Of a stretch of DNA of 64,000 bases, positions 1-64,000 are shown piece by piece. The first letter of the stretch is position 1; every line of letters begins with the position of its first letter. The translations under genes and the position numbers were made by a program. This stretch comes from Physcia stellaris (lineage: Eukaryota; Ascomycota; Lecanoromycetes; Caliciales; Physciaceae). The stretch is taken from contig JABSSW010000038.1 of assembly GCA_018902385.1 (NCBI GenBank), forward strand, positions 62,001 to 126,000, in the 5' to 3' direction. The notes beneath the pieces were generated by a model. The model was given only the letters and a program-made list of their open reading frames with translations. It had not been told where the DNA came from and did no database searches.

Positions 1-264
1 TATGTTCATGTCCCCAGCCCTGTCCATGCATCTACTCTCCCTGCTCCTCGTAACTCGAATCGCAATAAGTGAAAAACACCGATTTATCGTCTTCGTGTAA
101 AAGGCAAAAGCGCCAGAGAATCCCACCAAGAGAAAGGACATGCTATGCTTTCGTGAATGCTTCTTGTCCCCATGTAACAACCAACCTGCTATTTCCCCCA
201 GAATCCAACCTCTGTATCCGTCGCCACCCATCCGCAGTTCCCGAACGTTCTAAGATATGAAGAA

Positions 265-1338
265 TCAGTGGATCGTAAGCTGTCGCTGTGAGCGCCGGCC
301 ATGACGAGGACGCCAAGGGGGATCACGATACGGAAACCCGAGATCGTCTTCCAGGTCATGGCAAATGTCTGGCTCCAGCATAAGTTGCGAATCGTAAGGA
401 TCGAGGAACGAGCCCCCACCACCGTACATATACGGTACGTCTAACATAAGATCCTCCTCGTAGCCGTAAGGCTCGTGGGGAAACCCGAGGCCTGGAGGGA
501 CCGGCTGCCGATCAAGCGTCTCCAAAGTCCTTAAACAAATGTCGCGTACATCGTCCAAGTATAGAACATTCGGGTTTGGACGAGGGGACGATGGAAAGCA
601 TCCCTGGTGGGAATGTGGGCGACGTTCGAGTCGGGGTCGGTTTAGGCGCATATCGTGCAGCTCCAGGGCACTTCGATGCTGACGACGAGCCTTTGCGTTT
701 GATTGAGCCATCAAGCTCACCAAGATTCTATGGGACTTGGGACTTAGCGATTCCAGGCGCCTGTGGTCCGGCATCAAGAGTCCCCCAGTCTCTAAGCTGC
801 GGACAAGACAGGCTAGAGCGGGGGCCATATCGCATTTTCCATTGAGACTGATTTCATCCAATACAAATATGTAGAAAAGACCGTCGTGTGCGGCGAATAG
901 CTCCTCGTTATGTTTGAGGAAAAAGCCCTCCATCTGCTTGAACAGCTTGGGGCCGCATCCGAAAACTCTGGGGTGCAGCAATTTGCCCAGCGAGGCAAAG
1001 GTGTCTTGAGTAGCAAGGAATCCATTGTTATGCCGGCTGTGAGAACCAGCGAATAAAGCTTCAAGACCGTTTGTCAACGCGGCAGACACACGGTCCCGAC
1101 CGCCTACTTCTGAAAGATACTCGAAGAGTAAATTTAACGCCTTCTCACCCCCTGAATTCAGCTGGGGCGCTAGGTCCGACAAGGGTAAATTTCCGTAAGA
1201 TATCAATATTCTCCTCTCTCTGCGCCATAGTTCTGGCAAGTTTAGCGCGATAACTTTGCTCTGGACTTTGTGGTGGTGGCCATTATGTTCGAGGCAGATT
1301 GGAGCGCCAGGAGGGCGCTGGTTATGGAATCGTTGCAT
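265..1338 (-). CDS. Unknown protein, about 357 residues
   Basis: I do not recognise this protein. It is one open exon. I start it at the ATG at 1338 because that is the first ATG downstream of a TATAAAAG box at 1487-1480; the frame stays open further upstream but has no ATG. The N-terminus carries RPPGAPICLEH followed by a His cluster, which could bind metal and loosely recalls the GRPNGxPxTC motif of the family at 23-33 kb (weak). Residues about 40-190 are leucine-rich and probably helical. The last 100 residues are rich in Asp, Glu, Gly, Tyr and Pro. No signal peptide or clear membrane segment is visible. Length, TATA box and composition make it a credible gene, but no function can be assigned. 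Confidence 0.6.
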   Translation of the reverse strand: MQRFHNQRPPGAPICLEHNGHHHKVQSKVIALNLPELWRRERRILISYGNLPLSDLAPQLNSGGEKALNLLFEYLSEVGGRDRVSAALTNGLEALFAGSHSRHNNGFLATQDTFASLGKLLHPRVFGCGPKLFKQMEGFFLKHNEELFAAHDGLFYIFVLDEISLNGKCDMAPALACLVRSLETGGLLMPDHRRLESLSPKSHRILVSLMAQSNAKARRQHRSALELHDMRLNRPRLERRPHSHQGCFPSSPRPNPNVLYLDDVRDICLRTLETLDRQPVPPGLGFPHEPYGYEEDLMLDVPYMYGGGGSFLDPYDSQLMLEPDICHDLEDDLGFPYRDPPWRPRHGRRSQRQLTIH

Positions 1339-1479
1339 TCTTGCACAGAAAGGGGAGCAAGCAAGCAAGTCCAAGCAGCGTACGACCGTCAGAGCAGGAA
1401 AGGTTGCAAGAAGATGGGGCGGCGAACAGGACTGATCTGTGGCAATAGTAAAAGATCTGGAAAAGTAAATCTGGAGGAT

Positions 1480-1487
1480 CTTTTATA
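1480..1487 (-). promoter_or_regulatory. TATA box of the unknown gene at 265-1338
   Basis: TATAAAAG on the minus strand, about 140 bp upstream of the chosen ATG. The first ATG after it is the one at 1338, in frame with the long ORF. Confidence 0.5.
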
Positions 1488-3883
1488 GACTGACCTTAGG
1501 AAACTGCGGTGACACTACTAAAGTACAAACTTGAAAATGTGTTGGATGTGTGGGGCTTGGTGACCTGGTTTGCTTAAAGAGGCGTTCGCGTCACCTCAGC
1601 CAGCCTAGAGATAGAAGCAAACACGCTGACTTTGAGATGAAAGAGGTCATGCTACAGGACATACTTGGCTACGTGACCAAGGTGCATTAATTCCCAACTT
1701 ACTGAAGGCCTCGTCACTCGAGGTCGGAATAGTGGAAGAGTAAACGCATCGGCCCCGAAAATCGGAGGCGAGAACAGATCCCACCCGTCGAGAAGCAGCT
1801 GTCCGCGCAGTCTACGATTGGGTTCCTGCGGAAAGCCATTAGAGCCGGTTATCGGGATATGGTAGAGAGGAAGAGCACGCAGGCTCAGACGAGCAAAGCG
1901 TTCGACGAAATCCGTTGGGCGACCACCCAGGATTGGCTGATTCTGAACGGTTTGCTTCTGGCAACTTTAGTGGCGGCCTCAGCACAAACAGCCAAAGCAG
2001 ATTCGACAATGTCCTGATAGATCATCTTCTGAGCAATATCTTGATCGCATTTCGACCGGGGCCATCTCCGCCCCCTAGGTTTTGGGATGGAATGAGTGAA
2101 GGAGTCGTTAAGCAGTAGGAAACGACTTGGGATGAAAAGAATGTTGAGATACAACAGCTTCACTCCTGACCCCTCGGAGGGACTAGATCTTTTTATAGCC
2201 CTACATCTTCATCATGTGCCAAATTCCAATGCTCCCAAACTAATCTAGTGCCCATCTCGACCTGTGATGGAGTTGTGACCCAGTCTCAGGAACATTCGAT
2301 AGTAGAGAATGAAGTGTCCATGCATTGTGTCCGGTGTCAGCTGGTGAATCAATGACAAGGAGAAGAGAAGAGATGATGATGATGGATGAATAACTGTTTT
2401 AACAAGGATGAAGAGGAAGTGGGAAAGGGATTCTAATAAGAAACCGTGAACTTTGTATATCACCACCGGCGGATCAAAGTAGGGCCGTTGGGAGTTATGA
2501 CATCCTCTAAGTCAAGAACCCCCAACTCTTCCTCAGAACATGGACATCAGCATACCAGCCATCATACACTTCTTTATACAACATAGTCAATCCTTCAGCT
2601 ATCCTTCCTCTTGAGCTTCTTAGTTCCACAGCCCGGGCATCTCTTGACAACCGACGAGACTGCGCCATTGGTAGAACATCCACCCGTACTGGAGGAGTTG
2701 GAAACACCTTGGAGGTCTTGTGTGCGTTAGACCGTGGGCCTTCGCATCCCTTGTCGATGCCCTTTGCCGGGCAAGACTCAGCAGCTTTTTGCTCCTCTCT
2801 GTATAGCTGACAATGTCCACTCTGTCTCTCTGTCTTCATAGCCAAGGTGTGTCTCTGAAAAATATCGTTGCTAGATCTTGTGGCTAATATTTTGAACCAG
2901 CGCAGAGTAATATGTACTCATAATCAATATACAACGCTCACCCACACATACAACACTTATATAGCAAAGGACTCTTACCTACACGCTGGATACGCATACC
3001 CACTGCAGGTGTTATCTTAACAAACGCCTTATAGAGCTTCCAAGTAGCAAGGAAACATGGAAATTACCCCAATTTCTCATCAAGGAACATACAACAAAGA
3101 GGTCAATAGTCCTGTCATAGCTACAGTCCCACGACATATATAGGATCGTGCGATATAACCAGCTATTGAAGGGAAGTGAGGGGCAAGGTTAGGAGGACAA
3201 TCCTTATCCAACCCCGACTGATCCTTCGATGTTGAATCCGGAAACAAAGAACGAAAAATATATAACACTTACAAGACAATTTTCTCCGGTCTTACCCTTA
3301 TCAATATATAAGCATCACCTACCACACGAACCGGATCACCGTCGAAGAAATCTTCACGTCTTTCGAAATCAGTTTCCAAAGGATAAGAACGGTCTCCAAG
3401 GAGAGACTTGCGCTTCTGTAGTTCTAGTTGTGTCATCACATTTGATGGAAAGGAGTATGGAGGGAATCCTCTTTGATGGGGAGGGGCTCCTGTAAGGGTA
3501 CAACACCGATCAACCTTTGTGTGAGTCTAGTAGGCTTCAATCTTGGAGCTTGTGGAGAAGTGCGGCGCCGGCCTCATACCCTCGGACTTTTATCTGACCT
3601 TTGACACCGGACCGACAGGTAATCCACTTGAGGGTGAATATCAAGGCAGTGGGTCCGACCGTGAATAGAGCTGGGAGGGAGCGCTCATTCACTGTATGCC
3701 CAAAGAGGAAGGGAGCCACATTCTCGACTTCTTAAACCCGAAGACTTTCACCTCACTTCCTCCCTCTTCTCTATCATTTCCCACCGAGACTTGCAAGCTC
3801 CTCAGAATCAGCACAACGGGCCACTTTACCATCAAGCATAGAGTATTCCTTCCACCAAGCATTCTTCAAGAGCTTTTTACAAG
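1488..3883. other. Intergenic stretch, no convincing gene
   Basis: Only short open frames lie here. The best is 2507-2839 on the minus strand (about 110 residues, basic, with an ATG at 2839), but it shows no domain and no splice-supported partner exon, so I do not call it. Around 2880-3360 the sequence becomes more AT-rich. The last 150 bp before 3884 are pyrimidine-rich and are probably the promoter and 5' UTR of the AT-hook gene. Confidence 0.5.
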
Positions 3884-5587
3884 ATGTCTGCTCAAATTGA
3901 CAACACGGCTTCCGTGACTCCAGAAGGAGTTGAGAAGATGAAAGCTACGTCGAAGAATACTGAATCCGTCAACCCCGAGGAAGTCTCCAAACCCATCTCA
4001 GTCAACGGCGCCTCTGAGAGCGTAGAGATCAAGGCTAGCGCTGACAATGAGATGGAAGGTGGATCGAATGCTGTAAGTTCACATTTTCTGTTTGACACCC
4101 CACGATCACAACATTCCTACACCCACACCAGCACACGAAAGGTATTCGACTTGCACATTTGAGCGTTTCACCAATCCTCCTACGATTACCGGTAGAATAT
4201 CAAGACTATATGTAGTATCACACATATCTCCCCTGCCATCTCGTTTCTACAACACTCCAACACGGCAGTGCCTTCTATCATTTCCAGAATTTGGCTAATA
4301 CTTCTCCAGGACGCCATGAAAGAGAACGTCAAGGTTGACAAGGCTACCGCTTCAATTGACAAGAAGCGTGATAATGTCAATGGCGATGAGGAGAGCCCAA
4401 GCAAGAAGCAGCGCACTGAAACGAGCATCAAGAAATCTGCCAAAGCGGCAGGTGTGGCGGAGCCGTCTCCGAACAAAGGTCGTGGCCGCGGAAAAGCAGG
4501 CAAGAACAAGGCGAAGGGAGAAGCTGTAGTAGAAGAGTCCAATGACGTCGAAGCAGGCGACGCTGTCACTGCTCCCACAGCGCCACCCAAGAAAGGACCT
4601 GCCCCGGTAAAGCCGCTAACAACAAGATCAAGGAAGAAGCTGTCTCTGAGTCGAACGAAGGTGCCGACGAGGACAACAAGGAGGTTCATGTGCCAGCAAC
4701 TCCTGCGAAGAAAGGACGTGGCCGTCCCAAAGCGCCCATCACGCCCCCAAAAACCCCCAAGGCTAAAGCCTCTAAAGCTTCCAAAGTTGCCGTCAAACTT
4801 AATGAATCTGAAGGCGGCGACGGGACTGATGTTGCGGCCGAATCTTCTTCTGACGCTCAGCAACTTGCTTTAGCTGAATCATCTGCTGTTACAAAGAAAG
4901 GGACTCCTCGTAAGCGGGCAGCCACGGTCAAGACTGGGAAGACCATTCCTATCTCCTCCTCATACGAGACTGCCATCCCGGCAGACAAGATGATTGTGAA
5001 ATTGAAGGAAGAGGGGAAGTCGTGGAACGAGATCCGTATGAAGTGGACCGAGATGACGGGTCAAGAATCCAAAGGGTCGAGCTTGCCAAATCGCTACATT
5101 CGTCTCATTGCTAACTTCATGCACCTTTACAAGGGCGATGTGAGTGTTACTGCTGCACATATCGCATTCTTAACATGACAGCTAATATCATTTGATAGGA
5201 TGCACGTCTTCTTAATGCCGAAGCAAAAGTTACTGCCGACATCAACGCTGTTATCGCCCAGCTCAATGCCGAGAAGTGGCAAAAGGTGATGAAGTTGATG
5301 GAAGAAGACGGCACGACCCAGAAATATCCCACGATCTTTTGCAGAAAGAATTCGAGAAACTCGTTGCCAGTGGTATGACCGTCGACACCATCACCTCCGT
5401 ATCCGCATCTGACTCTGCCGACGATGTTACCACCGCCGCCACTACTACCAACGGTGAGGCGGCTACCAACGACAACATCAAGAAAGAAGACGGCGCAGAT
5501 GAAGAGATGGATGAAGCAGACGTTGCGGGTGAGCAAACCGGTCAAGACTACGACATGGACGAGGCAGCTGCTGAGGCTTCTTCCTAG
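3884..5587 (+). CDS. AT-hook / SANT-like nuclear protein, with two apparent frame breaks
   Basis: Likely a chromatin-associated DNA-binding protein. Exon 1 is 3884-4072. A GT-AG intron spans 4073-4309, exon 2 runs to 5139, a second intron spans 5140-5198, and exon 3 ends at 5587. Exon 2 has lysine-rich tracts with KGRGRGKAGK and KKGRGRPKAP, which are AT-hook-like. Residues beginning SSYETAIPADKMIVKLKEEG, through GKSWNEIRMKW and LPNRYIRL, form the fungal Myb/SANT-like domain that continues into exon 3. The tail is acidic (DEEMDEADVAGEQ). The frame changes by one base at the C run 4602-4605 and again at CCC 5328-5330. Both sides of each break read as good protein, so each looks like one missing C. 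With both sides counted the protein would be about 470 residues. A consensus error is the simplest reading; a decaying gene is the alternative. Confidence 0.7.
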
Positions 5588-6430
5588 CTGTCTCACACTT
5601 ACTGCAACCCCGTCGCCGCTTTCCGGGTGGGCCTTTTGCGAAATTCTACAAGCCTATTGCCGTTGACATTAACCATGGAGATGCGAATGGCATGTGGGAT
5701 CTTGTGTGGGTGCCTAGGACTTGGTTGAGACGATAGGGGGAATGTGGTATTTGATATTCTCTTCCGACTCTGCTGGATGGGGGATTCCTGAGGATCGTTG
5801 TGCGGCTGGGAATCGCGGGTAGAATTCTACAACTTCTAGAGCTTCTAGAGCTGTGTAAGACTGCTGCTACAGATTCCGAAGTAAAGAGATAGGTAGCTAA
5901 AGCAATCATAAGACAATTCGTTTCTACCGTTGACCCAAATCTTCCCGTTTTGTGGCTGTGATGGTGACCTTTGGGGGGTTATGATCTATGAAAGACCCCA
6001 ACAGAAAGTTCCCGCGATGTTGTTACCTACTTACCTAACCTGAACAGACTCAGGGACTTGGCTCTCGATTTTTCGGATGTGTATCAGAGATACCCAGTAG
6101 TTCGAAAATCAATACCAGGAATGGGGCGGTATTGTTATGTGCATGTGTCTCTGTGGGTGTATTGGTAGAAATCAAATGTATACCCCTATTTCTATGTCGA
6201 ATGTGCGTTTTGCTGTTATCCTATATCCCATATCTCTATAACGGCAGAAAATTACCTCCCACCCCCAACCCAACCAGTCCACCCTAATCCAATCCAAACC
6301 AGCCCAACTCAGCAAGCAGCGCCTCCATGGGCTGTTTCTGGAGGAGGGGTATATTACATTCCCATCGACTGCTTTTCTGCTCTCTTCGTTCATCACCATT
6401 CCTTGACTCCCGCTCACACCCACCGACCCC
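5588..6430. other. Intergenic region between convergent genes
   Basis: This lies between the 3' end of the AT-hook gene (+) and the 3' end of the coiled-coil gene (-). It presumably holds both 3' UTRs. I see no gene, repeat or RNA here. Confidence 0.5.
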
Positions 6431-7426
6431 TCAAGCAACACCATTAACCTCGCCCTTCTTCCCCGCCGTACCCTTCTCCTTCTTCACGCCCACCTTCTCC
6501 TTCTCTCCTTTGCCATCCACTTTCCCCGCCTTCTCCTTCTCCTTCTCCCCCTTCCCATCCCCCTTTTCTCCATCAGCCACACTAGGCGCCACACTCCCCT
6601 TCCTAACCCTCGGATCCGCCCCGCCCCCATACTGCCTATTCATCGCCAATTTCTCCTTCGCAGCGCGGATCCCCGCTAGTTTCCGATCCTGCACGCTCAT
6701 GGCTCTTTGCGCGGGGGCGGGGCGTTTCGGGGCTTGGTCGTCGGGAGATGGGGAGGAGAGGGATTGGGTCGGGGTGCTGATGTCGCGGCCGACGGCTTCG
6801 CGGAGGCGGAGTTTTTGCTCGTTTGCGGGGCCTGTGGTCGGTTGGTCGAGGGATTGGAGGGCGGATTTCACTTCGTTTGCTGGGGAGTGAGGAGGGGAGG
6901 GTTAGTATGGGTAGATTTTAGAAGGGGAGGCGTGGGTGGAGGGAGGGAATAGCATACGGCTCATGACGCGGATATCTTTTTCGTGTTTTGGGAAGTTCTT
7001 GATCGGGAGGTTCGTCGCCGCTTCTTTGAGGGGTGTGAGGACGTGGTCGGGGTTGGCGACGCGGGAGTTTTTCAGGCGCGCGAGCGCGTTGCTGTCACTG
7101 TGTGTTCCCAATGCTGTCAGTATATATTATTCAGATGTCTCGAAAGGTCGGAGAGCATGCGCCGCGCCAATTGATGGGGATACCTACACGGCTTTGCACC
7201 TGTTCTCGAGCATCAGGTTCTTCGACTCCAGCTGCTGGATCTTGTTGCCGAAGGTGTCGCATCGGTTGCTCAGCTTCACGATATCCTTCTCATATTGACT
7301 GATCTTCTGCTGCGCGTTTTTGCTCTCGCGCTCGAGCTCATCGGTCCGTTTGATCAGCTTTCGCAACGCTTCGGCGACGGCGGGGAAGTCCGGGTTGTGT
7401 GGGAGCTCGGTGCGCAGGTAAGACAT
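6431..7426 (-). CDS. Coiled-coil protein of unknown function, 275 residues
   Basis: Three exons on the minus strand: 7426-7188, 7097-6958 and 6879-6431. The introns are 90 and 78 bp with GT-AG ends, and the second has a perfect TACTAAC branch site. The joined frame is 828 nt. Start is the ATG at 7426 (MSYLRTELPHNP); a longer open frame upstream has a hydrophobic look but would place the start in the promoter. Residues about 15-80 have heptads of Leu, Ile and Val with many charged residues (ALRKLIKRTDELERE, KIQQLESKNLMLENR), a clear coiled coil. Residues about 90-125 are conserved-looking (NPDHVLTPLKEAA). The C-terminal third is low complexity, Lys/Glu/Gly-rich and probably disordered. No family is recognised. 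It is divergent from the aminotransferase gene at 7966. Confidence 0.75.
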
Positions 7427-7965
7427 ATTTGCAGAGAGCATGGAATGGGTTAGGAGGATGAGGATGCAGGTAACAAGGCCAATTGGGCGCAAAGCGGAGA
7501 ATTGGGGAAGGCATAGTTTAATGGTGTGGCTGGGAAAGGGCTGGTTTCCAGGTTCCCAGCTTCGGGTGGCACCTTCAGGGGGCTGACGTCAAAAGCCATC
7601 TGGGTCTTGGCTGGGAACAAGGGGCAGGTCGAAACGAATGAAGTACAGGGATAGAGGTACGTACCTTATCAGTGGGCTTATCGTTCTTGGCGCTCTTCGG
7701 AGATAACGACGCCGATGTTCGGAGGGTCGGTTATTCGCGGTATCAGGTACTGTAGTTGGATGATGCGTCGTTCGTGTTTACATAGTACCGACGCTATCAA
7801 GCTATCGTTGTGACTCACCTCAGGTGCTATTGATCATTGGAGTGCTGTCATGAACCTTGATGCTGTAGGATAGTACTTCATTGACTCTCCATTACTCTTA
7901 TATCTACCCAGCCATGAACCTCTTAAGCAATATCTCAAATATACTAATCAACATTGAGTCTGGTA

Positions 7966-9627
7966 ATGGCTGAGTCTTCTTCTGTAGCTTTTGGAAAGCC
8001 TATGCGTGACCACTTTCTCCTTGCCAAAGATTATCTGCCGTTGAATCACGGCTCTTTTGGCACCTATCCCAAGTCAGTCAGAGACGAATTACACCAATGG
8101 CAAGACCTTTCCGAGGCCAGGCCAGATACATTCATCCGATATGATTACCCTAAGCTCTTCGATTCCGCTTGCAAAGCCATTGCCGCTTATCTAGACGTCC
8201 CTGCTCACGAAGTAGTCTTCTTGCCGAACGCTACTACTGGCATCAACACCGTTCTCCGAAGTCTTGTCTTTGAATCCGGAGACGTCATTCTGCACCTGTC
8301 CACCCTCTACGGTGCTTGTGCCAAAACGGTGAAGTATATCTGTGAGACAACGCCAGCAGAGAGCTTCAACGTCAGAATCGAGTATCCAATCGGTGACGAT
8401 GGAGTAATCGCAATCTTCCTTCGAGAGCTGGATGAGGTCATGTGAAGCCATTGCTGCTTATCTAGAGGTCCCTGCTCACGAAGTAGTCTTCTTGCCGAAC
8501 GCTACTACTGGCATCAACACCGTTCTCCGAAGTCTTGTCTTTGAATCCGGAGACGTCATTCTGCACCTGTCCACCCTCTACGGTGCTTGTGCCAAAACGG
8601 TGGAGTATATCTGTGAGACAACACCAGCAGAGAGCCTCAACGTCAGAGTAGAGTATCCAATCGGTGACGATGGAGTAATCGCAACCTTCATTCGAGGGCT
8701 GGATGAGGTCAAGACGAGTGGAAAGAAGGTGAGAGTAGCTATCTTCGATACAATCAGCTCGCTGCCTGGAGTAAGGGTGCCCTGGGAGAAACTTGTTGAG
8801 ATATGCAAAGGCCGAAGTGTACTGAGTCTCGTCGATGGTGCCCACAGCGTTGGTCAGATCAACTTAAGCCTTGGTACAGTCCAGCCAGACTTCTTCGTCA
8901 GTAACTGCCACAAGTAAGTTGCATTGACTCCCAGACAACCTACTACCTTGACGTTGCCCGCTTCCTACACTTGACTGAAGGGTAGATACATAGATGGCTG
9001 TATGTACCCAGAGGCTGCGCGGTGTTCTACGTGCCGGAGCGAAACCAGCACTTGATCAGGACGTCCTTGCCGACATCGCATGGCTTCGTGCCAGTACCTA
9101 GGGAAGGGTCACAAACGATCACCAACCCGCTACCGCCTAGCAAAGGAACCCCCTTCACCAACTTGTTCAGGTTCGTGGCTACCCTCGACAACAGTCCTTA
9201 TCTATGTATTCAGGAGGCTCTGCGATTCCGCAGGGAGGTTTGTGGAGGGGAAGAGGAGATATTGAGATACTGCACAGACCTGGCAACTACTGGGGGAAAC
9301 AAGACGGCCGACATTCTGGGTACTGATGTGATGGAAGAGACAGGCAATTTGAAGAGATGCTTTTTTGCAAACATTCGATTACCGATAGCTCTGGCCAGCA
9401 GACAGAATGACGTCGGTGAGAGGGATGCGATTAAGACTGCAGAGTGGATTGCAGGAAAACTCGTCTCCGAATATGATACTTATTTTGGCATATATGTCCA
9501 CGCCGGCAAGCTTTGGGCTCGTCTCAGTGCACAGATCTATCTTGATCTTGACGATGTAGAGAAAGGAGCAAAAGCGCTGAAGGTGCTATGTGACAGAGTT
9601 GTACAGGGAGACTACCGGCAGATGTAG
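7966..9627 (+). pseudogene. Class V aminotransferase (isopenicillin-N-epimerase-like), broken by internal tandem duplication
   Basis: PLP-dependent fold-type I enzyme of the aminotransferase class V / cysteine desulfurase superfamily. It starts at the ATG at 7966 (MAESSSVAFGKP). LNHGSFGTYP, FLPNATTGINTVLR and LVDGAHSVGQI are family motifs, and SNCHKWLYVPRGCAVFYV holds the expected PLP lysine, which is assembled across an 80-bp intron (8914-8993, GTAAGT donor). A 271-bp segment (8171-8441) is repeated in tandem at 8442-8712. Because 271 is not a multiple of three, translation of the first copy stops at 8443-8445 just past the junction. Either copy alone would give one continuous frame of about 430 residues. 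The product predicted here is truncated before the PLP lysine. Intron splicing cannot obviously remove one copy. A merged pair of alleles in the assembly is an alternative. Confidence 0.75.
8171..8712 (+). repeat. Tandem duplication, 2 x 271 bp, inside the aminotransferase gene
   Basis: Copy 1 is 8171-8441 and copy 2 is 8442-8712. They differ at about a dozen positions, with a run of more than 100 identical bases in the middle. Most differences change an amino acid (Asp/Glu, Lys/Glu, Phe/Leu, Ile/Val, Ile/Thr, Leu/Ile, Glu/Gly). The unit covers AIAAYLxVPAHEVVFLPNAT through GLDEV. Confidence 0.9.
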
Positions 9628-10874
9628 CGCAAGCTGTGCGATCGGAGGTATCCCAAGGTCGGGTAGATGGTGGTGTACAGAGCCTGAAGTTCATCTGGTA
9701 CGCGTGCCACACCACCTCATAAGACACGCAAGCTCAAAATTTACTGGCGCACAATCCAACATTCTTGCGCTTGAGCGCATGTGCTCTCGAAGGGTTTCTT
9801 GTAGAGTAAAGATGGCGAGCTGCAAGGATGAAGTGTTTGTGCCTGACAGCAGTGCAATTGCCGGCTCGCCATTTTCAGTGAAAGGAAGTATACTAGAAAT
9901 AGGTCGGAATGCGTATGTACGTAGTGCAACTCAGGGCCAGATGCGTGGTTCCAATTTGTGAGAGGGTGTAGGATCTAAAGATCTGTGGTGCAGCCCATCG
10001 ATGGCACCAGATGGTATGATTCGAGGCGATTGGGATCGAAGCCGGTTTTCGGTATGGGTGTGGTGCAGGATCGTTGGGCAGATAGCCGTTCAGATGTGAT
10101 TGATCCACGGAGATGCCAGATGTTCCCTTCCTTAATTCCTTATGCGGCTGCAAGGTGCCTTGAGCCAATACGAGTGGCCGCTGTCTGTCGCTACCTGAGT
10201 TGCGGCGTACATATATGCGAAGGGCCACTTGTACATGCATGCATCAATCTGTGTACTCCCTCCCAGCGCCTTAGACCTTTTTTGCAAGCTCGCTGTTCAT
10301 GACATGACGATACAGCAGCCATGGTTAGACTGTTTGGTGCCATGGGTGGGAAAGTGTGTGCTGGACAGCTTTTGCCGGCCTTTAACAATCGCGCACTTCC
10401 CATGTTGTATTCCAGCACTCAACACCAAGTTACGACTGATTGTCACCAAAAAGGCGAACAACTCAGCCTTTCCCACTCTTTCGCAGCTGCAGGCAGGGTC
10501 TTCACTGGCCGGTTCTCCAACCTGCTGCTATACCATTTCTGGCTTACTGTCATACGCCGTTCATCAAAGCTTGTCCAGTGATCATCACTGTTGACCTTCA
10601 CTAGAGCAAGCCTGTCTGAGCCTCATCACAGATCCCTTAGCTTACGACACTTTTCCCTTCGACCAGGCAAAAGTGATTGCTGCCTTCACTTGGCTTATGA
10701 CTGGTTGTAAGGCTTAAAACTCGGTGTACAGCCCTCACAAAAGGTAAGCCTTAAATTCTTATATCTCACTTCTTCGGTACCACTTTAAATTCCAATATTA
10801 ACAGTCACTCCACACAGGCCACTTTGCATGACGGTCAAGCTTCCTACAAATACAAAGCCTAGATCTCTTCTCGA
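9628..10874. other. Intergenic region without a clear gene
   Basis: Several short ORFs on both strands lack domains, good starts or splice-linked partners. The last about 130 bp before 10875 should be the AAA gene's promoter and leader. Nothing else is seen. Confidence 0.5.
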
Positions 10875-13800
10875 ATGCCCAAAACCTCAAATACTTCCAA
10901 TACTTCGAACAGCCCCTCCACACCCAAATTTACGCCCTCAGAAACTCCGATACAATCCCACAATCACTCTCCACCAGACTTCAGCGACCTTGTTGCTGTA
11001 AAGATGGAGGAAACCAAGGCGGGAAGCTCGAATCTGAGGGAAGAGGTACAGCCTACCAAGACAGAGAACCCGGCGATGCAGACAGAGGTAAAACTGGCAG
11101 AAGCTACCGACGCTCAGAAGAAGAAGGCGGCGTGCAAGAAACATAACAAAACACACAAGAAGTCGAAGAAGCGGCCAAAAGCCAAAGAAGAGTCCAGTAG
11201 CAGCGAAGATTCTTCATCGTCTTCTTCTTCAGATACGGGCTCTAGTGATACCGAGGAGGAAGAGGAGGAGGAGGAGGAAGATACTGAAGAGGAAGAAGAC
11301 TCTGAAGAGGAGAGGAGGCAAAAGCGAAAACAGAAGCAAAAGGCTAAGAAAGCCAAGAAGCTGAAAGAAAAGAAGAAGGCTAAATCGCGAAAACACAAGG
11401 CTTCTAGTGATGAGGAATCAGAGTCCGAAGAGAGCGATGAGTCGAGCTCAGAAGAAGAAGATAAGCGGAAGAAGTCCAAGTCATCGAAAAAGAAGCGGTC
11501 GAAGAAGAAGCAACTTGAAGATCAAGATCAGGTGTCTATCCTCAAAGACCAACTTAAACTCCAACTCTTTGGAGCAAGAGCCGGTCGTGGTAGTACCAGG
11601 CGGAGAGCCGGTAAACAGCCAGTAATGGACGATCAAAAATTACTATTGAAGCAATTGCAGTCAAAGGGGAAGGGCAAGAAAAAACAGAAGCGAGGATCAA
11701 AGGCGGACTTCGTTAGGGTCGATCAGTTGTGGGACTCTTCAATACACAATTACAAACTCACAGAAACAGCCGAAGATGCCGATGCCGACGAATACGACCA
11801 GTATGTCTTCACTGTACGAAGGAAGTTTGATTGGGAGAACAAATACACGGACACGGTTGTTGATATCAAGAGTAAGCCTCTCAAAGAAGCCCTCACTCAT
11901 GTGATGGGCGCCGTAAAGGGTGTTTCTTTTGCGGAAGATACGCCCGTTATAGATCCCAACATGCTTTTCCTTTACCTCGAAGAACTCCGGACTCATATGA
12001 AGGAGCTTAAAGAGAAGAGCAAAACGGAGAAGAAAAAGAAGGCGAAGAAGCTCGCCACAGCAAAGGCTCAGCATGTAAAGGTTCTAGTCAAGTATCTTGA
12101 TAAGGATTACGCAGAGACGAAGAAAACCCTCTACCCACTTCTGGAATCTAACACCATCACTTTCGACCTTCTCTGGGCCCTGTTCAAGAGCAATGAGATC
12201 GCATACTGCCCAACATATTCCAACCCAGACGAGCCAAGAGCGTTCAAGATTGAATATGCTACAAAAGTACGATAGAGACATCCACATCGCCACCAACACG
12301 CTAACCTGTGTAATAGGAATCATCCTTCATGAAAGGTACATGGTACAACATCGAAGGTCGCTATCTTGAATACGACGGGAAGACCTTTGGTATGGGTACC
12401 ATGGAGGTGGAGGTTGAGCAGTTCAAGGGCCCTCGAAAAATCTCCAGTCTTGCTTGCTATCCTCTCAAATACCATAAAGATGCCGACACTCTCAAGCAGC
12501 AGCTGATAGAGCGGGGCAAGAAATTTGTTGCTCTCAAGGGTATGAATTACCGGTTTCACAAAGGAATGGGCTTCTACAAGAAGAAGAGGCAGGTTATCAA
12601 AGTCAACATCAACGGCCGAGTCATGGTGGACCCAGCAATACATAGGAGGATTAACCCTAACTATCCGATATCAACGGTTAAACCCAAGGATCCGGACATC
12701 ATTGACGAATCAGACGAGGAAGATGATGAGAGCTGCGGCTGCTGCGACAGCTCAGAGGAAGAGAACCAGAAACCACCAGACCAGCTTGCAGATGCCGACG
12801 AACCTCGAACCAAGATGAAGCTCGTAGTAGATGACAACCAGCGAACTCACATCGTCGAAGTTGAAGTCGACGAAAACGGCAATGAGATCCAGAAAGAAAA
12901 CATTGATCAACTCCCCGGCCAAGACCCGAACGCCTCATCAGAGCGCGAGTTCACAGAAGAAGAGCTCCTAATTGCCAGCCCTGTCGTCCTCGGTTTCGCC
13001 TTTTCCGAGAAACTCTGGCTCGAATTCACGGTCTCAGGCATCAATGACATCGACTGGAATGAAGGTGCCTTTAACTCGCTCGTCCTTCCAGACAACCAAA
13101 AATCCATCGTCAAAGCCCTCGTGGAATCGCACACCTTCCAAGCCTCCCGCAACATCGACGACGTCATCCAAGGCAAAGGTCGCGGCCTCGTCGCCGTGCT
13201 ACACGGTCCCCCAGGCACCGGGAAGACACTCACCGCAGAAGGGATAGCAGAATTGCTCAAATGCCCACTGTACATGGTGTCAACCGGCGAACTAGGCACC
13301 AACCCACGCGAACTAGAAGCCGAACTCAACAAAATCCTCGACATCGCCCACTCCTGGGGTGCCGTCTTACTGTTGGATGAAGCGGACGTCTTCCTCGAAA
13401 AGCGGAGCATCCAAGACATCCACCGCAACGCCCTGGTCTCCATCTTTTTGCGCCTGCTCGAATACTTCCAGGGCATCCTCTTCCTCACCACCAACCGCGT
13501 CGAGACCTTCGACGACGCCTTCCAATCCCGCATCCACGTCGCGCTGCGCTACGGCGAGCTCTCCCCCAAGGCGCGTCGTAGCGTCTGGAAGATCTTTTTG
13601 CAGAAAGTGAAGGAAAAGGATGGGCTCGACGTGGTGGAGTTTGGGGAGGAGGAGTACGCGAAGCTAGGACGCCACAATTTGAACGGGCGGCAGATTAAGA
13701 ACGCGGTACGGACGGCGCAGGCGTTGGCAGTGAATGAAGGTAAGGCGTTGGATATGGGACATATCGGGAAGGTGCTTGATGTGGCGGAGAGCTTTGAGAA

Positions 13801-13961
13801 GGACATGAAGGGGGGGACGGGGTATGATGGTATGTATTTGCCGGGACCTTTTTTCTTACTTCTCCCCAATACACCATCCATTCCCCTTTTTATGTCCTAT
13901 GTTGCGTGAGAGATGTGAGAATACTGACAAGGTGGCAGATGCTATGAGGAGCTACACATAA
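10875..13961 (+). CDS. AAA ATPase with acidic/basic N-terminal tail and DUF7025-type domain, 975 residues
   Basis: Exons are 10875-12266, 12317-13829 and 13939-13961, with introns of 50 and 109 bp in correct phase. The last exon adds only DAMRSYT. Residues about 50-230 are highly charged, with Ser/Glu runs alternating with Lys-rich blocks, probably disordered. The middle region (about 290-550) matches the domain usually labelled DUF7025 that precedes AAA modules in many fungal proteins (FKGPRKISSLACYPLKYH). The AAA module has Walker A GPPGTGKT at about residue 761, Walker B LLLDEADVF near 814, a sensor-1-like FLTTNR and an arginine-finger-like QSRIH. The family is known only as fungal AAA ATPases, often near the ATAD3/Bcs1-like branch; substrate unknown. 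A second DUF7025-type gene without the ATPase lies at 26272-28212. Confidence 0.88.
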
Positions 13962-15026
13962 TCCGGGCGCCACCAAAACTACCAGCCTGGCTTCTCTCCC
14001 TGCTCTCCCTCACCCCGCCTGCTCGTTCTCCGCTCCCTCCAGACCGCCCGATCCCAAACCTCCCCAAATAGAAACATCAATCCAACTCTTTCTCTCTATA
14101 CCAGCAAGCGCCCAAAACTCCAGTCTTTACAATGGATGTTCCACCACCACTCCTCTTGAACACGCGACCAACGAATTGGGATCCGGAGAAAAGGGGGCGG
14201 TCTCGGTATTGATGGCTTGCTTTGTTTGGAGTAACTAGTTTTTCTTTTTCTTTTTCCTATGCTTTCTGTTCTGTTCTGTTCGTTTTAGTTCGTTATATAT
14301 TCCGTTGTGGGGGGAAGGAGGGAGGCGGGGAGAAGGGAAGGGGGCGGTTAAGATGACCTTGGTTCCCCTCTCTCTTTTCTATTAAAATTAAAATTCGGTT
14401 TGTGTGGTACGGGAGAGAGAAAGATGGATACCAGTAAACTTCTGGTAATGCTTTATGTTTACGTGTTTTAGTTAGGTACTTGTAATTGAGAGGGCACGGG
14501 GGAGATAAAGATAAGATTATGATAAGCCAAAGGGGATTTTAACATTTCCCCTTTCTATTTTCTCTCCTTTCTCCTTTCTCCTTTTCCTGTTCTTGCTTGC
14601 TTGTTTTTTTTGGGGGTGGTTCTGGGCTTCGACATCTCTCTAAGCAGCGCAGTCGGGTACCGGGCTCTAAGGAAGATAGATAAACAGTAGGAGCCGGACT
14701 GGACTGGACTGGATTGACGGAACATGGAGGGCAAAAAGAAAGCATCCACGATAGAGAATCGCTCCAGAGAAATTGGAGGGGGAGAGGAGAAACCCGAAAA
14801 AGGCTACAGGAAGCGAAAAAAAGGAAAGAGAAAATAGGCCACCTCGCTGAAAGTCTATGTCACAAGAAGGAATCATCTTCAATAAATTTCTCTCAATAAG
14901 GGAGTCCTACCTACCCACCCATCTACAAAGCCGTTACAAATACGTAAGCCATGTCAGATCAGATCCAGACAAGCAGCTCCACTCCCCCTTTACATTCCAT
15001 CCCCCATCTTTTACCTACCTACACAC
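13962..15026. other. Intergenic region between convergent genes
   Basis: It lies between the AAA gene (+) and the GYF gene (-). T-rich and purine-rich low-complexity runs (for example 14230-14290 and 14560-14620) fit 3' UTRs. No gene is seen. From about 14990 the plus strand is strongly C-rich, which is the antisense of the Gly/Arg-rich C-terminus of the GYF protein. Confidence 0.5.
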
Positions 15027-18000
15027 TCAAAGTACAAATCCTACCGCTTCCCCTCTTCCTCCCCCCCACGACCTGAAACCCCTCTTTCTTGCCCCCTCCC
15101 TCCCCCCTCCCTTCCCCCACACTCCCCTCCTCATCCCTGCCCCGATCCCGATTCCCCTTCCCGCCAGCGACAGAACTCCACCCCCACCGCCGCCGAAATT
15201 CAACCCCGTGTCCGCGGCGACGAGTTTGCCCTGATCGGCGAGCTTGCGGCGGCGCACGAATTCCTCCGCGAAGCGGCGGCTGTCGAGGGTCGTGCTGTTG
15301 GCGTGGATGCCTTCGGCGATGATGTCCGGGTCTGGCGGGAGGGAGAGGAGGGAGGATGTGAATGTGTCCACTGCGGGGTGTTAGCTTTGGTTGCTTTTTG
15401 GGATGGTGTTGGGGCTAATGGAATAGAGAGAGGGAAGGGGAGGGGGGAGGAGGAATGGTCGGTAAGGATAGGGGGGAGAGAGGGTGGATTTAAGAAGTAG
15501 GACTAGGGGGTTCAACATACCAGAAATCCCACCATTCAACCCTTTCCCCACAGCGCCACGGACCCATTTCTGGAACTCCTCCTGCGCTTTCTCTTTCCCG
15601 GCAACGGCAACCAGAGGCTTGGGCGCCGCTTTCACAGCCGTGGCCGGCTGCACGCTGCTAGCGCTCGTGGTCCTGACGGCAGGGGCCTGCACCGGCGCAG
15701 CGGGCGTGGTGGGTGTTTTCACTTTCCCGCCTGCGCCTACGGTCGTCCAGGCGTTGCTCGCACCCGTGGAGATCGACGGGGCTCCCTTGCTGGCGAGCTC
15801 AGCGTAGCGTTTCCCGCCCGCTAACGGCGTCGGAGCAGCGGTATTGGCGGCACTGGTAGCGGCGACGGCGGCGGCTTTGTTCTTTCGGACTTCTTCTTCA
15901 CGCTGGATCTGCGTTAACCCTAAGGCACGCTTCGTGCTAGCCACTGGAGTCGCGACGACCGCTTTGCCTACAGTAGGCTTGGCCCAGGCACTTGGTCCTG
16001 ATCCGGTGGTGGGAGTGGCGGGTTTGGCCCAGTTCGCTGAGCTAGGGAGGCCTGGAGCTGGCGCTGCTGCTGTTTGCGGCGCGTTTTGTCGTTCTTGCTC
16101 TGCGGCTGCACGGCGGGCGGCCGTGGCGAGCTCTTCGGCCTGGGCAGCTTTGCGAGCTTCCATTGCTTGGATTTCTTTCAGGGAGGGACCTTTCGAGGCG
16201 GAAGTTTCGGTAGGTTCCTTGGCCCATGGTGCGATCGTTGCGCTTGGTGTCTCGACCGAAGGAGTTTGTGATCGTGAGCGAGATTCCATAGCAAGAGCGT
16301 CGGCGACATTCTGACGGTTCCGCTGCGCCGCAGGAGCAGGCAGTGGCGACGAGGATTGAGGCGGCGGAAAGGGTTGAGGTAGACCAGCCTCAACTTTGGT
16401 CCAGGGCGAAGATTGAACTGTTGGGGATTGTAGAGCTGCTGCCTTTTGGACTTGTTCTGATAGTGACAGTGGCTCCGAGGGTTTTGAACTTAATCCTGCA
16501 GGGTCAAGGAAAGGTTGACGGGACTCGTCATCTGGATGCTGCTGCCTTTGATATTCATCATTCTGACCAAATTTTCCATCCAGGCCTTGCGAGTAAGGTT
16601 GCTGTTCATCTGTCTGTGATCTCAGTCTCTGAAACTGCTCCAGTCGATCATCAGTACCCCGGGGACCGTCATTGCCACGTTGCTGCAAATCGAATTGCTC
16701 TTGCTCCCGCTGAAGTCGAGCTCGGTCTTGCATCATCATCGCTGCTTGTTGTTGTTGGCTAAGTCCATCCTGCTGCCCGGCAGAATATTGCGGTCCACCG
16801 AAAGGCATTCCTTGTCCAGGACGACCCGCATTAATACGCTCCATAAACCCTGGCAACTCATCTTCGTGAACAGGACCTAGCCCTTCACCACCCACTCCTA
16901 AAGGGCCAATGCCCCTAGAAATTGATGCGTCATAGAAGCTAGACCCAGCAGGAGGTCTGATTGGCCCTTGAGCAGGCGATGGTTGATACCCAGTTGGGGA
17001 TGTAATACTACCGTAGCTTGGTTGACTTTGCAAACTATGAGCACTCGAATGATGATGAAGCTGTTGACCAGGACCACCTTGCATGTGTTGCATTTGCTTG
17101 ATCATGACCTGTTGCTGAGCTAGATGCTCTTTCTGCCGTGCCATTAGATACTGCTCCTCCTGCTTTCGTCTCTCGAGAGCATTTTGCTGCTCTGCAGTCA
17201 AAGTGGTTCCAAAGCTAGGGAAGCTGCTTGCGAATGGAGGCTGGGCAGAGCTTGGTTGCGCTGAAGGGGTAGTGGCAGGCAATCCGGCAGTTGGAGGAGC
17301 CACGCTAGGTTGCTGTGCTGTCGAGGAGCCATGGGGGATTCCTATCTGAGGAACCAAAAAGGGCTCTCGTGAATTACCGATTCTACGGATCAATTGTGCC
17401 AAAGGTTCGTAGTCTGCGTCTTCAAGTTTCTTGACTTGTAATTCCGGAGAGAAAAAGCCGGCCTTGTACCAGTCATGCATCTCTAGCCCGGACCACGGTC
17501 CTTGTGTATTACCCTGCGGATCGCGATAGATCCACCTCATGCGATCTGGCATCACCATCTGACGTTGTTGTGAGGCTGGCATTGCTAAAGAGTCTTGTTC
17601 TTGGGGACGACCAAAGTAAGAAGCACTTGATGAAGCAGCTAGTGAAGGGGTCCCAAGAGCTGCCGAAAATGGCGTTTGAGGCTGCACTGCTGATGACGCC
17701 TGCGCAGATGGCATCGGAGCAGATTCGGAAGTAGTAAAATTTGATGGTATTCCTTGGGGTATTTGACCGCGCAGATTCATATTTCCGAATAGATCCCCAA
17801 GTGTACCCCGTCCAACCTGAGGGCTTTCCGTCTCACGAAGACCTTTTCCGAAGCCTGGTGCATTCGATGCAGCAACATGTCTTTGAGCTTCGTCCATATC
17901 ACCTAAGCCCTGATCCATTCTTGACGTTTCTCCTCGCATTTGTTCTTGCATAGCGTTGGGGAAAAGGGAACCCATCCTGCTACCGCGTCCAATAGCTCCA

Positions 18001-20077
18001 ACATTACTTTGCGGTACGGATGATCCGTCGAAAAACCTCGATCCACCATGACTGGGTGAATTCAGGTCCCCAAGAGAGCCGAACATAGAATCACCAAAAG
18101 GACCACCAAAAGCCGCGGTTGCCCTACTTGGTGTGCCAATTGCTCCAGGAGCTGCCGACCAGGGACCTTGTGCACCTAATCCTCCCAGGCCGCCAAGGTT
18201 GGGAAACCCTCGTGATGCCCCTGCGCTGGAAGTACGACTTCGATCATTCGAAGAGCTCTCGTATTGAGCTTGAGCGGCTCTTGGATGGCCAAATGGTCCA
18301 GGCCCTGGTCCGTGGTATTGAGCACCATATGCTTCTTGGTCATCGGTATCGATGTCACCCGGTATCGCCTTGTCTCCCTCGGGGCTTTGGAATGGATTGG
18401 TATTTGTAGGACTCATCGGTTCGTTGAGCTGCCCTGTGCCAAGATTATGTGCTTGAGGTGCAACATGCTGTGGCAAGTCGCGTCGTTGCATCATATCGCG
18501 AAAAGGAGCGACATCGGAAGACATCCCTAGCGATGAGAAGCCAAGGTCCTCATAAGAAGTTGGTTGCCCGGGGTTCCTTGATCGGGCAGTATTTTGTTGG
18601 GTTGGGCTCACGTCGTCTCCACCAAGTGCAGCGCTGCCACTTCGGTGGCCCTCGTCATCCCCATACGGGTTGATCTCTGAGCCCTGGAAGCGTCCTGTGT
18701 TCAGAGCTCCCCACCTCGAGTTATGCTCGTTCGCGGATTCCGGAAGCTTCTCGAGACTGCTGGCCGACTCCTTTTCTTTTATTCTCGACTTTAAGTCCTC
18801 TGAGCTTGCTGGATTCATCATACCCTTGAAACGAGACTCTCCACGAAGACTGCCGAACGGCGCCTTTTTATCACTTGGGGTCGATGGCTGTCCCGATTGA
18901 CCACTCAAAGAGAAATTCCCAAAGGCTCCCATCGGAGGGAATCCTGCCGATTGAGGAGCAGCAGACCATGGTGATGATGGGCCGTTTGCTGCCCCTGCTA
19001 CAGGTCCAGTAGTTGTTCGCTTTAAGCCACCAAAGGGGCTTGACTCTTGCGGAGCGTTTACCTTGCTACCTTCATCTTCACGATCCTCCAATGCAGCTCC
19101 GAACGTGCTGTCTCGGAGATCAGTCCTTCGTCTGAGGAGTGAAGACGGTGGCGAAGCCACTCCAGATTCGTCCCTCGAAAGTCGGTTGCTCCCTATTGGT
19201 GAATTGAGACTTGACTGGTCAGCAGAATCTCTCCTGCGATTCCCAGGACGTGAAGAGGGTGAGTTGGCTGTAAAATTTGCGTTTTGGGCCAATGACAGAG
19301 ATGTCCGACGACCACCAACGCCATTTGTGGGTGTTCCGTCTTTGTTGTTTTGGGTCGGGGGCTTGATGGGCGAATTGACAGATGTCTGGAAGACCTAGCA
19401 TTCGCTATTAATGCCTAACCCTGTTACAATATAATATTCCATATACCTGTTTCTCCTCCTCACTCATTTCAACCAATGATAATGGCTGTACGCTTCCCTC
19501 ATGGTCCCAGCAGATCTCAGGCCCATTGGATGGATCCTTTTGATCCTCTTTTCTACCCCAGCCTCCATTGACAGTGCCGTTGACAGATCCGGGGTTCCAG
19601 CCATCTACATAAAGATCCGATACGTTGTGATTGATCTGTCCGGCGCGGCCTTGTGCTCGGAACATGTCGAGCAACTGATCCTTGGAATACCTGCCCTCGA
19701 CGGAGGCTCCATTGCGGGTATAGCTCGATTGATAATTCGAGTTCATGTGAGGAGGCACATATACGCCTGCACTCTGTGGCGGATTACTGCTGTTGGTTTG
19801 CGAGCCTTCTTTCTGGTATGATGGGGTGGTGGCCAGCGAGGGACGGCGGAATGTTTGGGTAGCGCCATTGGTGCGTCGTGACCTGCAAACGAACAAACGT
19901 CAGCGACGACCTATACATTTCATGTCGCGTGCAGCTGCGAATTTGCTCGCGAGATATTGTCGCACGGTGGGCGACCTACCAGTCCCCACTACCCTCCCCA
20001 CGTCCGCGACCATTCCCGTCGTTGGCAGAATTACCAGCAGCTGCTGAGGCAAAGCTTGATGTGAATGGCGAAGGCAT
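15027..20077 (-). CDS. GYF-domain protein (Smy2/Syh1/GIGYF type), 1,583 residues
   Basis: Probable cytoplasmic adaptor that binds proline-rich partners in translation repression or vesicle traffic, as GYF proteins do. Four exons on the minus strand: 20077-19980, 19882-19447, 19394-15521 and 15370-15027. All introns are GT-AG and in phase. The protein starts MPSPFTSSFASAAAGNSAND. Conserved N-terminal stretches include RYSKDQLLDMFRAQ and SEEEKQVFQTSVNSPIKPP. The GYF domain is near residues 795-850 (RWIYRDPQGNTQGPWSGLEM, DWYKAGFF), containing the hallmark W-x-Y...GPF-like core in the variant GPWSGLEMHDWYKAGFF. Long Gln/Pro/Ser-rich disordered tracts follow, then a Gln/Glu coiled coil (EARKAAQAEELATAARRAAA) and conserved C-terminal segments (FQKWVRGAVGKGLN, FAEEFVRRRKLAD). 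Very long but typical for filamentous fungi. Confidence 0.92.
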
Positions 20078-21036
20078 GATGGAAAGAAGAGTGCAGTAAG
20101 ATTCTAGACTTCCAGATGGGCCGATGGCGGTACAGAAGCGACTGGTTCGTTGAGGGAATTATAGATAGTTTCCTAGCCTCGCAAGAGTGGGTGAAGGGGA
20201 GGAGAATGTCGGGTTGTTGAGTTTTATTGAAGCTTTTTGAGGCGGTGGTTGAACTTCAACGCCAGATATCGAGAGTGTTTTGGAATGGGAGGTTCGAAAC
20301 AGCAGAGCAGCCGATGTCTGGAAAAGGGTAGAGCGGTAGCAGAATTCGTTCCTATTTCGTGATGCAGCTAATTCCCGTCACCCTTGGCCATTCATTTCCA
20401 GATCTACGCCCGTCTGTATCTCAGGTACCGTCTATACCCGATTGGGCGAAAAAGGTACACGATTTCTTAACATCCACCACCGATTCCGCCCCTCACCGGC
20501 GTCAGCTCCATCCTTCGATCCACCACTCGTACTCAGGAACAGAGTAGCTCGATAAATAAGTTCTTACATAATCAACTGTGGAGGGTGTCAGATATCCCAC
20601 CGTCCGGCGTCAGCTGTGGACATGGGATAAGACACAGATCGTTCAATTACAGCTCGAAAAACAATTACGCCTGACAAAGTGGACCACATGGTAGCAGGTC
20701 GCTGAGATACTTTGACAATCTTTTTACCACTCCCCCTGCCGTTGATTTACGCAATGGTATACTTGGCTTTACGAGTTCTATCGACCTTCATTCCAACGTC
20801 GGAAACACGGAACAGAAGTATTGATAGCAATCCACGAAGCATTACAAGACTCTGTATTAAGAAGCCGTAAGCTCTTTATGTTCAACCTAGCCACGTAGCA
20901 TGTATTTGCATCGACACATTCAGTCGGTAGCATCTCCAAAGTCGTCAGTGCTTTAAGAAAGACGACGATTGGGCACGAGCTTGACGTTAATACAGCCAAA
21001 TAAATTTCCACGTCCCCACGTCCCAGCGGTCCCCAT
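20078..21036. other. Intergenic region
   Basis: Upstream region of the GYF gene and downstream region of the metalloprotease gene. No supported ORF, RNA or repeat. Confidence 0.5.
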
Positions 21037-22202
21037 CTACAGCCCCGTGGGCCACGTCGTACCTGATGACGCGCCTGCAGACTCCGTAAAAGTTATATCA
21101 GACGACCTGTCCGGTAATGTCGCGTTCGCCATCACTTCCAGCAATTCCACTTTTGTCCGTAAGTTCGGGAACAGATGGCATTTTTGGTAGATGCCTGCAA
21201 ATTGGAATTTAGCGACGAAACACCCTTCAGGCCTCCAAAATAGCCGAATTACTCGGCAAAGTGAAGGGAGTCGGGAGAAGAGACGAAAGAAGTGCAAATC
21301 TGAAGCCGCAATAGGAGAAAGTCGGACTCCAACTTACTCAAGCTATAATAAACATAGCAATTCGCCATCAGCCTTGCCTTCCGCCCCTTCAACCCCACAC
21401 ACTCATTCACATAGTAGACCTCCTTATCATCCTCCGGTGACTTCGTCGGCGGCACCGCAGCATTGGCGTAGTAATGCACTATTTCATGCAACAGCCCAGC
21501 AACCATCGTATTCGCAAACGTAGCTCCAGACTCCAGGTACTCGCCCGTGCTCTTTCTCTGCAGCATGCACCTGTCCGGCTCCGGTAGCATTGGTAATGAA
21601 AAATGATACGGGCATATGGCAATGAACGGTGTACCTCCAATCGCCGCTGCACGGTTGGTGGCACTTGAATTGCAGTATGTGTAGGCAAAGGCGGTTAGGC
21701 GCGTCAATAAGCCCCAATGGTGTCTATCGTGCTCTTGGTGGATGTTAGGATTTTTGGCAGGGTCGATGGCGCAGGCAAGCATGGGTGGGGAAGGGGGGAT
21801 GTTCTCATTAGGGAGCACGTTGCCGGGCAGAACTAAGGCGCCTTGCGTGGTCTGTGAGAGGATGGAGGCAACGAAGGGAGCGTACTGAGGTACTTTGAAG
21901 AACGTGGTGTAGGCGGGACTTGGAAAAGTGAAGTTTTTTGCGTCGGCGAGAGCGGGGCGCAGGACGGATTGGAGGGCGAGCATTTGATCGCTAATATTGC
22001 GTGCGAGAGGACCGCAATTGTAGATGTCGTAGTTGCCGACTTTGACAACATCCAGGGGAGCTATTGAAGGTCAGTGTGGTGACTGGGTGGGATGGAGGCT
22101 TCATGGCTTACCCTGCTGAGCTGCCTGTGGAATTGTGCTTGCATGTACCATTGCAAGGATGTAAGCCCATATGAGAATCATCATTGGAACCATATGTATC
22201 AT
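21037..22202 (-). CDS. Secreted metalloprotease resembling M35 deuterolysin, about 323 residues
   Basis: Exons are 22202-22112, 22060-21338 and 21194-21037, with introns of 51 and 143 bp in correct phase. The N-terminus MIHMVPMMILIWAYILAMV then HASTIPQAAQQ is a signal peptide; a second ATG at 22193 is also possible. The zinc motif is HEIVH (in GLLHEIVHYYANA). It is followed by DDKEVYYVNEC, then MANCYVYYSLSIYQ. That spacing, with Asp after HExxH, then Tyr, Cys, Asn and a paired Tyr, matches the Aspzincin M35 pattern. The canonical GTxDxxYG is only loosely kept, so substrate specificity is unclear. Several cysteines suggest disulfides. It would act outside the cell. Confidence is good for a secreted HExxH protease, moderate for M35. 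Confidence 0.75.
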
Positions 22203-23347
22203 CAAAGCTTCCAGGTGAAGCGACCGAAATCCAAACAATTAGAGTCTTGAAAACCTATTAAAGTAAAAAAAAACAAGCATAGCGACTTTTATCACGTCAG
22301 TGATAGCTCTGACTGAGCTCAAATAATATGCGGCCGAACACAGATGTTTAAATCGTGCGGCTGTTTGGACGGCAGGACACTATAATTGTCTGCATCAATT
22401 AAGTTGTCTCGGGCCGTGTAGCCGATAGCGTCGCAGGGCTCGGGCTTCTTACCTACACGTCTGGACCCAAAATCGGCTTTTTGACCGTATTTGCCTTCGT
22501 GACACCACCCAAATCAAGCACTTTTCGATACTCTTTCTTGAACAACCCACATCGTATACAATTAATTGAAAACGAGGAAATCGTTATTTCGATACGGGGC
22601 TACAATGTTCTAACGAGATAATTGTATAATACATCATGATTGTTGTGTAATTGAATTGCGCAACAATGCAATTGTTTTGTGAACGCACATTCTCTTACAT
22701 TTTCAAATTCAAAAATTGTCAAATCAAGCACATTGCGCAATTCATTATTGCAATGAATATTTCGAATTTTAACAATGTAAAGCGAGAGAATTGCTAATTC
22801 GATACGAGATTACAATGTTCTAACGAGATAATTGTATAATATGTAACGTTTATTGCGCAATTGCATTGCGCATTGAACGTTCAATTGAGCGTTCAATTGC
22901 GTGGCTTCGAAAACTTCAACCCTGAAATAACCTTGATTATGCTCAAGCCTCGGATATAATGGATTTAAACTGTAATGAACTAAATCAATAATACTCGATA
23001 AAAACGCTAGTTATCAGCTTATCGTGCTGTTTTTGTGTAATATTGCAGTCGGGAAGGTTCAAAACAACGGTTTACCCGATTTTGGGCTCAGACCCTCTGG
23101 CGAAAAATGAAGGCTTGGCCGAACTAGCCAGGGGTCTGATAACTGAGACAACAATTAAGCGCAATCTGATACTTGAGCACGGGAAGTTAGTCTGCTCGAT
23201 CAAGATGGTGAAACTTGATGTCGAAAAATGCCAAGTCGCACATTCAGTCGTGCACTCTTGTTGATAACGTATATGCTAGGTCTGATTTCTTAGGAGAGCC
23301 TGCTCGTGGAGCACAATGATGCGAAAGAGATGGAGATGCCACGCTAA
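22203..23347. other. Intergenic region holding the AT-rich repeat
   Basis: Apart from the tandem repeat at 22509-22930 there are only short ORFs, such as 23043-23264 (+, 73 residues, no domain). I see no supported gene. Confidence 0.45.
22509..22930. repeat. AT-rich degenerate tandem repeat, two units of about 210 bp
   Basis: AAATCAAGCAC occurs at about 22510 and again near 22721. TACAATGTTCTAACGAGATA is at 22601 and again at 22811, with TCGATAC just upstream of both. The units are diverged. Where unit 1 has CGGGGCTACAATG, unit 2 has CGAGATTACAATG. From 22600 to 22901 I find no CC or GG. The flanks are normal composition. It may be a remnant of a transposable element; the type is not known. 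Confidence 0.7.
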
Positions 23348-24142
23348 TTACCATGAGTCCTCAGATGAAGCTCTGGACCTCAAATCATCGTGATGCATGC
23401 CGGTTCGATGATCATCTCTGGGATACCTCCCAGGCACACGGCTGTTATAATACCCTGCAGGCTGCGTGCCGTACGGATCCCGTGGTGGATGGTGGTTAAC
23501 CCTATAACGACCATGAGGCTCGCGACCATGATGATGAACTTGGTGCATCCGACTATGGTGGTCGAAACGAGGTCGCCGCCGCTCGTAGCTTCGACCTCCT
23601 AGACTGAATTCGTCTGCGTCATAAAAGCCGTCCGAGGAGTAGTAGTCGTCGTCTTCTTGCCAGTCCTCGTCCTCCTCGTCTTCTTCATCATCATCTTCAT
23701 CATCATCTTCACCTTCGTCTTGATATCTAGCACGCGAGTTGAGATTGAAGGGCGGGAGATGATATGGAGGGTTATGTCGTCCTCTTGGCTGTGCAAAGGA
23801 TTGTCCACGATAAATAGCAGGACTTCCAACTGGGGTGCGAGGTAGCCCTCGCGAATTTCTTATTCTCCGCCCCGGCGCCATATCTTCATCATGATGCTCC
23901 CAAGGATTACCCATGCCACATGTCTCCGGGTGTCCATTAGGTCTACCTCTGAGCCATTTATTGTCGGGGCGAAAAGGCCCAGGAGGGCCCCGTTCGCATT
24001 CCCGTATGTTATAAAACGGGGGCCTAAGATTACCTCTTGAATGTACATGACCTGAACGCTGGCCCCTCTTTTTCTTGAGATATTCTTCTACCGGACCAAG
24101 TCCGACCCCCCTAACGAGTAATCCCGAGAAGGGTAGTGGCAT
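23348..24142 (-). CDS. GRPNG-motif family protein 1 (unknown function), 264 residues
   Basis: A single open exon starting with ATG at 24142. It has WLRGRPNGHPETCGMG, which matches RGRPNGHPRTCRHG and RGRPNGRPRTCAHG in the two proteins at 31-33 kb. After the motif come an Arg/Pro-rich part and a long acidic run (DDDEDDDEEDEEDEDW), then a His/Arg/Tyr-rich tail. The other two proteins also carry an acidic run after the motif. The second half of the zinc-like pattern (C-x2-C) seen in them is missing here. No signal peptide, so probably intracellular. The 5' end is uncertain: another open frame at 24088-24291 could be an upstream exon. No function is known. Confidence 0.55.
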   Translation of the reverse strand: MPLPFSGLLVRGVGLGPVEEYLKKKRGQRSGHVHSRGNLRPPFYNIRECERGPPGPFRPDNKWLRGRPNGHPETCGMGNPWEHHDEDMAPGRRIRNSRGLPRTPVGSPAIYRGQSFAQPRGRHNPPYHLPPFNLNSRARYQDEGEDDDEDDDEEDEEDEDWQEDDDYYSSDGFYDADEFSLGGRSYERRRPRFDHHSRMHQVHHHGREPHGRYRVNHHPPRDPYGTQPAGYYNSRVPGRYPRDDHRTGMHHDDLRSRASSEDSW

Positions 24143-26271
24143 AATTGGTGATTCACTGATTGGTCCGAAAGTGATTGTGTACTTTCGAGCTCAACCAACG
24201 GCGACGATGATCTCGAGGTTGCTGGATCGGACAGATATGTAGCGATGTCTGGTTCGCCTTTTACAACAAAGGCTTGCCGGCATTGAATCACAAAGGCAAA
24301 ACTGGAGGTATGGTATGTGCCTTGGCTGTTCCAGAGTGTCCGTGAGGGTAAACCTTGCTCTCCAGCGATTTCGAAGAGTGGGTCTCGCGAAGCTTTTCCG
24401 AGGTTAAAGCTTGAGTCATGATTGCATTCTACTCGAGACTATTTATGAGAATGGTGATCCGTCATGCAAGCAGTGCCACGAAGGTTTGCTCGGTGGGCAT
24501 GGTCACTGCGCCTGCACGCCGTGTTTGCCGGGAGATAGCAAACAGGCCAGCAAAAAGGTGTTTTGGTGGAGCAGAAGACGAAGATGATTCATTCGTTGGA
24601 CGGGGATGATTATTGAGAAGCGCATACCTACCATGCTTGCTACACGGGACTAAGAAATGGAGTGAAAACTGCCTTGTAGGATTGTGGGTTCATGAAGTAG
24701 ATTTGGGGTCTGTTGGCTAGAGCACTGGTGTTAGGTACTTCATCCTTCATCCAAGCCTGCTAGCTAATGCAATGCTCTTCGAAATCTGGCAAAGGACTTA
24801 AAAGGTCCATGCTCCCCATCATTGTTAGAACAATACGCTAAGCCTTATGTAGAGAGCCAAGCGAGGCTTGGCTCGTTGCAGGGTCAGTTTAAATCTCACT
24901 CCAAGGCTCAAGCACCTCCACCTCCATACAACAAGCAATGAGACAATAAAGGAAACCATCATGTTCCAACAATCATATTCATTGCATTATGGTCCATAGA
25001 CGGTAAGAGTTTAATTGCAATTCTTTGGGAAAATTTTCTTTTGAGAGTCATATCGACGACTTAGAAGGGTGAGAATTAGAAAGCACAAAAATCAAATTTT
25101 GGCTCGTCTTTACTTCTGAAGCCTGGCAGTGATTTTCTCACCATAGATGTGAAGGGCCAACTTCATATATGCATCGACATCGACGAAATTCGCATGTTCG
25201 CCATTGGCTGCTCCAGAAGATGCACAAGGCTCGGCCGGCAGATTGGGAGTTGACCGGAAACTTTCAGCTTGCCAAGGGTGATGTTCCTACTATACATCCA
25301 TAGATTTGCAGATGGTAATTCATATTATCAAAGATGCATAGCTATATAGAGGTTCCTGCAATCCACCTGGATAATATATTAGAGGAGCTAAAATCCGGCA
25401 CAGACACCAAGACTTTGTTGTCGTTTTGAGAGTACCACTGCACAAGATCGCAGGGAGGTTCGATAGCACATAGGCGTCAACAGAAAGAGCTTAGCATCCG
25501 AGATTCACCTTCATACAAGTGATCCGATATCTAAAAGGCAAGAAAGCATGGATAGAAGAAGTGTGGACGTGGACGACTGGGCTTGCCGTGCTGTGAGCAA
25601 ACCATAAGCATCTTTTAGCGACAAGGTTCCATGTTTGGCTGACCGTAGGACTCGTAAAAAGTTGCCGCTCACAAAGATCCTGGGAAACGGGCAGACTCTC
25701 ACTGCTACAACTCGACTCGGCCAGTTATGATGTTACAACCATCACTTTTTAAGGCTTCTGTATCGATTGTCTAGTAATGTGGCATCCAGTCAAATCTCTT
25801 GTCTTACCGCCTAGAAAGTCCGGGAACAGTTGTGGCCGGGCATGGGGGCGAAACGGTGAACAAAGGCGTCCAGGGGCGAAGAGCCTTGCTGCGCAATTCA
25901 TGCTGTACAACACACCAATAGGGCTGCGCTCCAGACCACGGCTGATAGAAAGGCCAGTTCGCGCCCAGTGACTGTTGTCGTTACCTATTGCACCTGTTCC
26001 TGTATAGTGCCGCCAGTCACTTCGGCCAGTCTTCCGGCTTTGCTAACATCAAGGACAGCTTGCGCTATTGATCGTTTTGCAGATATTATTTCATACCAGC
26101 CAAAAAGGATAATCATACATAGAGGTATAACGTCGCCAGATGCATATTACGATCATACGCACGCTCCGTAGGATCCTCGGCTTGGGCAAGGGAAATCGAG
26201 AGGTTGAGTATCACGAGACAGCGTGTTCAGATGATGTACGTTACACATAGGTGGACCTTCGATGGTCATAG
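24143..26271. other. Intergenic stretch with one possible Cys-rich exon
   Basis: Mostly short random ORFs. One open frame on the plus strand, 24408-24587, reads YENGDPSCKQCHEGLLGG then HGHCACTPCLPGD. It has the zinc-like pattern C-x2-CH...H-x-H-C-x-C-x2-C but no ATG of its own, and no upstream exon was found. The rest, including the AT-rich 24960-25100, shows nothing I can support. Confidence 0.4.
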
Positions 26272-28212
26272 CTGACGAGCTGCAAGGCCACAGATACTGC
26301 TCAAGGCAACGATGAACCAGAACAGGGTGTTGCGCAGCTGCAAAGCAGATTTGGAATTTTAGACATTCAGGCTACTAGTAGAGTAGGTATCATACTCCTG
26401 CTTCCGCGCTACTGAAGTAGTGCCTAAATTTATAAAAATCACCGTTCTAATCAAACCACAGCGTAACAGCCAAGCTCGACGCTCTCTCGAAAATACAAGC
26501 CAGATAGAGACCGGGAATCTAGCGCACGAACCCGACACAGTAGAGCAGGCGGACCATACGAACAATATCAATCGAAGCTCGTCTGTTGGTGATCAGTCGC
26601 CTCAGCCCTCCACAACCCAGTCCGACGATGTAAGTGGATCAAAGGAGCTCAACAGTGTTTCTCGACGCCCTAATCGCTACTCGTAGAATGACACCGCAGT
26701 TGTTCCCACTGCGAGCGGTGCGTCTCCTGCGCACCAAGTTCCAAGTGCAAATCCTCCATCGGAAGATGATAGAGATCGGGTTGCTAGCCAGGTCGGTCTT
26801 TCACTAGCCCTATCTTATATTTAAACAGGCTGAGGCCATTCTGACCCCTAGCATCTCGAGTATCCGGTATTACCAGTCGAAACAACTCCTGAGACCCTTC
26901 AACGGGTGGATGATGCTCCCGCAGAGCAAGAGCTAGCACTCACACCGCAGGAAGTAAGCAGTCCTTAAACCTCATCGATGCAATAAGGTTGACAAAGGCT
27001 TCCTTCAAGCAATTGGCAAAGAAAAGATCATCTTCGCCGTTCGCCATCAGCATTAATAGCTCAAGCTCTGCCGACCACCAGAATGCAGACTTCACGTTTA
27101 ACCTCCCAAAAAGCCCAATGGAAAAGCCTAATGAGGACCTCTCGGTTCTCGAAATAAAGTCACCGGGCCTGAAGAAGCTGTTGTGCGAAAATCTTGTTCC
27201 TCCGCCCTCAGTAATTTTCGCCGAAAGCCCGTTGCGAATACCTGCACCCTACAAGCCATTTGTCCACTCTTGGAAGAAGCTTGAAAAAGCAGCTCTCGTC
27301 CAAGGCTCTGACGACAGGCCTATGGTAGAGACCCGCCGCCAGCTTACCCGCCTTTTGCACAAAGTCCGAACCTCCAGTGCTTTGGAGTCCTATTTCAAAT
27401 TCAGGGACACCCAACGCCGCAATAAGCTAATTACGACAGAATGGCTTTGGACTATATTCCCCCCAGGGAGCCTAGTGTGCACCCAATCGTTCCTCCACCA
27501 TGAGCAGATCTTCGAGGTCCAAAGAATCGACGACGACGCTGGCGAAGTTGAAGGTTTCAAAGGGCACACAGTAACCGCCAGGGCTTACGACTGGGGTGGG
27601 AAGCGATTCGAACGCTTTACCTATAAGTTGACCATCCCTGACTTTAAGGGATCTCGGCCAATCTCGAGCCTTCCATGCTTTCCCATACAATACCACATAG
27701 ACGATCAAGGCAACAACGACCACGTAGTTTTCAAAGCTCGCATGATCGAGCAAGGCCATCGCTTCGTCGACTACTGCGCCGGCGAAGGTCGGAAGAATGG
27801 GTTCCAGTGCGATTACACCGGAGTTGGTATCTCGAATAATTACAGCCTCACCAATGTCCATGGGAAAGTCATTGTAGATCATTTTTCTTTCCTGAAATCA
27901 TGGCATCAGGCCATAACCGATAACCGCCCTCCACTCGGAGAATGGCTACCCCAAACGTGCCCGAGCTCTAGCTGCGAGTGCACTCCTTGTCGTCAGATCT
28001 ACAAGGAAACGCCAAATGACATGGTTGACGCGAAACATTTCGCTGAATCGTCGGAGCGGTTAGTACTGTGCCCACCCAGGGTTTTGGGATATGCACTGAG
28101 TGAGCGCAAATGGTGCCAATTTGGGATTGGGGATATTCTCGAGTTACCCAAAGGCACAAATGAGCCGCCAGACTTGAAGTGGACGAAATGGGTAAGGGGT
28201 CTTTCTAAGTAG
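26272..28212 (+). CDS. DUF7025-type protein lacking the AAA module, 5' end not found
   Basis: Five in-phase exons can be supported: about 26272-26382, 26462-26629, 26687-26791, 26852-26953 and 26998 onward, with GT-AG introns of 79, 57, 60 and 44 bp. No ATG is in the first, so at least one exon upstream is missing. The early part is Ser/Glu-rich and probably disordered. The large exon has LESYFKFRDTQRRNKLITTE and FKGSRPISSLPCFPIQYH, the latter matching FKGPRKISSLACYPLKYH of the AAA ATPase at 10875. The domain ends LCPPRVLGYALSERKWCQF, the point where family members run into Walker A. Here no Walker A or B follows before 28690. The frame either stops at 28210-28212 or is spliced at GTAAGG (about 28193) to 28262 with an unrelated-looking tail. 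Truncated gene or divergent stand-alone domain. Confidence 0.6.
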
Positions 28213-28692
28213 GTGTCGCTGCCCCCAGCTCAGTATTCGAAGACCGCCATACATAACATAGTCAATTGACGCCACCGCGAAAAGCTCGATAAGATTCCTC
28301 CTCAAGTTTGCGGAAGACATCCAACCGTTGATTCACATGGTTAGTCCGGATCACAATCAAAGTGGGAGCCGCTTTTGTTGGGGAGAACTTTTATTCTTTG
28401 GGAGACGTCGGACCGTGAGGAGACGTATCTGCAGTTCATGCTTAGAGCTATGGAGCCGAACCATGAAGCACACGTATTATTCAGATCTTGTAATAGAAGC
28501 TGTTCGCATCAGCGAATCCTCGATCGAACGCTGCAAAGTCATTTGGCCCTTTGGTCGTCGTGTCTCGCCAACCTCCCCTGACTGCTTGCACAAGGGCCAA
28601 CAGTCGCCATCAAGATTAGCACAACTATCAGTCCCTGATCATCACTTCGCCATATTACCACGAACGTTCAATAAGCTCATAGCGCCTTTTTC

Positions 28693-29444
28693 TCAAGGTC
28701 GATCGATAGGTGAAGGTCCAGATAGCTTCTCGATGATCTCAGCATGGGAAGCAGTTTCCGGATGCTCCATCTGCAGCATGGTCGCCATCTCGTAATCCGT
28801 GGGAGCAGAGATCGATCTTTTCTCTACCCCCACGTCTACACCATCGTCTCCATCTTCGCCCAATTCCGCACTAACGAGCAAGTCAGCAGCTGCCTCAACC
28901 CTTGTCAAGAAAGTAGTTTCTGAACGCTTACAATAAGTCCGAGATATCCGGTTCTCCGCCGTCGCCACCATCGCCATTCGCTGGCACGCATGCCGTACCC
29001 TGAGCACCCCCGGTGGTGGCCTTGATAACCTGTGTCATCCTCCCCATCAGTCAGCAAAATTTGATTCGTCCTAACTAACCTCCTTCTACTTGCCTGCCAG
29101 TCAGTGCAGAAATCCGCTGTCGTGAAAAACAACGCTGTGGTTGTAGACTGAGCGCCGACAGCTTGCCAACCGGGTACTGGGACGCTATTGCAGGCTGAGT
29201 TGGCTCGGACGGCATTGTAGAACTCGGTCTGGGCCGTGTTTGGATCCGCGCCATTCCACTGCGGGAGCAGGATATGCCATCCCACGGCGAAGCCAATATC
29301 AACGCCGGATTGGTAAACGCATGCTTGTGTGTCAAAGCCGGGGTCTGAGGCATCGCGCTTGTAATGTATGAGCGGAATAGCTGTGATGAGGGGAAATATA
29401 AGTGCTGAGAGAAAGACGCCCGTAAGGCCGTGATTGAATCGCAT
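28693..29444 (-). CDS. Secreted protein of unknown function, 208 residues
   Basis: Exons are 29444-29094, 29029-28932 and 28870-28693 on the minus strand, total 627 nt in one frame. The first intron (64 bp) begins with GC, in the sequence CAG|GCAAGT, and ends CAG; using it gives the smooth junction ADFCTDWQVIKATTGGAQG. The second intron is 61 bp. MRFNHGLTGVFLSALIFPLI is a signal peptide, and a KR site follows (YKRDAS). The mature part has spaced cysteines (TQACVYQSG, ANSACNSVP, ADFCTDW, GTACVPANG). The C-terminus is acidic and likely flexible. Looks like a fungal secreted protein. No enzyme motif is visible. Confidence 0.72.
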
Positions 29445-31280
29445 CTTTGAGGATGCGATGGTTCTGTATGCAAATTTGTCAAGAAAGATGGACCGTTCAA
29501 AGTTGATCAGCAGATGAGGATTGGCGTGATGGCAGAACAGTAGGTTTGTCCATCAATTGCGATTGTGCGAGACCTCGAATATATACAAAGGCTGGCCTGC
29601 GGTTGGCTGATCTACATATAGATACAACTTCTCCTTCGCGGCTGTATGACAGCTATATTTGCTTCAGCATCAACAATACTCCTCTCGACATCTTCTGTCC
29701 AGCCGATACACTGTCCTCGCTTATACCGGTTAGCTTCTGAAGACTCTCACCATTAGCCTTCCACAGTCTTGCAGCATGTTCGAATACTGGCACGAGCATA
29801 GTCCCAGGTTTATCCCATCTGGCACGAAGATTGGTTGACAGTAAGCGGAAGCACCGCTCCAGCCTCGAAACGCAGTTAACAGACGTATGAAAGATATAAT
29901 TACATCTAAATCAATAATGTCGAAACGAAAGTCCAGGCCTGCGCGCATGGCCTTTTTGCTGATGGCTTGCACCGAGCCGCCATTGTTGGCATCAAAGAAT
30001 GAGCTCGCACTCCCACCTATTAAACGGCACTGTAACACACTCAACCTCACACTGAGATCGGTTTCACCGGTGATGAAGCTCATTTCTAGACCTTTGGCTC
30101 TAGTCTCAAGAATCCTTCTGGCCTGAAACTAGAGACTTAGGTTATGCATCAAACAACGAGCTCCAGGTCCATCAATAAACGCATATTACAAGGCAAGACC
30201 GAAATCAGAGCCAACGCAGCTCGAGGCCGTTGACGTACGTCAGTGGCTCTCCTTTTCCATGCATGAATCTGTAGCCGCCGTGGCTGTTCCAGCCTTGTTG
30301 CCTTCAGACGACGAATTGCTGCCACGTTGCGAGGGAAGATCAGAAACCGACTCGCATCCGTATTATGATTTAGTGATTGAAATGATATCTAGGTCCTGCC
30401 GAAAAGCGATAAGTCATGCGATAGTCCAGAGCAGCGATAACTTTTGTCGGAGGTTGGACTTTACGCAGCCTCTCGTTTCATTTGGCCCCACGGCTTTCGG
30501 CGCTCGTGCATCATCTCCACGGTCATATCTTTGACGCATTTATACGGCTTGACTCTATCGCAGCGCTCACAGCGTTTAGTGGTAGGGAAATTGGACGACT
30601 CTACAAGAGCTGCTAGAACCACAGATAGTGCAAGCATCAAGCCTTCAGCGAAAAGGTAAATAGTGCAGTGGCAGGAGGGTTCATCATCAAGACCTCATCG
30701 GCCTAATAGACGAGCGTCATGTTTCTGGTGTGGGGGGAGTGCATTCGATGCTAGTCATGTGGCCCACAATACTAAAGGGTTTAATGCAATGCATTCGATG
30801 CAGACAAGCAAAGATACTGACGACATATGATCTGTAGATACCGAAAATGCTACATGACATGAGCATTTCAAGAGCACCCAGAGTTTGATTTACGAAGCAT
30901 CTTACAAGCCAACGTGAATTCTCCACATAGGTTAGGCATTGTATTATACCTCACCTGCTGGCATCTCCCTTATGATACACCACAGAGCCCGCAAACATTT
31001 GCTGTAAGGACGTGGTCCAGCTGTGTAGAGCAAACATCATTCGTTGACATTGATGTATGTCAACGTTCGTCACTGCCTGCCTTGGAACAATACGCTATCT
31101 TACAGCTGTAGAGATGTGGGAGGTTTGCTGGCCGGACTGCTGGTGTTTTTTTCTTCTTCAAGAATGTATAAGACCGGCTGGCTTGGTTTCCCAGATCTAT
31201 TCATCTAACCGCCATTTCGAAAAGCCGATTCTGCAATCTACTGACCATCGTTGTAGCTGAACTACACCAAACAACCAAAG
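29445..31280. other. Intergenic stretch with a possible decayed or partial minus-strand gene
   Basis: On the minus strand, an open exon-like segment at about 30390-30240 (FLIFPRNVAAIRRLKATR) ends at GTACGT. It could join, through an intron ending TTTCAG, to 30127-29894 (ETRAKGLEMSFITGETDLSV then LSVLQCRLIGGS and GLDFRFDIIDLD). The splice signals are good, but there is no start exon, no domain and a competing plus-strand ORF (30259-30534). I therefore leave it as a possibility. The rest shows nothing. Confidence 0.3.
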
Positions 31281-31353
31281 GTAAGCTTCCCCTTCTCAGC
31301 AAAGATCAGATCATCGCTAAGCATCTCGCTGAGCATTCAAACAAACACCGCAG
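31281..31353 (+). other. Probable 5' UTR intron of the 31383 gene
   Basis: CAAAG|GTAAGC at the start, a GCTAAG branch-like site and CCGCAG at the end, 30 bp before the ATG at 31383. 73 bp long. Confidence 0.5.
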
Positions 31354-31382
31354 AGTCGCCTCAGGCAATCATTCCCTCAAGC

Positions 31383-31886
31383 ATGGTCTTTCTCAACAAT
31401 TTCCTAAACCGCCTAGATCAGCACAACAAGCCACCAAAGCAGCACGGCCAACCAGGCATCCACTACCCCATCCCCCCCAACACCTGGGCCGCCACCCGAG
31501 GCCGTCCAAACGGGCATCCCCGCACCTGCCGCCACGGCATGGTCCCCGCTCTCTGCGATCAGTGCCTGCAACACAACAGCTATGTCCACCACTACACGCA
31601 CCCTCGGCCCCTTTCCCCACCGAGGATGCGTCCTGCCTTGACATTTTGGGGAGGAGGAGGAGGGGGAATGCATCAGCTTCACGATCCTCGCTGGCGCTGC
31701 TTTGATCCGCGGTGTTGGTCTTGCGCTGGGTATTTGTATGAACCCTTTTTTGATGACTTTGATGAGTTTGAGGAGGAGGAGGAGGGGGAGGATGAGGAAG
31801 ATGAGGCTGATTCTTGTGCTGTTTGTTGTAGGTATGCTCCCAGGGTTCCGAGGAGGAGATCGCTTGGGTTGGGGTCTGGGGGGTGA
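31383..31886 (+). CDS. GRPNG-motif family protein 2, 167 residues
   Basis: Starts MVFLNNFLNRLDQHN. It aligns with the protein at 32210-32809 over about 70 residues: KPPKQHGQPGIHYPI, RGRPNGHPRTCRHGMVPALC, then DQC. The C/H pattern C-x-H-x6-C-x2-C could hold a zinc ion. A Gly run follows, then a short Cys-rich part (CFDPRCWSCAGY), then an acidic run (FDEFEEEEEGEDEEDEAD) and a basic end (VPRRRSL). The gene is convergent with its paralogue 320 bp away, so the pair is an inverted tail-to-tail duplication. A GTGAGT at 31882 could extend it by splicing, but the stop at 31886 suits the paralogue's length. Function unknown. Confidence 0.7.
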   Translation: MVFLNNFLNRLDQHNKPPKQHGQPGIHYPIPPNTWAATRGRPNGHPRTCRHGMVPALCDQCLQHNSYVHHYTHPRPLSPPRMRPALTFWGGGGGGMHQLHDPRWRCFDPRCWSCAGYLYEPFFDDFDEFEEEEEGEDEEDEADSCAVCCRYAPRVPRRRSLGLGSGG

Positions 31887-32209
31887 GTTTTGGGAGGAGG
31901 GTGGGAGGGGATGATGGGATCGTTTCCTTTAGTATGGGTTAGGGATTTGGTAACGTGTGCTCTGAGAGGATGGTCTGGAACTGCACTTGGGCGCGGGGCG
32001 TTATCTTCGAAAGCTGCCTGCTACATATTTCACACTTTGCTGGTTACTTGAATTGATGTGTACCTAGAGTACGAGTCCAGTCCAGTACCATAAAACCCTC
32101 CCGCAAAGCCTTCCCTGAATGCAATTCCAAATCCCCAACGACCATCCTCAGATCACACATTCCACAGTACTGCAATCAACCCACACAAACCCCCCAAAAA
32201 CACCGCCTA
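31887..32209. other. Short spacer between the convergent GRPNG genes
   Basis: 320 bp, presumably the two 3' UTRs. Nothing else is seen. Confidence 0.5.
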
Positions 32210-32809
32210 TCACTCATAACCAGACCCAATCGCTCTCAACCTCAAACCTTGCGGACTCCGACCTCTCCAATCGTACCCCTGCGGAAATCCACAACCCGAA
32301 CACCCACCAGCGAACCCATCCTCCTCATAATCGCTCCAATAGTCTTCCTCATCATCATCATCCATGAACTCATCACAACAGTGCCAACCAGAGCGAGGAC
32401 CATGATGCTGATGCACGTTCCCTCCCCAGGTATGCCCCGGATAAGCCGTATGCCCCGGATAAGCCGTATGCCCCGGATGAGTCGTATGCCCCGGATAAGT
32501 CGTATGCCCCGGATAAGTCGTATGCCCCGAAAAGCCCAAATACCCCGGCCAGCCCCTGTGCATCCTCACCGGCGACCGCGCCCTTGAATACGTAGAATGG
32601 TATCGAGCATATGCATCATCCCGCTTGCACAGATCACACACAGCGGGAACCATTCCATGAGCACAGGTCCTGGGACGGCCGTTCGGACGACCTCTAGAGG
32701 CGGAGAAGTTGTTGGGGGCGATGGGGTAGTCGATGCCTGGCTGGCCGCGCTGTTTGGGGGGCTTTTCGTATTGGTGCAGGCGTTTTAGGCCGTTTAAGCC
32801 GAGGACCAT
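32210..32809 (-). CDS. GRPNG-motif family protein 3 with PGHTxY repeats, 199 residues
   Basis: Start is the ATG at 32809 (MVLGLNGLKRLHQYEKPPKQ), chosen because it lines up with the start of the paralogue at 31383. Shared motif RGRPNGRPRTCAHGMVPAVC then DLC. Unlike its neighbours it carries a run of six-residue repeats PGHT(T/A)(Y/H), encoded by an 18-bp minisatellite. A His/Gly segment with paired Cys (WHCCDEFMDDDDEEDYW) leads into the acidic run, then CSGCGFPQG and a basic C-terminus. No signal peptide, no known domain. Repeat number probably varies between strains (inference). Confidence 0.72.
   Translation of the reverse strand: MVLGLNGLKRLHQYEKPPKQRGQPGIDYPIAPNNFSASRGRPNGRPRTCAHGMVPAVCDLCKRDDAYARYHSTYSRARSPVRMHRGWPGYLGFSGHTTYPGHTTYPGHTTHPGHTAYPGHTAYPGHTWGGNVHQHHGPRSGWHCCDEFMDDDDEEDYWSDYEEDGFAGGCSGCGFPQGYDWRGRSPQGLRLRAIGSGYE
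32431..32536. repeat. 18-bp coding minisatellite, five full units plus a partial
   Basis: On the plus strand TATGCCCCGGATAAGCCG starts at 32431, 32449, 32467, 32485 and 32503, with single-base variants, and a partial unit at 32521. It keeps the reading frame of the minus-strand gene. Confidence 0.95.
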
Positions 32810-33778
32810 GTTGAGCAGCCCCGACAATTGTTTAGTGATTAGCGGTAGTCTGTAGAAGGCTTCTCAAATAATCAAATCCGCCAGCTCAGCCCAGCCCAGA
32901 TCTATCCAAAACCCCCCAATTCCAGAACCGCCATCCAGGGCTTATATACCCCTTTCCTCAAAAAAAAAACAAAAAAACAAAAAAACACATCAGTCCAGCC
33001 AGCAAACCCCTCCCCCTCCCCCTTCCCCGGCCACATGTCTACGTATTGTCACGAGGCGGTGGCGAAAATGTCCACGAAACGATGTTTGCTTTTCCCCCCG
33101 GCTGGCTGGCCCAGGCAACCAGGCAACCAGGCAAATGTTTGCGGGGCTGGCCTTGTGATGGAAGGGAGGTAGGTAGGTGGGTATAATCATGCTTATTGTA
33201 ATTGATGAGGAGCATTTCGCGTTGGTCTTGTAAGGTGAAGCTAGGATTTGAGTCCCGTGATTTGAAGCGCTGGGTACTTCAGGTATACTCATAGCATTTC
33301 TGTTTGGGAGTATCTTCAATTTCTATAGATGATTTGATGTGTCGTCAGCACGAGATACCTTTTAAATGTCTGCAACGAAATGATCAACACCGCACGATCC
33401 CCATCTACGTAGCGGACTAAATAGCAAGGCATCAAGCAGGAGCTCAATGGAAAATCGGTCTATCTGTGGTATTCTGATCTAAAGGTAGAATCGAAAATGC
33501 ATGCAGTCTATCCACAATGACACGAAGAAAAACCCAGCCTCACATCTCACCATACCATACCTCTAGCAACGCCGGCGCCGGATATCATGAGAAACCATGC
33601 ATTTGTTGCCCCCACATCGTCAATCATGGTCGCTTTTTGTTTCGCATCCTAACCGCATCATCGAGGAATGTATTTTCGTGAGCCAGTGTCAGTCGCAAAC
33701 CCGGTCATGAGGAGAATCAAGGGGAAATAGGAAATGAAAACAAGCACCACGGCCAAAGCAATAGAGGCAAAAGAAAGT
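32810..33778. other. Intergenic region
   Basis: Contains a poly-A/C simple run at 32958-32988 and probably the 3' UTR of the eEF3 gene. No gene found. Confidence 0.5.
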
Positions 33779-36700
33779 CTACTCCTCATCTGAGAAGACT
33801 TCCTCGCCCTTCTTCCTCCTAGCCATACGATCCTTCTTCTTCTTCCTCAACTCCGCGCTCGTCAGCTTCTTCTGTTTCTTGCCCCCCTCGATCTTATTCC
33901 CCATCGCATCGAACCTCTCCTCTTCATCCTCGCCCTCCTTCAGTCGCGGTCCCGCACCTTGACCCTGCACCCAGTTGTGACCCGAAGGTGTCATCTTACC
34001 GTCGATGACGGCCCACACTTCCTGGGTAAGGTTCTCGGTGAATTCGGCGGAGTGGGTGATGATGATGACACCACCCTCGAAAGCTTTGAGCGCTTTCGAA
34101 AGTGCACCAAGAGAGTCGCGGTCAAGGTAATTTGTAGGCTCGTCAAGGACTATTAGATGTGGGCGTTGCCATGAGCAGGCTGCTAGCACGACTTTGACAC
34201 GTTGGCCCCCAGACAGACCACGCATACGCGAGTGAGATATTAATTCGGCGTCAAGACCAAAATTGGCACCATGCTGCTCAATCTCCTTGCGGACCAGTGG
34301 ACGGAATTGACCAGAGGCTAAGGCTTCCTTTTGATCCACATCTGCGACCATCTTCTGATGCGAAACCAAGATCTCGGTTCGTGGAATCCAGGCATTGTCG
34401 GCTGTCATCATGGGAGTCCACCTCTCGTTCTTTTGACCGACATTCTCACCCAAGGCAAACGAACACTCATATTCATATGAGTTCTTGAATTTGCGGCGTG
34501 AGTGGATGCCGATGACGCGGCGTTGGCTACCTTCAATCTTGTAAATCTTGTCCATAGCCTTCTCATCTTCGTTTGTGACAATCTTATTGGCGCGATCCAT
34601 GGTCTCGCGATCCTCACCAGTCTGGAATCGCCATTGGATATATTCGGATGGAGTCTTATCGAGGTGATGATCAATGTGGGCGAAAGCATGTTGTTTAATG
34701 TAGGCAATCCGGATATTCTCATGAGTGTAAACGTCACCGGTTGTTGGGATAAGCTCTCCCGTAAGGACATTGATCAGTGTCGACTTGCCAGCGCCGTTGG
34801 GACCGATGACGGCAATACGCGAACCAAGCGAACACTGGAAGGTGATCTCCGAGATTTGGGGTTTGCTAGTGCCAGGATATTGGAAGCTCATGTTATTGAC
34901 ACGAACGATGGCCTTCGCCTTCGTTTTGACACCTTCAAGGAAACCAGGCTCTGGGAATTTGAACTCCATTTCAGAGTCGCCGATTGATTTGTAGGCTCGA
35001 GCCGCAGGGTTTTTGGCAATGAAGTCGTCCAGGTTGCCACGATACCTCTTGAGCTTGAATTTCTCATAATGTATGACGTGTTGGATGACATTGTTGAGGA
35101 ACTTGCTGTCGTGGGATACAATGATCGATGTGCAAGGCGAGTCGATCAGGTACTGCTCCAGCCATTTAACGTTCTTGACATCCAAGTGATTAGTGGGCTC
35201 GTCGAGAAGCAATATATCAGGGTCTTCAAACACGGCACGAGCAAGAGCCAGTTTCATCTTCCAACCTCCAGACAAAGCGGTGATAGGACCTTCAAGCTGC
35301 TCTCTAAAGAAACCAAACTCGACGAGCTTCGTTTCAACGGCATCTTTCTCGGTGTTAATGCCGACCTCGGCGAGCTTTTTCATCGTCCAGCCAATCACGG
35401 TTTGTTCCGTATCCGCTGAATCAAGATCGTGCTCAACGAACACAGTCTTGACCTCGTCCCTCTTGGGAAAGCCCTCAACTTGCTCGTTGTTGATGGCTCG
35501 CATAAGGGTGGATTTTCCTGAACCGTTGGGGCCTAGCAAACCGTAGCGTTGGCCTCGCTTTAGGCGTAAATGTGTCTGATTGAGTAAGATTTTGGCACCA
35601 TATGCCAGGTTGAATGTGCAATTACACAAGTCTTCACCCTGTTCATCATCCTCTTCTGATTCAACTTCGTCTGCTGCGCCAGGAGATGCTCGTTTCCTCA
35701 AGGCTTCAGCAATTGGTTTGGAGTCAGCGTCACCGACGATGGCAGCAATATAAGAAATGGTGTTTTCTGTCCAGCTCAGGCCGTCGTTGTCTTTCTCGTT
35801 GATCAGCTGACCAGCAATGGCAGAGATGTATTCAACGACAGGCTCGAATTTGGTCACAGCGTCTTTATGCGAGGACGCAAGGATCTGTTTCAGTATGGCT
35901 GACACTGTGGAAACATCGCCAGCGTGCGATATCTCGGGAATCTTGCCGTCCTTGACGTCTCCTACACGGATCAAGGTATCCAGACCGACCTTGGTCTTGT
36001 CGCGAGCCTCTGGGTCGGCAATTGTTTCATAATTCTTCTGGAGCGCAGGCATAAGTCGCGGCAGGAAAGCAGCAACGATCTGGGGGTCCTCGACCAGTTT
36101 GCACATGTTATCGACAATGACTGCTGATTTTCGCTTGATTGCGGTCTCACGCTCAGCAAGACCACGGTCAAGCAGAGGCACCATGATAGCAAGTGTCGGC
36201 TCGTGGACGTCGGTGACGAAGGTGGTGGCGCCGAGGAGATGGACGGTTTCGGGGACATTCTCCGGTTTGGCAATACATTTGATGAGTTCAGGAATGAATC
36301 TCTCGATGTCCTTGTTCTCGATCAATTTGCAGACCTTTTCCATCGTACCATAGGCGTGCTTTTTGACCTCTGGCTTGGTATCCCACATCGCCTCGGAAAC
36401 GACTGGGATAAGATCAGGAACGCGGTAAGCAAGCTGGGTCGGTGCACTTTGAGTAAGGGCTTCGATACATTCCAATCCGGTGATCTTCTCGGGCCATTTT
36501 TGGGCTGTTCGTATCGAGTTGTTGATAGACGGGAGGACAGCCTTGACAGCATTGGGGTTGATGGCTTTGACGATAGCTAAAGCGGCGGATTGGGCTGCGG
36601 TCTTTACCGATGTAATTTTATCACTGACGGCTGTAAGGGTTGGGCCGAGAAGGACGACCAGATATGGCTCAACATGCGGAGAGACAGTGGAATGCTGGGC

Positions 36701-37080
36701 TATCGATCGGATGGTTTCCAGTGCACGTTCTCGAGCTCCTGCATCCTTTTTGTTCGATAATGATTTCTTAAGCGCGTCGACAGCTCTGTCAGAGATTTAT
36801 CAGCAACGGACTTTGAATTCGTATGATTTTGCGACCGTGTCAAGAGCAAGAGCGGGCCAAAGAATGCGATTTTTACTTACTTTGTGGGTGCATCGTGCTC
36901 TTCAATATCGCCATTTATGAAAGTAGCAATGTTGCCTGCAGCACTGCTGGTTTGGTCGGCGGTTTTGGAGAGGCTGAGAGCATTAAGAAGCTCGTCGAGG
37001 ACTTTGACGGACTTTTGATTCTCGGACTTGGTATTGGCTGCGTTACTCGGTACTGAATCCATAACGTCGACTGAGGGCAT
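33779..37080 (-). CDS. TEF3: Translation elongation factor 3 (eEF3), 1,068 residues
   Basis: Fungal-specific ribosome ATPase that helps release the E-site tRNA during elongation and aids late translocation. Exon 1 is 37080-36881 (starts [12 protein letters not shown], with [17 protein letters not shown]). Exon 2 is 36785-33779, after a 95-bp intron. The N-terminal third is HEAT repeats. ABC1 has Walker [10 protein letters not shown] near residue 485, signature [11 protein letters not shown] near 571 and [11 protein letters not shown] near 593. ABC2 has GPNGAGKST near 728, the chromodomain-like insert, LSGGQRVKV near 924 and [10 protein letters not shown] near 947. The Lys-rich tail [21 protein letters not shown] is the ribosome-contacting end. 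Length fits the family (about 1,044-1,070). Intact, under strong constraint. Confidence 0.98.
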
Positions 37081-38183
37081 GATGTGAGGATCTGGAAGGT
37101 GTGGTGAAGAAAAGATTCGAGGTCAGAGGCTGTAGGTTATTGAGGGCTGAAGGCGGCAAGTGGATGGAGGGCTGGAGCAGAAGATTGGGTATCACTTCAG
37201 TGAAGAGTTCTGGCTTGCATTCGCAAGCTGCGCTTATCTGGGTGGAGTATTGCACCAGTCTGGGAAGATGCAGGTTGAATGACTCCTAACGAAGTGAAGA
37301 GTCTGGGTATGGCGGGAAAGGGATGGCGAGGATGGTTGAGGACGAGAGAAAGGGCAACGTGGGAATTTATTACTTCGCACACAAAAAAATTCCAAAATGA
37401 CGCTAACTACATGTCACTTAGCGCTCTTTCTCGTCAAATTCTCCTGATCTTCGGCGATGCAGCCTTTCTTGATCCTTCACCGCCATAACACCGCCATCAC
37501 AGCCCGAATAAAGTGGCTTCTCTATGGCTACTTAATATAGGTATTGATATCGCGAAATCTTCCTTTATTGTTGCTTCATCATTCTTTGTCGAAGTCGTGG
37601 TTAGAAGATGATGAATGAATGTCATCCATCGGTAATATCTATTCTCTCAAATCCATCTCTATCGACCAACATAATCCATATCTGATAAGTATTCGTCCAT
37701 CGCCACCGCAGCCAAACAGTCGTCTCGGAAGATGATGCATTCAGCACCAATCGACAACGCCGAAGATGCTAATAATAAACAGGCTAGCCTGCATCTGAAA
37801 CGGTAATCGGTTCCGGCTTCCGTAATGTATGCTTATCGAAGCCAGTTCTCCACTCCAATCGCAGTAGTGGTGGGGTTGTTCAGGAGTGTGGGGGATGCCG
37901 TCAGCGTTGACTTGCAGCGTCTCAATGGTGCGTTTGTTACCACGTAACACATGAAATATGGACATTGGCCGATAAAAAGTACTTTAGGTAGCCAGGAATT
38001 CCAATTGTTGGTAATGCTATGCCAAGATGTAACAAACATGCCTTCCCTGAAATGTATCTGTAAAGTATGTACAATAATGCCATCCAGGAGTTGCCTCCAG
38101 CTGTCTCTGCTTGTGTTTCTCTGTATACCAATGCCGGCCGTAAATGCGTTAAACTGAGTTCGTACCCAAGTGAAGAAAGGCGA
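37081..38183. other. Intergenic region upstream of eEF3
   Basis: Promoter and leader of eEF3 at one side and the 3' end of the membrane-protein gene at the other. Short ORFs only. Confidence 0.5.
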
Positions 38184-39308
38184 CTAGATCGTACGCGATC
38201 CGGACGCAATGCCTCGCTTTATCCTCCGTCGATATGCTTCGCGGAACTGTATCCTCCCAAAGGTACCGTACCCTACCACGCAGATGAAGAGAAACGCCCA
38301 TGCACTGGTGATGATGAGCCCGATGGGAAAGATGCCCAGTGTCGTCCCGGGAAGTACAAAGACGGCATTCTTGGCTGCCGAGGCTACCGCCGCCGCTGCC
38401 GCCGCTGTCGTGTTGCCAGTCATCGAGTCCTGGAAGAGACCGCTGACGAATGAAGCGTCTGCTGATGATAACATCGTCTTCAGGACAGATCCATCTGCCA
38501 TGGTACCAGAAAGGGTGATCATAGGCGTCAACATCGCTTGCTGTATCGTACTACGACTTGAGTTAGTATCACAATCGCGAGAAGTTCGAAGACGCTCTGA
38601 TACTTACACGTTGTTGAGCTGCGGCAGCACGTCGGAATGAGCTTGGCCAATAAAGGTCAAGTTCTTGATCGATTGAGGTGGTGGTGCCGCCCGCTTGACG
38701 ACCTCCTCATCGTCTTCGGCGACCAACGGGTCCACATCTCGCTTGTTGTTCGGGGTGATCGATGGCGTGTGTACGTTGGCCCCCATGTACTGTAGGCCTG
38801 TGTTGATCTTCCCAGGGCTCTCGTCCATCGTTGCCCAATCTCCTGTCGATGCGGCAATCTTGTATAGACGTACATCGGCTTGGAAGATGCCAGTCGAGGT
38901 ATTGAGCATCAAGACGTTGTAGCAGACAGCGATGCCTGATGGATTTGAGGCCACACCATGCAAAGCGGTCAATGCCTTGTCACACGCTGGAGCTGGATTG
39001 GCCATCATCGCCGCAGCGTTAGTTGCAGGAACAGCCGCTTTTTCGATTGGTGCGTGACCGTTAGGATTAGATCCGGCTGCAGGACTGCTGCTTGGTGCAG
39101 CGCCCACTTGTCGAACATGATATAGTTGATGATTGAGAATGTTGTGAGCGTCCGTGCGTACCCTTTGATCAACATAACCTGTATGGCGAAAGGCATGTGA
39201 GACGTCGACGCCAGGTCTGGGCATGACGCGGACTAGACTTTTGCCCAAGGCCAGGCCAGACTGCTCGCATAGAAGGCTGGCCACCACACTGATGAACGTG
39301 GGACGCAT
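38184..39308 (-). CDS. Predicted secretory-pathway membrane protein, 357 residues
   Basis: Exon 1 is 39308-38608 and exon 2 is 38556-38184, with a 51-bp GT-AG intron in phase. ATG at 39308 gives MRPTFISVVASLLCEQSGLA, a likely signal sequence; an open frame upstream has no ATG. The lumenal part has NTSTGIFQADVRLYKIA and a KR-rich loop (NNKRDV, VVKRAAPPP) that could be a processing site. Near the C-terminus an Ala run precedes one strong membrane segment (LGIFPIGLIITSAWAFLFIC). The tail is short and basic (YRRRIKRG). Topology: type I single-pass. I recognise it only as a fungal conserved-type protein, function unknown. Confidence 0.7.
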
Positions 39309-40534
39309 GTTGATGGCTTGTGAGCAAGCTGATGCGAAATAGGAGGATACAGAGGGTACCAAAGATCAGTAGAGACAGGCTGGTCTGATTGTCGCTAGAG
39401 ATGGAACTGATTAGTAGTGAAGAGTCCGAAGTGGATGTAATAGGCAGGATCTTGAAGGAAGCAAGGAGCAAGGGTTGTAGTCGTGCCTGGCGTATGGGAA
39501 AGAAAACGAATTAAGAAAAGTTTATTATTAAAGGTCCAGCCTAGGTAACGAAGGGAAGGAGATACGGAGTACAGGAGAGGTAAGTCTAAAGAATAATAGA
39601 GATATTCTGCAGTCTACGAGTAAGGGTGGGAGAACCTAGTATATACGAGGAGAGTGCTAGATCATGCTAAGCGCTAGGAGGCCGCTTCATGAGCCCCAAG
39701 ACCTGCATGTCCAGATGCTTCTGTCTCCGCTGTATCATCTTCCCCTATGCCTTGGCGGTTCTGCACTGTACTGATACTGCATCATTGGACAAGGCACCCA
39801 GGCATGAAGGACTGATCGCGTCCGAATCGCGTGCATGACTTGGTCAAGAAGCCTGCCAATCTGTTCGTGACCGCGAGGCTCAATGCAAGCAGCGGGTGAG
39901 CATATTGCCAAGGCTCCATGAATGATGCGGAGAAGACCAAGGCTGGTATCATCATGCGTGTGAGAAACATGAAGCGTTGATTGCGGTTTCCTCGAGAATA
40001 ATGTTTGGTCAGGGCATGGTTGAAAGTTCTTGCGGCGCGAGGAGTTTCACATAAGGCATAAGCGCGTATTTAGCGGTATTTTTAATCACCCTCTTAGCGT
40101 CATCTCGAGACAAGCAAATCATGCATCGAGAATGGTCATAGGGATGGAAAACTTCAGACTGCTTTTTCGGGGCACAGCGCTACCTAGATGGACGATTCTG
40201 TTGGGATAGAAGAGAGCAATGTTCACGCGATCTGAAGGTTTGCCCATGATATATATCGCCGAGTCAGCAAAGTATTGAGTACCTCTACTCGTACATACAT
40301 AATAATCTCATCCGCTCAAGGAGCGCAGAATTCGCATGAACCGGTATCTGCATGGGTATAGATTTTTCATGCCTCGTAGTCACGTGGAACCACCACGGAC
40401 AATGACGCACCGCGACCACGCCTGTAAATGCACCCAGCCCCGGCAATCAAACTGATCATGCCTAGCTTACTACTCCGTTGCCTTCGCCAAAAGTGCTTCA
40501 TAAACGCATTTAACACGCCATACTTCCTGGCCCT
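39309..40534. other. Intergenic region
   Basis: No supported gene. 39480-40530 has only short ORFs. A pyrimidine/purine-mixed AT-richer part lies near 39500-39650. Confidence 0.45.
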
Positions 40535-42756
40535 TCATTTTGCCGGAGGGGTGCTGACATGTATCCCATTGCTGTAGGCGCTCGCAAAATCCAATTGGCC
40601 AAGTTGGCCCTGGACCTGATCTATCTCTTTTCCTAAATCTTCCAAATTCTGAGAAAGACTGCTGACCTCGTCGAATTTTCTCCGTTTACTAGCATCTGCG
40701 ATTTGCTCTTTAATCAAGAAAGACTGCTCCTCAAGGACAATGAGATTCTCGCGGAGCACCTTTTCCTCGGCCTCGAGCGCTGAGACGGCACTGCTGCTGC
40801 TCGCTTGCGACGCAGCCTCAATGTCGTTGAACTTAATCGAAGCCAATGCTCCGTTGGGCCGACCGTTCGGCGACCCAACCCTTTGGGGACCTTGACCATG
40901 AGCAGTGGCATGTTTCAGTACCTGGGGCAGAGATTTTAGTGGCAGCATGTGGATATGTAGAAAATTTGTCGCTTGCTGAAAAATGGCTTTCTGTAATTGC
41001 TGTTGTGTGGGTGATTGCGTTGGGAGGTCCCGTAAACGACGCGCCGCACTATTGTACTGATTGAAAGCCTCTGTCAGCCTTTTGCGGACTCTGGACGCTT
41101 CTGCTAATTGAGCTGGCGAAGGCGGCTTATCAGGATCCCTTCAGTAAGACTAAGCTTGAAACCTAGCCAAACAATTGTCTCTACAACTTACTGCAAGACT
41201 ACTAGAAGTCGTTGAAATCTAGGGAGCATAGATTTGATACCTGCTTCAAACTGAATCAAATTCTCAAAGGCTTTGACATCAGGTGGTTTCTGGTTGAGCG
41301 TAGCAGCAAAATCTCGTCGTCCGAAGACTGTACTCCGGCATTCCTTGCACATACGAATATCAACATTTACCCCATCAGTAGTTTTCTCTGTCCACGTGTT
41401 ATTACTGCATTCTCCAACTCGGGAAAAAGGGCAACGTCAACCCGACGTACCAGTAGCGACGTGCAAGCCGATCTCCTGTGAACAATCAGTAACAGGATCG
41501 CCACAAACTACCCGTCCGCAAAGTCTGCAATGATGTCGCCGAAAGGTGTAGGTCGAGAATTCCTGTTGGCAAAACGGACAGCGTAGAACATTGGCATCAT
41601 CCTCCCAGGTGGCGACCGACTGCTCAAGCTGTTTTCGCTGATTTCTAGCTCCCGAGATAGACCAAAGTAGCCCGCCACTGTTCGAGATCGGCTCCGGAGG
41701 AGGGTTTGCCAACAATTGTGTGAGTTTGGTTAAGCGTTTTTCCAATCGAGATACTTCCAAGAGCGTTTTATTAACCGTTTTCCGACGGAAGGCTTCGAAG
41801 TCTGTAGTAAGGTCTTGTTCAAAGCCTGCTATCGTCAGTGTAAGTCCATATCATTACTGTCACAGCTGTAACACGGAGTTCTACCGTGTCGGTCATTGTA
41901 TCCATCCCTGGACTTGTAGCATGTCTCACAAACTCTACACCAAAGACCTCGTACAGGCTCATGCTGCGCTGATCGTGACAGCTTCATCTGATACATAGTA
42001 TGTTCGTCGCAGAAAAGCCTTCCACACTTCCGGCAGTTGACCTTTCCGTTGGCTGTTCCGAGCCTTCGTCCACATGCCGGATCAGAGCAGAGGTCACTAG
42101 GTCCATGTCTCTGCCAATGTGTTCTTGTAATAACCTCATCTGGGTCAGGCGTTGCTCGCTCGACCGCAGTCGCATTTGATGCCGGTGTCAAAGGTCGAGG
42201 GGGTTCATTGGACTCGAAGACATCAAGTCCTTTGAACTTCTGATTAAGAACGGCTAGTGGTTGGAACTTCTTCGCTTTGACCATTTGTGATTTGAACCAG
42301 TCTTTGACTTCATCTTGCTTGACCTCCTCCAAATTTTTGTGATTGTCATCCAGATGTCTAATCGCCGTAAGCTCTTGCGCATATTACCTCGTCAAAGGCC
42401 GGTCTACCTGTTCAGCTGGAGTAATGTAACCTAGACTTGGGTTAGCAGAGAGAACCTCATAAGATTGCAGAGACATGGCCTAAACGGACCATCTCTTCGT
42501 TGCATATCGGACAAGAGAGCCTTGAGCCATTGCCGCCAGCAACACCATTGTTCTCATCGGCCTGATCGAATGACACTCGAGAGCTTAAATCCTGCGCATC
42601 TGTTGACGGTTGTGTCGAAGCCGAAGAAGTGACGGATATTGAGCTAGCCGACGGTGAGAGCAAGCTGGAGCTTCGTTGGGGGTAGGCAGCTGAGGCGGGG
42701 GTGAGTCCCTTCCCACTCCCCAAGATTCTTCCTCCCCCAAGCTTTCTGGACGACAT
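40535..42756 (-). CDS. VAC1: Vac1/Pep7-type endosomal tethering protein (rabenosyn-5 homologue), 646 residues
   Basis: FYVE-domain protein that binds PI3P and Rab5-type GTPases and acts in Golgi-to-endosome (vacuolar) sorting. Six exons on the minus strand: 42756-42490, 42430-42408, 42357-41885, 41828-41451, 41387-41192 and 41138-40535. Exon 2 is only 23 nt; it encodes VTLLQLN and completes the C2H2 finger (SCPICNEEM, then LNRHLDDNHKNLEEVK). First FYVE-like region: CSDPACGRRLG, CRKCGRLFCDEHT, CRVCETCY. Second: CPFCQQEFSTYTFRRHHCRL then CGRVVC, ending MCKECRSTVF. The C-terminal half is a coiled coil with ASKRRKFDEVSSLSQNLEDL, the Rab-binding part in relatives. Divergent from MET8, 221 bp away. 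Confidence 0.92.
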
Positions 42757-42977
42757 CGCCCCCGTACCTGGACTTCATGGGTTGTGAGCAGCAAGGCAAA
42801 TCCTTCTTGCTTGACGGGTGACGCAGTTCCCCATATTGCCAAGCCATGCTCACCGTAGAAGTGCCACACGTATAACGTTATCTAATCTGATGTGCTTACG
42901 TCATTCAAGGCTTCACTCAGACATTGCGTCGTTGGAACTTTAAGCATGACCTCAACTTGAATGACAACAGTACTATA
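42757..42977. promoter_or_regulatory. Shared divergent promoter region of VAC1 and MET8
   Basis: 221 bp between the two start codons. No TATA box stands out. Co-regulation is an inference from spacing only. Confidence 0.4.
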
Positions 42978-43826
42978 ATGTCGGACAAATTTCCAGCAAT
43001 TGAAAGAGGTGGATCGCTAATTCTTGCATGGCAGATTAAGAATAAGAGAGTGCTAGTCGTTGGTGGCGGGGAAGTAAGTTTCTGACCGCCCTCGTCGGTG
43101 TAATACATACTGACCAATTCTGGAGGTTGCAGCTGGTCGCATTGTCAATATTCTCAATGCTGATGCCATTGTGACGGTTGTATCACCGAGGGATGGCCTG
43201 AACGACGAAGTCGCATACAGAGTCGATGATGGGCAAGTCGATTTCATTGATCGAAAATTCGAGCCCTCGGACTTGGATAATGTCGACATGGTTCTTACAG
43301 CTGTGGACGACCCCGAGGCATCGACTCAAATATGGAAACTATGCAAAGAGAGAAAGATTGCTGCGAACATAGCGGACGTACCGCCCGAATGTGATTTTTA
43401 CTTTGGGAGCGTTCATCGAGATGGACCACTACAAATTATGGTCAGCACAAATGGGAACGGGCCAAAGCTTGCAAGTATTGTTCGAAAGCAGATTGCAGCG
43501 AACCTACCAAAGAATATTGGCGCTGCTGTACAAAAGGTCGGCACATTGAGGAAAAAACTCCGCAAAGTCGCGCCGAATACAGAGGAAGGCCCAAAACGCA
43601 TGCAATGGTAATCGCCCCTTGGTTGACTGTGTTTCTTTTGCTGACAAGTTTCAGGATGTCCAAGGTATGCGAATCATGGAGTCTAGAAGATCTTGTTGAG
43701 ATGGACGAAGAAGACATGGAGAGACTGCTTGGCTTCTACAGCCCTGGAACAGTACCGACATACGAAAGCATTCGCTACGGCGATCCCGATGATTTCGCTT
43801 TTGACGGCAGCTTCGGTTGGTGGTGA
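42978..43826 (+). CDS. MET8: Siroheme synthase: precorrin-2 dehydrogenase / sirohydrochlorin ferrochelatase, 249 residues
   Basis: Makes siroheme from precorrin-2: NAD-dependent oxidation to sirohydrochlorin, then iron insertion. Siroheme is the cofactor of sulfite and nitrite reductases. Exons are 42978-43073, 43126-43607 and 43655-43826; introns are 52 and 47 bp. The Rossmann motif VLVVGGGEVAAGRI is split by intron 1. ERKIAANIADVPPECDFYFG carries the conserved catalytic-region Asp. FGSVHRDGPLQIMVSTNGNG, KLASIVRKQIAANLP and the C-terminal helices (ESWSLEDLVEMDEEDMERLL) match the Met8 dimer domain. Size is close to yeast Met8. Intact. Confidence 0.93.
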
Positions 43827-44608
43827 GAAAGTCTGTCGCGAACGATCTGTTAGACAAACCGCTTCCGGCCAACAACTTGAGCGAGCAAGCTGCCCATTCC
43901 AGATCTGACATTACCGGTCCGGGCGATACATACTCACCACGCCCTTAAAAAAGTGCCTCACACCTCTTGATGTTATCCACACAGGATGGTATCGAAGACA
44001 TCCCTGCTTTGATCGTAGAGATAGCGGTCATATGCCCATTTGACAGCAGAGCTGCATGAAGGAACCCCAGATCTCAAAGTGTGGGTTAACAGCATTACAT
44101 CCTTCTCTCGAATGAGATTTGATGGAGCTTGCCAATACTAGGCTCCCTGCTTAAACTGGGGATGTGGGTAGCATGCCTTGACTGGGATAAAGGAGAACAG
44201 TCTTCACCAGGAATACAAAGATCAGCAACCAACGGAAATTCCGACCCCATCCCTCGGAGGAAAAGATTGTAATTGATTACAGTCATTCACCAATGCTCGT
44301 ATTTATACCTGTTTTCCTGCATGGTACCGTACCTTACCTTAAGGTACCTTATCAATTAATTCATCACGTGGGTTTCGCGCTAACCGGGTACGCGTTCTCG
44401 CCGTTCTAAATCGCGTCACCCTCGCAACTCAAGTCCTGTCCAACACTCCTGCCACTCAGGTCCGCTACTTTCTATCTTCCTCTACATTTATTTCTCCAGC
44501 ATCCTACTGAATCATTGAACCCTCTTGTCGGTTGAGTAATGGCGCGCTCATGAATCTTTTGGGTACTCAGGCAACTTCACTTCTTGAACACTACTTGCCA
44601 AATTCACA
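43827..44608. other. Intergenic region with GGTACC-rich promoter-like segment
   Basis: No gene. At 44323-44350 two GGTACC palindromes surround ACCTTAAGGT, and a CACGTG E-box-like site is at 44365-44370. Both lie about 240-290 bp upstream of the sirtuin ATG. Confidence 0.45.
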
Positions 44609-46174
44609 ATGACCATTCTGGAAATCGCAAAAAATGATAATCGACAGCTCCAGAACATCGCCAACGTCTTGGCTGTGGCGAAAAGGGTAGTCGTCATCAC
44701 CGGAGCCGGTATATCGACCAATTGTGGTATTCCTGTAAATCATCTCCCTGGTACTACTTGCTCGTGGGCGCTGGAATTGACATTGCCTTCATAGGACTTC
44801 CGATCAGAGGACGGGCTCTATGCCTTGATGCAATCATACCACGATCAAGCCTCCTCCACCAAAGCAAAGTCTAGGCCAGCAACAAACTCGATCCTGCGTA
44901 CTCGAACTTCTGCAAAGCCCTCGTCTGCGAGTAGTATCAAGGGCAAAGAGCTGTTTGACTCCATTCTCTGGAAGGATCCTATCAGCACCTCAGTCTTCTA
45001 TACCTTCATCGCTTCACTACGCAAGAGGATCAGAGACGATGTAAAAGCGACCACGCCAACCCACCGATTTATACGCACACTACGCGACAGCCAGAAATTA
45101 GTAAGGTGTTACACACAAAACATAGATGGGTTGGAAGCTCGAGAAGGACTATGCACAAATATGGAAAGAGGGAAAGGCTCTCGGTCACGCTTCACGAAGA
45201 AATCGTTAGCCTTGCCAAAGGTGCCAGCGAGGAAGCTCCCTGGTCCTTATCAGGATGGCGGCTGTGAAGTCGTCCAGTTGCATGGGGATCTTGACGTACT
45301 TCGCTGTACGCTTTGTCATAAAACCTGTGGATGGGAAGAAGGCGGGAGGGAAGCACTTTTACTAAGTGGCAAAGCTCCAGAGTGCCTGTCATGTGCACTT
45401 CAAGATCAAGATCGAAGAGACCGAGGCAAGCGTGGGACCAAGGTCGGTACGTTGCGCCCAAATATTGTCTTGTATGGCGAAGAGCATCCAGCTGGTGATG
45501 CGATCTCCAACATCACGACGAATGATCTTAGTTTTGCGCCAGACGTTCTTCTGATACTGGGAACGTCACTCCACGTACACGGTCTGAAAGTTTTAGTTAA
45601 AGAATTTGCCAAAGCGGTGCATGCACGAGCAGGTGGAAAAGGCAAGGTTGTCTTAGTGAATCTTTCAAAACCGCCGGAAAGTGTCTGGAGTAACGTCATT
45701 GATTACTGGATTGCGATGGACTGTGACCAATGGGTCGCTGCCATGAAGCGCCACAGACCCGATCTCTGGCGTATCCAGACCGAACTTCAACCACGAACTA
45801 CCAAGTCCGGTGTTCTTGCAAAAGCCCCTACAGCCAAACGAAGTGATGGCATGGACCACGAGGAAAAAGAAAACATCGTTCCCAACGCCGCACCACCCGA
45901 AGCTGGAAAATCCCATCCAAGATCGAGGACTATGCCGATGAAAACTTCATTACGGGAGTCGAGATCAATATCGATTGACCGGAACCAAGAAACTTCCGTC
46001 CTGGGAGAGAAAGGCTTGAAGCGCAAACGCTCCATGGAGACGCCACAGCTTCCAACTCCACCATCTTCGGGTCACCGGCGGCGATTTCATGATCCAGCAA
46101 AGGGGAAGGAACTAGAACTGCCCAGTACACCTTCAAAACGCAGGAAGGTCGAGATTGTGATCCATGAAGACTAA
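44609..46174 (+). CDS. Sirtuin, Hst3/Hst4-like NAD-dependent histone deacetylase, 501 residues
   Basis: Nuclear deacetylase. In yeasts Hst3/Hst4 remove H3K56 acetylation after replication. Exon 1 is 44609-44734 and exon 2 is 44795-46174, joined across a 60-bp intron that splits the NAD site: VVVITGAGISTNCGIP then DFRSEDGLYALM. Further motifs are YTQNIDGLE, VVQLHGDLDVLRC, a zinc site formed by CTLCHKTC and CLSCALQ, GTLRPNIVLYGEEHP and LLILGTSLHVHGLKVLVKEF, NLSKPP. The catalytic His is in QLHGD. After about residue 335 the tail is basic and disordered and includes KKRKVE-like clusters (SKRRKVEI, GLKRKRSM), probable nuclear localisation signals. Assignment to Hst3/4 rests on the long insert between DFRS and the YTQNID motif and on the tail. 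Confidence 0.9.
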
Positions 46175-47614
46175 ACCATGTATCCTGCAGTCTTACCTGT
46201 GGGAGGCAGCGAACGCCGCAGGCCACCCAATGGATATCTTGAAATCGCTAGATTATAATGCCCATGACAATCGGAACCCACGGTAGGAAGATGCACAATC
46301 ATGGAGAAGCGGATCAAGAGCCTCCGGGTTGAGCAGCTGCATTACTCGATGATATACCTTAAGCTGGAAAATCCCAGATCATATCAACTAATCATCGTTA
46401 TCTACAACACCCTATTAAATGCTCCTCGTTGATTCACATGATGGGGATTATGGCAGTATCGAAGATGATCGCTTTTGGCTTCAAGCACGTGAGTTTAAGC
46501 AATGAATCCAAAGACACCAGTAGTGATTTCGCTGGTCGAGTTTTCGAAAAATTTGGCTCCACTGGTGCTGAAGACGCATCGTTGAAGGAAAGCCACTCCT
46601 TTTCATATACCGTACACCGTTATGGCTATCGTAGCTATCCCTGACCATCCTTACTACGCATCAGTCGTCGCGTCTGGAGTGTGAACAAGTACCTCCATAA
46701 TGCGGAGTCCTATCATACGCACAAAGAGAGGGCCCAGAACAGCCTGGAATTCAGCCCCTGAAGTCATTAGCCAGTATCAGGATGGCAACAGATAAGGGCC
46801 GCATTAGGAAGAGCGATTTCAGGCCATAGTCTGAAGAGTGCTGTACCAGGTGTGGAGCAGTGTTACAGGCATGCTCGGTCTTTCACTTACTATATCTCAT
46901 TCTTCTCAGTGCTTGCATCATACTGTGGTCACGCCGTCGCTCTGTGGTCTCTTCTACATGTACTTCAGGATCCCAGGTATCGACTCAGTGGGTTGGTTCA
47001 CTGCCTATGCCAGAATCTTTAGTCAGTCCTTTCTAGGAAATGGCGTCCCTCGGTGATAAGTCGTCTATGTACCTATCTTCGATCGTACAATGGCTTTGCT
47101 CTTCATACAAGATTTCAAGACTATCATGCTTCGTACCCTTTCTCCTACCACGGCTTAGAATTTGTTCGGCAGGTTCCTGTTCGCTAGGGATAATCTATCG
47201 CAAGGATGCTTGACAATGCTATTGGAAAGCTGCGATATCAACCTCTACCTTCTCTAACCACGGGCTCAGTCACGAGGTCTAGAAGATCCGAGCTATCGAT
47301 GTAGTCTGCATGATTAAAATCTTTCATCATGGTGGAATGCAGGTTAGCTTTTAGCATCCATTTAACCATTGGTCGTTCAAAGGTGGCATTTGAGGGTATG
47401 GCACTTGTGAAAGATGGCCTCCTTTTCGAGATTCGCTTTCTAGAGATGGCGCCGCCAAGGCCATCACCGGTCGAGTCTGTGGAATACTCCTCTCCATAAT
47501 CAAAGTTAGCTACCGATTTCTTCAGCACAAAGCCAGCCCGCCATCTCCTGTCTTCTCAACCTTTCAGCACAGCCGGTTTACTAGTTGTGATTGAGTACAT
47601 TCACAGGCGCCACG
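46175..47614. other. Intergenic region without a supported gene
   Basis: Short ORFs on both strands. The best, 47238-47528 (-, 96 residues, polar, basic middle), begins at GTG and has no ATG near its start, so I do not call it. Confidence 0.45.
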
Positions 47615-48282
47615 ATGAAATCTCCTCGAACAATACCACTCTACTCTTCCCTACTGTTCGCTCTTGGAGCCCTTGCGATCCCCTCCCCAAACAGGGCAGG
47701 CCGTCCCGGAGGTCATCACTGAGATTTACACACAGTGCCTGTGCTATTCTGTGCGTCAGGCAGTATGCTCATGTGAAACAGTTTGATGAACGGAGCACGC
47801 AGCCTATCCTACCTCTTCCCAACCCCGTAGGCACCGAGAAGGGTCTCCTTTTCAAGTCGTTTGTCCTGGTCAACTCGGCACTCGCTGGTGTCGGCATCAA
47901 TTTACAATCGCCACCGATCGAGATCACTACGGCCAAGGAGCAGCAGGTTGTTGATGGCACCCCAACCATCACGGTTACGGGCAACACCAGGGCTTTCGAC
48001 TTAGAAAGCTTCTACTTTGGGTGCGCCGTCAATTCAGTGGAGGGTGCAGAGGCCGTTCCGAAGCGATGCACCATCCTTGTCGCAGGTTTCAAGGGAAAGC
48101 AGGAGAGGGTGGATGCGACATACACGTACACGCCGACAGCAAAGGGTGGACGCCTCCAGCCACAGATCCAGGCTGTTCTCCCAAGCCGTTTCGTTGGCCT
48201 GCAGAACGTCACGATCATCCAGGACGATCCAACATTGGAAGCCCTGGTTATGGACAGTATCTCTGTCATCCTCTGCCAGTAG
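47615..48282 (+). CDS. Secreted protein of unknown function; one apparent frame break near the N-terminus
   Basis: The ATG at 47615 gives MKSPRTIPLYSSLLFALGAL followed by AIPSPN, a signal peptide. The frame then stops early. One base further along, the sequence reads AVPEVITEIYTQCLCYSVRQ, which looks like the mature start with paired Cys. It reaches a good donor (GCA|GTATGC), and an acceptor at GAG|AAG would lead into the main exon (KGLLFKSFVLVNSALAG). The break falls in GGG 47694-47696 and would be explained by one extra G. The main part has EITTAKEQQVVDGTPTITVT, ESFYFGCAVNS and VPKRCTILVAGF, with Cys pairs. It is an apoplast-type small protein in character. Exact exon structure is uncertain. 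Confidence 0.55.
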
Positions 48283-48920
48283 AGCCAAGCTTCGGGCCTT
48301 TGTCGCGCATGGCTGGGCGGCATGGATATAAGACCTTCTAGATACTCGTTGAAGTAGCTAAATTCACGGCCCACCAATGATTACTATATTCCCTCCTTTG
48401 TCTCCTCGTCTCCGTCAATAACTTGATGATTGCATCACGCAGGCATACAGTAAGAAGATTGTGCCGTCATTGCCCGTTGTGTGATTCGAAGCTCCTGATT
48501 CGGTACATGTAGCATTCTCTATCTGAAGATGATATCGCGCATTCGGATACAGAATTTTCTGCTGCATCCGACTAGTGCCCGGTTCGTCTCTCGATTGGAT
48601 CAACAAGGTGCATTACTTGCATGCCTAGAAGACTTGGCAGGGCGGCGGAGTTCCCTCGGGCTGACTGCACGTCACCGAACGGGTGATGGCGGGGTGAATC
48701 CCCGTCAGCCTTTTTCTAGTCTTCATCTGTCGCTCATGTATCAGCCTTATTAAACTTCTCAATCACTTCTCAGCCTTTGGGTATATATAAGACCTCCTTC
48801 TGGAAGCTTGAGACTCACTCATCCGCCCCATTAATATTCTCAAGCATACGCTTTGATCCCCCGTCTGCCCATCCCAGCCCCGCTTGGCCTTTCCAGGAAC
48901 CGTCTCGAACACAATTCACC
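48283..48920. other. Intergenic region
   Basis: No supported gene. TATATAAGAC at about 48782 may be the TATA region of the following gene (ATG at 48921). Confidence 0.45.
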
Positions 48921-49805
48921 ATGTCGCACCCCGCGTACTACCAGACTACGCAGGAGTCGTACAGCTCCCATCAACCCTATCGCCCGGGGGACTACGTTCC
49001 ACAGGTACCTCCTGCTCTGGACCCTTCCAGCCAGCCCACGCCGTTGGAATCTTCACGGGCTACAGCTAACAGGCATTGCAGAATCAACTCCAACTCTCCC
49101 AGAACCGTCATTCTCCTCAGCCATCCCCTACCTACGGTCCCCCTGTCCCTTACCAATACGGGCCGTATGTCCCAGAGGGCTATACCGAGTCCAGACGATC
49201 CTCGAGGCACCATCGACGCCACAGTAGCGATAGTCGAGCCTTTGACAAACGCTATGACGATGAATATAGGGAAGTCAAGAAAGAGAAGCGTCGTAGCCGC
49301 GACCATAGCCGTGAGAAGAGTATCGTAACCACTCTAGCCGGCGGGGCTGGTGGAGCATACTTGGGCCACGAGATCGGTGGAGGCGCCATCGGTGCTGTAG
49401 GAGGACTACTGGCTGGCGCTCTTGGTGCCAGGGAGTTGGAGAAGAGGCATGAGCGGTTAGTGCTCCAGATCTATGCTTTCCTCGAATACTGTTGTTATCC
49501 CCGACTTAAAGAACGCGTAGAGCTAGATTCCTTGACTGATGGATTCATATTCCAGGAACAAGGGCGAACGCTCTAGAGGCGACGGCCATTCTTCTCGCTC
49601 TCGACACAGCTCGCCTGCTCGCACGATAGGGAGTTTTATTGATAAAGCCCAAGACAAGGTCGAGAATTTCCTGAGCCCAGATCACGCCCGAGACCGAGAT
49701 GAGGGGAGAAAACACCGACATCGCAGCGAAAAGGGAAGCCGAAGCTTGAGCAGGGGCCGCTACAGTGACAGCGATGATGATGATACGTACTATAGGCGGA
49801 GGTAG
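48921..49805 (+). CDS. Glycine-zipper protein with Tyr/Pro-rich N-terminus, 235 residues
   Basis: Exons are 48921-49004, 49082-49455 and 49556-49805; the introns are 77 and 100 bp, the first with a GCTAAC branch site. Residues 1-60 are Tyr/Gln/Pro-rich (SHPAYYQTTQESYSSHQPYR). A basic Arg/His/Ser stretch follows (RRSSRHHRRHSS, VKKEKRRSRDHSREK). Near residues 105-140, LAGGAGGAYLGHEIGGG followed by AIGAVGGLLAGALGA is a glycine zipper, which in other proteins packs helices in or near membranes. The C-terminus is Arg/Ser/Asp-rich (RYSDSDDDDTYYRRR). Such proteins are common in filamentous ascomycetes; role unknown, perhaps membrane or stress related (inference). Confidence 0.8.
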
Positions 49806-50277
49806 ATTGACTTATCGTGGTTATTGGACCTGGTTTTTCTTGGATGATTAGGATGACTAGAATGACTAATTGTTGGTGCTTTGGATATATGATGAAATTT
49901 TCATTGGTGATTTGGGGAAAGCATACTAATTTAAGATTTACGGCTGTTATGATTTCCATGGGCGACTTTCGATAGTTGTATGTTACGATTACTAGATAGT
50001 GTGCAACACGGCTATTAGCTAAACTAATGTATACCTATTCAAATTCGTGGATGATTTAAAAATGCTAGATACTCTCATAACATGTATACATGGAAGTGAA
50101 TAACCTTACTCAAGATCGGGATTCAAAATAGGAGGCGTTGCATGGGGGTACCCCTCATTCGGATGTAGTACTCCCCTATGGTCTCACAAAAATTTTGCAA
50201 GTCACTCAAAGCCAAGCTGCAGATTATTATTAAGGGCATGTAACAATTTGCCCTCGTCATCATTCACAAATCAAAGA
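49806..50277. other. Intergenic region
   Basis: AT-richer spacer between the glycine-zipper gene and the TPR gene. No feature seen. Confidence 0.45.
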
Positions 50278-53055
50278 ATGAGGGAAATTCATTACCATGA
50301 TTTCGAAAGTGGCGATTACCACAAGATCTTAACATCATCCACTGCTCGAAAACTTCTAGAGCATGTCTCAGAAGACCCCTTCAATCACGAGGGTGACTGG
50401 CAAGGATTCCTTACTTGTCGTGTGAATTTTCTTATAGAAGAATCCAAGGGCTCTGACCTTGAAGAAGACCTTTTTCTCATTGGCTGCGCGGCCTTGAGTG
50501 CTTTTCTTCAATCGAATGTGACAGGGCCACCGCTGTCATGGAATCCAGCGACAATTATCATTCCTCAGAAGGTGAGAGATTGGCTCGCTCCAGAGATTGA
50601 AATACAAGTTCGATTGATTGCAAGCCTTACTGTGGATGGAGAAGCTGTGTATAAATTAACGCCGCACGTTGAACTTTTCTGCCTTGCAAAATCTCTTTTG
50701 AACTTCGAATTCGCCGACCATGGAGCAGCGACTGAGCATTTGCGCTATAGATTGAGAGTAAATTTCTGGCATCAACGGCTTCTTAGTGATACTTCACCTA
50801 GCCTGCAAGAGAGCATATACCGCGACCTGCAGCTACTGGAGGAGAAACTTCTGGGAGAAGTCCGGCAAGCTAGAGCAGAATTTCTAATAGAGCGAGCAAC
50901 GATACATAATTACTATGGGTATGATGCTAAGGCTCGTGATGATCTTGCCGAGGCCGCAAGGCTGCGGAGATTCGAGTTTGCGCTCACAGGACGATTGGGT
51001 AAGAGGACAAAGTTCCAACAGAAGGAATTGAGTCAGCTTGTGGTCCTTGCAAAGAGTGCCGAAAAGGATCAAACCAATAGCACAAATAGTGACGATCATA
51101 GCGAGCAACAAGCAGACCGTGTTGAAATGCACAAGTCTGATGATCTAGCTAAACCTGTAGAGTTGCAGCTCAACGACGATACCCTTTTGGAATCCATCTC
51201 CTTCTCGGAAGATTCACCTGACCTCTCTGTGCAAGATGAGCAAAGCATTCCAATGGCCTTGAAAGATTTGGATCCCGCGGATCAACCAGCTCTCGATCCT
51301 TTAGACTCAATCATTCTGTTGGCAACAGCTTCTTCGATCACCAATACATCACCGCAAGACGGATTGACCCGGGAAGAGACTTTACCTTACGCTACTCGAG
51401 TATTGGCTGGAGGAAGTACCAACTGGCAGATATACACACAAGCACTTATCGTTCGGAGTCGTATTGAAGGATATAAGTCAAGGACTACCGAGCGAGGGCT
51501 TCTTCAATTGCAGGCTGTAGTAGATCAGGTCATCGCGGAAACGACCTCAGAAGCTGGGCATCAACCGCAAGAGACGGCCCAAGAACAGTCTCAGACATCT
51601 GCGACTACTTTCCTTCCCCAGCTGAAGTCATCAGAATCAGCTCCAGTATCAGAGCGATTACAATACGTTCATCTACTGGCTTCACCGACGAGATGGAAGC
51701 TCGAATCCGAGCTTGCCGATCGCTGGGTTTCACTTGGAGGTCTGAGAACCGCCCTTGAAATCTATGAGCGTCTGCAGATGTGGGCTGAGGTTGGCTTGTG
51801 CTGGGCGGCTCAGGATCGAGAAGACAAAGCGAAGCAGATTATCCGTCAGCAACTATACGTTTCAGAATCTAACGATGCTTCTGAGGAGAGAGTTGACGTG
51901 AACGGAGACGTTGTCAGCAGCACGGAAGGCGCTACAGAACGTGATCCGTTGCCCAATGATGCACCTCGATTGTTCTGCATTCTAGGCGATATCGAGAAGT
52001 CTGTGACAGCTTACGAAAGGGCCTGGGAAATCTCTAACTGCCGATATGCTCGGGCTCAACGGTCTCTAGGAAAACACTACTTTGCAATCAAAGAGCTCAA
52101 GAAAGCAGACGAGGCCTACACCAAGTCGCTGAAACTTAACCCTCAGAATCACGGTATATGGTTTGCCCTCGGCTGTGTAAGACTGCAGCTGGAAGATTGG
52201 ACCGGAGCAGCCGAGGCCTTTGCCAGAGCGGTCCAGATCGAAGACAAAGACGCCGAGTCCTGGAGTAACCTCGCTGCCGCACTACTTCGCCTTGCGCCCG
52301 AACAGACCACCGCCCCCACAAAGGACATCTCCGAAGAAGAAGAAACCGAAGACCTATCTCCAGAAACCCCAAAACCAGATCCACAAACCCACATCCGCGA
52401 AGCATTCGCCGCCCTCAAGCGAGCAGCAAGCCTAAAGCGCGACTCCTACCGCATATGGCAGAACCTGCTGCACGTCTCCGTCCAGCTCTCCCCACCGCCC
52501 TACACGGACATCATCATCGCGCAAACCCGCCTCATCGACCTCCTCAGCAAGACGCAGGGGAGAAAAGCATCGACATCCCCATCGACCTCCTCAGCAAGAC
52601 GCAGGGGAGAAAAGCATCGACATCCCCATCGTCGAAGGCCTCGTCGCGCACCTCATCGCCATCTCCCCTTCCCCTCCTTCCCCCTCACCAACCAAAAAGC
52701 CGAAGCCAACAACCCCCAACATCCCGACACCCCAAACAAGACCCCCGGCTTCGAAAAAATGCTCCTCACCCTCCTCCTCAAGCGCATCCCCCCCCTCATA
52801 ACCACCTCCCGCCGCCTCTGGCTCCTGCTCGCAAAACTCCACCTCCACTTCCAGCACCCATCTGCCGCGCTCTCAGCCTACGAAAAGGCGTGGCGCGTCA
52901 CGCTCAACCAGCCCGGCTGGGAAGAATCTGAGGAGCTGTGGAAGGACGTCGTGGAAGCGACTACCGATCTCGTGGATGCGTATCAGAGTCTTGGGGAACG
53001 GAAGAGGGAGGGTGGGATGGGGAGGGGGAATTGGTGGCGCGGGATTGAGATTTAA
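50278..53055 (+). CDS. TPR protein of the Emw1/TTC27 family, 925 residues, with a scrambled internal segment
   Basis: Essential in yeast (Emw1, linked to cell-wall integrity). No introns. Start is the ATG at 50278 (MREIHYHDFESGDY); the open frame upstream uses no ATG. N-terminal helical region, then RWKLESELADRWVSLGGLRT and several TPR units: ALEIYERLQMWAEVGLCWAA, RAQRSLGKHYFAIKELKKAD, PQNHGIWFALGCVRLQLEDW, AESWSNLAAALLRL. The C-terminal repeats include SRRLWLLLAKLHLHFQHPSA. A perfect 47-bp tandem duplication (52534-52580, 52581-52627) lies inside. The conserved-looking stretch EKSIDIPIVEGLVAHLIAIS (52608-52667) is open in another frame, and the actual frame reads Arg/Pro/His-rich filler there. 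The flanks are in the same frame, so the protein is full length but locally replaced. Confidence 0.85.
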   Translation: MREIHYHDFESGDYHKILTSSTARKLLEHVSEDPFNHEGDWQGFLTCRVNFLIEESKGSDLEEDLFLIGCAALSAFLQSNVTGPPLSWNPATIIIPQKVRDWLAPEIEIQVRLIASLTVDGEAVYKLTPHVELFCLAKSLLNFEFADHGAATEHLRYRLRVNFWHQRLLSDTSPSLQESIYRDLQLLEEKLLGEVRQARAEFLIERATIHNYYGYDAKARDDLAEAARLRRFEFALTGRLGKRTKFQQKELSQLVVLAKSAEKDQTNSTNSDDHSEQQADRVEMHKSDDLAKPVELQLNDDTLLESISFSEDSPDLSVQDEQSIPMALKDLDPADQPALDPLDSIILLATASSITNTSPQDGLTREETLPYATRVLAGGSTNWQIYTQALIVRSRIEGYKSRTTERGLLQLQAVVDQVIAETTSEAGHQPQETAQEQSQTSATTFLPQLKSSESAPVSERLQYVHLLASPTRWKLESELADRWVSLGGLRTALEIYERLQMWAEVGLCWAAQDREDKAKQIIRQQLYVSESNDASEERVDVNGDVVSSTEGATERDPLPNDAPRLFCILGDIEKSVTAYERAWEISNCRYARAQRSLGKHYFAIKELKKADEAYTKSLKLNPQNHGIWFALGCVRLQLEDWTGAAEAFARAVQIEDKDAESWSNLAAALLRLAPEQTTAPTKDISEEEETEDLSPETPKPDPQTHIREAFAALKRAASLKRDSYRIWQNLLHVSVQLSPPPYTDIIIAQTRLIDLLSKTQGRKASTSPSTSSARRRGEKHRHPHRRRPRRAPHRHLPFPSFPLTNQKAEANNPQHPDTPNKTPGFEKMLLTLLLKRIPPLITTSRRLWLLLAKLHLHFQHPSAALSAYEKAWRVTLNQPGWEESEELWKDVVEATTDLVDAYQSLGERKREGGMGRGNWWRGIEI
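52534..52627 (+). repeat. Perfect 47-bp tandem duplication in the TPR gene
   Basis: ATCGACCTCCTCAGCAAGAC begins both units, at 52534 and 52581. The copies are identical over 47 bp. 47 is not a multiple of three. Confidence 0.95.
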
Positions 53056-53860
53056 GGCCCGCAGCGCGGTTAGGGGCGTTGTGGGAAGGGCGAGGGAGGG
53101 GTGGGGGGAGGGGAGGCGCTGGAGGGGCTGAGAGTGAGGGGGGGAGGAGTTGAGGGGGTGTAGAGACTTAGCAGTGGGAGGATGGGAGGGAGGAGATGAT
53201 GGGTTAGATATCTGTTAATCAAAATCGACTTGGTATCTTCTTGTTCTCTCCTTTTGCTTTTCTTTCAATCAACTCTTCTCTCTTATCCCGGAACAGCTAA
53301 CCTCGTTCTTGATCGGTACTCGCACATCGGAGGGAAAGTCTTGCCGATCTTTTCAAATCACGTGGGAGATCGCACCACCTCACTTTCAACCTCAAATCTT
53401 CCTTTTCTTCATGATTCTATCTACCCTACTCCCTATTCTCTACGTATATACTCAAGAGTGGAAATCTCCCTGTCATACCCCAAGTACCCACCTTCACATC
53501 TCCCCAGATCTCACACCTTACCTCAATGATCCCCAAAACCCTCATCCCAAACTCCACTTTTTCTACAGAGCATCAGAAACTTAGGAAAGGATCGATTTCG
53601 AAAAAGGGGTGCTTGCTCTATCTATCTATATCAAAAACGAAAACCATGAGCTTTAATCATCTGACAGGGTCGGAGGATTTTGATTATTGGGTGGGTTAAT
53701 TATCTAAATTATGAATGCTGAGAAGAGCTTGTGAGTACCTCATCTTAATTATAGTACCATATACAAGGGTCGCTTCTCAGACGCTCAAGTGATCCCATTC
53801 CTTGCGAGCGCCTTCACCAACCATGCCATTTTCGTGCGCAACTCCCCCTCCTTGTTCCAG
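53056..53860. other. Intergenic region with a G-rich purine run
   Basis: 53075-53200 on the plus strand is G-rich with many runs of three to seven G. It then turns into a pyrimidine-rich AT mixture. No gene is supported; ORFs at 53230-53584 look like low-complexity noise. Confidence 0.5.
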
Positions 53861-54047
53861 CTAGACTGAGCCCTCGGTTGACTCGCTGGGCTTGTCGGTC
53901 TTGGAGGCACTCTGGCTCTGACTTCTACTCTGCCCCTTTTCAAGCACAGCATCGGCAGTCTTAGGGGAATCGCCAGGGGTTTTATCACCCTTGATGCTCC
54001 TCCACTCTATTGCCAGAAGGCCCAAGACCATACAAGCGCTGAGGCCC

Positions 54048-55402
54048 CTCGCGGGGTAAATAATTGTTGTCACACCAAAATTCGCTTACTAGGCCGCACC
54101 AACTCCATTACATACCACTTTTCACACCCATACAACGCCATGAAACGTGCTCATACCCCAGAAATTGATGCTCGTCAATTCAATCAAGAGTATTCTACAC
54201 CTACAAAAGCTAAAGTTCAAGGCGTCATTGCATACGCCGAGCATTTGGCCAAAACAGGGCATGTTCACACCAAACAACGAGCGTTCGAATTTTTCAATGT
54301 AAAACGTCGTTCTGGATATCGAATGCTGAAAGCAAATGATGCTGAGAATTCAGAACAAGAAGCAGGGGAATCTGCACGCCGTGAAGCTCATACATCGAAG
54401 CCAGAAGCTCGTGGAGCCAAGCCCAAAATCCAACCGTATCATGTCAGAAAAATGGAAAAAATTATTAACTCTGGTGACATCAATCAACGAGCTCTTAGTT
54501 GACAACAACTCGTCACGAAAGCGAACCTCACTGGCAAGAATCAAGTACATTTTCACACGATTCGCGCTTTGATGCAAGATCTGAAATACCATAAGTGTAT
54601 TGCCTGTACGAAAAACTGGTTGACTCCGCAAATTCGAACAGAACGACGTCGATTTGCTCAAGCTTACATCCATTGGAAAAAGACTCAATGACGACGAGTA
54701 CGCTGGACCGACGAGATTCATTTCGGACTAGAACCTCAGAACAAGCTTCGTATTATACGTAAACCTGATGAACGTTATTGCTTCGATTGTATACAGGAAC
54801 AAGTCGAACCGAAAAAACAGAACAAGAAACGATTACATGCTTGAACCATGATGAACTACAATTACAAATTACCTCTGATTTGATACACCACGAATAACAA
54901 CAACGGCAAGATGAGTCACAAGAAATACGTCGAAATTCTGAAGAATCATGTGAAACCGATGCTGAATAGAGGTGAAACATTTGTTATGAAAAAAAACAGA
55001 AATTCTGCTCACGGAATGACCGAAAACAACAACATTGTTCGGAAATACAAGCAGGAAATAGACTTGGATTACTACTTTAATCCTTCGAAGTCTCCGGATT
55101 TGAGCGTAATCGAATCCGTCTTTCAACCTTTCAAGCAGAAGCTCTCCAACACGGATCATTGGGACGAAGAATCGTTGAAACGACGGACTTGCGCAATATG
55201 AAACGCCGATACGCCGATATCGTACGATTTCATTAACAGACAAGTGGACGGTATGGAAGATCGTATGCATGAAGTATTGAACGGTGACGGGCGCATGATT
55301 GGTCATTAAATGAGTGTAAATAAGTGTATTGGGGGCTTCGTCTGGTGTTTCGGTTTTCGCACCAAAATCGCTTAGTGTGACAAGAATAATTTACCCCGCG
55401 AG
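54048..55402 (+). mobile_element. Tc1/mariner-type DNA transposon, degraded, 1,355 bp
   Basis: Terminal inverted repeats CTCGCGGGGTAAATAATT at the left and, reverse-complemented, CTCGCGGGGTAAATTATT at the right, extending imperfectly to about 45 bp. The transposase is on the plus strand, beginning MKRAHTPEIDARQFNQEYST at 54140. It has an N-terminal helix-turn-helix part, RWTDEIHFGLEPQNK with the first catalytic Asp, an altered second site (KNRNSAHG) and SPDLSVIESVFQPFKQKL with the final Glu region. Three in-frame TGA codons (54500, 54689 and about 54842) stand where Trp would be expected, all TGG to TGA, a change of GG to GA. It is not autonomous. A TA follows its right end (55403), the expected target duplication; the left TA is missing. 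Confidence 0.85.
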
Positions 55403-55732
55403 TACCGATGTGCAGAACTCTTGCTAATGCTTGGCACTCGTAGATCCTTTTTACCCCGACACATTCAAAGTTTTCAATCGATATAACTCAACGTCAACAT
55501 CATATAATCTATTATTCAAACACGTTTGTGTGATGATATGATCGACATAATGCTAACAACGTTGAATTAACGTTCAACAACAACGTATTGATCGAGTTGA
55601 AAATTTGACATCGTCAAATGCCAGGAATATTTCGATTTCAGGGTTAGGTTTTACATGTAATCTTGGTGACGGACTCGGGGCAAAAAGATCTACGAGTGCC
55701 AAGCATTAGCAAGAGTTCTGCACATCGGAAAG
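55403..55732. mobile_element. MITE-like element, about 330 bp, with inverted repeats of about 50 bp
   Basis: CCGATGTGCAGAACTCTTGC starts the left end at 55405 and the same sequence, inverted, ends the right at 55728. The inverted repeats are nearly identical for about 55 bp (through TTGGCACTCGTAGATC). The core is AT-rich with no open frame and no CC or GG from 55458 to 55620. Together with the mariner copy it is flanked by GGCCC (54043-54047 and 55733-55737), probably the target duplication of this element. The mariner sits at its left tip, so it likely arrived later. Confidence 0.8.
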
Positions 55733-57446
55733 GGCCCGTTGTCAGGACGAAAACGCGGGTCAGGGCATAGCTGTATGCGTCTACGACAACGCTGAGCTCG
55801 CTTGGCGGCACAATCCGGCGAAGATCGGTAGCACCGGTGTTGATGATAGCGTATGTATCGAGGCCCGCAACGTCCGAAAGGCTATCCACGAGCTGGCTTG
55901 AGAAGAGATTTTGACCAACGGACAGGAAGACGGAACCACCAAGCTGCTGCATGAAGAAGACCAGCGCAATGCCGATAGGGACGTCGACACGCGGCAGAAC
56001 GGTCTGGGCGGCTAAGCCGCAAGTCTGAAAGCCAGCGCCGATGCCGAGGCCGTAAAGGACCTGGTAGCCGATCCAGCGGCTGTGGTTGGAGTCTGGTTTG
56101 AGGGTCGACAGCAGACCGGCGCCAACGGAGCAAAGGACCACGGATAGCAGCATTGATGGGTTGTAGTACCCAATCTTTTGTGTGAGTGCGGCGGCCACAA
56201 CGCCCATGATGACCAGGGATAAGACTAGAGGAATCGTACTAATGCCAGCGTGCGTCGCCGAATCGCCTTTGGCGGCTTGAAACCAGATTGCTAGATAATA
56301 GACTACGGACATCATGCCTCCTGCGAGAAGAAGCATGAATACCATGCTGCCGGCAATGGAACGTTGCAGCACAATTCGGGTTGGGGCCATCGCAGTCTCT
56401 GGGGTTAGGACTTCGACGATGACGAAGATGATGAACAGGACGGCAAAGCTGACGAGAAGACCGATGATCCTCGGTGCTGACCACGGATATGTGGAGCCTC
56501 CCCATTGAAGAGCGAGGATGAGGCACACAATCGATGGCACGAAGAAGAAAATTCCGATGGGATCAAGACGCTTGATCTGTGCAAGAATAGTGAGCTTCTC
56601 GCGCTTCGGAGATTTGATATGGAGAAACACGAGAGTCGCGAATATCGTGAATCCGCCAATGGGCAAGTTGAGGTAGAAACACCATCTCCACGTCCTAGCA
56701 AGGGTCAGCACCGAAGCCTGTTAGGTACGATAGCAACTCACACGTTGTCGGTAAGGGTACCACCGAGGATAGGGCCAAGCACTGATGAGAGACCAAAAGC
56801 CAGGCCGAATATCGAGGTGAATATTGGGCGTTTACGTAGAGGAACGAGCGGCAGTATGATCATCGTGCCACCACAAAAGATGCCTGCCGAGCCTATTTAC
56901 GTCTCAGCCATAATAACGATACTCGGGTACTCCTTGAACGGTGGGATATCTCTCACATACCCAGACCGGCAATTGCACGTCCAATGATAAAAGCAATAGA
57001 ATTTGGGGCCGCGCCACAGATAGCGGAGCCAACCTCGAAGATGACGATCGAAATAAGGTAAACCCATTTTGTCGAGTAAAGCTGGTAGATGCGGCCAAAA
57101 ACGAGGAAAAAGGATGCGGCAGTCAACATGTACGCACTCCCATACCAGCCGATGTCCTCAATCGAGTCGAATCCGTTTGTGATGGCTGGGATGGCCGTTG
57201 CAATGATCGTCCGGTCCTACTGATGCATGAGTTCCTGTGCAGTACTGCTATGATTACTCGTAGCAGGCTTACCAGGGCGACAAGGAAGATTGACAGGTAC
57301 ATGCCAATGACTATGATCCAGAACTTGGGGGATTTTGGCTGGAAGTTCTTTTCGGCATCTTCGTATTCGTTGACAGGGTCGACGGAGGCTGCTGGTACAG
57401 CTGGGGATGTTGGTTTGGCATCTTGTACAGGAGCTATAGACGACAT

Positions 57447-58419
57447 TATCAGTGTAGGAAGGAGAGTATCTAGGTCTCGGAGGAATGGAAGTGGTCTCGA
57501 TGTAGGAATATGAGCAGTGCAAAGCAAGGGACGTCTGACCGTTTTGTTGGGGTAATTTCGAAGGCGACTTCTGCTTTTAATATGATGGTGAAACTGACCT
57601 GGAACTTGAATACCTTAACACTGAACAGGCGTGACGAAGAACCCGACTTATGAGAATTGTCCTTGTCGGGCTTTATCGAAGCCCGAACACATAGAGTGTA
57701 GCGTCGGAGCTTAGGATTTCCCGGATGACTAAGCCCGGTTACAGTAGCCCTATGAAGAAATTAGCTACTTTACTCGACCTTACGCGCTTCCTTGCTATGA
57801 GTCCCTATTGGTGGTCTATAGACAATTTCTCTACGGCAAATACTTCACGTTGTCTGAAGAAACAAGCCCAGTTTATCTAGTCAGCTTGTCGTTGTATCTA
57901 AGACGTGATCAGTAATTGGGGTCATAATGCGATAGCTCTGAGGACGCCATAAACGCATCATCGCTTTTCATCTTGAGGTATGTGATTTCATACGTATGTC
58001 GGTAGACGAGGTAAGGTATATGTCAATCGAATGTACAATCCATTGCAGCGATCTCTTTTGGGACGCTCTCCCTCCAATCCTCGCCAGGAATCAAGCATGG
58101 CGTGTGCAGGCTTTCCAAACCCGGCTGCCCAGGACACCCTGCTCATTGCCGGAGAGCTACATATGCATAACGCAGAAGCGGCTCCAACGCATCATAAGAG
58201 CTATTCAAGCCGTAATTCCGCATTTAGTGCCTTTCTAAGTAAACTGTTACCCGTGCTTCGGGGCTAATGTTCGAATGGAAGGAAATTAGCTGGGCCAGCC
58301 AAGCGTGCATCGATCCTCATTCGGACGCGGCTACTGTTATCTTACTACGATTTTGCTACCTTGTCCGCTGGCAGACATCCATAGCGTCGAAGGGTTTCTA
58401 CGTACTCATCGCGGCAATC
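57447..58419. other. Divergent spacer between the transporter and the Zn(II)2Cys6 gene
   Basis: Shared upstream region of a transporter (-) and a transcription factor (+), a layout often seen when the factor regulates the pump. No ORF of note. The long ORF that starts at 58267 only gains an unlikely N-terminal extension. Confidence 0.5.
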
Positions 58420-58554
58420 ATGTCGATGAAGTTACCTACACCAGAGACGATTGTCACAGACACGACTCCGACCTCAAGCCAATCCTCCCGACCTTCCAAA
58501 TCACAACGGGTGCTTGCGTGTGTAAGCTGTCAGCAGCGAAAGCTGAAGTGTGAG
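58420..58554 (+). pseudogene. Zn(II)2Cys6 transcription factor, first exon only
   Basis: ATG at 58420 gives MSMKLPTPETIVTDT, a Ser/Thr/Pro-rich lead, then KSQRVLACVSCQQRKLKC, which is the first half of a binuclear zinc cluster (C-x2-C-x6-C). A donor GTGTGA|GTAAGT ends the exon at the position where fungal zinc-cluster genes often have an intron. The expected second exon, with the remaining three Cys, is not found in the 370 bp before the AT-rich block at 58930. The regulatory and middle-homology regions are absent. It is a 5' remnant, probably cut off by the arrival of the element at 58930, and the likely former regulator of the neighbouring transporter (inference). Confidence 0.7.
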
Positions 58555-58929
58555 TAAGTCACGAGTTCTTGTTCCCCCTCCTGTTTATTGCTTCTGGTTA
58601 TCCCATGGTCTGGTGTGGTGCGATTTTAACTTTCACGCATCGCCACTCTATGCCCACTGTGACGAGACATGGACCCGTCCTTGGTACATAGTATATGAAG
58701 ATGACGTTTGGGAAACATCATCTTCTGATTACATCCCAAATCGGGTAATCAGAGGTCTGTCATGGTAGATGCAGTACCAGGCCATGGAATATACTTCAAA
58801 AGTGAATAGAGTACTCTGGTCCTAAAGCCATTGACATCATGCCATGGAACCTAAGTGGAGATGACGCTAATCACGGAGACTCCTTCAGTCGCAAATTTCC
58901 CTGCTTTAATCGTCCAGGCTAGACATGGG
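58555..58929. other. Spacer between the zinc-cluster remnant and the AT-rich block
   Basis: Normal composition up to the GGG at 58927-58929, then an abrupt switch. No second exon of the zinc-cluster gene is recognisable. Confidence 0.5.
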
Positions 58930-61900
58930 TGCTAATGCAGAGATGACGAAATGAAAAAGACTTGAAAAAATTGATCTTTTAATTAAATAAAAGATTAATG
59001 TTTCATTCATTTCATTTCTCATTTTTCGTTTTTTTTTTTGCAAATATTTGCAAAAGTCAATTGTAAAAACTTTTACATCAATTTTTGATGTAACATATTT
59101 CAATTTTTCGATTTTCGCACATTTTTTGATGTAATATTTCGTTCGATTTAATTAAGACTCGATTTCATTGTTTTTTCGTCGTCGCAATATGAACATCAAA
59201 TTCAATTTCGTTTCAAACAAAAACAATGTCGTTGTCGTCAAAAAAAGCAATGACAACGATGCATTCAAATTCAAACAAATTGTTCGCAAACGAATCACAT
59301 TCGAAATAAAAAATCGTATTCGAATTGACAAAAATACACGTTTTCGTTTCATTTCGAAACGTTCGTTTTTTCAAAAATTCGTCAATTTTCGTCGCAAAAT
59401 CTTTTTTTCGTTTGAACATTTCGAAAATTAAATCGAAAATCTCGACGATTTCGACGTTCACGACGATTTCGAATTCATCGACGTAAACGACAACGACGCA
59501 TTCGATTCATTTCAAACTCGACGATCACGCGCGAAAACGACAAAAATTCAAAATTTGAAAAAATATCATGTTGATTTTCGTCGTCAATTGAAAATCAAAA
59601 AAATGAAAAAACAATTGAATATTAGTTTTACTCAACGTACGTTGTTTTTTTTTTCACATTTTTTCAATTTTTTGCTCGTCGTGTTTTTTGCGCTCGAACA
59701 TCAAAATCTCTATTTTCAAAACGTGTTTTTTTTTCACGATTTGATCAATTCATACGTTGATTCATCGAATTCATGAATTTTCATCGAACACGTTGTGTTC
59801 ACGACGAAAATTCGTACGAGTTTTTTGCTCAACAACAATTTCGAATATTCGAAAATCGAAAGAAAATTTCTCAACGTGTCGTTACGTTTATTCAAAAAAA
59901 TATACAACGATTCGTTGAAATTCAGAAATTTTTCGAAATTTTTTTTTTGAACGACGTTCAATGTTTCTGTCGACGCACGTGCAAAAATCTTTAAAAATTT
60001 TTCATTTTTGTTGACGTCATTGAAAATGTATTGCAATGTGATGTTCGATTTTGCTCATTCGAACATTCGATACGAATTGATTTATTTCATGAATCAATAT
60101 CGTTTTCGCATTTTGAAAACATATTTTTACAAAACGTGATCATCGATTTTGATTTGACATGAAAAAAATTTGATTCGAATCATACGCACGAATCAAAATA
60201 TCGTTATCAATTGAATTATCAAACATGATATTATCGAGTGAATGTTCAAAAATATCGTCGTTATTGAATTCAATCAAAAATCGACGATTTCGCAATCGTT
60301 TTTTATTTCACGTACGATCAAAAAAAAACTCGATCGTTTGACAATCAATAACGAAATTTGTCACGCGTTCAATAACAACAATCGTTGCGAATTTGAGTTT
60401 TGCAAATAAAAACATGTTTGCATCAAATGTCAACAATCAAATCATGACAATTTCGAATGTTTCGAAATCAAAATCGTTAAATGATTGATCGATGCGTTTT
60501 CTTTTGATTTTTTTTTTTTTTTTTTTTTTCTTTATTTTCGTAAAATGATCATGTCGACGTCGATCGAATGATCGTCAAAGAAATTTTCATATGACGTCGT
60601 TCTCGACAATGTTTTCAAGTTCGAAATCAAAATGTCATTGAAAATCAAAACATGAAAATTTTATTTATTAAAACATTTCGATCAACATTTTGTTTCGAAA
60701 TTGCTTGACATTATTAAACGAAACGTCAACGTCGAATATATCGAAAATAAAAAATTTTTTGTTTTTATCAATCATCGTTCGATCAACGAAATTTTCGATA
60801 TATTGATTGTCGATTTCAACAAACAATTGACTGCTCAACGAATGTCTAGAATGTTTTTTTCTTTTTTTTCAGATTACGTTTGCTCGTTTCTAAATCTGAT
60901 TTTCAAGCACGACGACGAATGAAAACGTATTCACGATCTTTCGTATTTTAAAAATAATTCAATCAATGAAAACATCATCGAAAATGCAAAAATTCTGAAA
61001 TACGTCACGTTCGATGAAATCGTTGCAATATTCATATTTCAAGAACGAGATGCTGTTATGTTCAAAAAGAATTTCGTCAATGCATTCAGACACATTTCGA
61101 TGATTTTTTTGAATCGTTGATTATTCGATTTCGAATGAATGAAAATGTATTATATGAAATTGTTTTTATCGTTCGATTTACGTATTGTTTTCTTTTTATT
61201 CGATTTATTTGTTAAAACGTTGCATTGAATTTTGATCGAAATTTACGAATTTCGCATAATTTTTCATTATTTAAACGATTTTTTGATTATCATGAAATTT
61301 CACACGAATTCGAAATCGTTTAAGAAAAAATGACAAAATATTTGTCAAATTTTCGATTTCGAAACGAATCAAAAAAAAAAAATTTTGATACGAAATTCGA
61401 ATTTTTAAATATCGAATTCGATAACGAAATCATGAAAATCAAATTTTCTTCAACAAAATTGACGAAAACAATGAAATTTGTCAACGAAATTCTCATCAAA
61501 AAGTTTTTCACGTATCGTCAAATCGATTTTCTCGTGAATTTTCTGTCATTTTGCACGAGAATCGTCATTTTTGAATGTTTTTTTTTCATTTCATTTTATA
61601 TCGCTCGAAATCGAATTCGAAACGTCAACAAATTTTGCAAAATTATCGAAACAATGCGTCTGAATTTGCAATGATGACAAACGTTTTTATTTCAATGAAA
61701 CGACATTAAAATTTTGCGAGCGATTTCATTTCGATTTTTCAATCATATATGAACGAACGTTTCAAATAATTGAAACATAGAAAATTTTTGACTTCGTAAT
61801 CGTCAGAACGATTTTTTCGAAAAATTCAATTTACGATATTCAATTCGTTATCGTAATCGAACGTTCGATATTCAAATCAAAAAAATGCGAATCGTGTTGA

Positions 61901-64000
61901 AAGTTTTTCGTCAATAATTATTTCATTTCGTGAATAACAAAATCATCATTCATTGCGACAATTAGATCGTCTGTTTTGAATTCACGAAAAACACGATACA
62001 CGATTCAGCAATGACATCGTTTCGAAATGTCGTCATGCTATTCGCTTTTCACGATATTATCGTTGAAATGAAATGATTAAATTCGAAGTTCAATCATTTG
62101 ATTGATTTATTTTCGCGAGATGAACACGATAAAATCGTTGACGAGTATTCACAATTGCAAATTCGTCATGATCAATTCGCGAATTAAATTTCGCATTCAG
62201 CGACGACGTTTCAGAATATTGATATATTCAAATTTCGTTGAGCAGAATGACAGCACGTTTTCTGTGATGAAATTTGATTTCGAATATTCGCAAAATTTAC
62301 AATTTCGCAATCAAATCATACGTGAAATTTTGCGCATTTGATGATTTTCAAACATTTTTTTTTAACATTTTCGTTATCGATGATTGAATGAATTCGTTGA
62401 ACATAAAACGATTCAAATCGAAAATTATCAAAATTTACATCACGACATTACGTTTTGTTTGTGTGAATCGAAAATATTTCGATTTTAACGTTTTCAACGA
62501 ATTTTTGTTATAACGCGAAATCGATGAAATCAAACGTATGTATGAAAAAAGCGAAAAACGTGAAAAAAAAATTATTACTCGTGATATTTTGCTAGATATT
62601 TTGCAGTTTTTCGATATTCGTATCAAAAAAAATGCAACGTTGCACGTCGCATTTTGTTTGATTTTTGCAAATTTTTTGCGTATAAATGAATTTATTTGAT
62701 CAAATGTTGATCGTATTTTCGAATTCAACAAATGAAATGTTATTCGTTTTTCGATGATTTTTTTCGATGATCATTTCATTTTAATTCTTTTTGTTTCGAA
62801 AATCGATTCATTTCGCAAAAAAATTTCGATATTCATTGCGATCATCAACGATGTCGTTTGTGCGATGATTTCATTACGCAATTTTTTCGAACGTTTTTCT
62901 GTTTCGACATTTTTTTTTCTATTTCAAATCGATCAATCAAAATTTTTCAATGCAAATTACGTCATCATCGTGCTACGTAAAGTGATTATAAATCTGAGTT
63001 TCGAAAACAATTATTCAAATCATTTTTTTCGACGAAACGTTGCAATTGAGATTCGCAATGCGAACGTTTTTGACGATTTGATCAAACTTTTAAAAAGATG
63101 AAAATATCATGAGTCGTGTTTGAATAGACGTATTATTGATTAGCTAAACGAAGACAATAAGTCTGCAGAAACAAGTATGTACAAAATGATGAAATTGTAA
63201 ACAGTGTGCGAACGTCAAATCTCAAATCACGCTAATCTCGTCAAAGAATTAAAACATAATTCGATTCAAACATATTTGTTTAATCATTTATCATATCAAT
63301 TATCTATTTGTCAAATCTATTTGTCAGACATGTTCGTAACATTATTTTCTTTTTTTCGCGAACGTCGTCTCGACGATTCGTTGTTGTTGCGAAATTTGAA
63401 AATCTTGTTGAGAATCTTGCTAATCAAATTGTATGACTGCAAAATTCAGAAATTTCACGATCATCATTTTTCATTTTCTAATATTTTAGTGTCATCTCAA
63501 CGTTCGATAAAATTTGACGACAATTTCTGAAAATGTTTTTGACACGATTCAGTTTTTCATGCGATGTAAATTTTGATTGTAAATAACATCGAAAAGATAA
63601 TAAAGATTGAACTGTTGAATAAAAATCGTGAAATCAAAAACAAATGAATGAAAATTGAATTCGTGACGTCAAATGCTAATCGAAAATAACTTCGATTAAT
63701 GTTAACATGACGATTTTTTTTCGAAAGCGACGACGACTCGCTGAGAAATCTGATTCGTTGACGACGATTTGAAATATTGAAATCAACGTTTTGAACGATT
63801 CTGAATTTGCTGTCGTGAAATGAATACGATGAAAATCGTTCATCACGTCGCGAACATTATCGAATTTTTCGTTATCGACATAATATCACGTTCGATCATG
63901 AAATCAGCTCGATCAATTGACACGATATTGAAAACGATTGTAATGATATCGAAATTTCAAAATATCGTTCATTTTCATTCGAAGTTCTCGTTGACTATGA
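58930..64000 (+). mobile_element. Relic tyrosine-recombinase retroelement (DIRS/Ngaro-like), heavily decayed, running off the window
   Basis: A fossil, not functional: dozens of breaks over its length. Recognisable parts in order on the plus strand are a Cys/His cluster around 60.36-60.47 kb, a reverse transcriptase/RNase H region at about 60.7-62.1 kb, and a tyrosine recombinase with the C-terminal H-x-x-R region near 63.0 kb. RT plus tyrosine recombinase without an LTR-type integrase is the DIRS-order arrangement. I saw no terminal repeats; the right end is beyond 64000 or near 63.6 kb. The left edge is sharp at 58930. The block is strongly AT-rich, with no CC or GG anywhere. Age: old enough for saturation of the mutation process, but homology is still readable. 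Confidence 0.65.
60510..60529. repeat. Poly-T run in the relic element
   Basis: An uninterrupted run of about 20 T inside the AT-rich block. Confidence 0.9.

Follow-up and report, generated by a model that had tools for sequence, protein, structure and literature searches.

A CC- and GG-free transposon block in the lichen fungus Physcia stellaris, probably left by a RIP-like defence aimed at cytosines before pyrimidines

The closest described system is Neurospora-type, RID-dependent RIP, a both-strand C-to-T mutation of repeats only, with sharp edges and with RID-like and DIM-2-like genes, for which the thresholds are a TpA/ApT of at least 0.89 and a (CpA + TpG)/(ApC + GpT) of at most 1.03 (PMC2621366, where the second formula is partly garbled). 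Other contexts are described as well: CpT signatures lie beside CpA in Botrytis, Sclerotinia, and Magnaporthe, fungi with either a single RID gene or two (Amselem et al. 2015, PMC4352252), and CpT changes are prominent in RIPCAL analyses (PMC2621366; PMC7882544). Microbotryum shows TE-directed C-to-T mutation in a non-CpA context, TpCpG (cited in PMC4352252), while the lichen fungus Cladonia rangiformis has RIP with a sharp boundary between genes and TEs, homologues of RID and DIM-2, and a TE GC content that drops to 10–20% (PMC12542154, section 6 of which gives no dinucleotide context).

The locus described here lies at the end of a 64,000-nucleotide stretch of Physcia stellaris (the window, on contig C38) and has the Neurospora features just listed, but CpC and CpT are preferred, CpA and CpG are spared, and the two standard indices point away from RIP. 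CpT is a target in common with the fungi of Amselem et al., where it accompanies CpA and where the main text makes no mention of CpC (PMC4352252), whereas in Physcia CpC leads and CpA is spared. The AT-rich blocks of Physcia, mostly at 22–33% GC, are not as depleted as those of Cladonia, which is what sparing of CpA and CpG would lead one to expect. Microbotryum differs both in its CpG context and in being a basidiomycete; the comparison with basidiomycete variants, raised when the DNA was first read, does not apply, the host being an ascomycete lichen fungus with RID-like and DIM-2-like genes.

By dinucleotide count, the 5,071 bases from 58930 to 64000 hold 0 CC and 0 GG, exactly as had been claimed in a sequence-only reading. 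The base counts are A 1726, C 765, G 712, and T 1868, and because C is thus 15.1% and G 14.0%, not the 12 percent assumed in that reading, its expectation of 146 CC or GG steps was too low; the depletion stands, with about 115 + 100 = 215 expected (by hand, from the block's own C and G counts). CpT and ApG are also strongly depleted (observed/expected 0.29 and 0.27), CpG is at 3.31 and CpA at 1.26 times expectation, and TpA stands at only 0.34, whereas classical RIP leaves an excess of it. All 59 one-kb windows starting at 1 to 58001 contain 25 to 131 each of CC and GG, around expectation. The block runs about 6.3 kb beyond the window end: the first CC or GG there is found at C38:129372 (position 6473 of the 10-kb piece L009), single occurrences follow, and the last long CC/GG-free run ends at L009:9422.

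The block is a stack of transposons, in which a Ty3/gypsy element has inserted into a repeated tyrosine-recombinase-like element (Table 1). Full-length copies (e.g., L013, L015, and L017) match element positions 1–4176 and 10885–11466, spanning the gypsy insertion, and the repeats B1 (window-equivalent 69957–70117) and B2 (70343–70503) complete, with A1 and A2, a split-direct-repeat layout, A1..B1-A2-B2. From sequence motifs, the frames of this element putatively encode a tyrosine recombinase and a zinc knuckle; a Pfam search with three of its reading frames gave no match.

Table 1. Features at the end of the window; window-equivalent positions continue its numbering past position 64000.
Feature	Position	Strand	Remarks
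Unmutated flank	58001..58929		CC/GG density normal up to GG at 58928-58929
CC/GG-free 29% GC transposon block	58930..64000		continues past window as far as roughly C38:132.3 kb (roughly 70.3 kb in window-equivalent numbering)
Tyrosine-recombinase-like element, left part	58930..63105	+	repeated element
Terminal repeat A1	58930..59040	+	93% identical to A2 (window-equivalent 70140-70250)
Zinc-knuckle-like reading KHVCIKCQQSNHDNFECFE	60410..60466	+	TGA=W frame
Tyrosine-recombinase-like open frame, TGA=W	62514..63143	+	extends past gypsy insertion point
LTR of inserted Ty3/gypsy	63103..63341	-	239 bp, 92% identical to LTR at window-equivalent 69575-69813
Gypsy interior, start	63342..64000	-	part compared with unmutated copies: window-equivalent 64537-67210 = C38:126537-129210, just past window

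Two unmutated gypsy copies (L034 and L035, 95% identical to each other) served as references for the block's gypsy copy, in which, over both strands, 273 of 302 CpC, 222 of 301 CpT, 22 of 303 CpA, and 19 of 313 CpG sites are changed. Two younger related copies give, when pooled, CpC 581/696, CpT 300/645, CpA 9/658, and CpG 5/704, the CpC rate being about 60 times the CpA rate; C95 (CpC 268/347, CpT 137/322, CpA 4/330, CpG 2/352) and C51 (CpC 313/349, CpT 163/323, CpA 5/328, CpG 3/352) have most mutations in common and are not independent. In a second retrotransposon family, four mutated copies set against the unmutated L033 have lost 94–99% of CpC, 80–87% of CpT, and 3–5% of CpG, with some loss of CpA in old copies (6–11%), and one of them, C85, carries 863 C>T and G>A changes alongside 14 transversions and 33 transitions in the reverse direction. 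C-to-T change on both strands clearly dominates in both families. The target is C before a pyrimidine, on both strands, CpC more than CpT, with CpA and CpG almost untouched. Targeting of CpC only is ruled out by the mutated CpT of the block's gypsy copy. The sequence-only reading had proposed C-to-T change at CpC on both strands until none was left; near exhaustion at CpC holds, the target has to be widened to CpT, and the unusual specificity it suspected is borne out by spectra that spare CpA. The comparison of repeats with their least mutated members, which it had recommended, shows that the 3′ pyrimidine decides, and the two families agree.

The tyrosine-recombinase-like element matched 29 places, and no unmutated copy was found among the 17 examined (the window's own included). 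Across a five-copy alignment, 238 of 240 CpT columns are variable, with 131 of 469 for CpA and 76 of 560 for CpG. The 161-bp end repeat B2 is nearly unmutated here although it is part of a repeated element, and the mutated B1 shows 35 differences from it over 161 sites, of which 32 are CpY-to-TpY or the complement; three of seven other copies of B2 retain 2–6 CC/GG. Given that two 95%-identical unmutated gypsy copies of more than 3 kb persist, escape from mutation is possible.

Whether AT-rich blocks elsewhere keep ordinary CC/GG was asked of 20 10-kb pieces (L009–L028), chosen around element copies and not at random, and in that sample they do not: 131 of 159 windows of 500 nt below 32% GC have neither CC nor GG (median 0, maximum 17), while the median is 55 in the 209 windows with at least 42% GC. 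At 15 boundaries (blocks of more than 2 kb, outer flank of normal GC), CC/GG density outside the block is 20.7 in the first 250 nt versus 24–30 farther out; the edges are sharp, and at the boundaries examined the change is confined to duplicated sequence. Genome-wide, in-frame stops in 146 of 150 RVT_1 rows (the other four have none and were excluded) are TGA 250, TAA 33, and TAG 3, an excess of TGA that arises because GG-to-GA change makes TGG into TGA and leaves CAA/CAG unaffected.

The youngest changes are informative about strand. C95 and C51 have 446 mutations in common. Mutations private to C51 number 86, of which 74 are C-to-T and 12 G-to-A (p = 2e-5 relative to the sites not yet mutated in C95), with 84 of the 86 lying in columns 87–920 and 2116–2386; each of the 15 private to C95 is G-to-A. 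New mutations lie in tracts on a single strand, in line with separate action on the two strands.

The search for RID and Dim-2 genes, also recommended at the outset, found three C5-methyltransferase loci in the genome, one DIM-2-like and two RID-like (RID-A, 513 aa, and RID-B), so that RIP-like mutation has its RID homologue here. The RID-like naming rests on likeness to Aspergillus DmtA, which is described as similar to RID (PMC7862722). RID-A was found in Physcia and Heterodermia, a pair that sits on a long branch of the RID tree with its wider placement unsure, and because of the long branches we make no claim on its origin. A solved-structure search with RID-B returned distant methyltransferases only, and in vitro catalysis by RID is still listed as not detected in a 2026 review (PMC13297926).

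We consider it probable that the block consists of nested transposons hit by a RIP-like genome defence that is aimed at C before a pyrimidine and acts on the strands separately. The observed base of this proposal is the spectrum, the near saturation at CpC, the repeat confinement with sharp edges at the boundaries examined, the strand tracts, and the three methyltransferase loci. Set against it are the surviving unmutated gypsy copies and the nearly intact B2, the influence of a 5′ G on CpT change in young copies, the CpA loss of old copies, and the variable CpA and CpG columns of the five-copy alignment. The agent would be a protein of the RID family, alone or jointly with DIM-2, presumably in the sexual phase by analogy with Neurospora; most tentatively, the second RID paralog, RID-A, might be the source of the changed specificity.

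The DIM-2-like gene also leaves some room for a route without premeiotic RIP, in which silenced repeats are methylated with a CpY preference and 5mC is then deaminated vegetatively. A DIM-2-driven mitotic route does exist, dim2 of Zymoseptoria tritici promoting mitotic C-to-T change at CpA (PMC8016269), and Neurospora DIM-2 is given a CpT preference in the 2026 review (PMC13297926); neither preference, as these sources give it, is CpC over CpT with CpA and CpG spared. The CpC saturation, the sharp repeat edges, and newest mutations that lie in single-strand tracts instead of being scattered over both strands make this route unlikely.

AID/APOBEC-like cytosine deaminases, which might edit retroelement DNA, choose their sites by the 5′ neighbour. 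In the young copies the effect of the 3′ base is strong and that of the 5′ base modest (CC 0.78–0.90, CT 0.32–0.52, with a 5′ G lowering CpT change to 0.32 versus 0.49–0.52), and both strands are mutated, all of which renders such editing very improbable despite single-strand C-to-T tracts that resemble deaminase footprints. An APOBEC_N search of the genome gave 0 matches but also detected 0 of 14 controls and is thus uninformative, and a PF00383 search gave 8 matches. Of the two processes first suggested, RIP-like mutation or a cytosine deaminase, the former is retained and the APOBEC/AID kind of deaminase disfavoured, the 5′ neighbour effect being only modest.

Classical CpA-directed RIP would suit an ascomycete that has RID-like genes and whose wrecked repeats are AT-rich, and yet it has next to no probability: CpA is spared in the young copies (9/658, against 581/696 for CpC), and over 79.5 kb of AT-rich windows TpA/ApT is 0.37 and (CpA + TpG)/(ApC + GpT) is 1.33. 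AT-rich repeats can assemble badly, but compositional drift, assembly error, or low complexity is just as negligible an explanation, given reading frames coherent under TGA=W, context-specific spectra with few transversions on which several copies agree, and two gypsy-like pol contigs of 30–33% GC from other assemblies (L050 and L051) in which CC is 1.27–1.28 of expected.

A RIP-like defence directed at C before a pyrimidine may reach beyond Physcia. The same amino-acid footprint occurs in 106 of 120 database relatives, a figure that, coming from a mutated query and from the best 120 of 1,270 matches, is not a prevalence. Viral contig scans with P0274 and A1 gave no match, and a genome-contig scan for the relatives' DNA gave 13 loci (L045–L057) with normal CC/GG in all 13, apparently eukaryote contaminants in bacterial assemblies and usable only as controls. 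We tentatively suggest, at somewhat less than even confidence, that in Physcia and several metagenome-only fungi a RIP system has switched its target from CpA to CpC/CpT, perhaps via a diverged RID paralog, that standard indices miss it, and that gene callers, by reading its wrecked transposons in code 4, load protein databases with reverse transcriptases that lack glycine and proline.

RIP surveys rely on CpA/TpA indices or on k-mers taken as CpA signatures, and since CpC and CpT are mutated while CpA and CpG are spared, the usual index values do not reveal a CpY-specific process, which is nearly invisible to them. A predicted annotation artefact follows, in which code-4 “proteins” would be mutated fungal transposons. 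Finally, a shift of target that occurred in nature, within a genome that has few candidate methyltransferases, would offer a way to ask which protein picks the RIP site.

The block at the end of the window (58930-64000) holds 765 C and 712 G, from which about 215 CC or GG dinucleotides are expected, and contains no CC and no GG; both this absence and a last GG at 58928-58929, claimed in the sequence-only reading, are borne out by the count. The observed/expected ratios are 0.29 for CpT, 0.27 for ApG, 0.34 for TpA, 1.26 for CpA and 3.31 for CpG, and the 3' neighbour of C is A in 329 cases, G in 355 and T in 81. The window covers C38:62001-126000, and the block extends past the window end, to about 132.3 kb of that contig (C38).

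We searched 44.0 Mb in 147 contigs of the genome of Physcia stellaris, a lichen-forming ascomycete whose published assembly is given, in the part of its paper used here, as 46.57 Mb in 184 scaffolds with a scaffold N50 of 594.86 kb (PMC7513301). Dinucleotides were counted in 20 pieces of 10 kb (400 windows of 500 nt), which were picked around element copies and so are not a random sample of the genome. GC content was below 32% in 159 of the 400 windows, with pooled observed/expected ratios of 0.03 for CC, 0.24 for CT, 1.24 for CA and 3.39 for CG, and 131 of these 159 had neither CC nor GG; normal CC/GG levels, which the sequence-only reading set against its own claim, are thus not what the AT-rich blocks of this non-random sample show. 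The CC/GG-free pattern is real, mutational and widespread within the sampled sequence. Stop codons point the same way: mutation at CpA produces TAA and TAG from CAA and CAG, and GG-to-GA change produces TGA from TGG; among 150 scored of 527 reverse transcriptase (RVT_1) candidates, the 146 rows with in-frame stops (the other four being stop-free) contain 250 TGA, 33 TAA and 3 TAG. A PF00383 deaminase-domain match carries four in-frame TGA codons and is possibly a mutated duplicate gene or an intron-containing gene.

Coordinates of the elements, copies and genes discussed (window-equivalent, window numbering carried past the window end)
Feature	Position	Description
Host element	58930-63105 + window-equivalent 69814-70503	split direct repeats A1..B1-A2-B2
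Gypsy copy of the block	window-equivalent 64537-67210	past window end
Terminal repeat B2	window-equivalent 70343-70503	C38 ~132.3-132.5 kb
L034	C5:1165021-1168497	unmutated gypsy copy
L035	C12:58812-62288	unmutated gypsy copy
Deaminase-domain match	C64:178666-179121	PF00383
RID-A	C6	513 aa once two introns removed
RID-B	C5	RID-like
DIM-2-like gene	C3	best solved relative 9bap, 608.6 bits; label DNA (cytosine-5-)-methyltransferase

The block is one transposon inside another. Host element positions 1-4176 and 10885-11466 co-occur in other copies, and between positions 4176 and 10885 lies a Ty3/gypsy element that starts at window position 63103, has LTRs of 239 bp (92% identical) and, with TGA read as tryptophan, two frames with reverse transcriptase, RNase H and integrase zinc-binding domains. 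The host element had no Pfam match in the three frames tested; by its motifs one frame is putatively tyrosine-recombinase-like, and there is a further zinc-knuckle-like reading. The element could be a variant of the DIRS/Ngaro or Crypton type. In the flank of the block, the translated reading of window positions ~58510-58554 gives VLACVSCQQRKLKCE, which, judged by eye, resembles the beginning of a gene for a Zn2Cys6 transcription factor.

The mutation spectrum was obtained by comparing mutated copies with unmutated relatives, which need not be their ancestors. Against the gypsy copies L034 and L035 (52-53% GC, open frames of 1,024 and 1,151 codons), the block's gypsy copy, with no CC or GG left, is changed at 273/302 CpC, 222/301 CpT, 22/303 CpA and 19/313 CpG sites. 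C-to-T change directed at CpC on both strands, as the sequence-only reading had it, therefore stands, and CpC as the lone target does not, CpT being changed as well. Two younger mutated copies agree: C95, retaining 65 CC and 9 GG, is changed at 268/347 CpC, 137/322 CpT, 4/330 CpA and 2/352 CpG, and C51, retaining 14 and 7, at 313/349, 163/323, 5/328 and 3/352, respectively. In a second retrotransposon family the changed fractions are 94-99% for CpC, 80-87% for CpT, 6-11% for CpA and 3-5% for CpG, measured against a reference (51% GC, stop-free RVT_1 match) that is unmutated by composition but, with longest frames of only 441 and 321 codons, may not be intact. Bases at -1 and +2 have modest effects, CpT change in the young copies being 0.32 after G versus 0.49-0.52 otherwise. 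Classical CpA RIP is ruled out by the CpA counts of C95 and C51.

At the right end of the host element, the mutated repeat B1 can be compared with its nearly unmutated partner B2: of 161 sites 35 differ, and 32 of these differences are CpY-to-TpY (Y, pyrimidine) or the complement. B1 is saturated; a B2 with a few CC/GG left is found in 3/7 other element copies. L034 and L035 are both unmutated despite being long duplicates with 95% identity, and their C/T and G/A differences are distributed across every context, with CpY slightly over-represented.

The young copies also bear on how the changes are laid down. C95 and C51 have 446 mutated sites in common, against 164 expected under independence. 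The 86 mutations found only in C51 comprise 74 C-to-T and 12 G-to-A (p = 2e-5, relative to sites still open in C95), and 84 of them lie inside columns 87-920 and 2116-2386; all 15 found only in C95 are G-to-A. In three 300-column bins of the C51-only stretches, C95 is mutated at 1/26, 1/29 and 0/41 top-strand sites and at 17/26, 28/35 and 27/35 bottom-strand sites. These strand tracts, from one copy pair, favour an enzyme working along a single strand at a time over gene conversion or slow deamination at scattered sites. Outside 15 block boundaries, CC/GG averages 20.7 in the first 250 nt (42% GC), 22.1 in the next and 24-30 thereafter, so that any spread of the mutations into single-copy DNA is small.

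The search for RID and Dim-2 genes suggested by the sequence-only reading yielded two RID-like loci and one DIM-2-like locus, from four PF00145 profile matches. The name DIM-2 is our own assignment, the 9bap label being without it. RID-A and RID-B retain the PCQ motif and have EET and EQT, respectively, at the ENV position of other methyltransferases, motifs whose meaning here we presume. In a 36-row tree with many long branches, RID-B and other RIDs from Lecanoromycetes share a starred group of 13, and RID-A pairs with Heterodermia (100/100) apart from that group; a second paralog also occurs in Teloschistes and Caloplaca, grouping elsewhere. Usnea florida, Alectoria fallacina and Lecanora helva appear in the RID-B list only (best 120 per list, dependent on annotation).

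The same footprint is present in database proteins. With the mutated gypsy frame as query, glycine plus proline is below 1.5% in 106 of the best 120 of 1,270 matches (mean G 0.07%, P 0.08%), intermediate in 6 and normal in 8; W, H, M, C and Q show no clear reduction in the 106 relative to the 8. At the G and P positions of L034, depleted proteins among the first 50 keep 0-1 G and 0-5 P, and most W are kept; H, M, C and Q are nearly all kept in close depleted matches and about half kept in distant ones, as in distant normal matches. Since TGG includes GG, W is present probably because the source translated TGA as W. The listed relatives (P0240-P0359) include mutated gypsy elements as long ORFs with W and almost no glycine or proline, for which gene callers apparently picked code 4 (TGA=W). 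Grouped by identity, the 106 form 4 groups at 60%, 6 at 70% and 13 at 80%; with a mutated query and at the protein level alone, the survey shows the existence of the footprint beyond Physcia, not its frequency. Thirteen contigs filed as bacterial genomes code for gypsy-like pol proteins and are apparently eukaryotic contamination.

In the portions of the literature consulted, CpA, CpT and CpG signatures are listed by Amselem et al. 2015 (PMC4352252), and RIPCAL analyses have reported prominent CpT changes both for Neurospora Tad1 (PMC2621366) and for control fungi capable of RIP (PMC7882544), so the CpT target itself is not new. CpA preference is described there as common to RIP-like defences (Badet and Croll 2025); CpA is mutated by Zymoseptoria Dim2 (PMC8016269), and in Monilinia CpA changes occur together with double changes from CpC to TpT. 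Mutation that is led by CpC and spares CpA was not encountered in the portions of the open-access literature searched, and there is no mention of RIP or "repeat-induced" in the text of the P. stellaris genome paper available to us (PMC7513301). The standard indices of AT-rich sequence here (TpA/ApT 0.37, (CpA+TpG)/(ApC+GpT) 1.33) both point away from RIP by the thresholds quoted from PMC2621366. The process in P. stellaris, whose enzyme and timing we infer, behaves like RIP and differs from classical CpA RIP.
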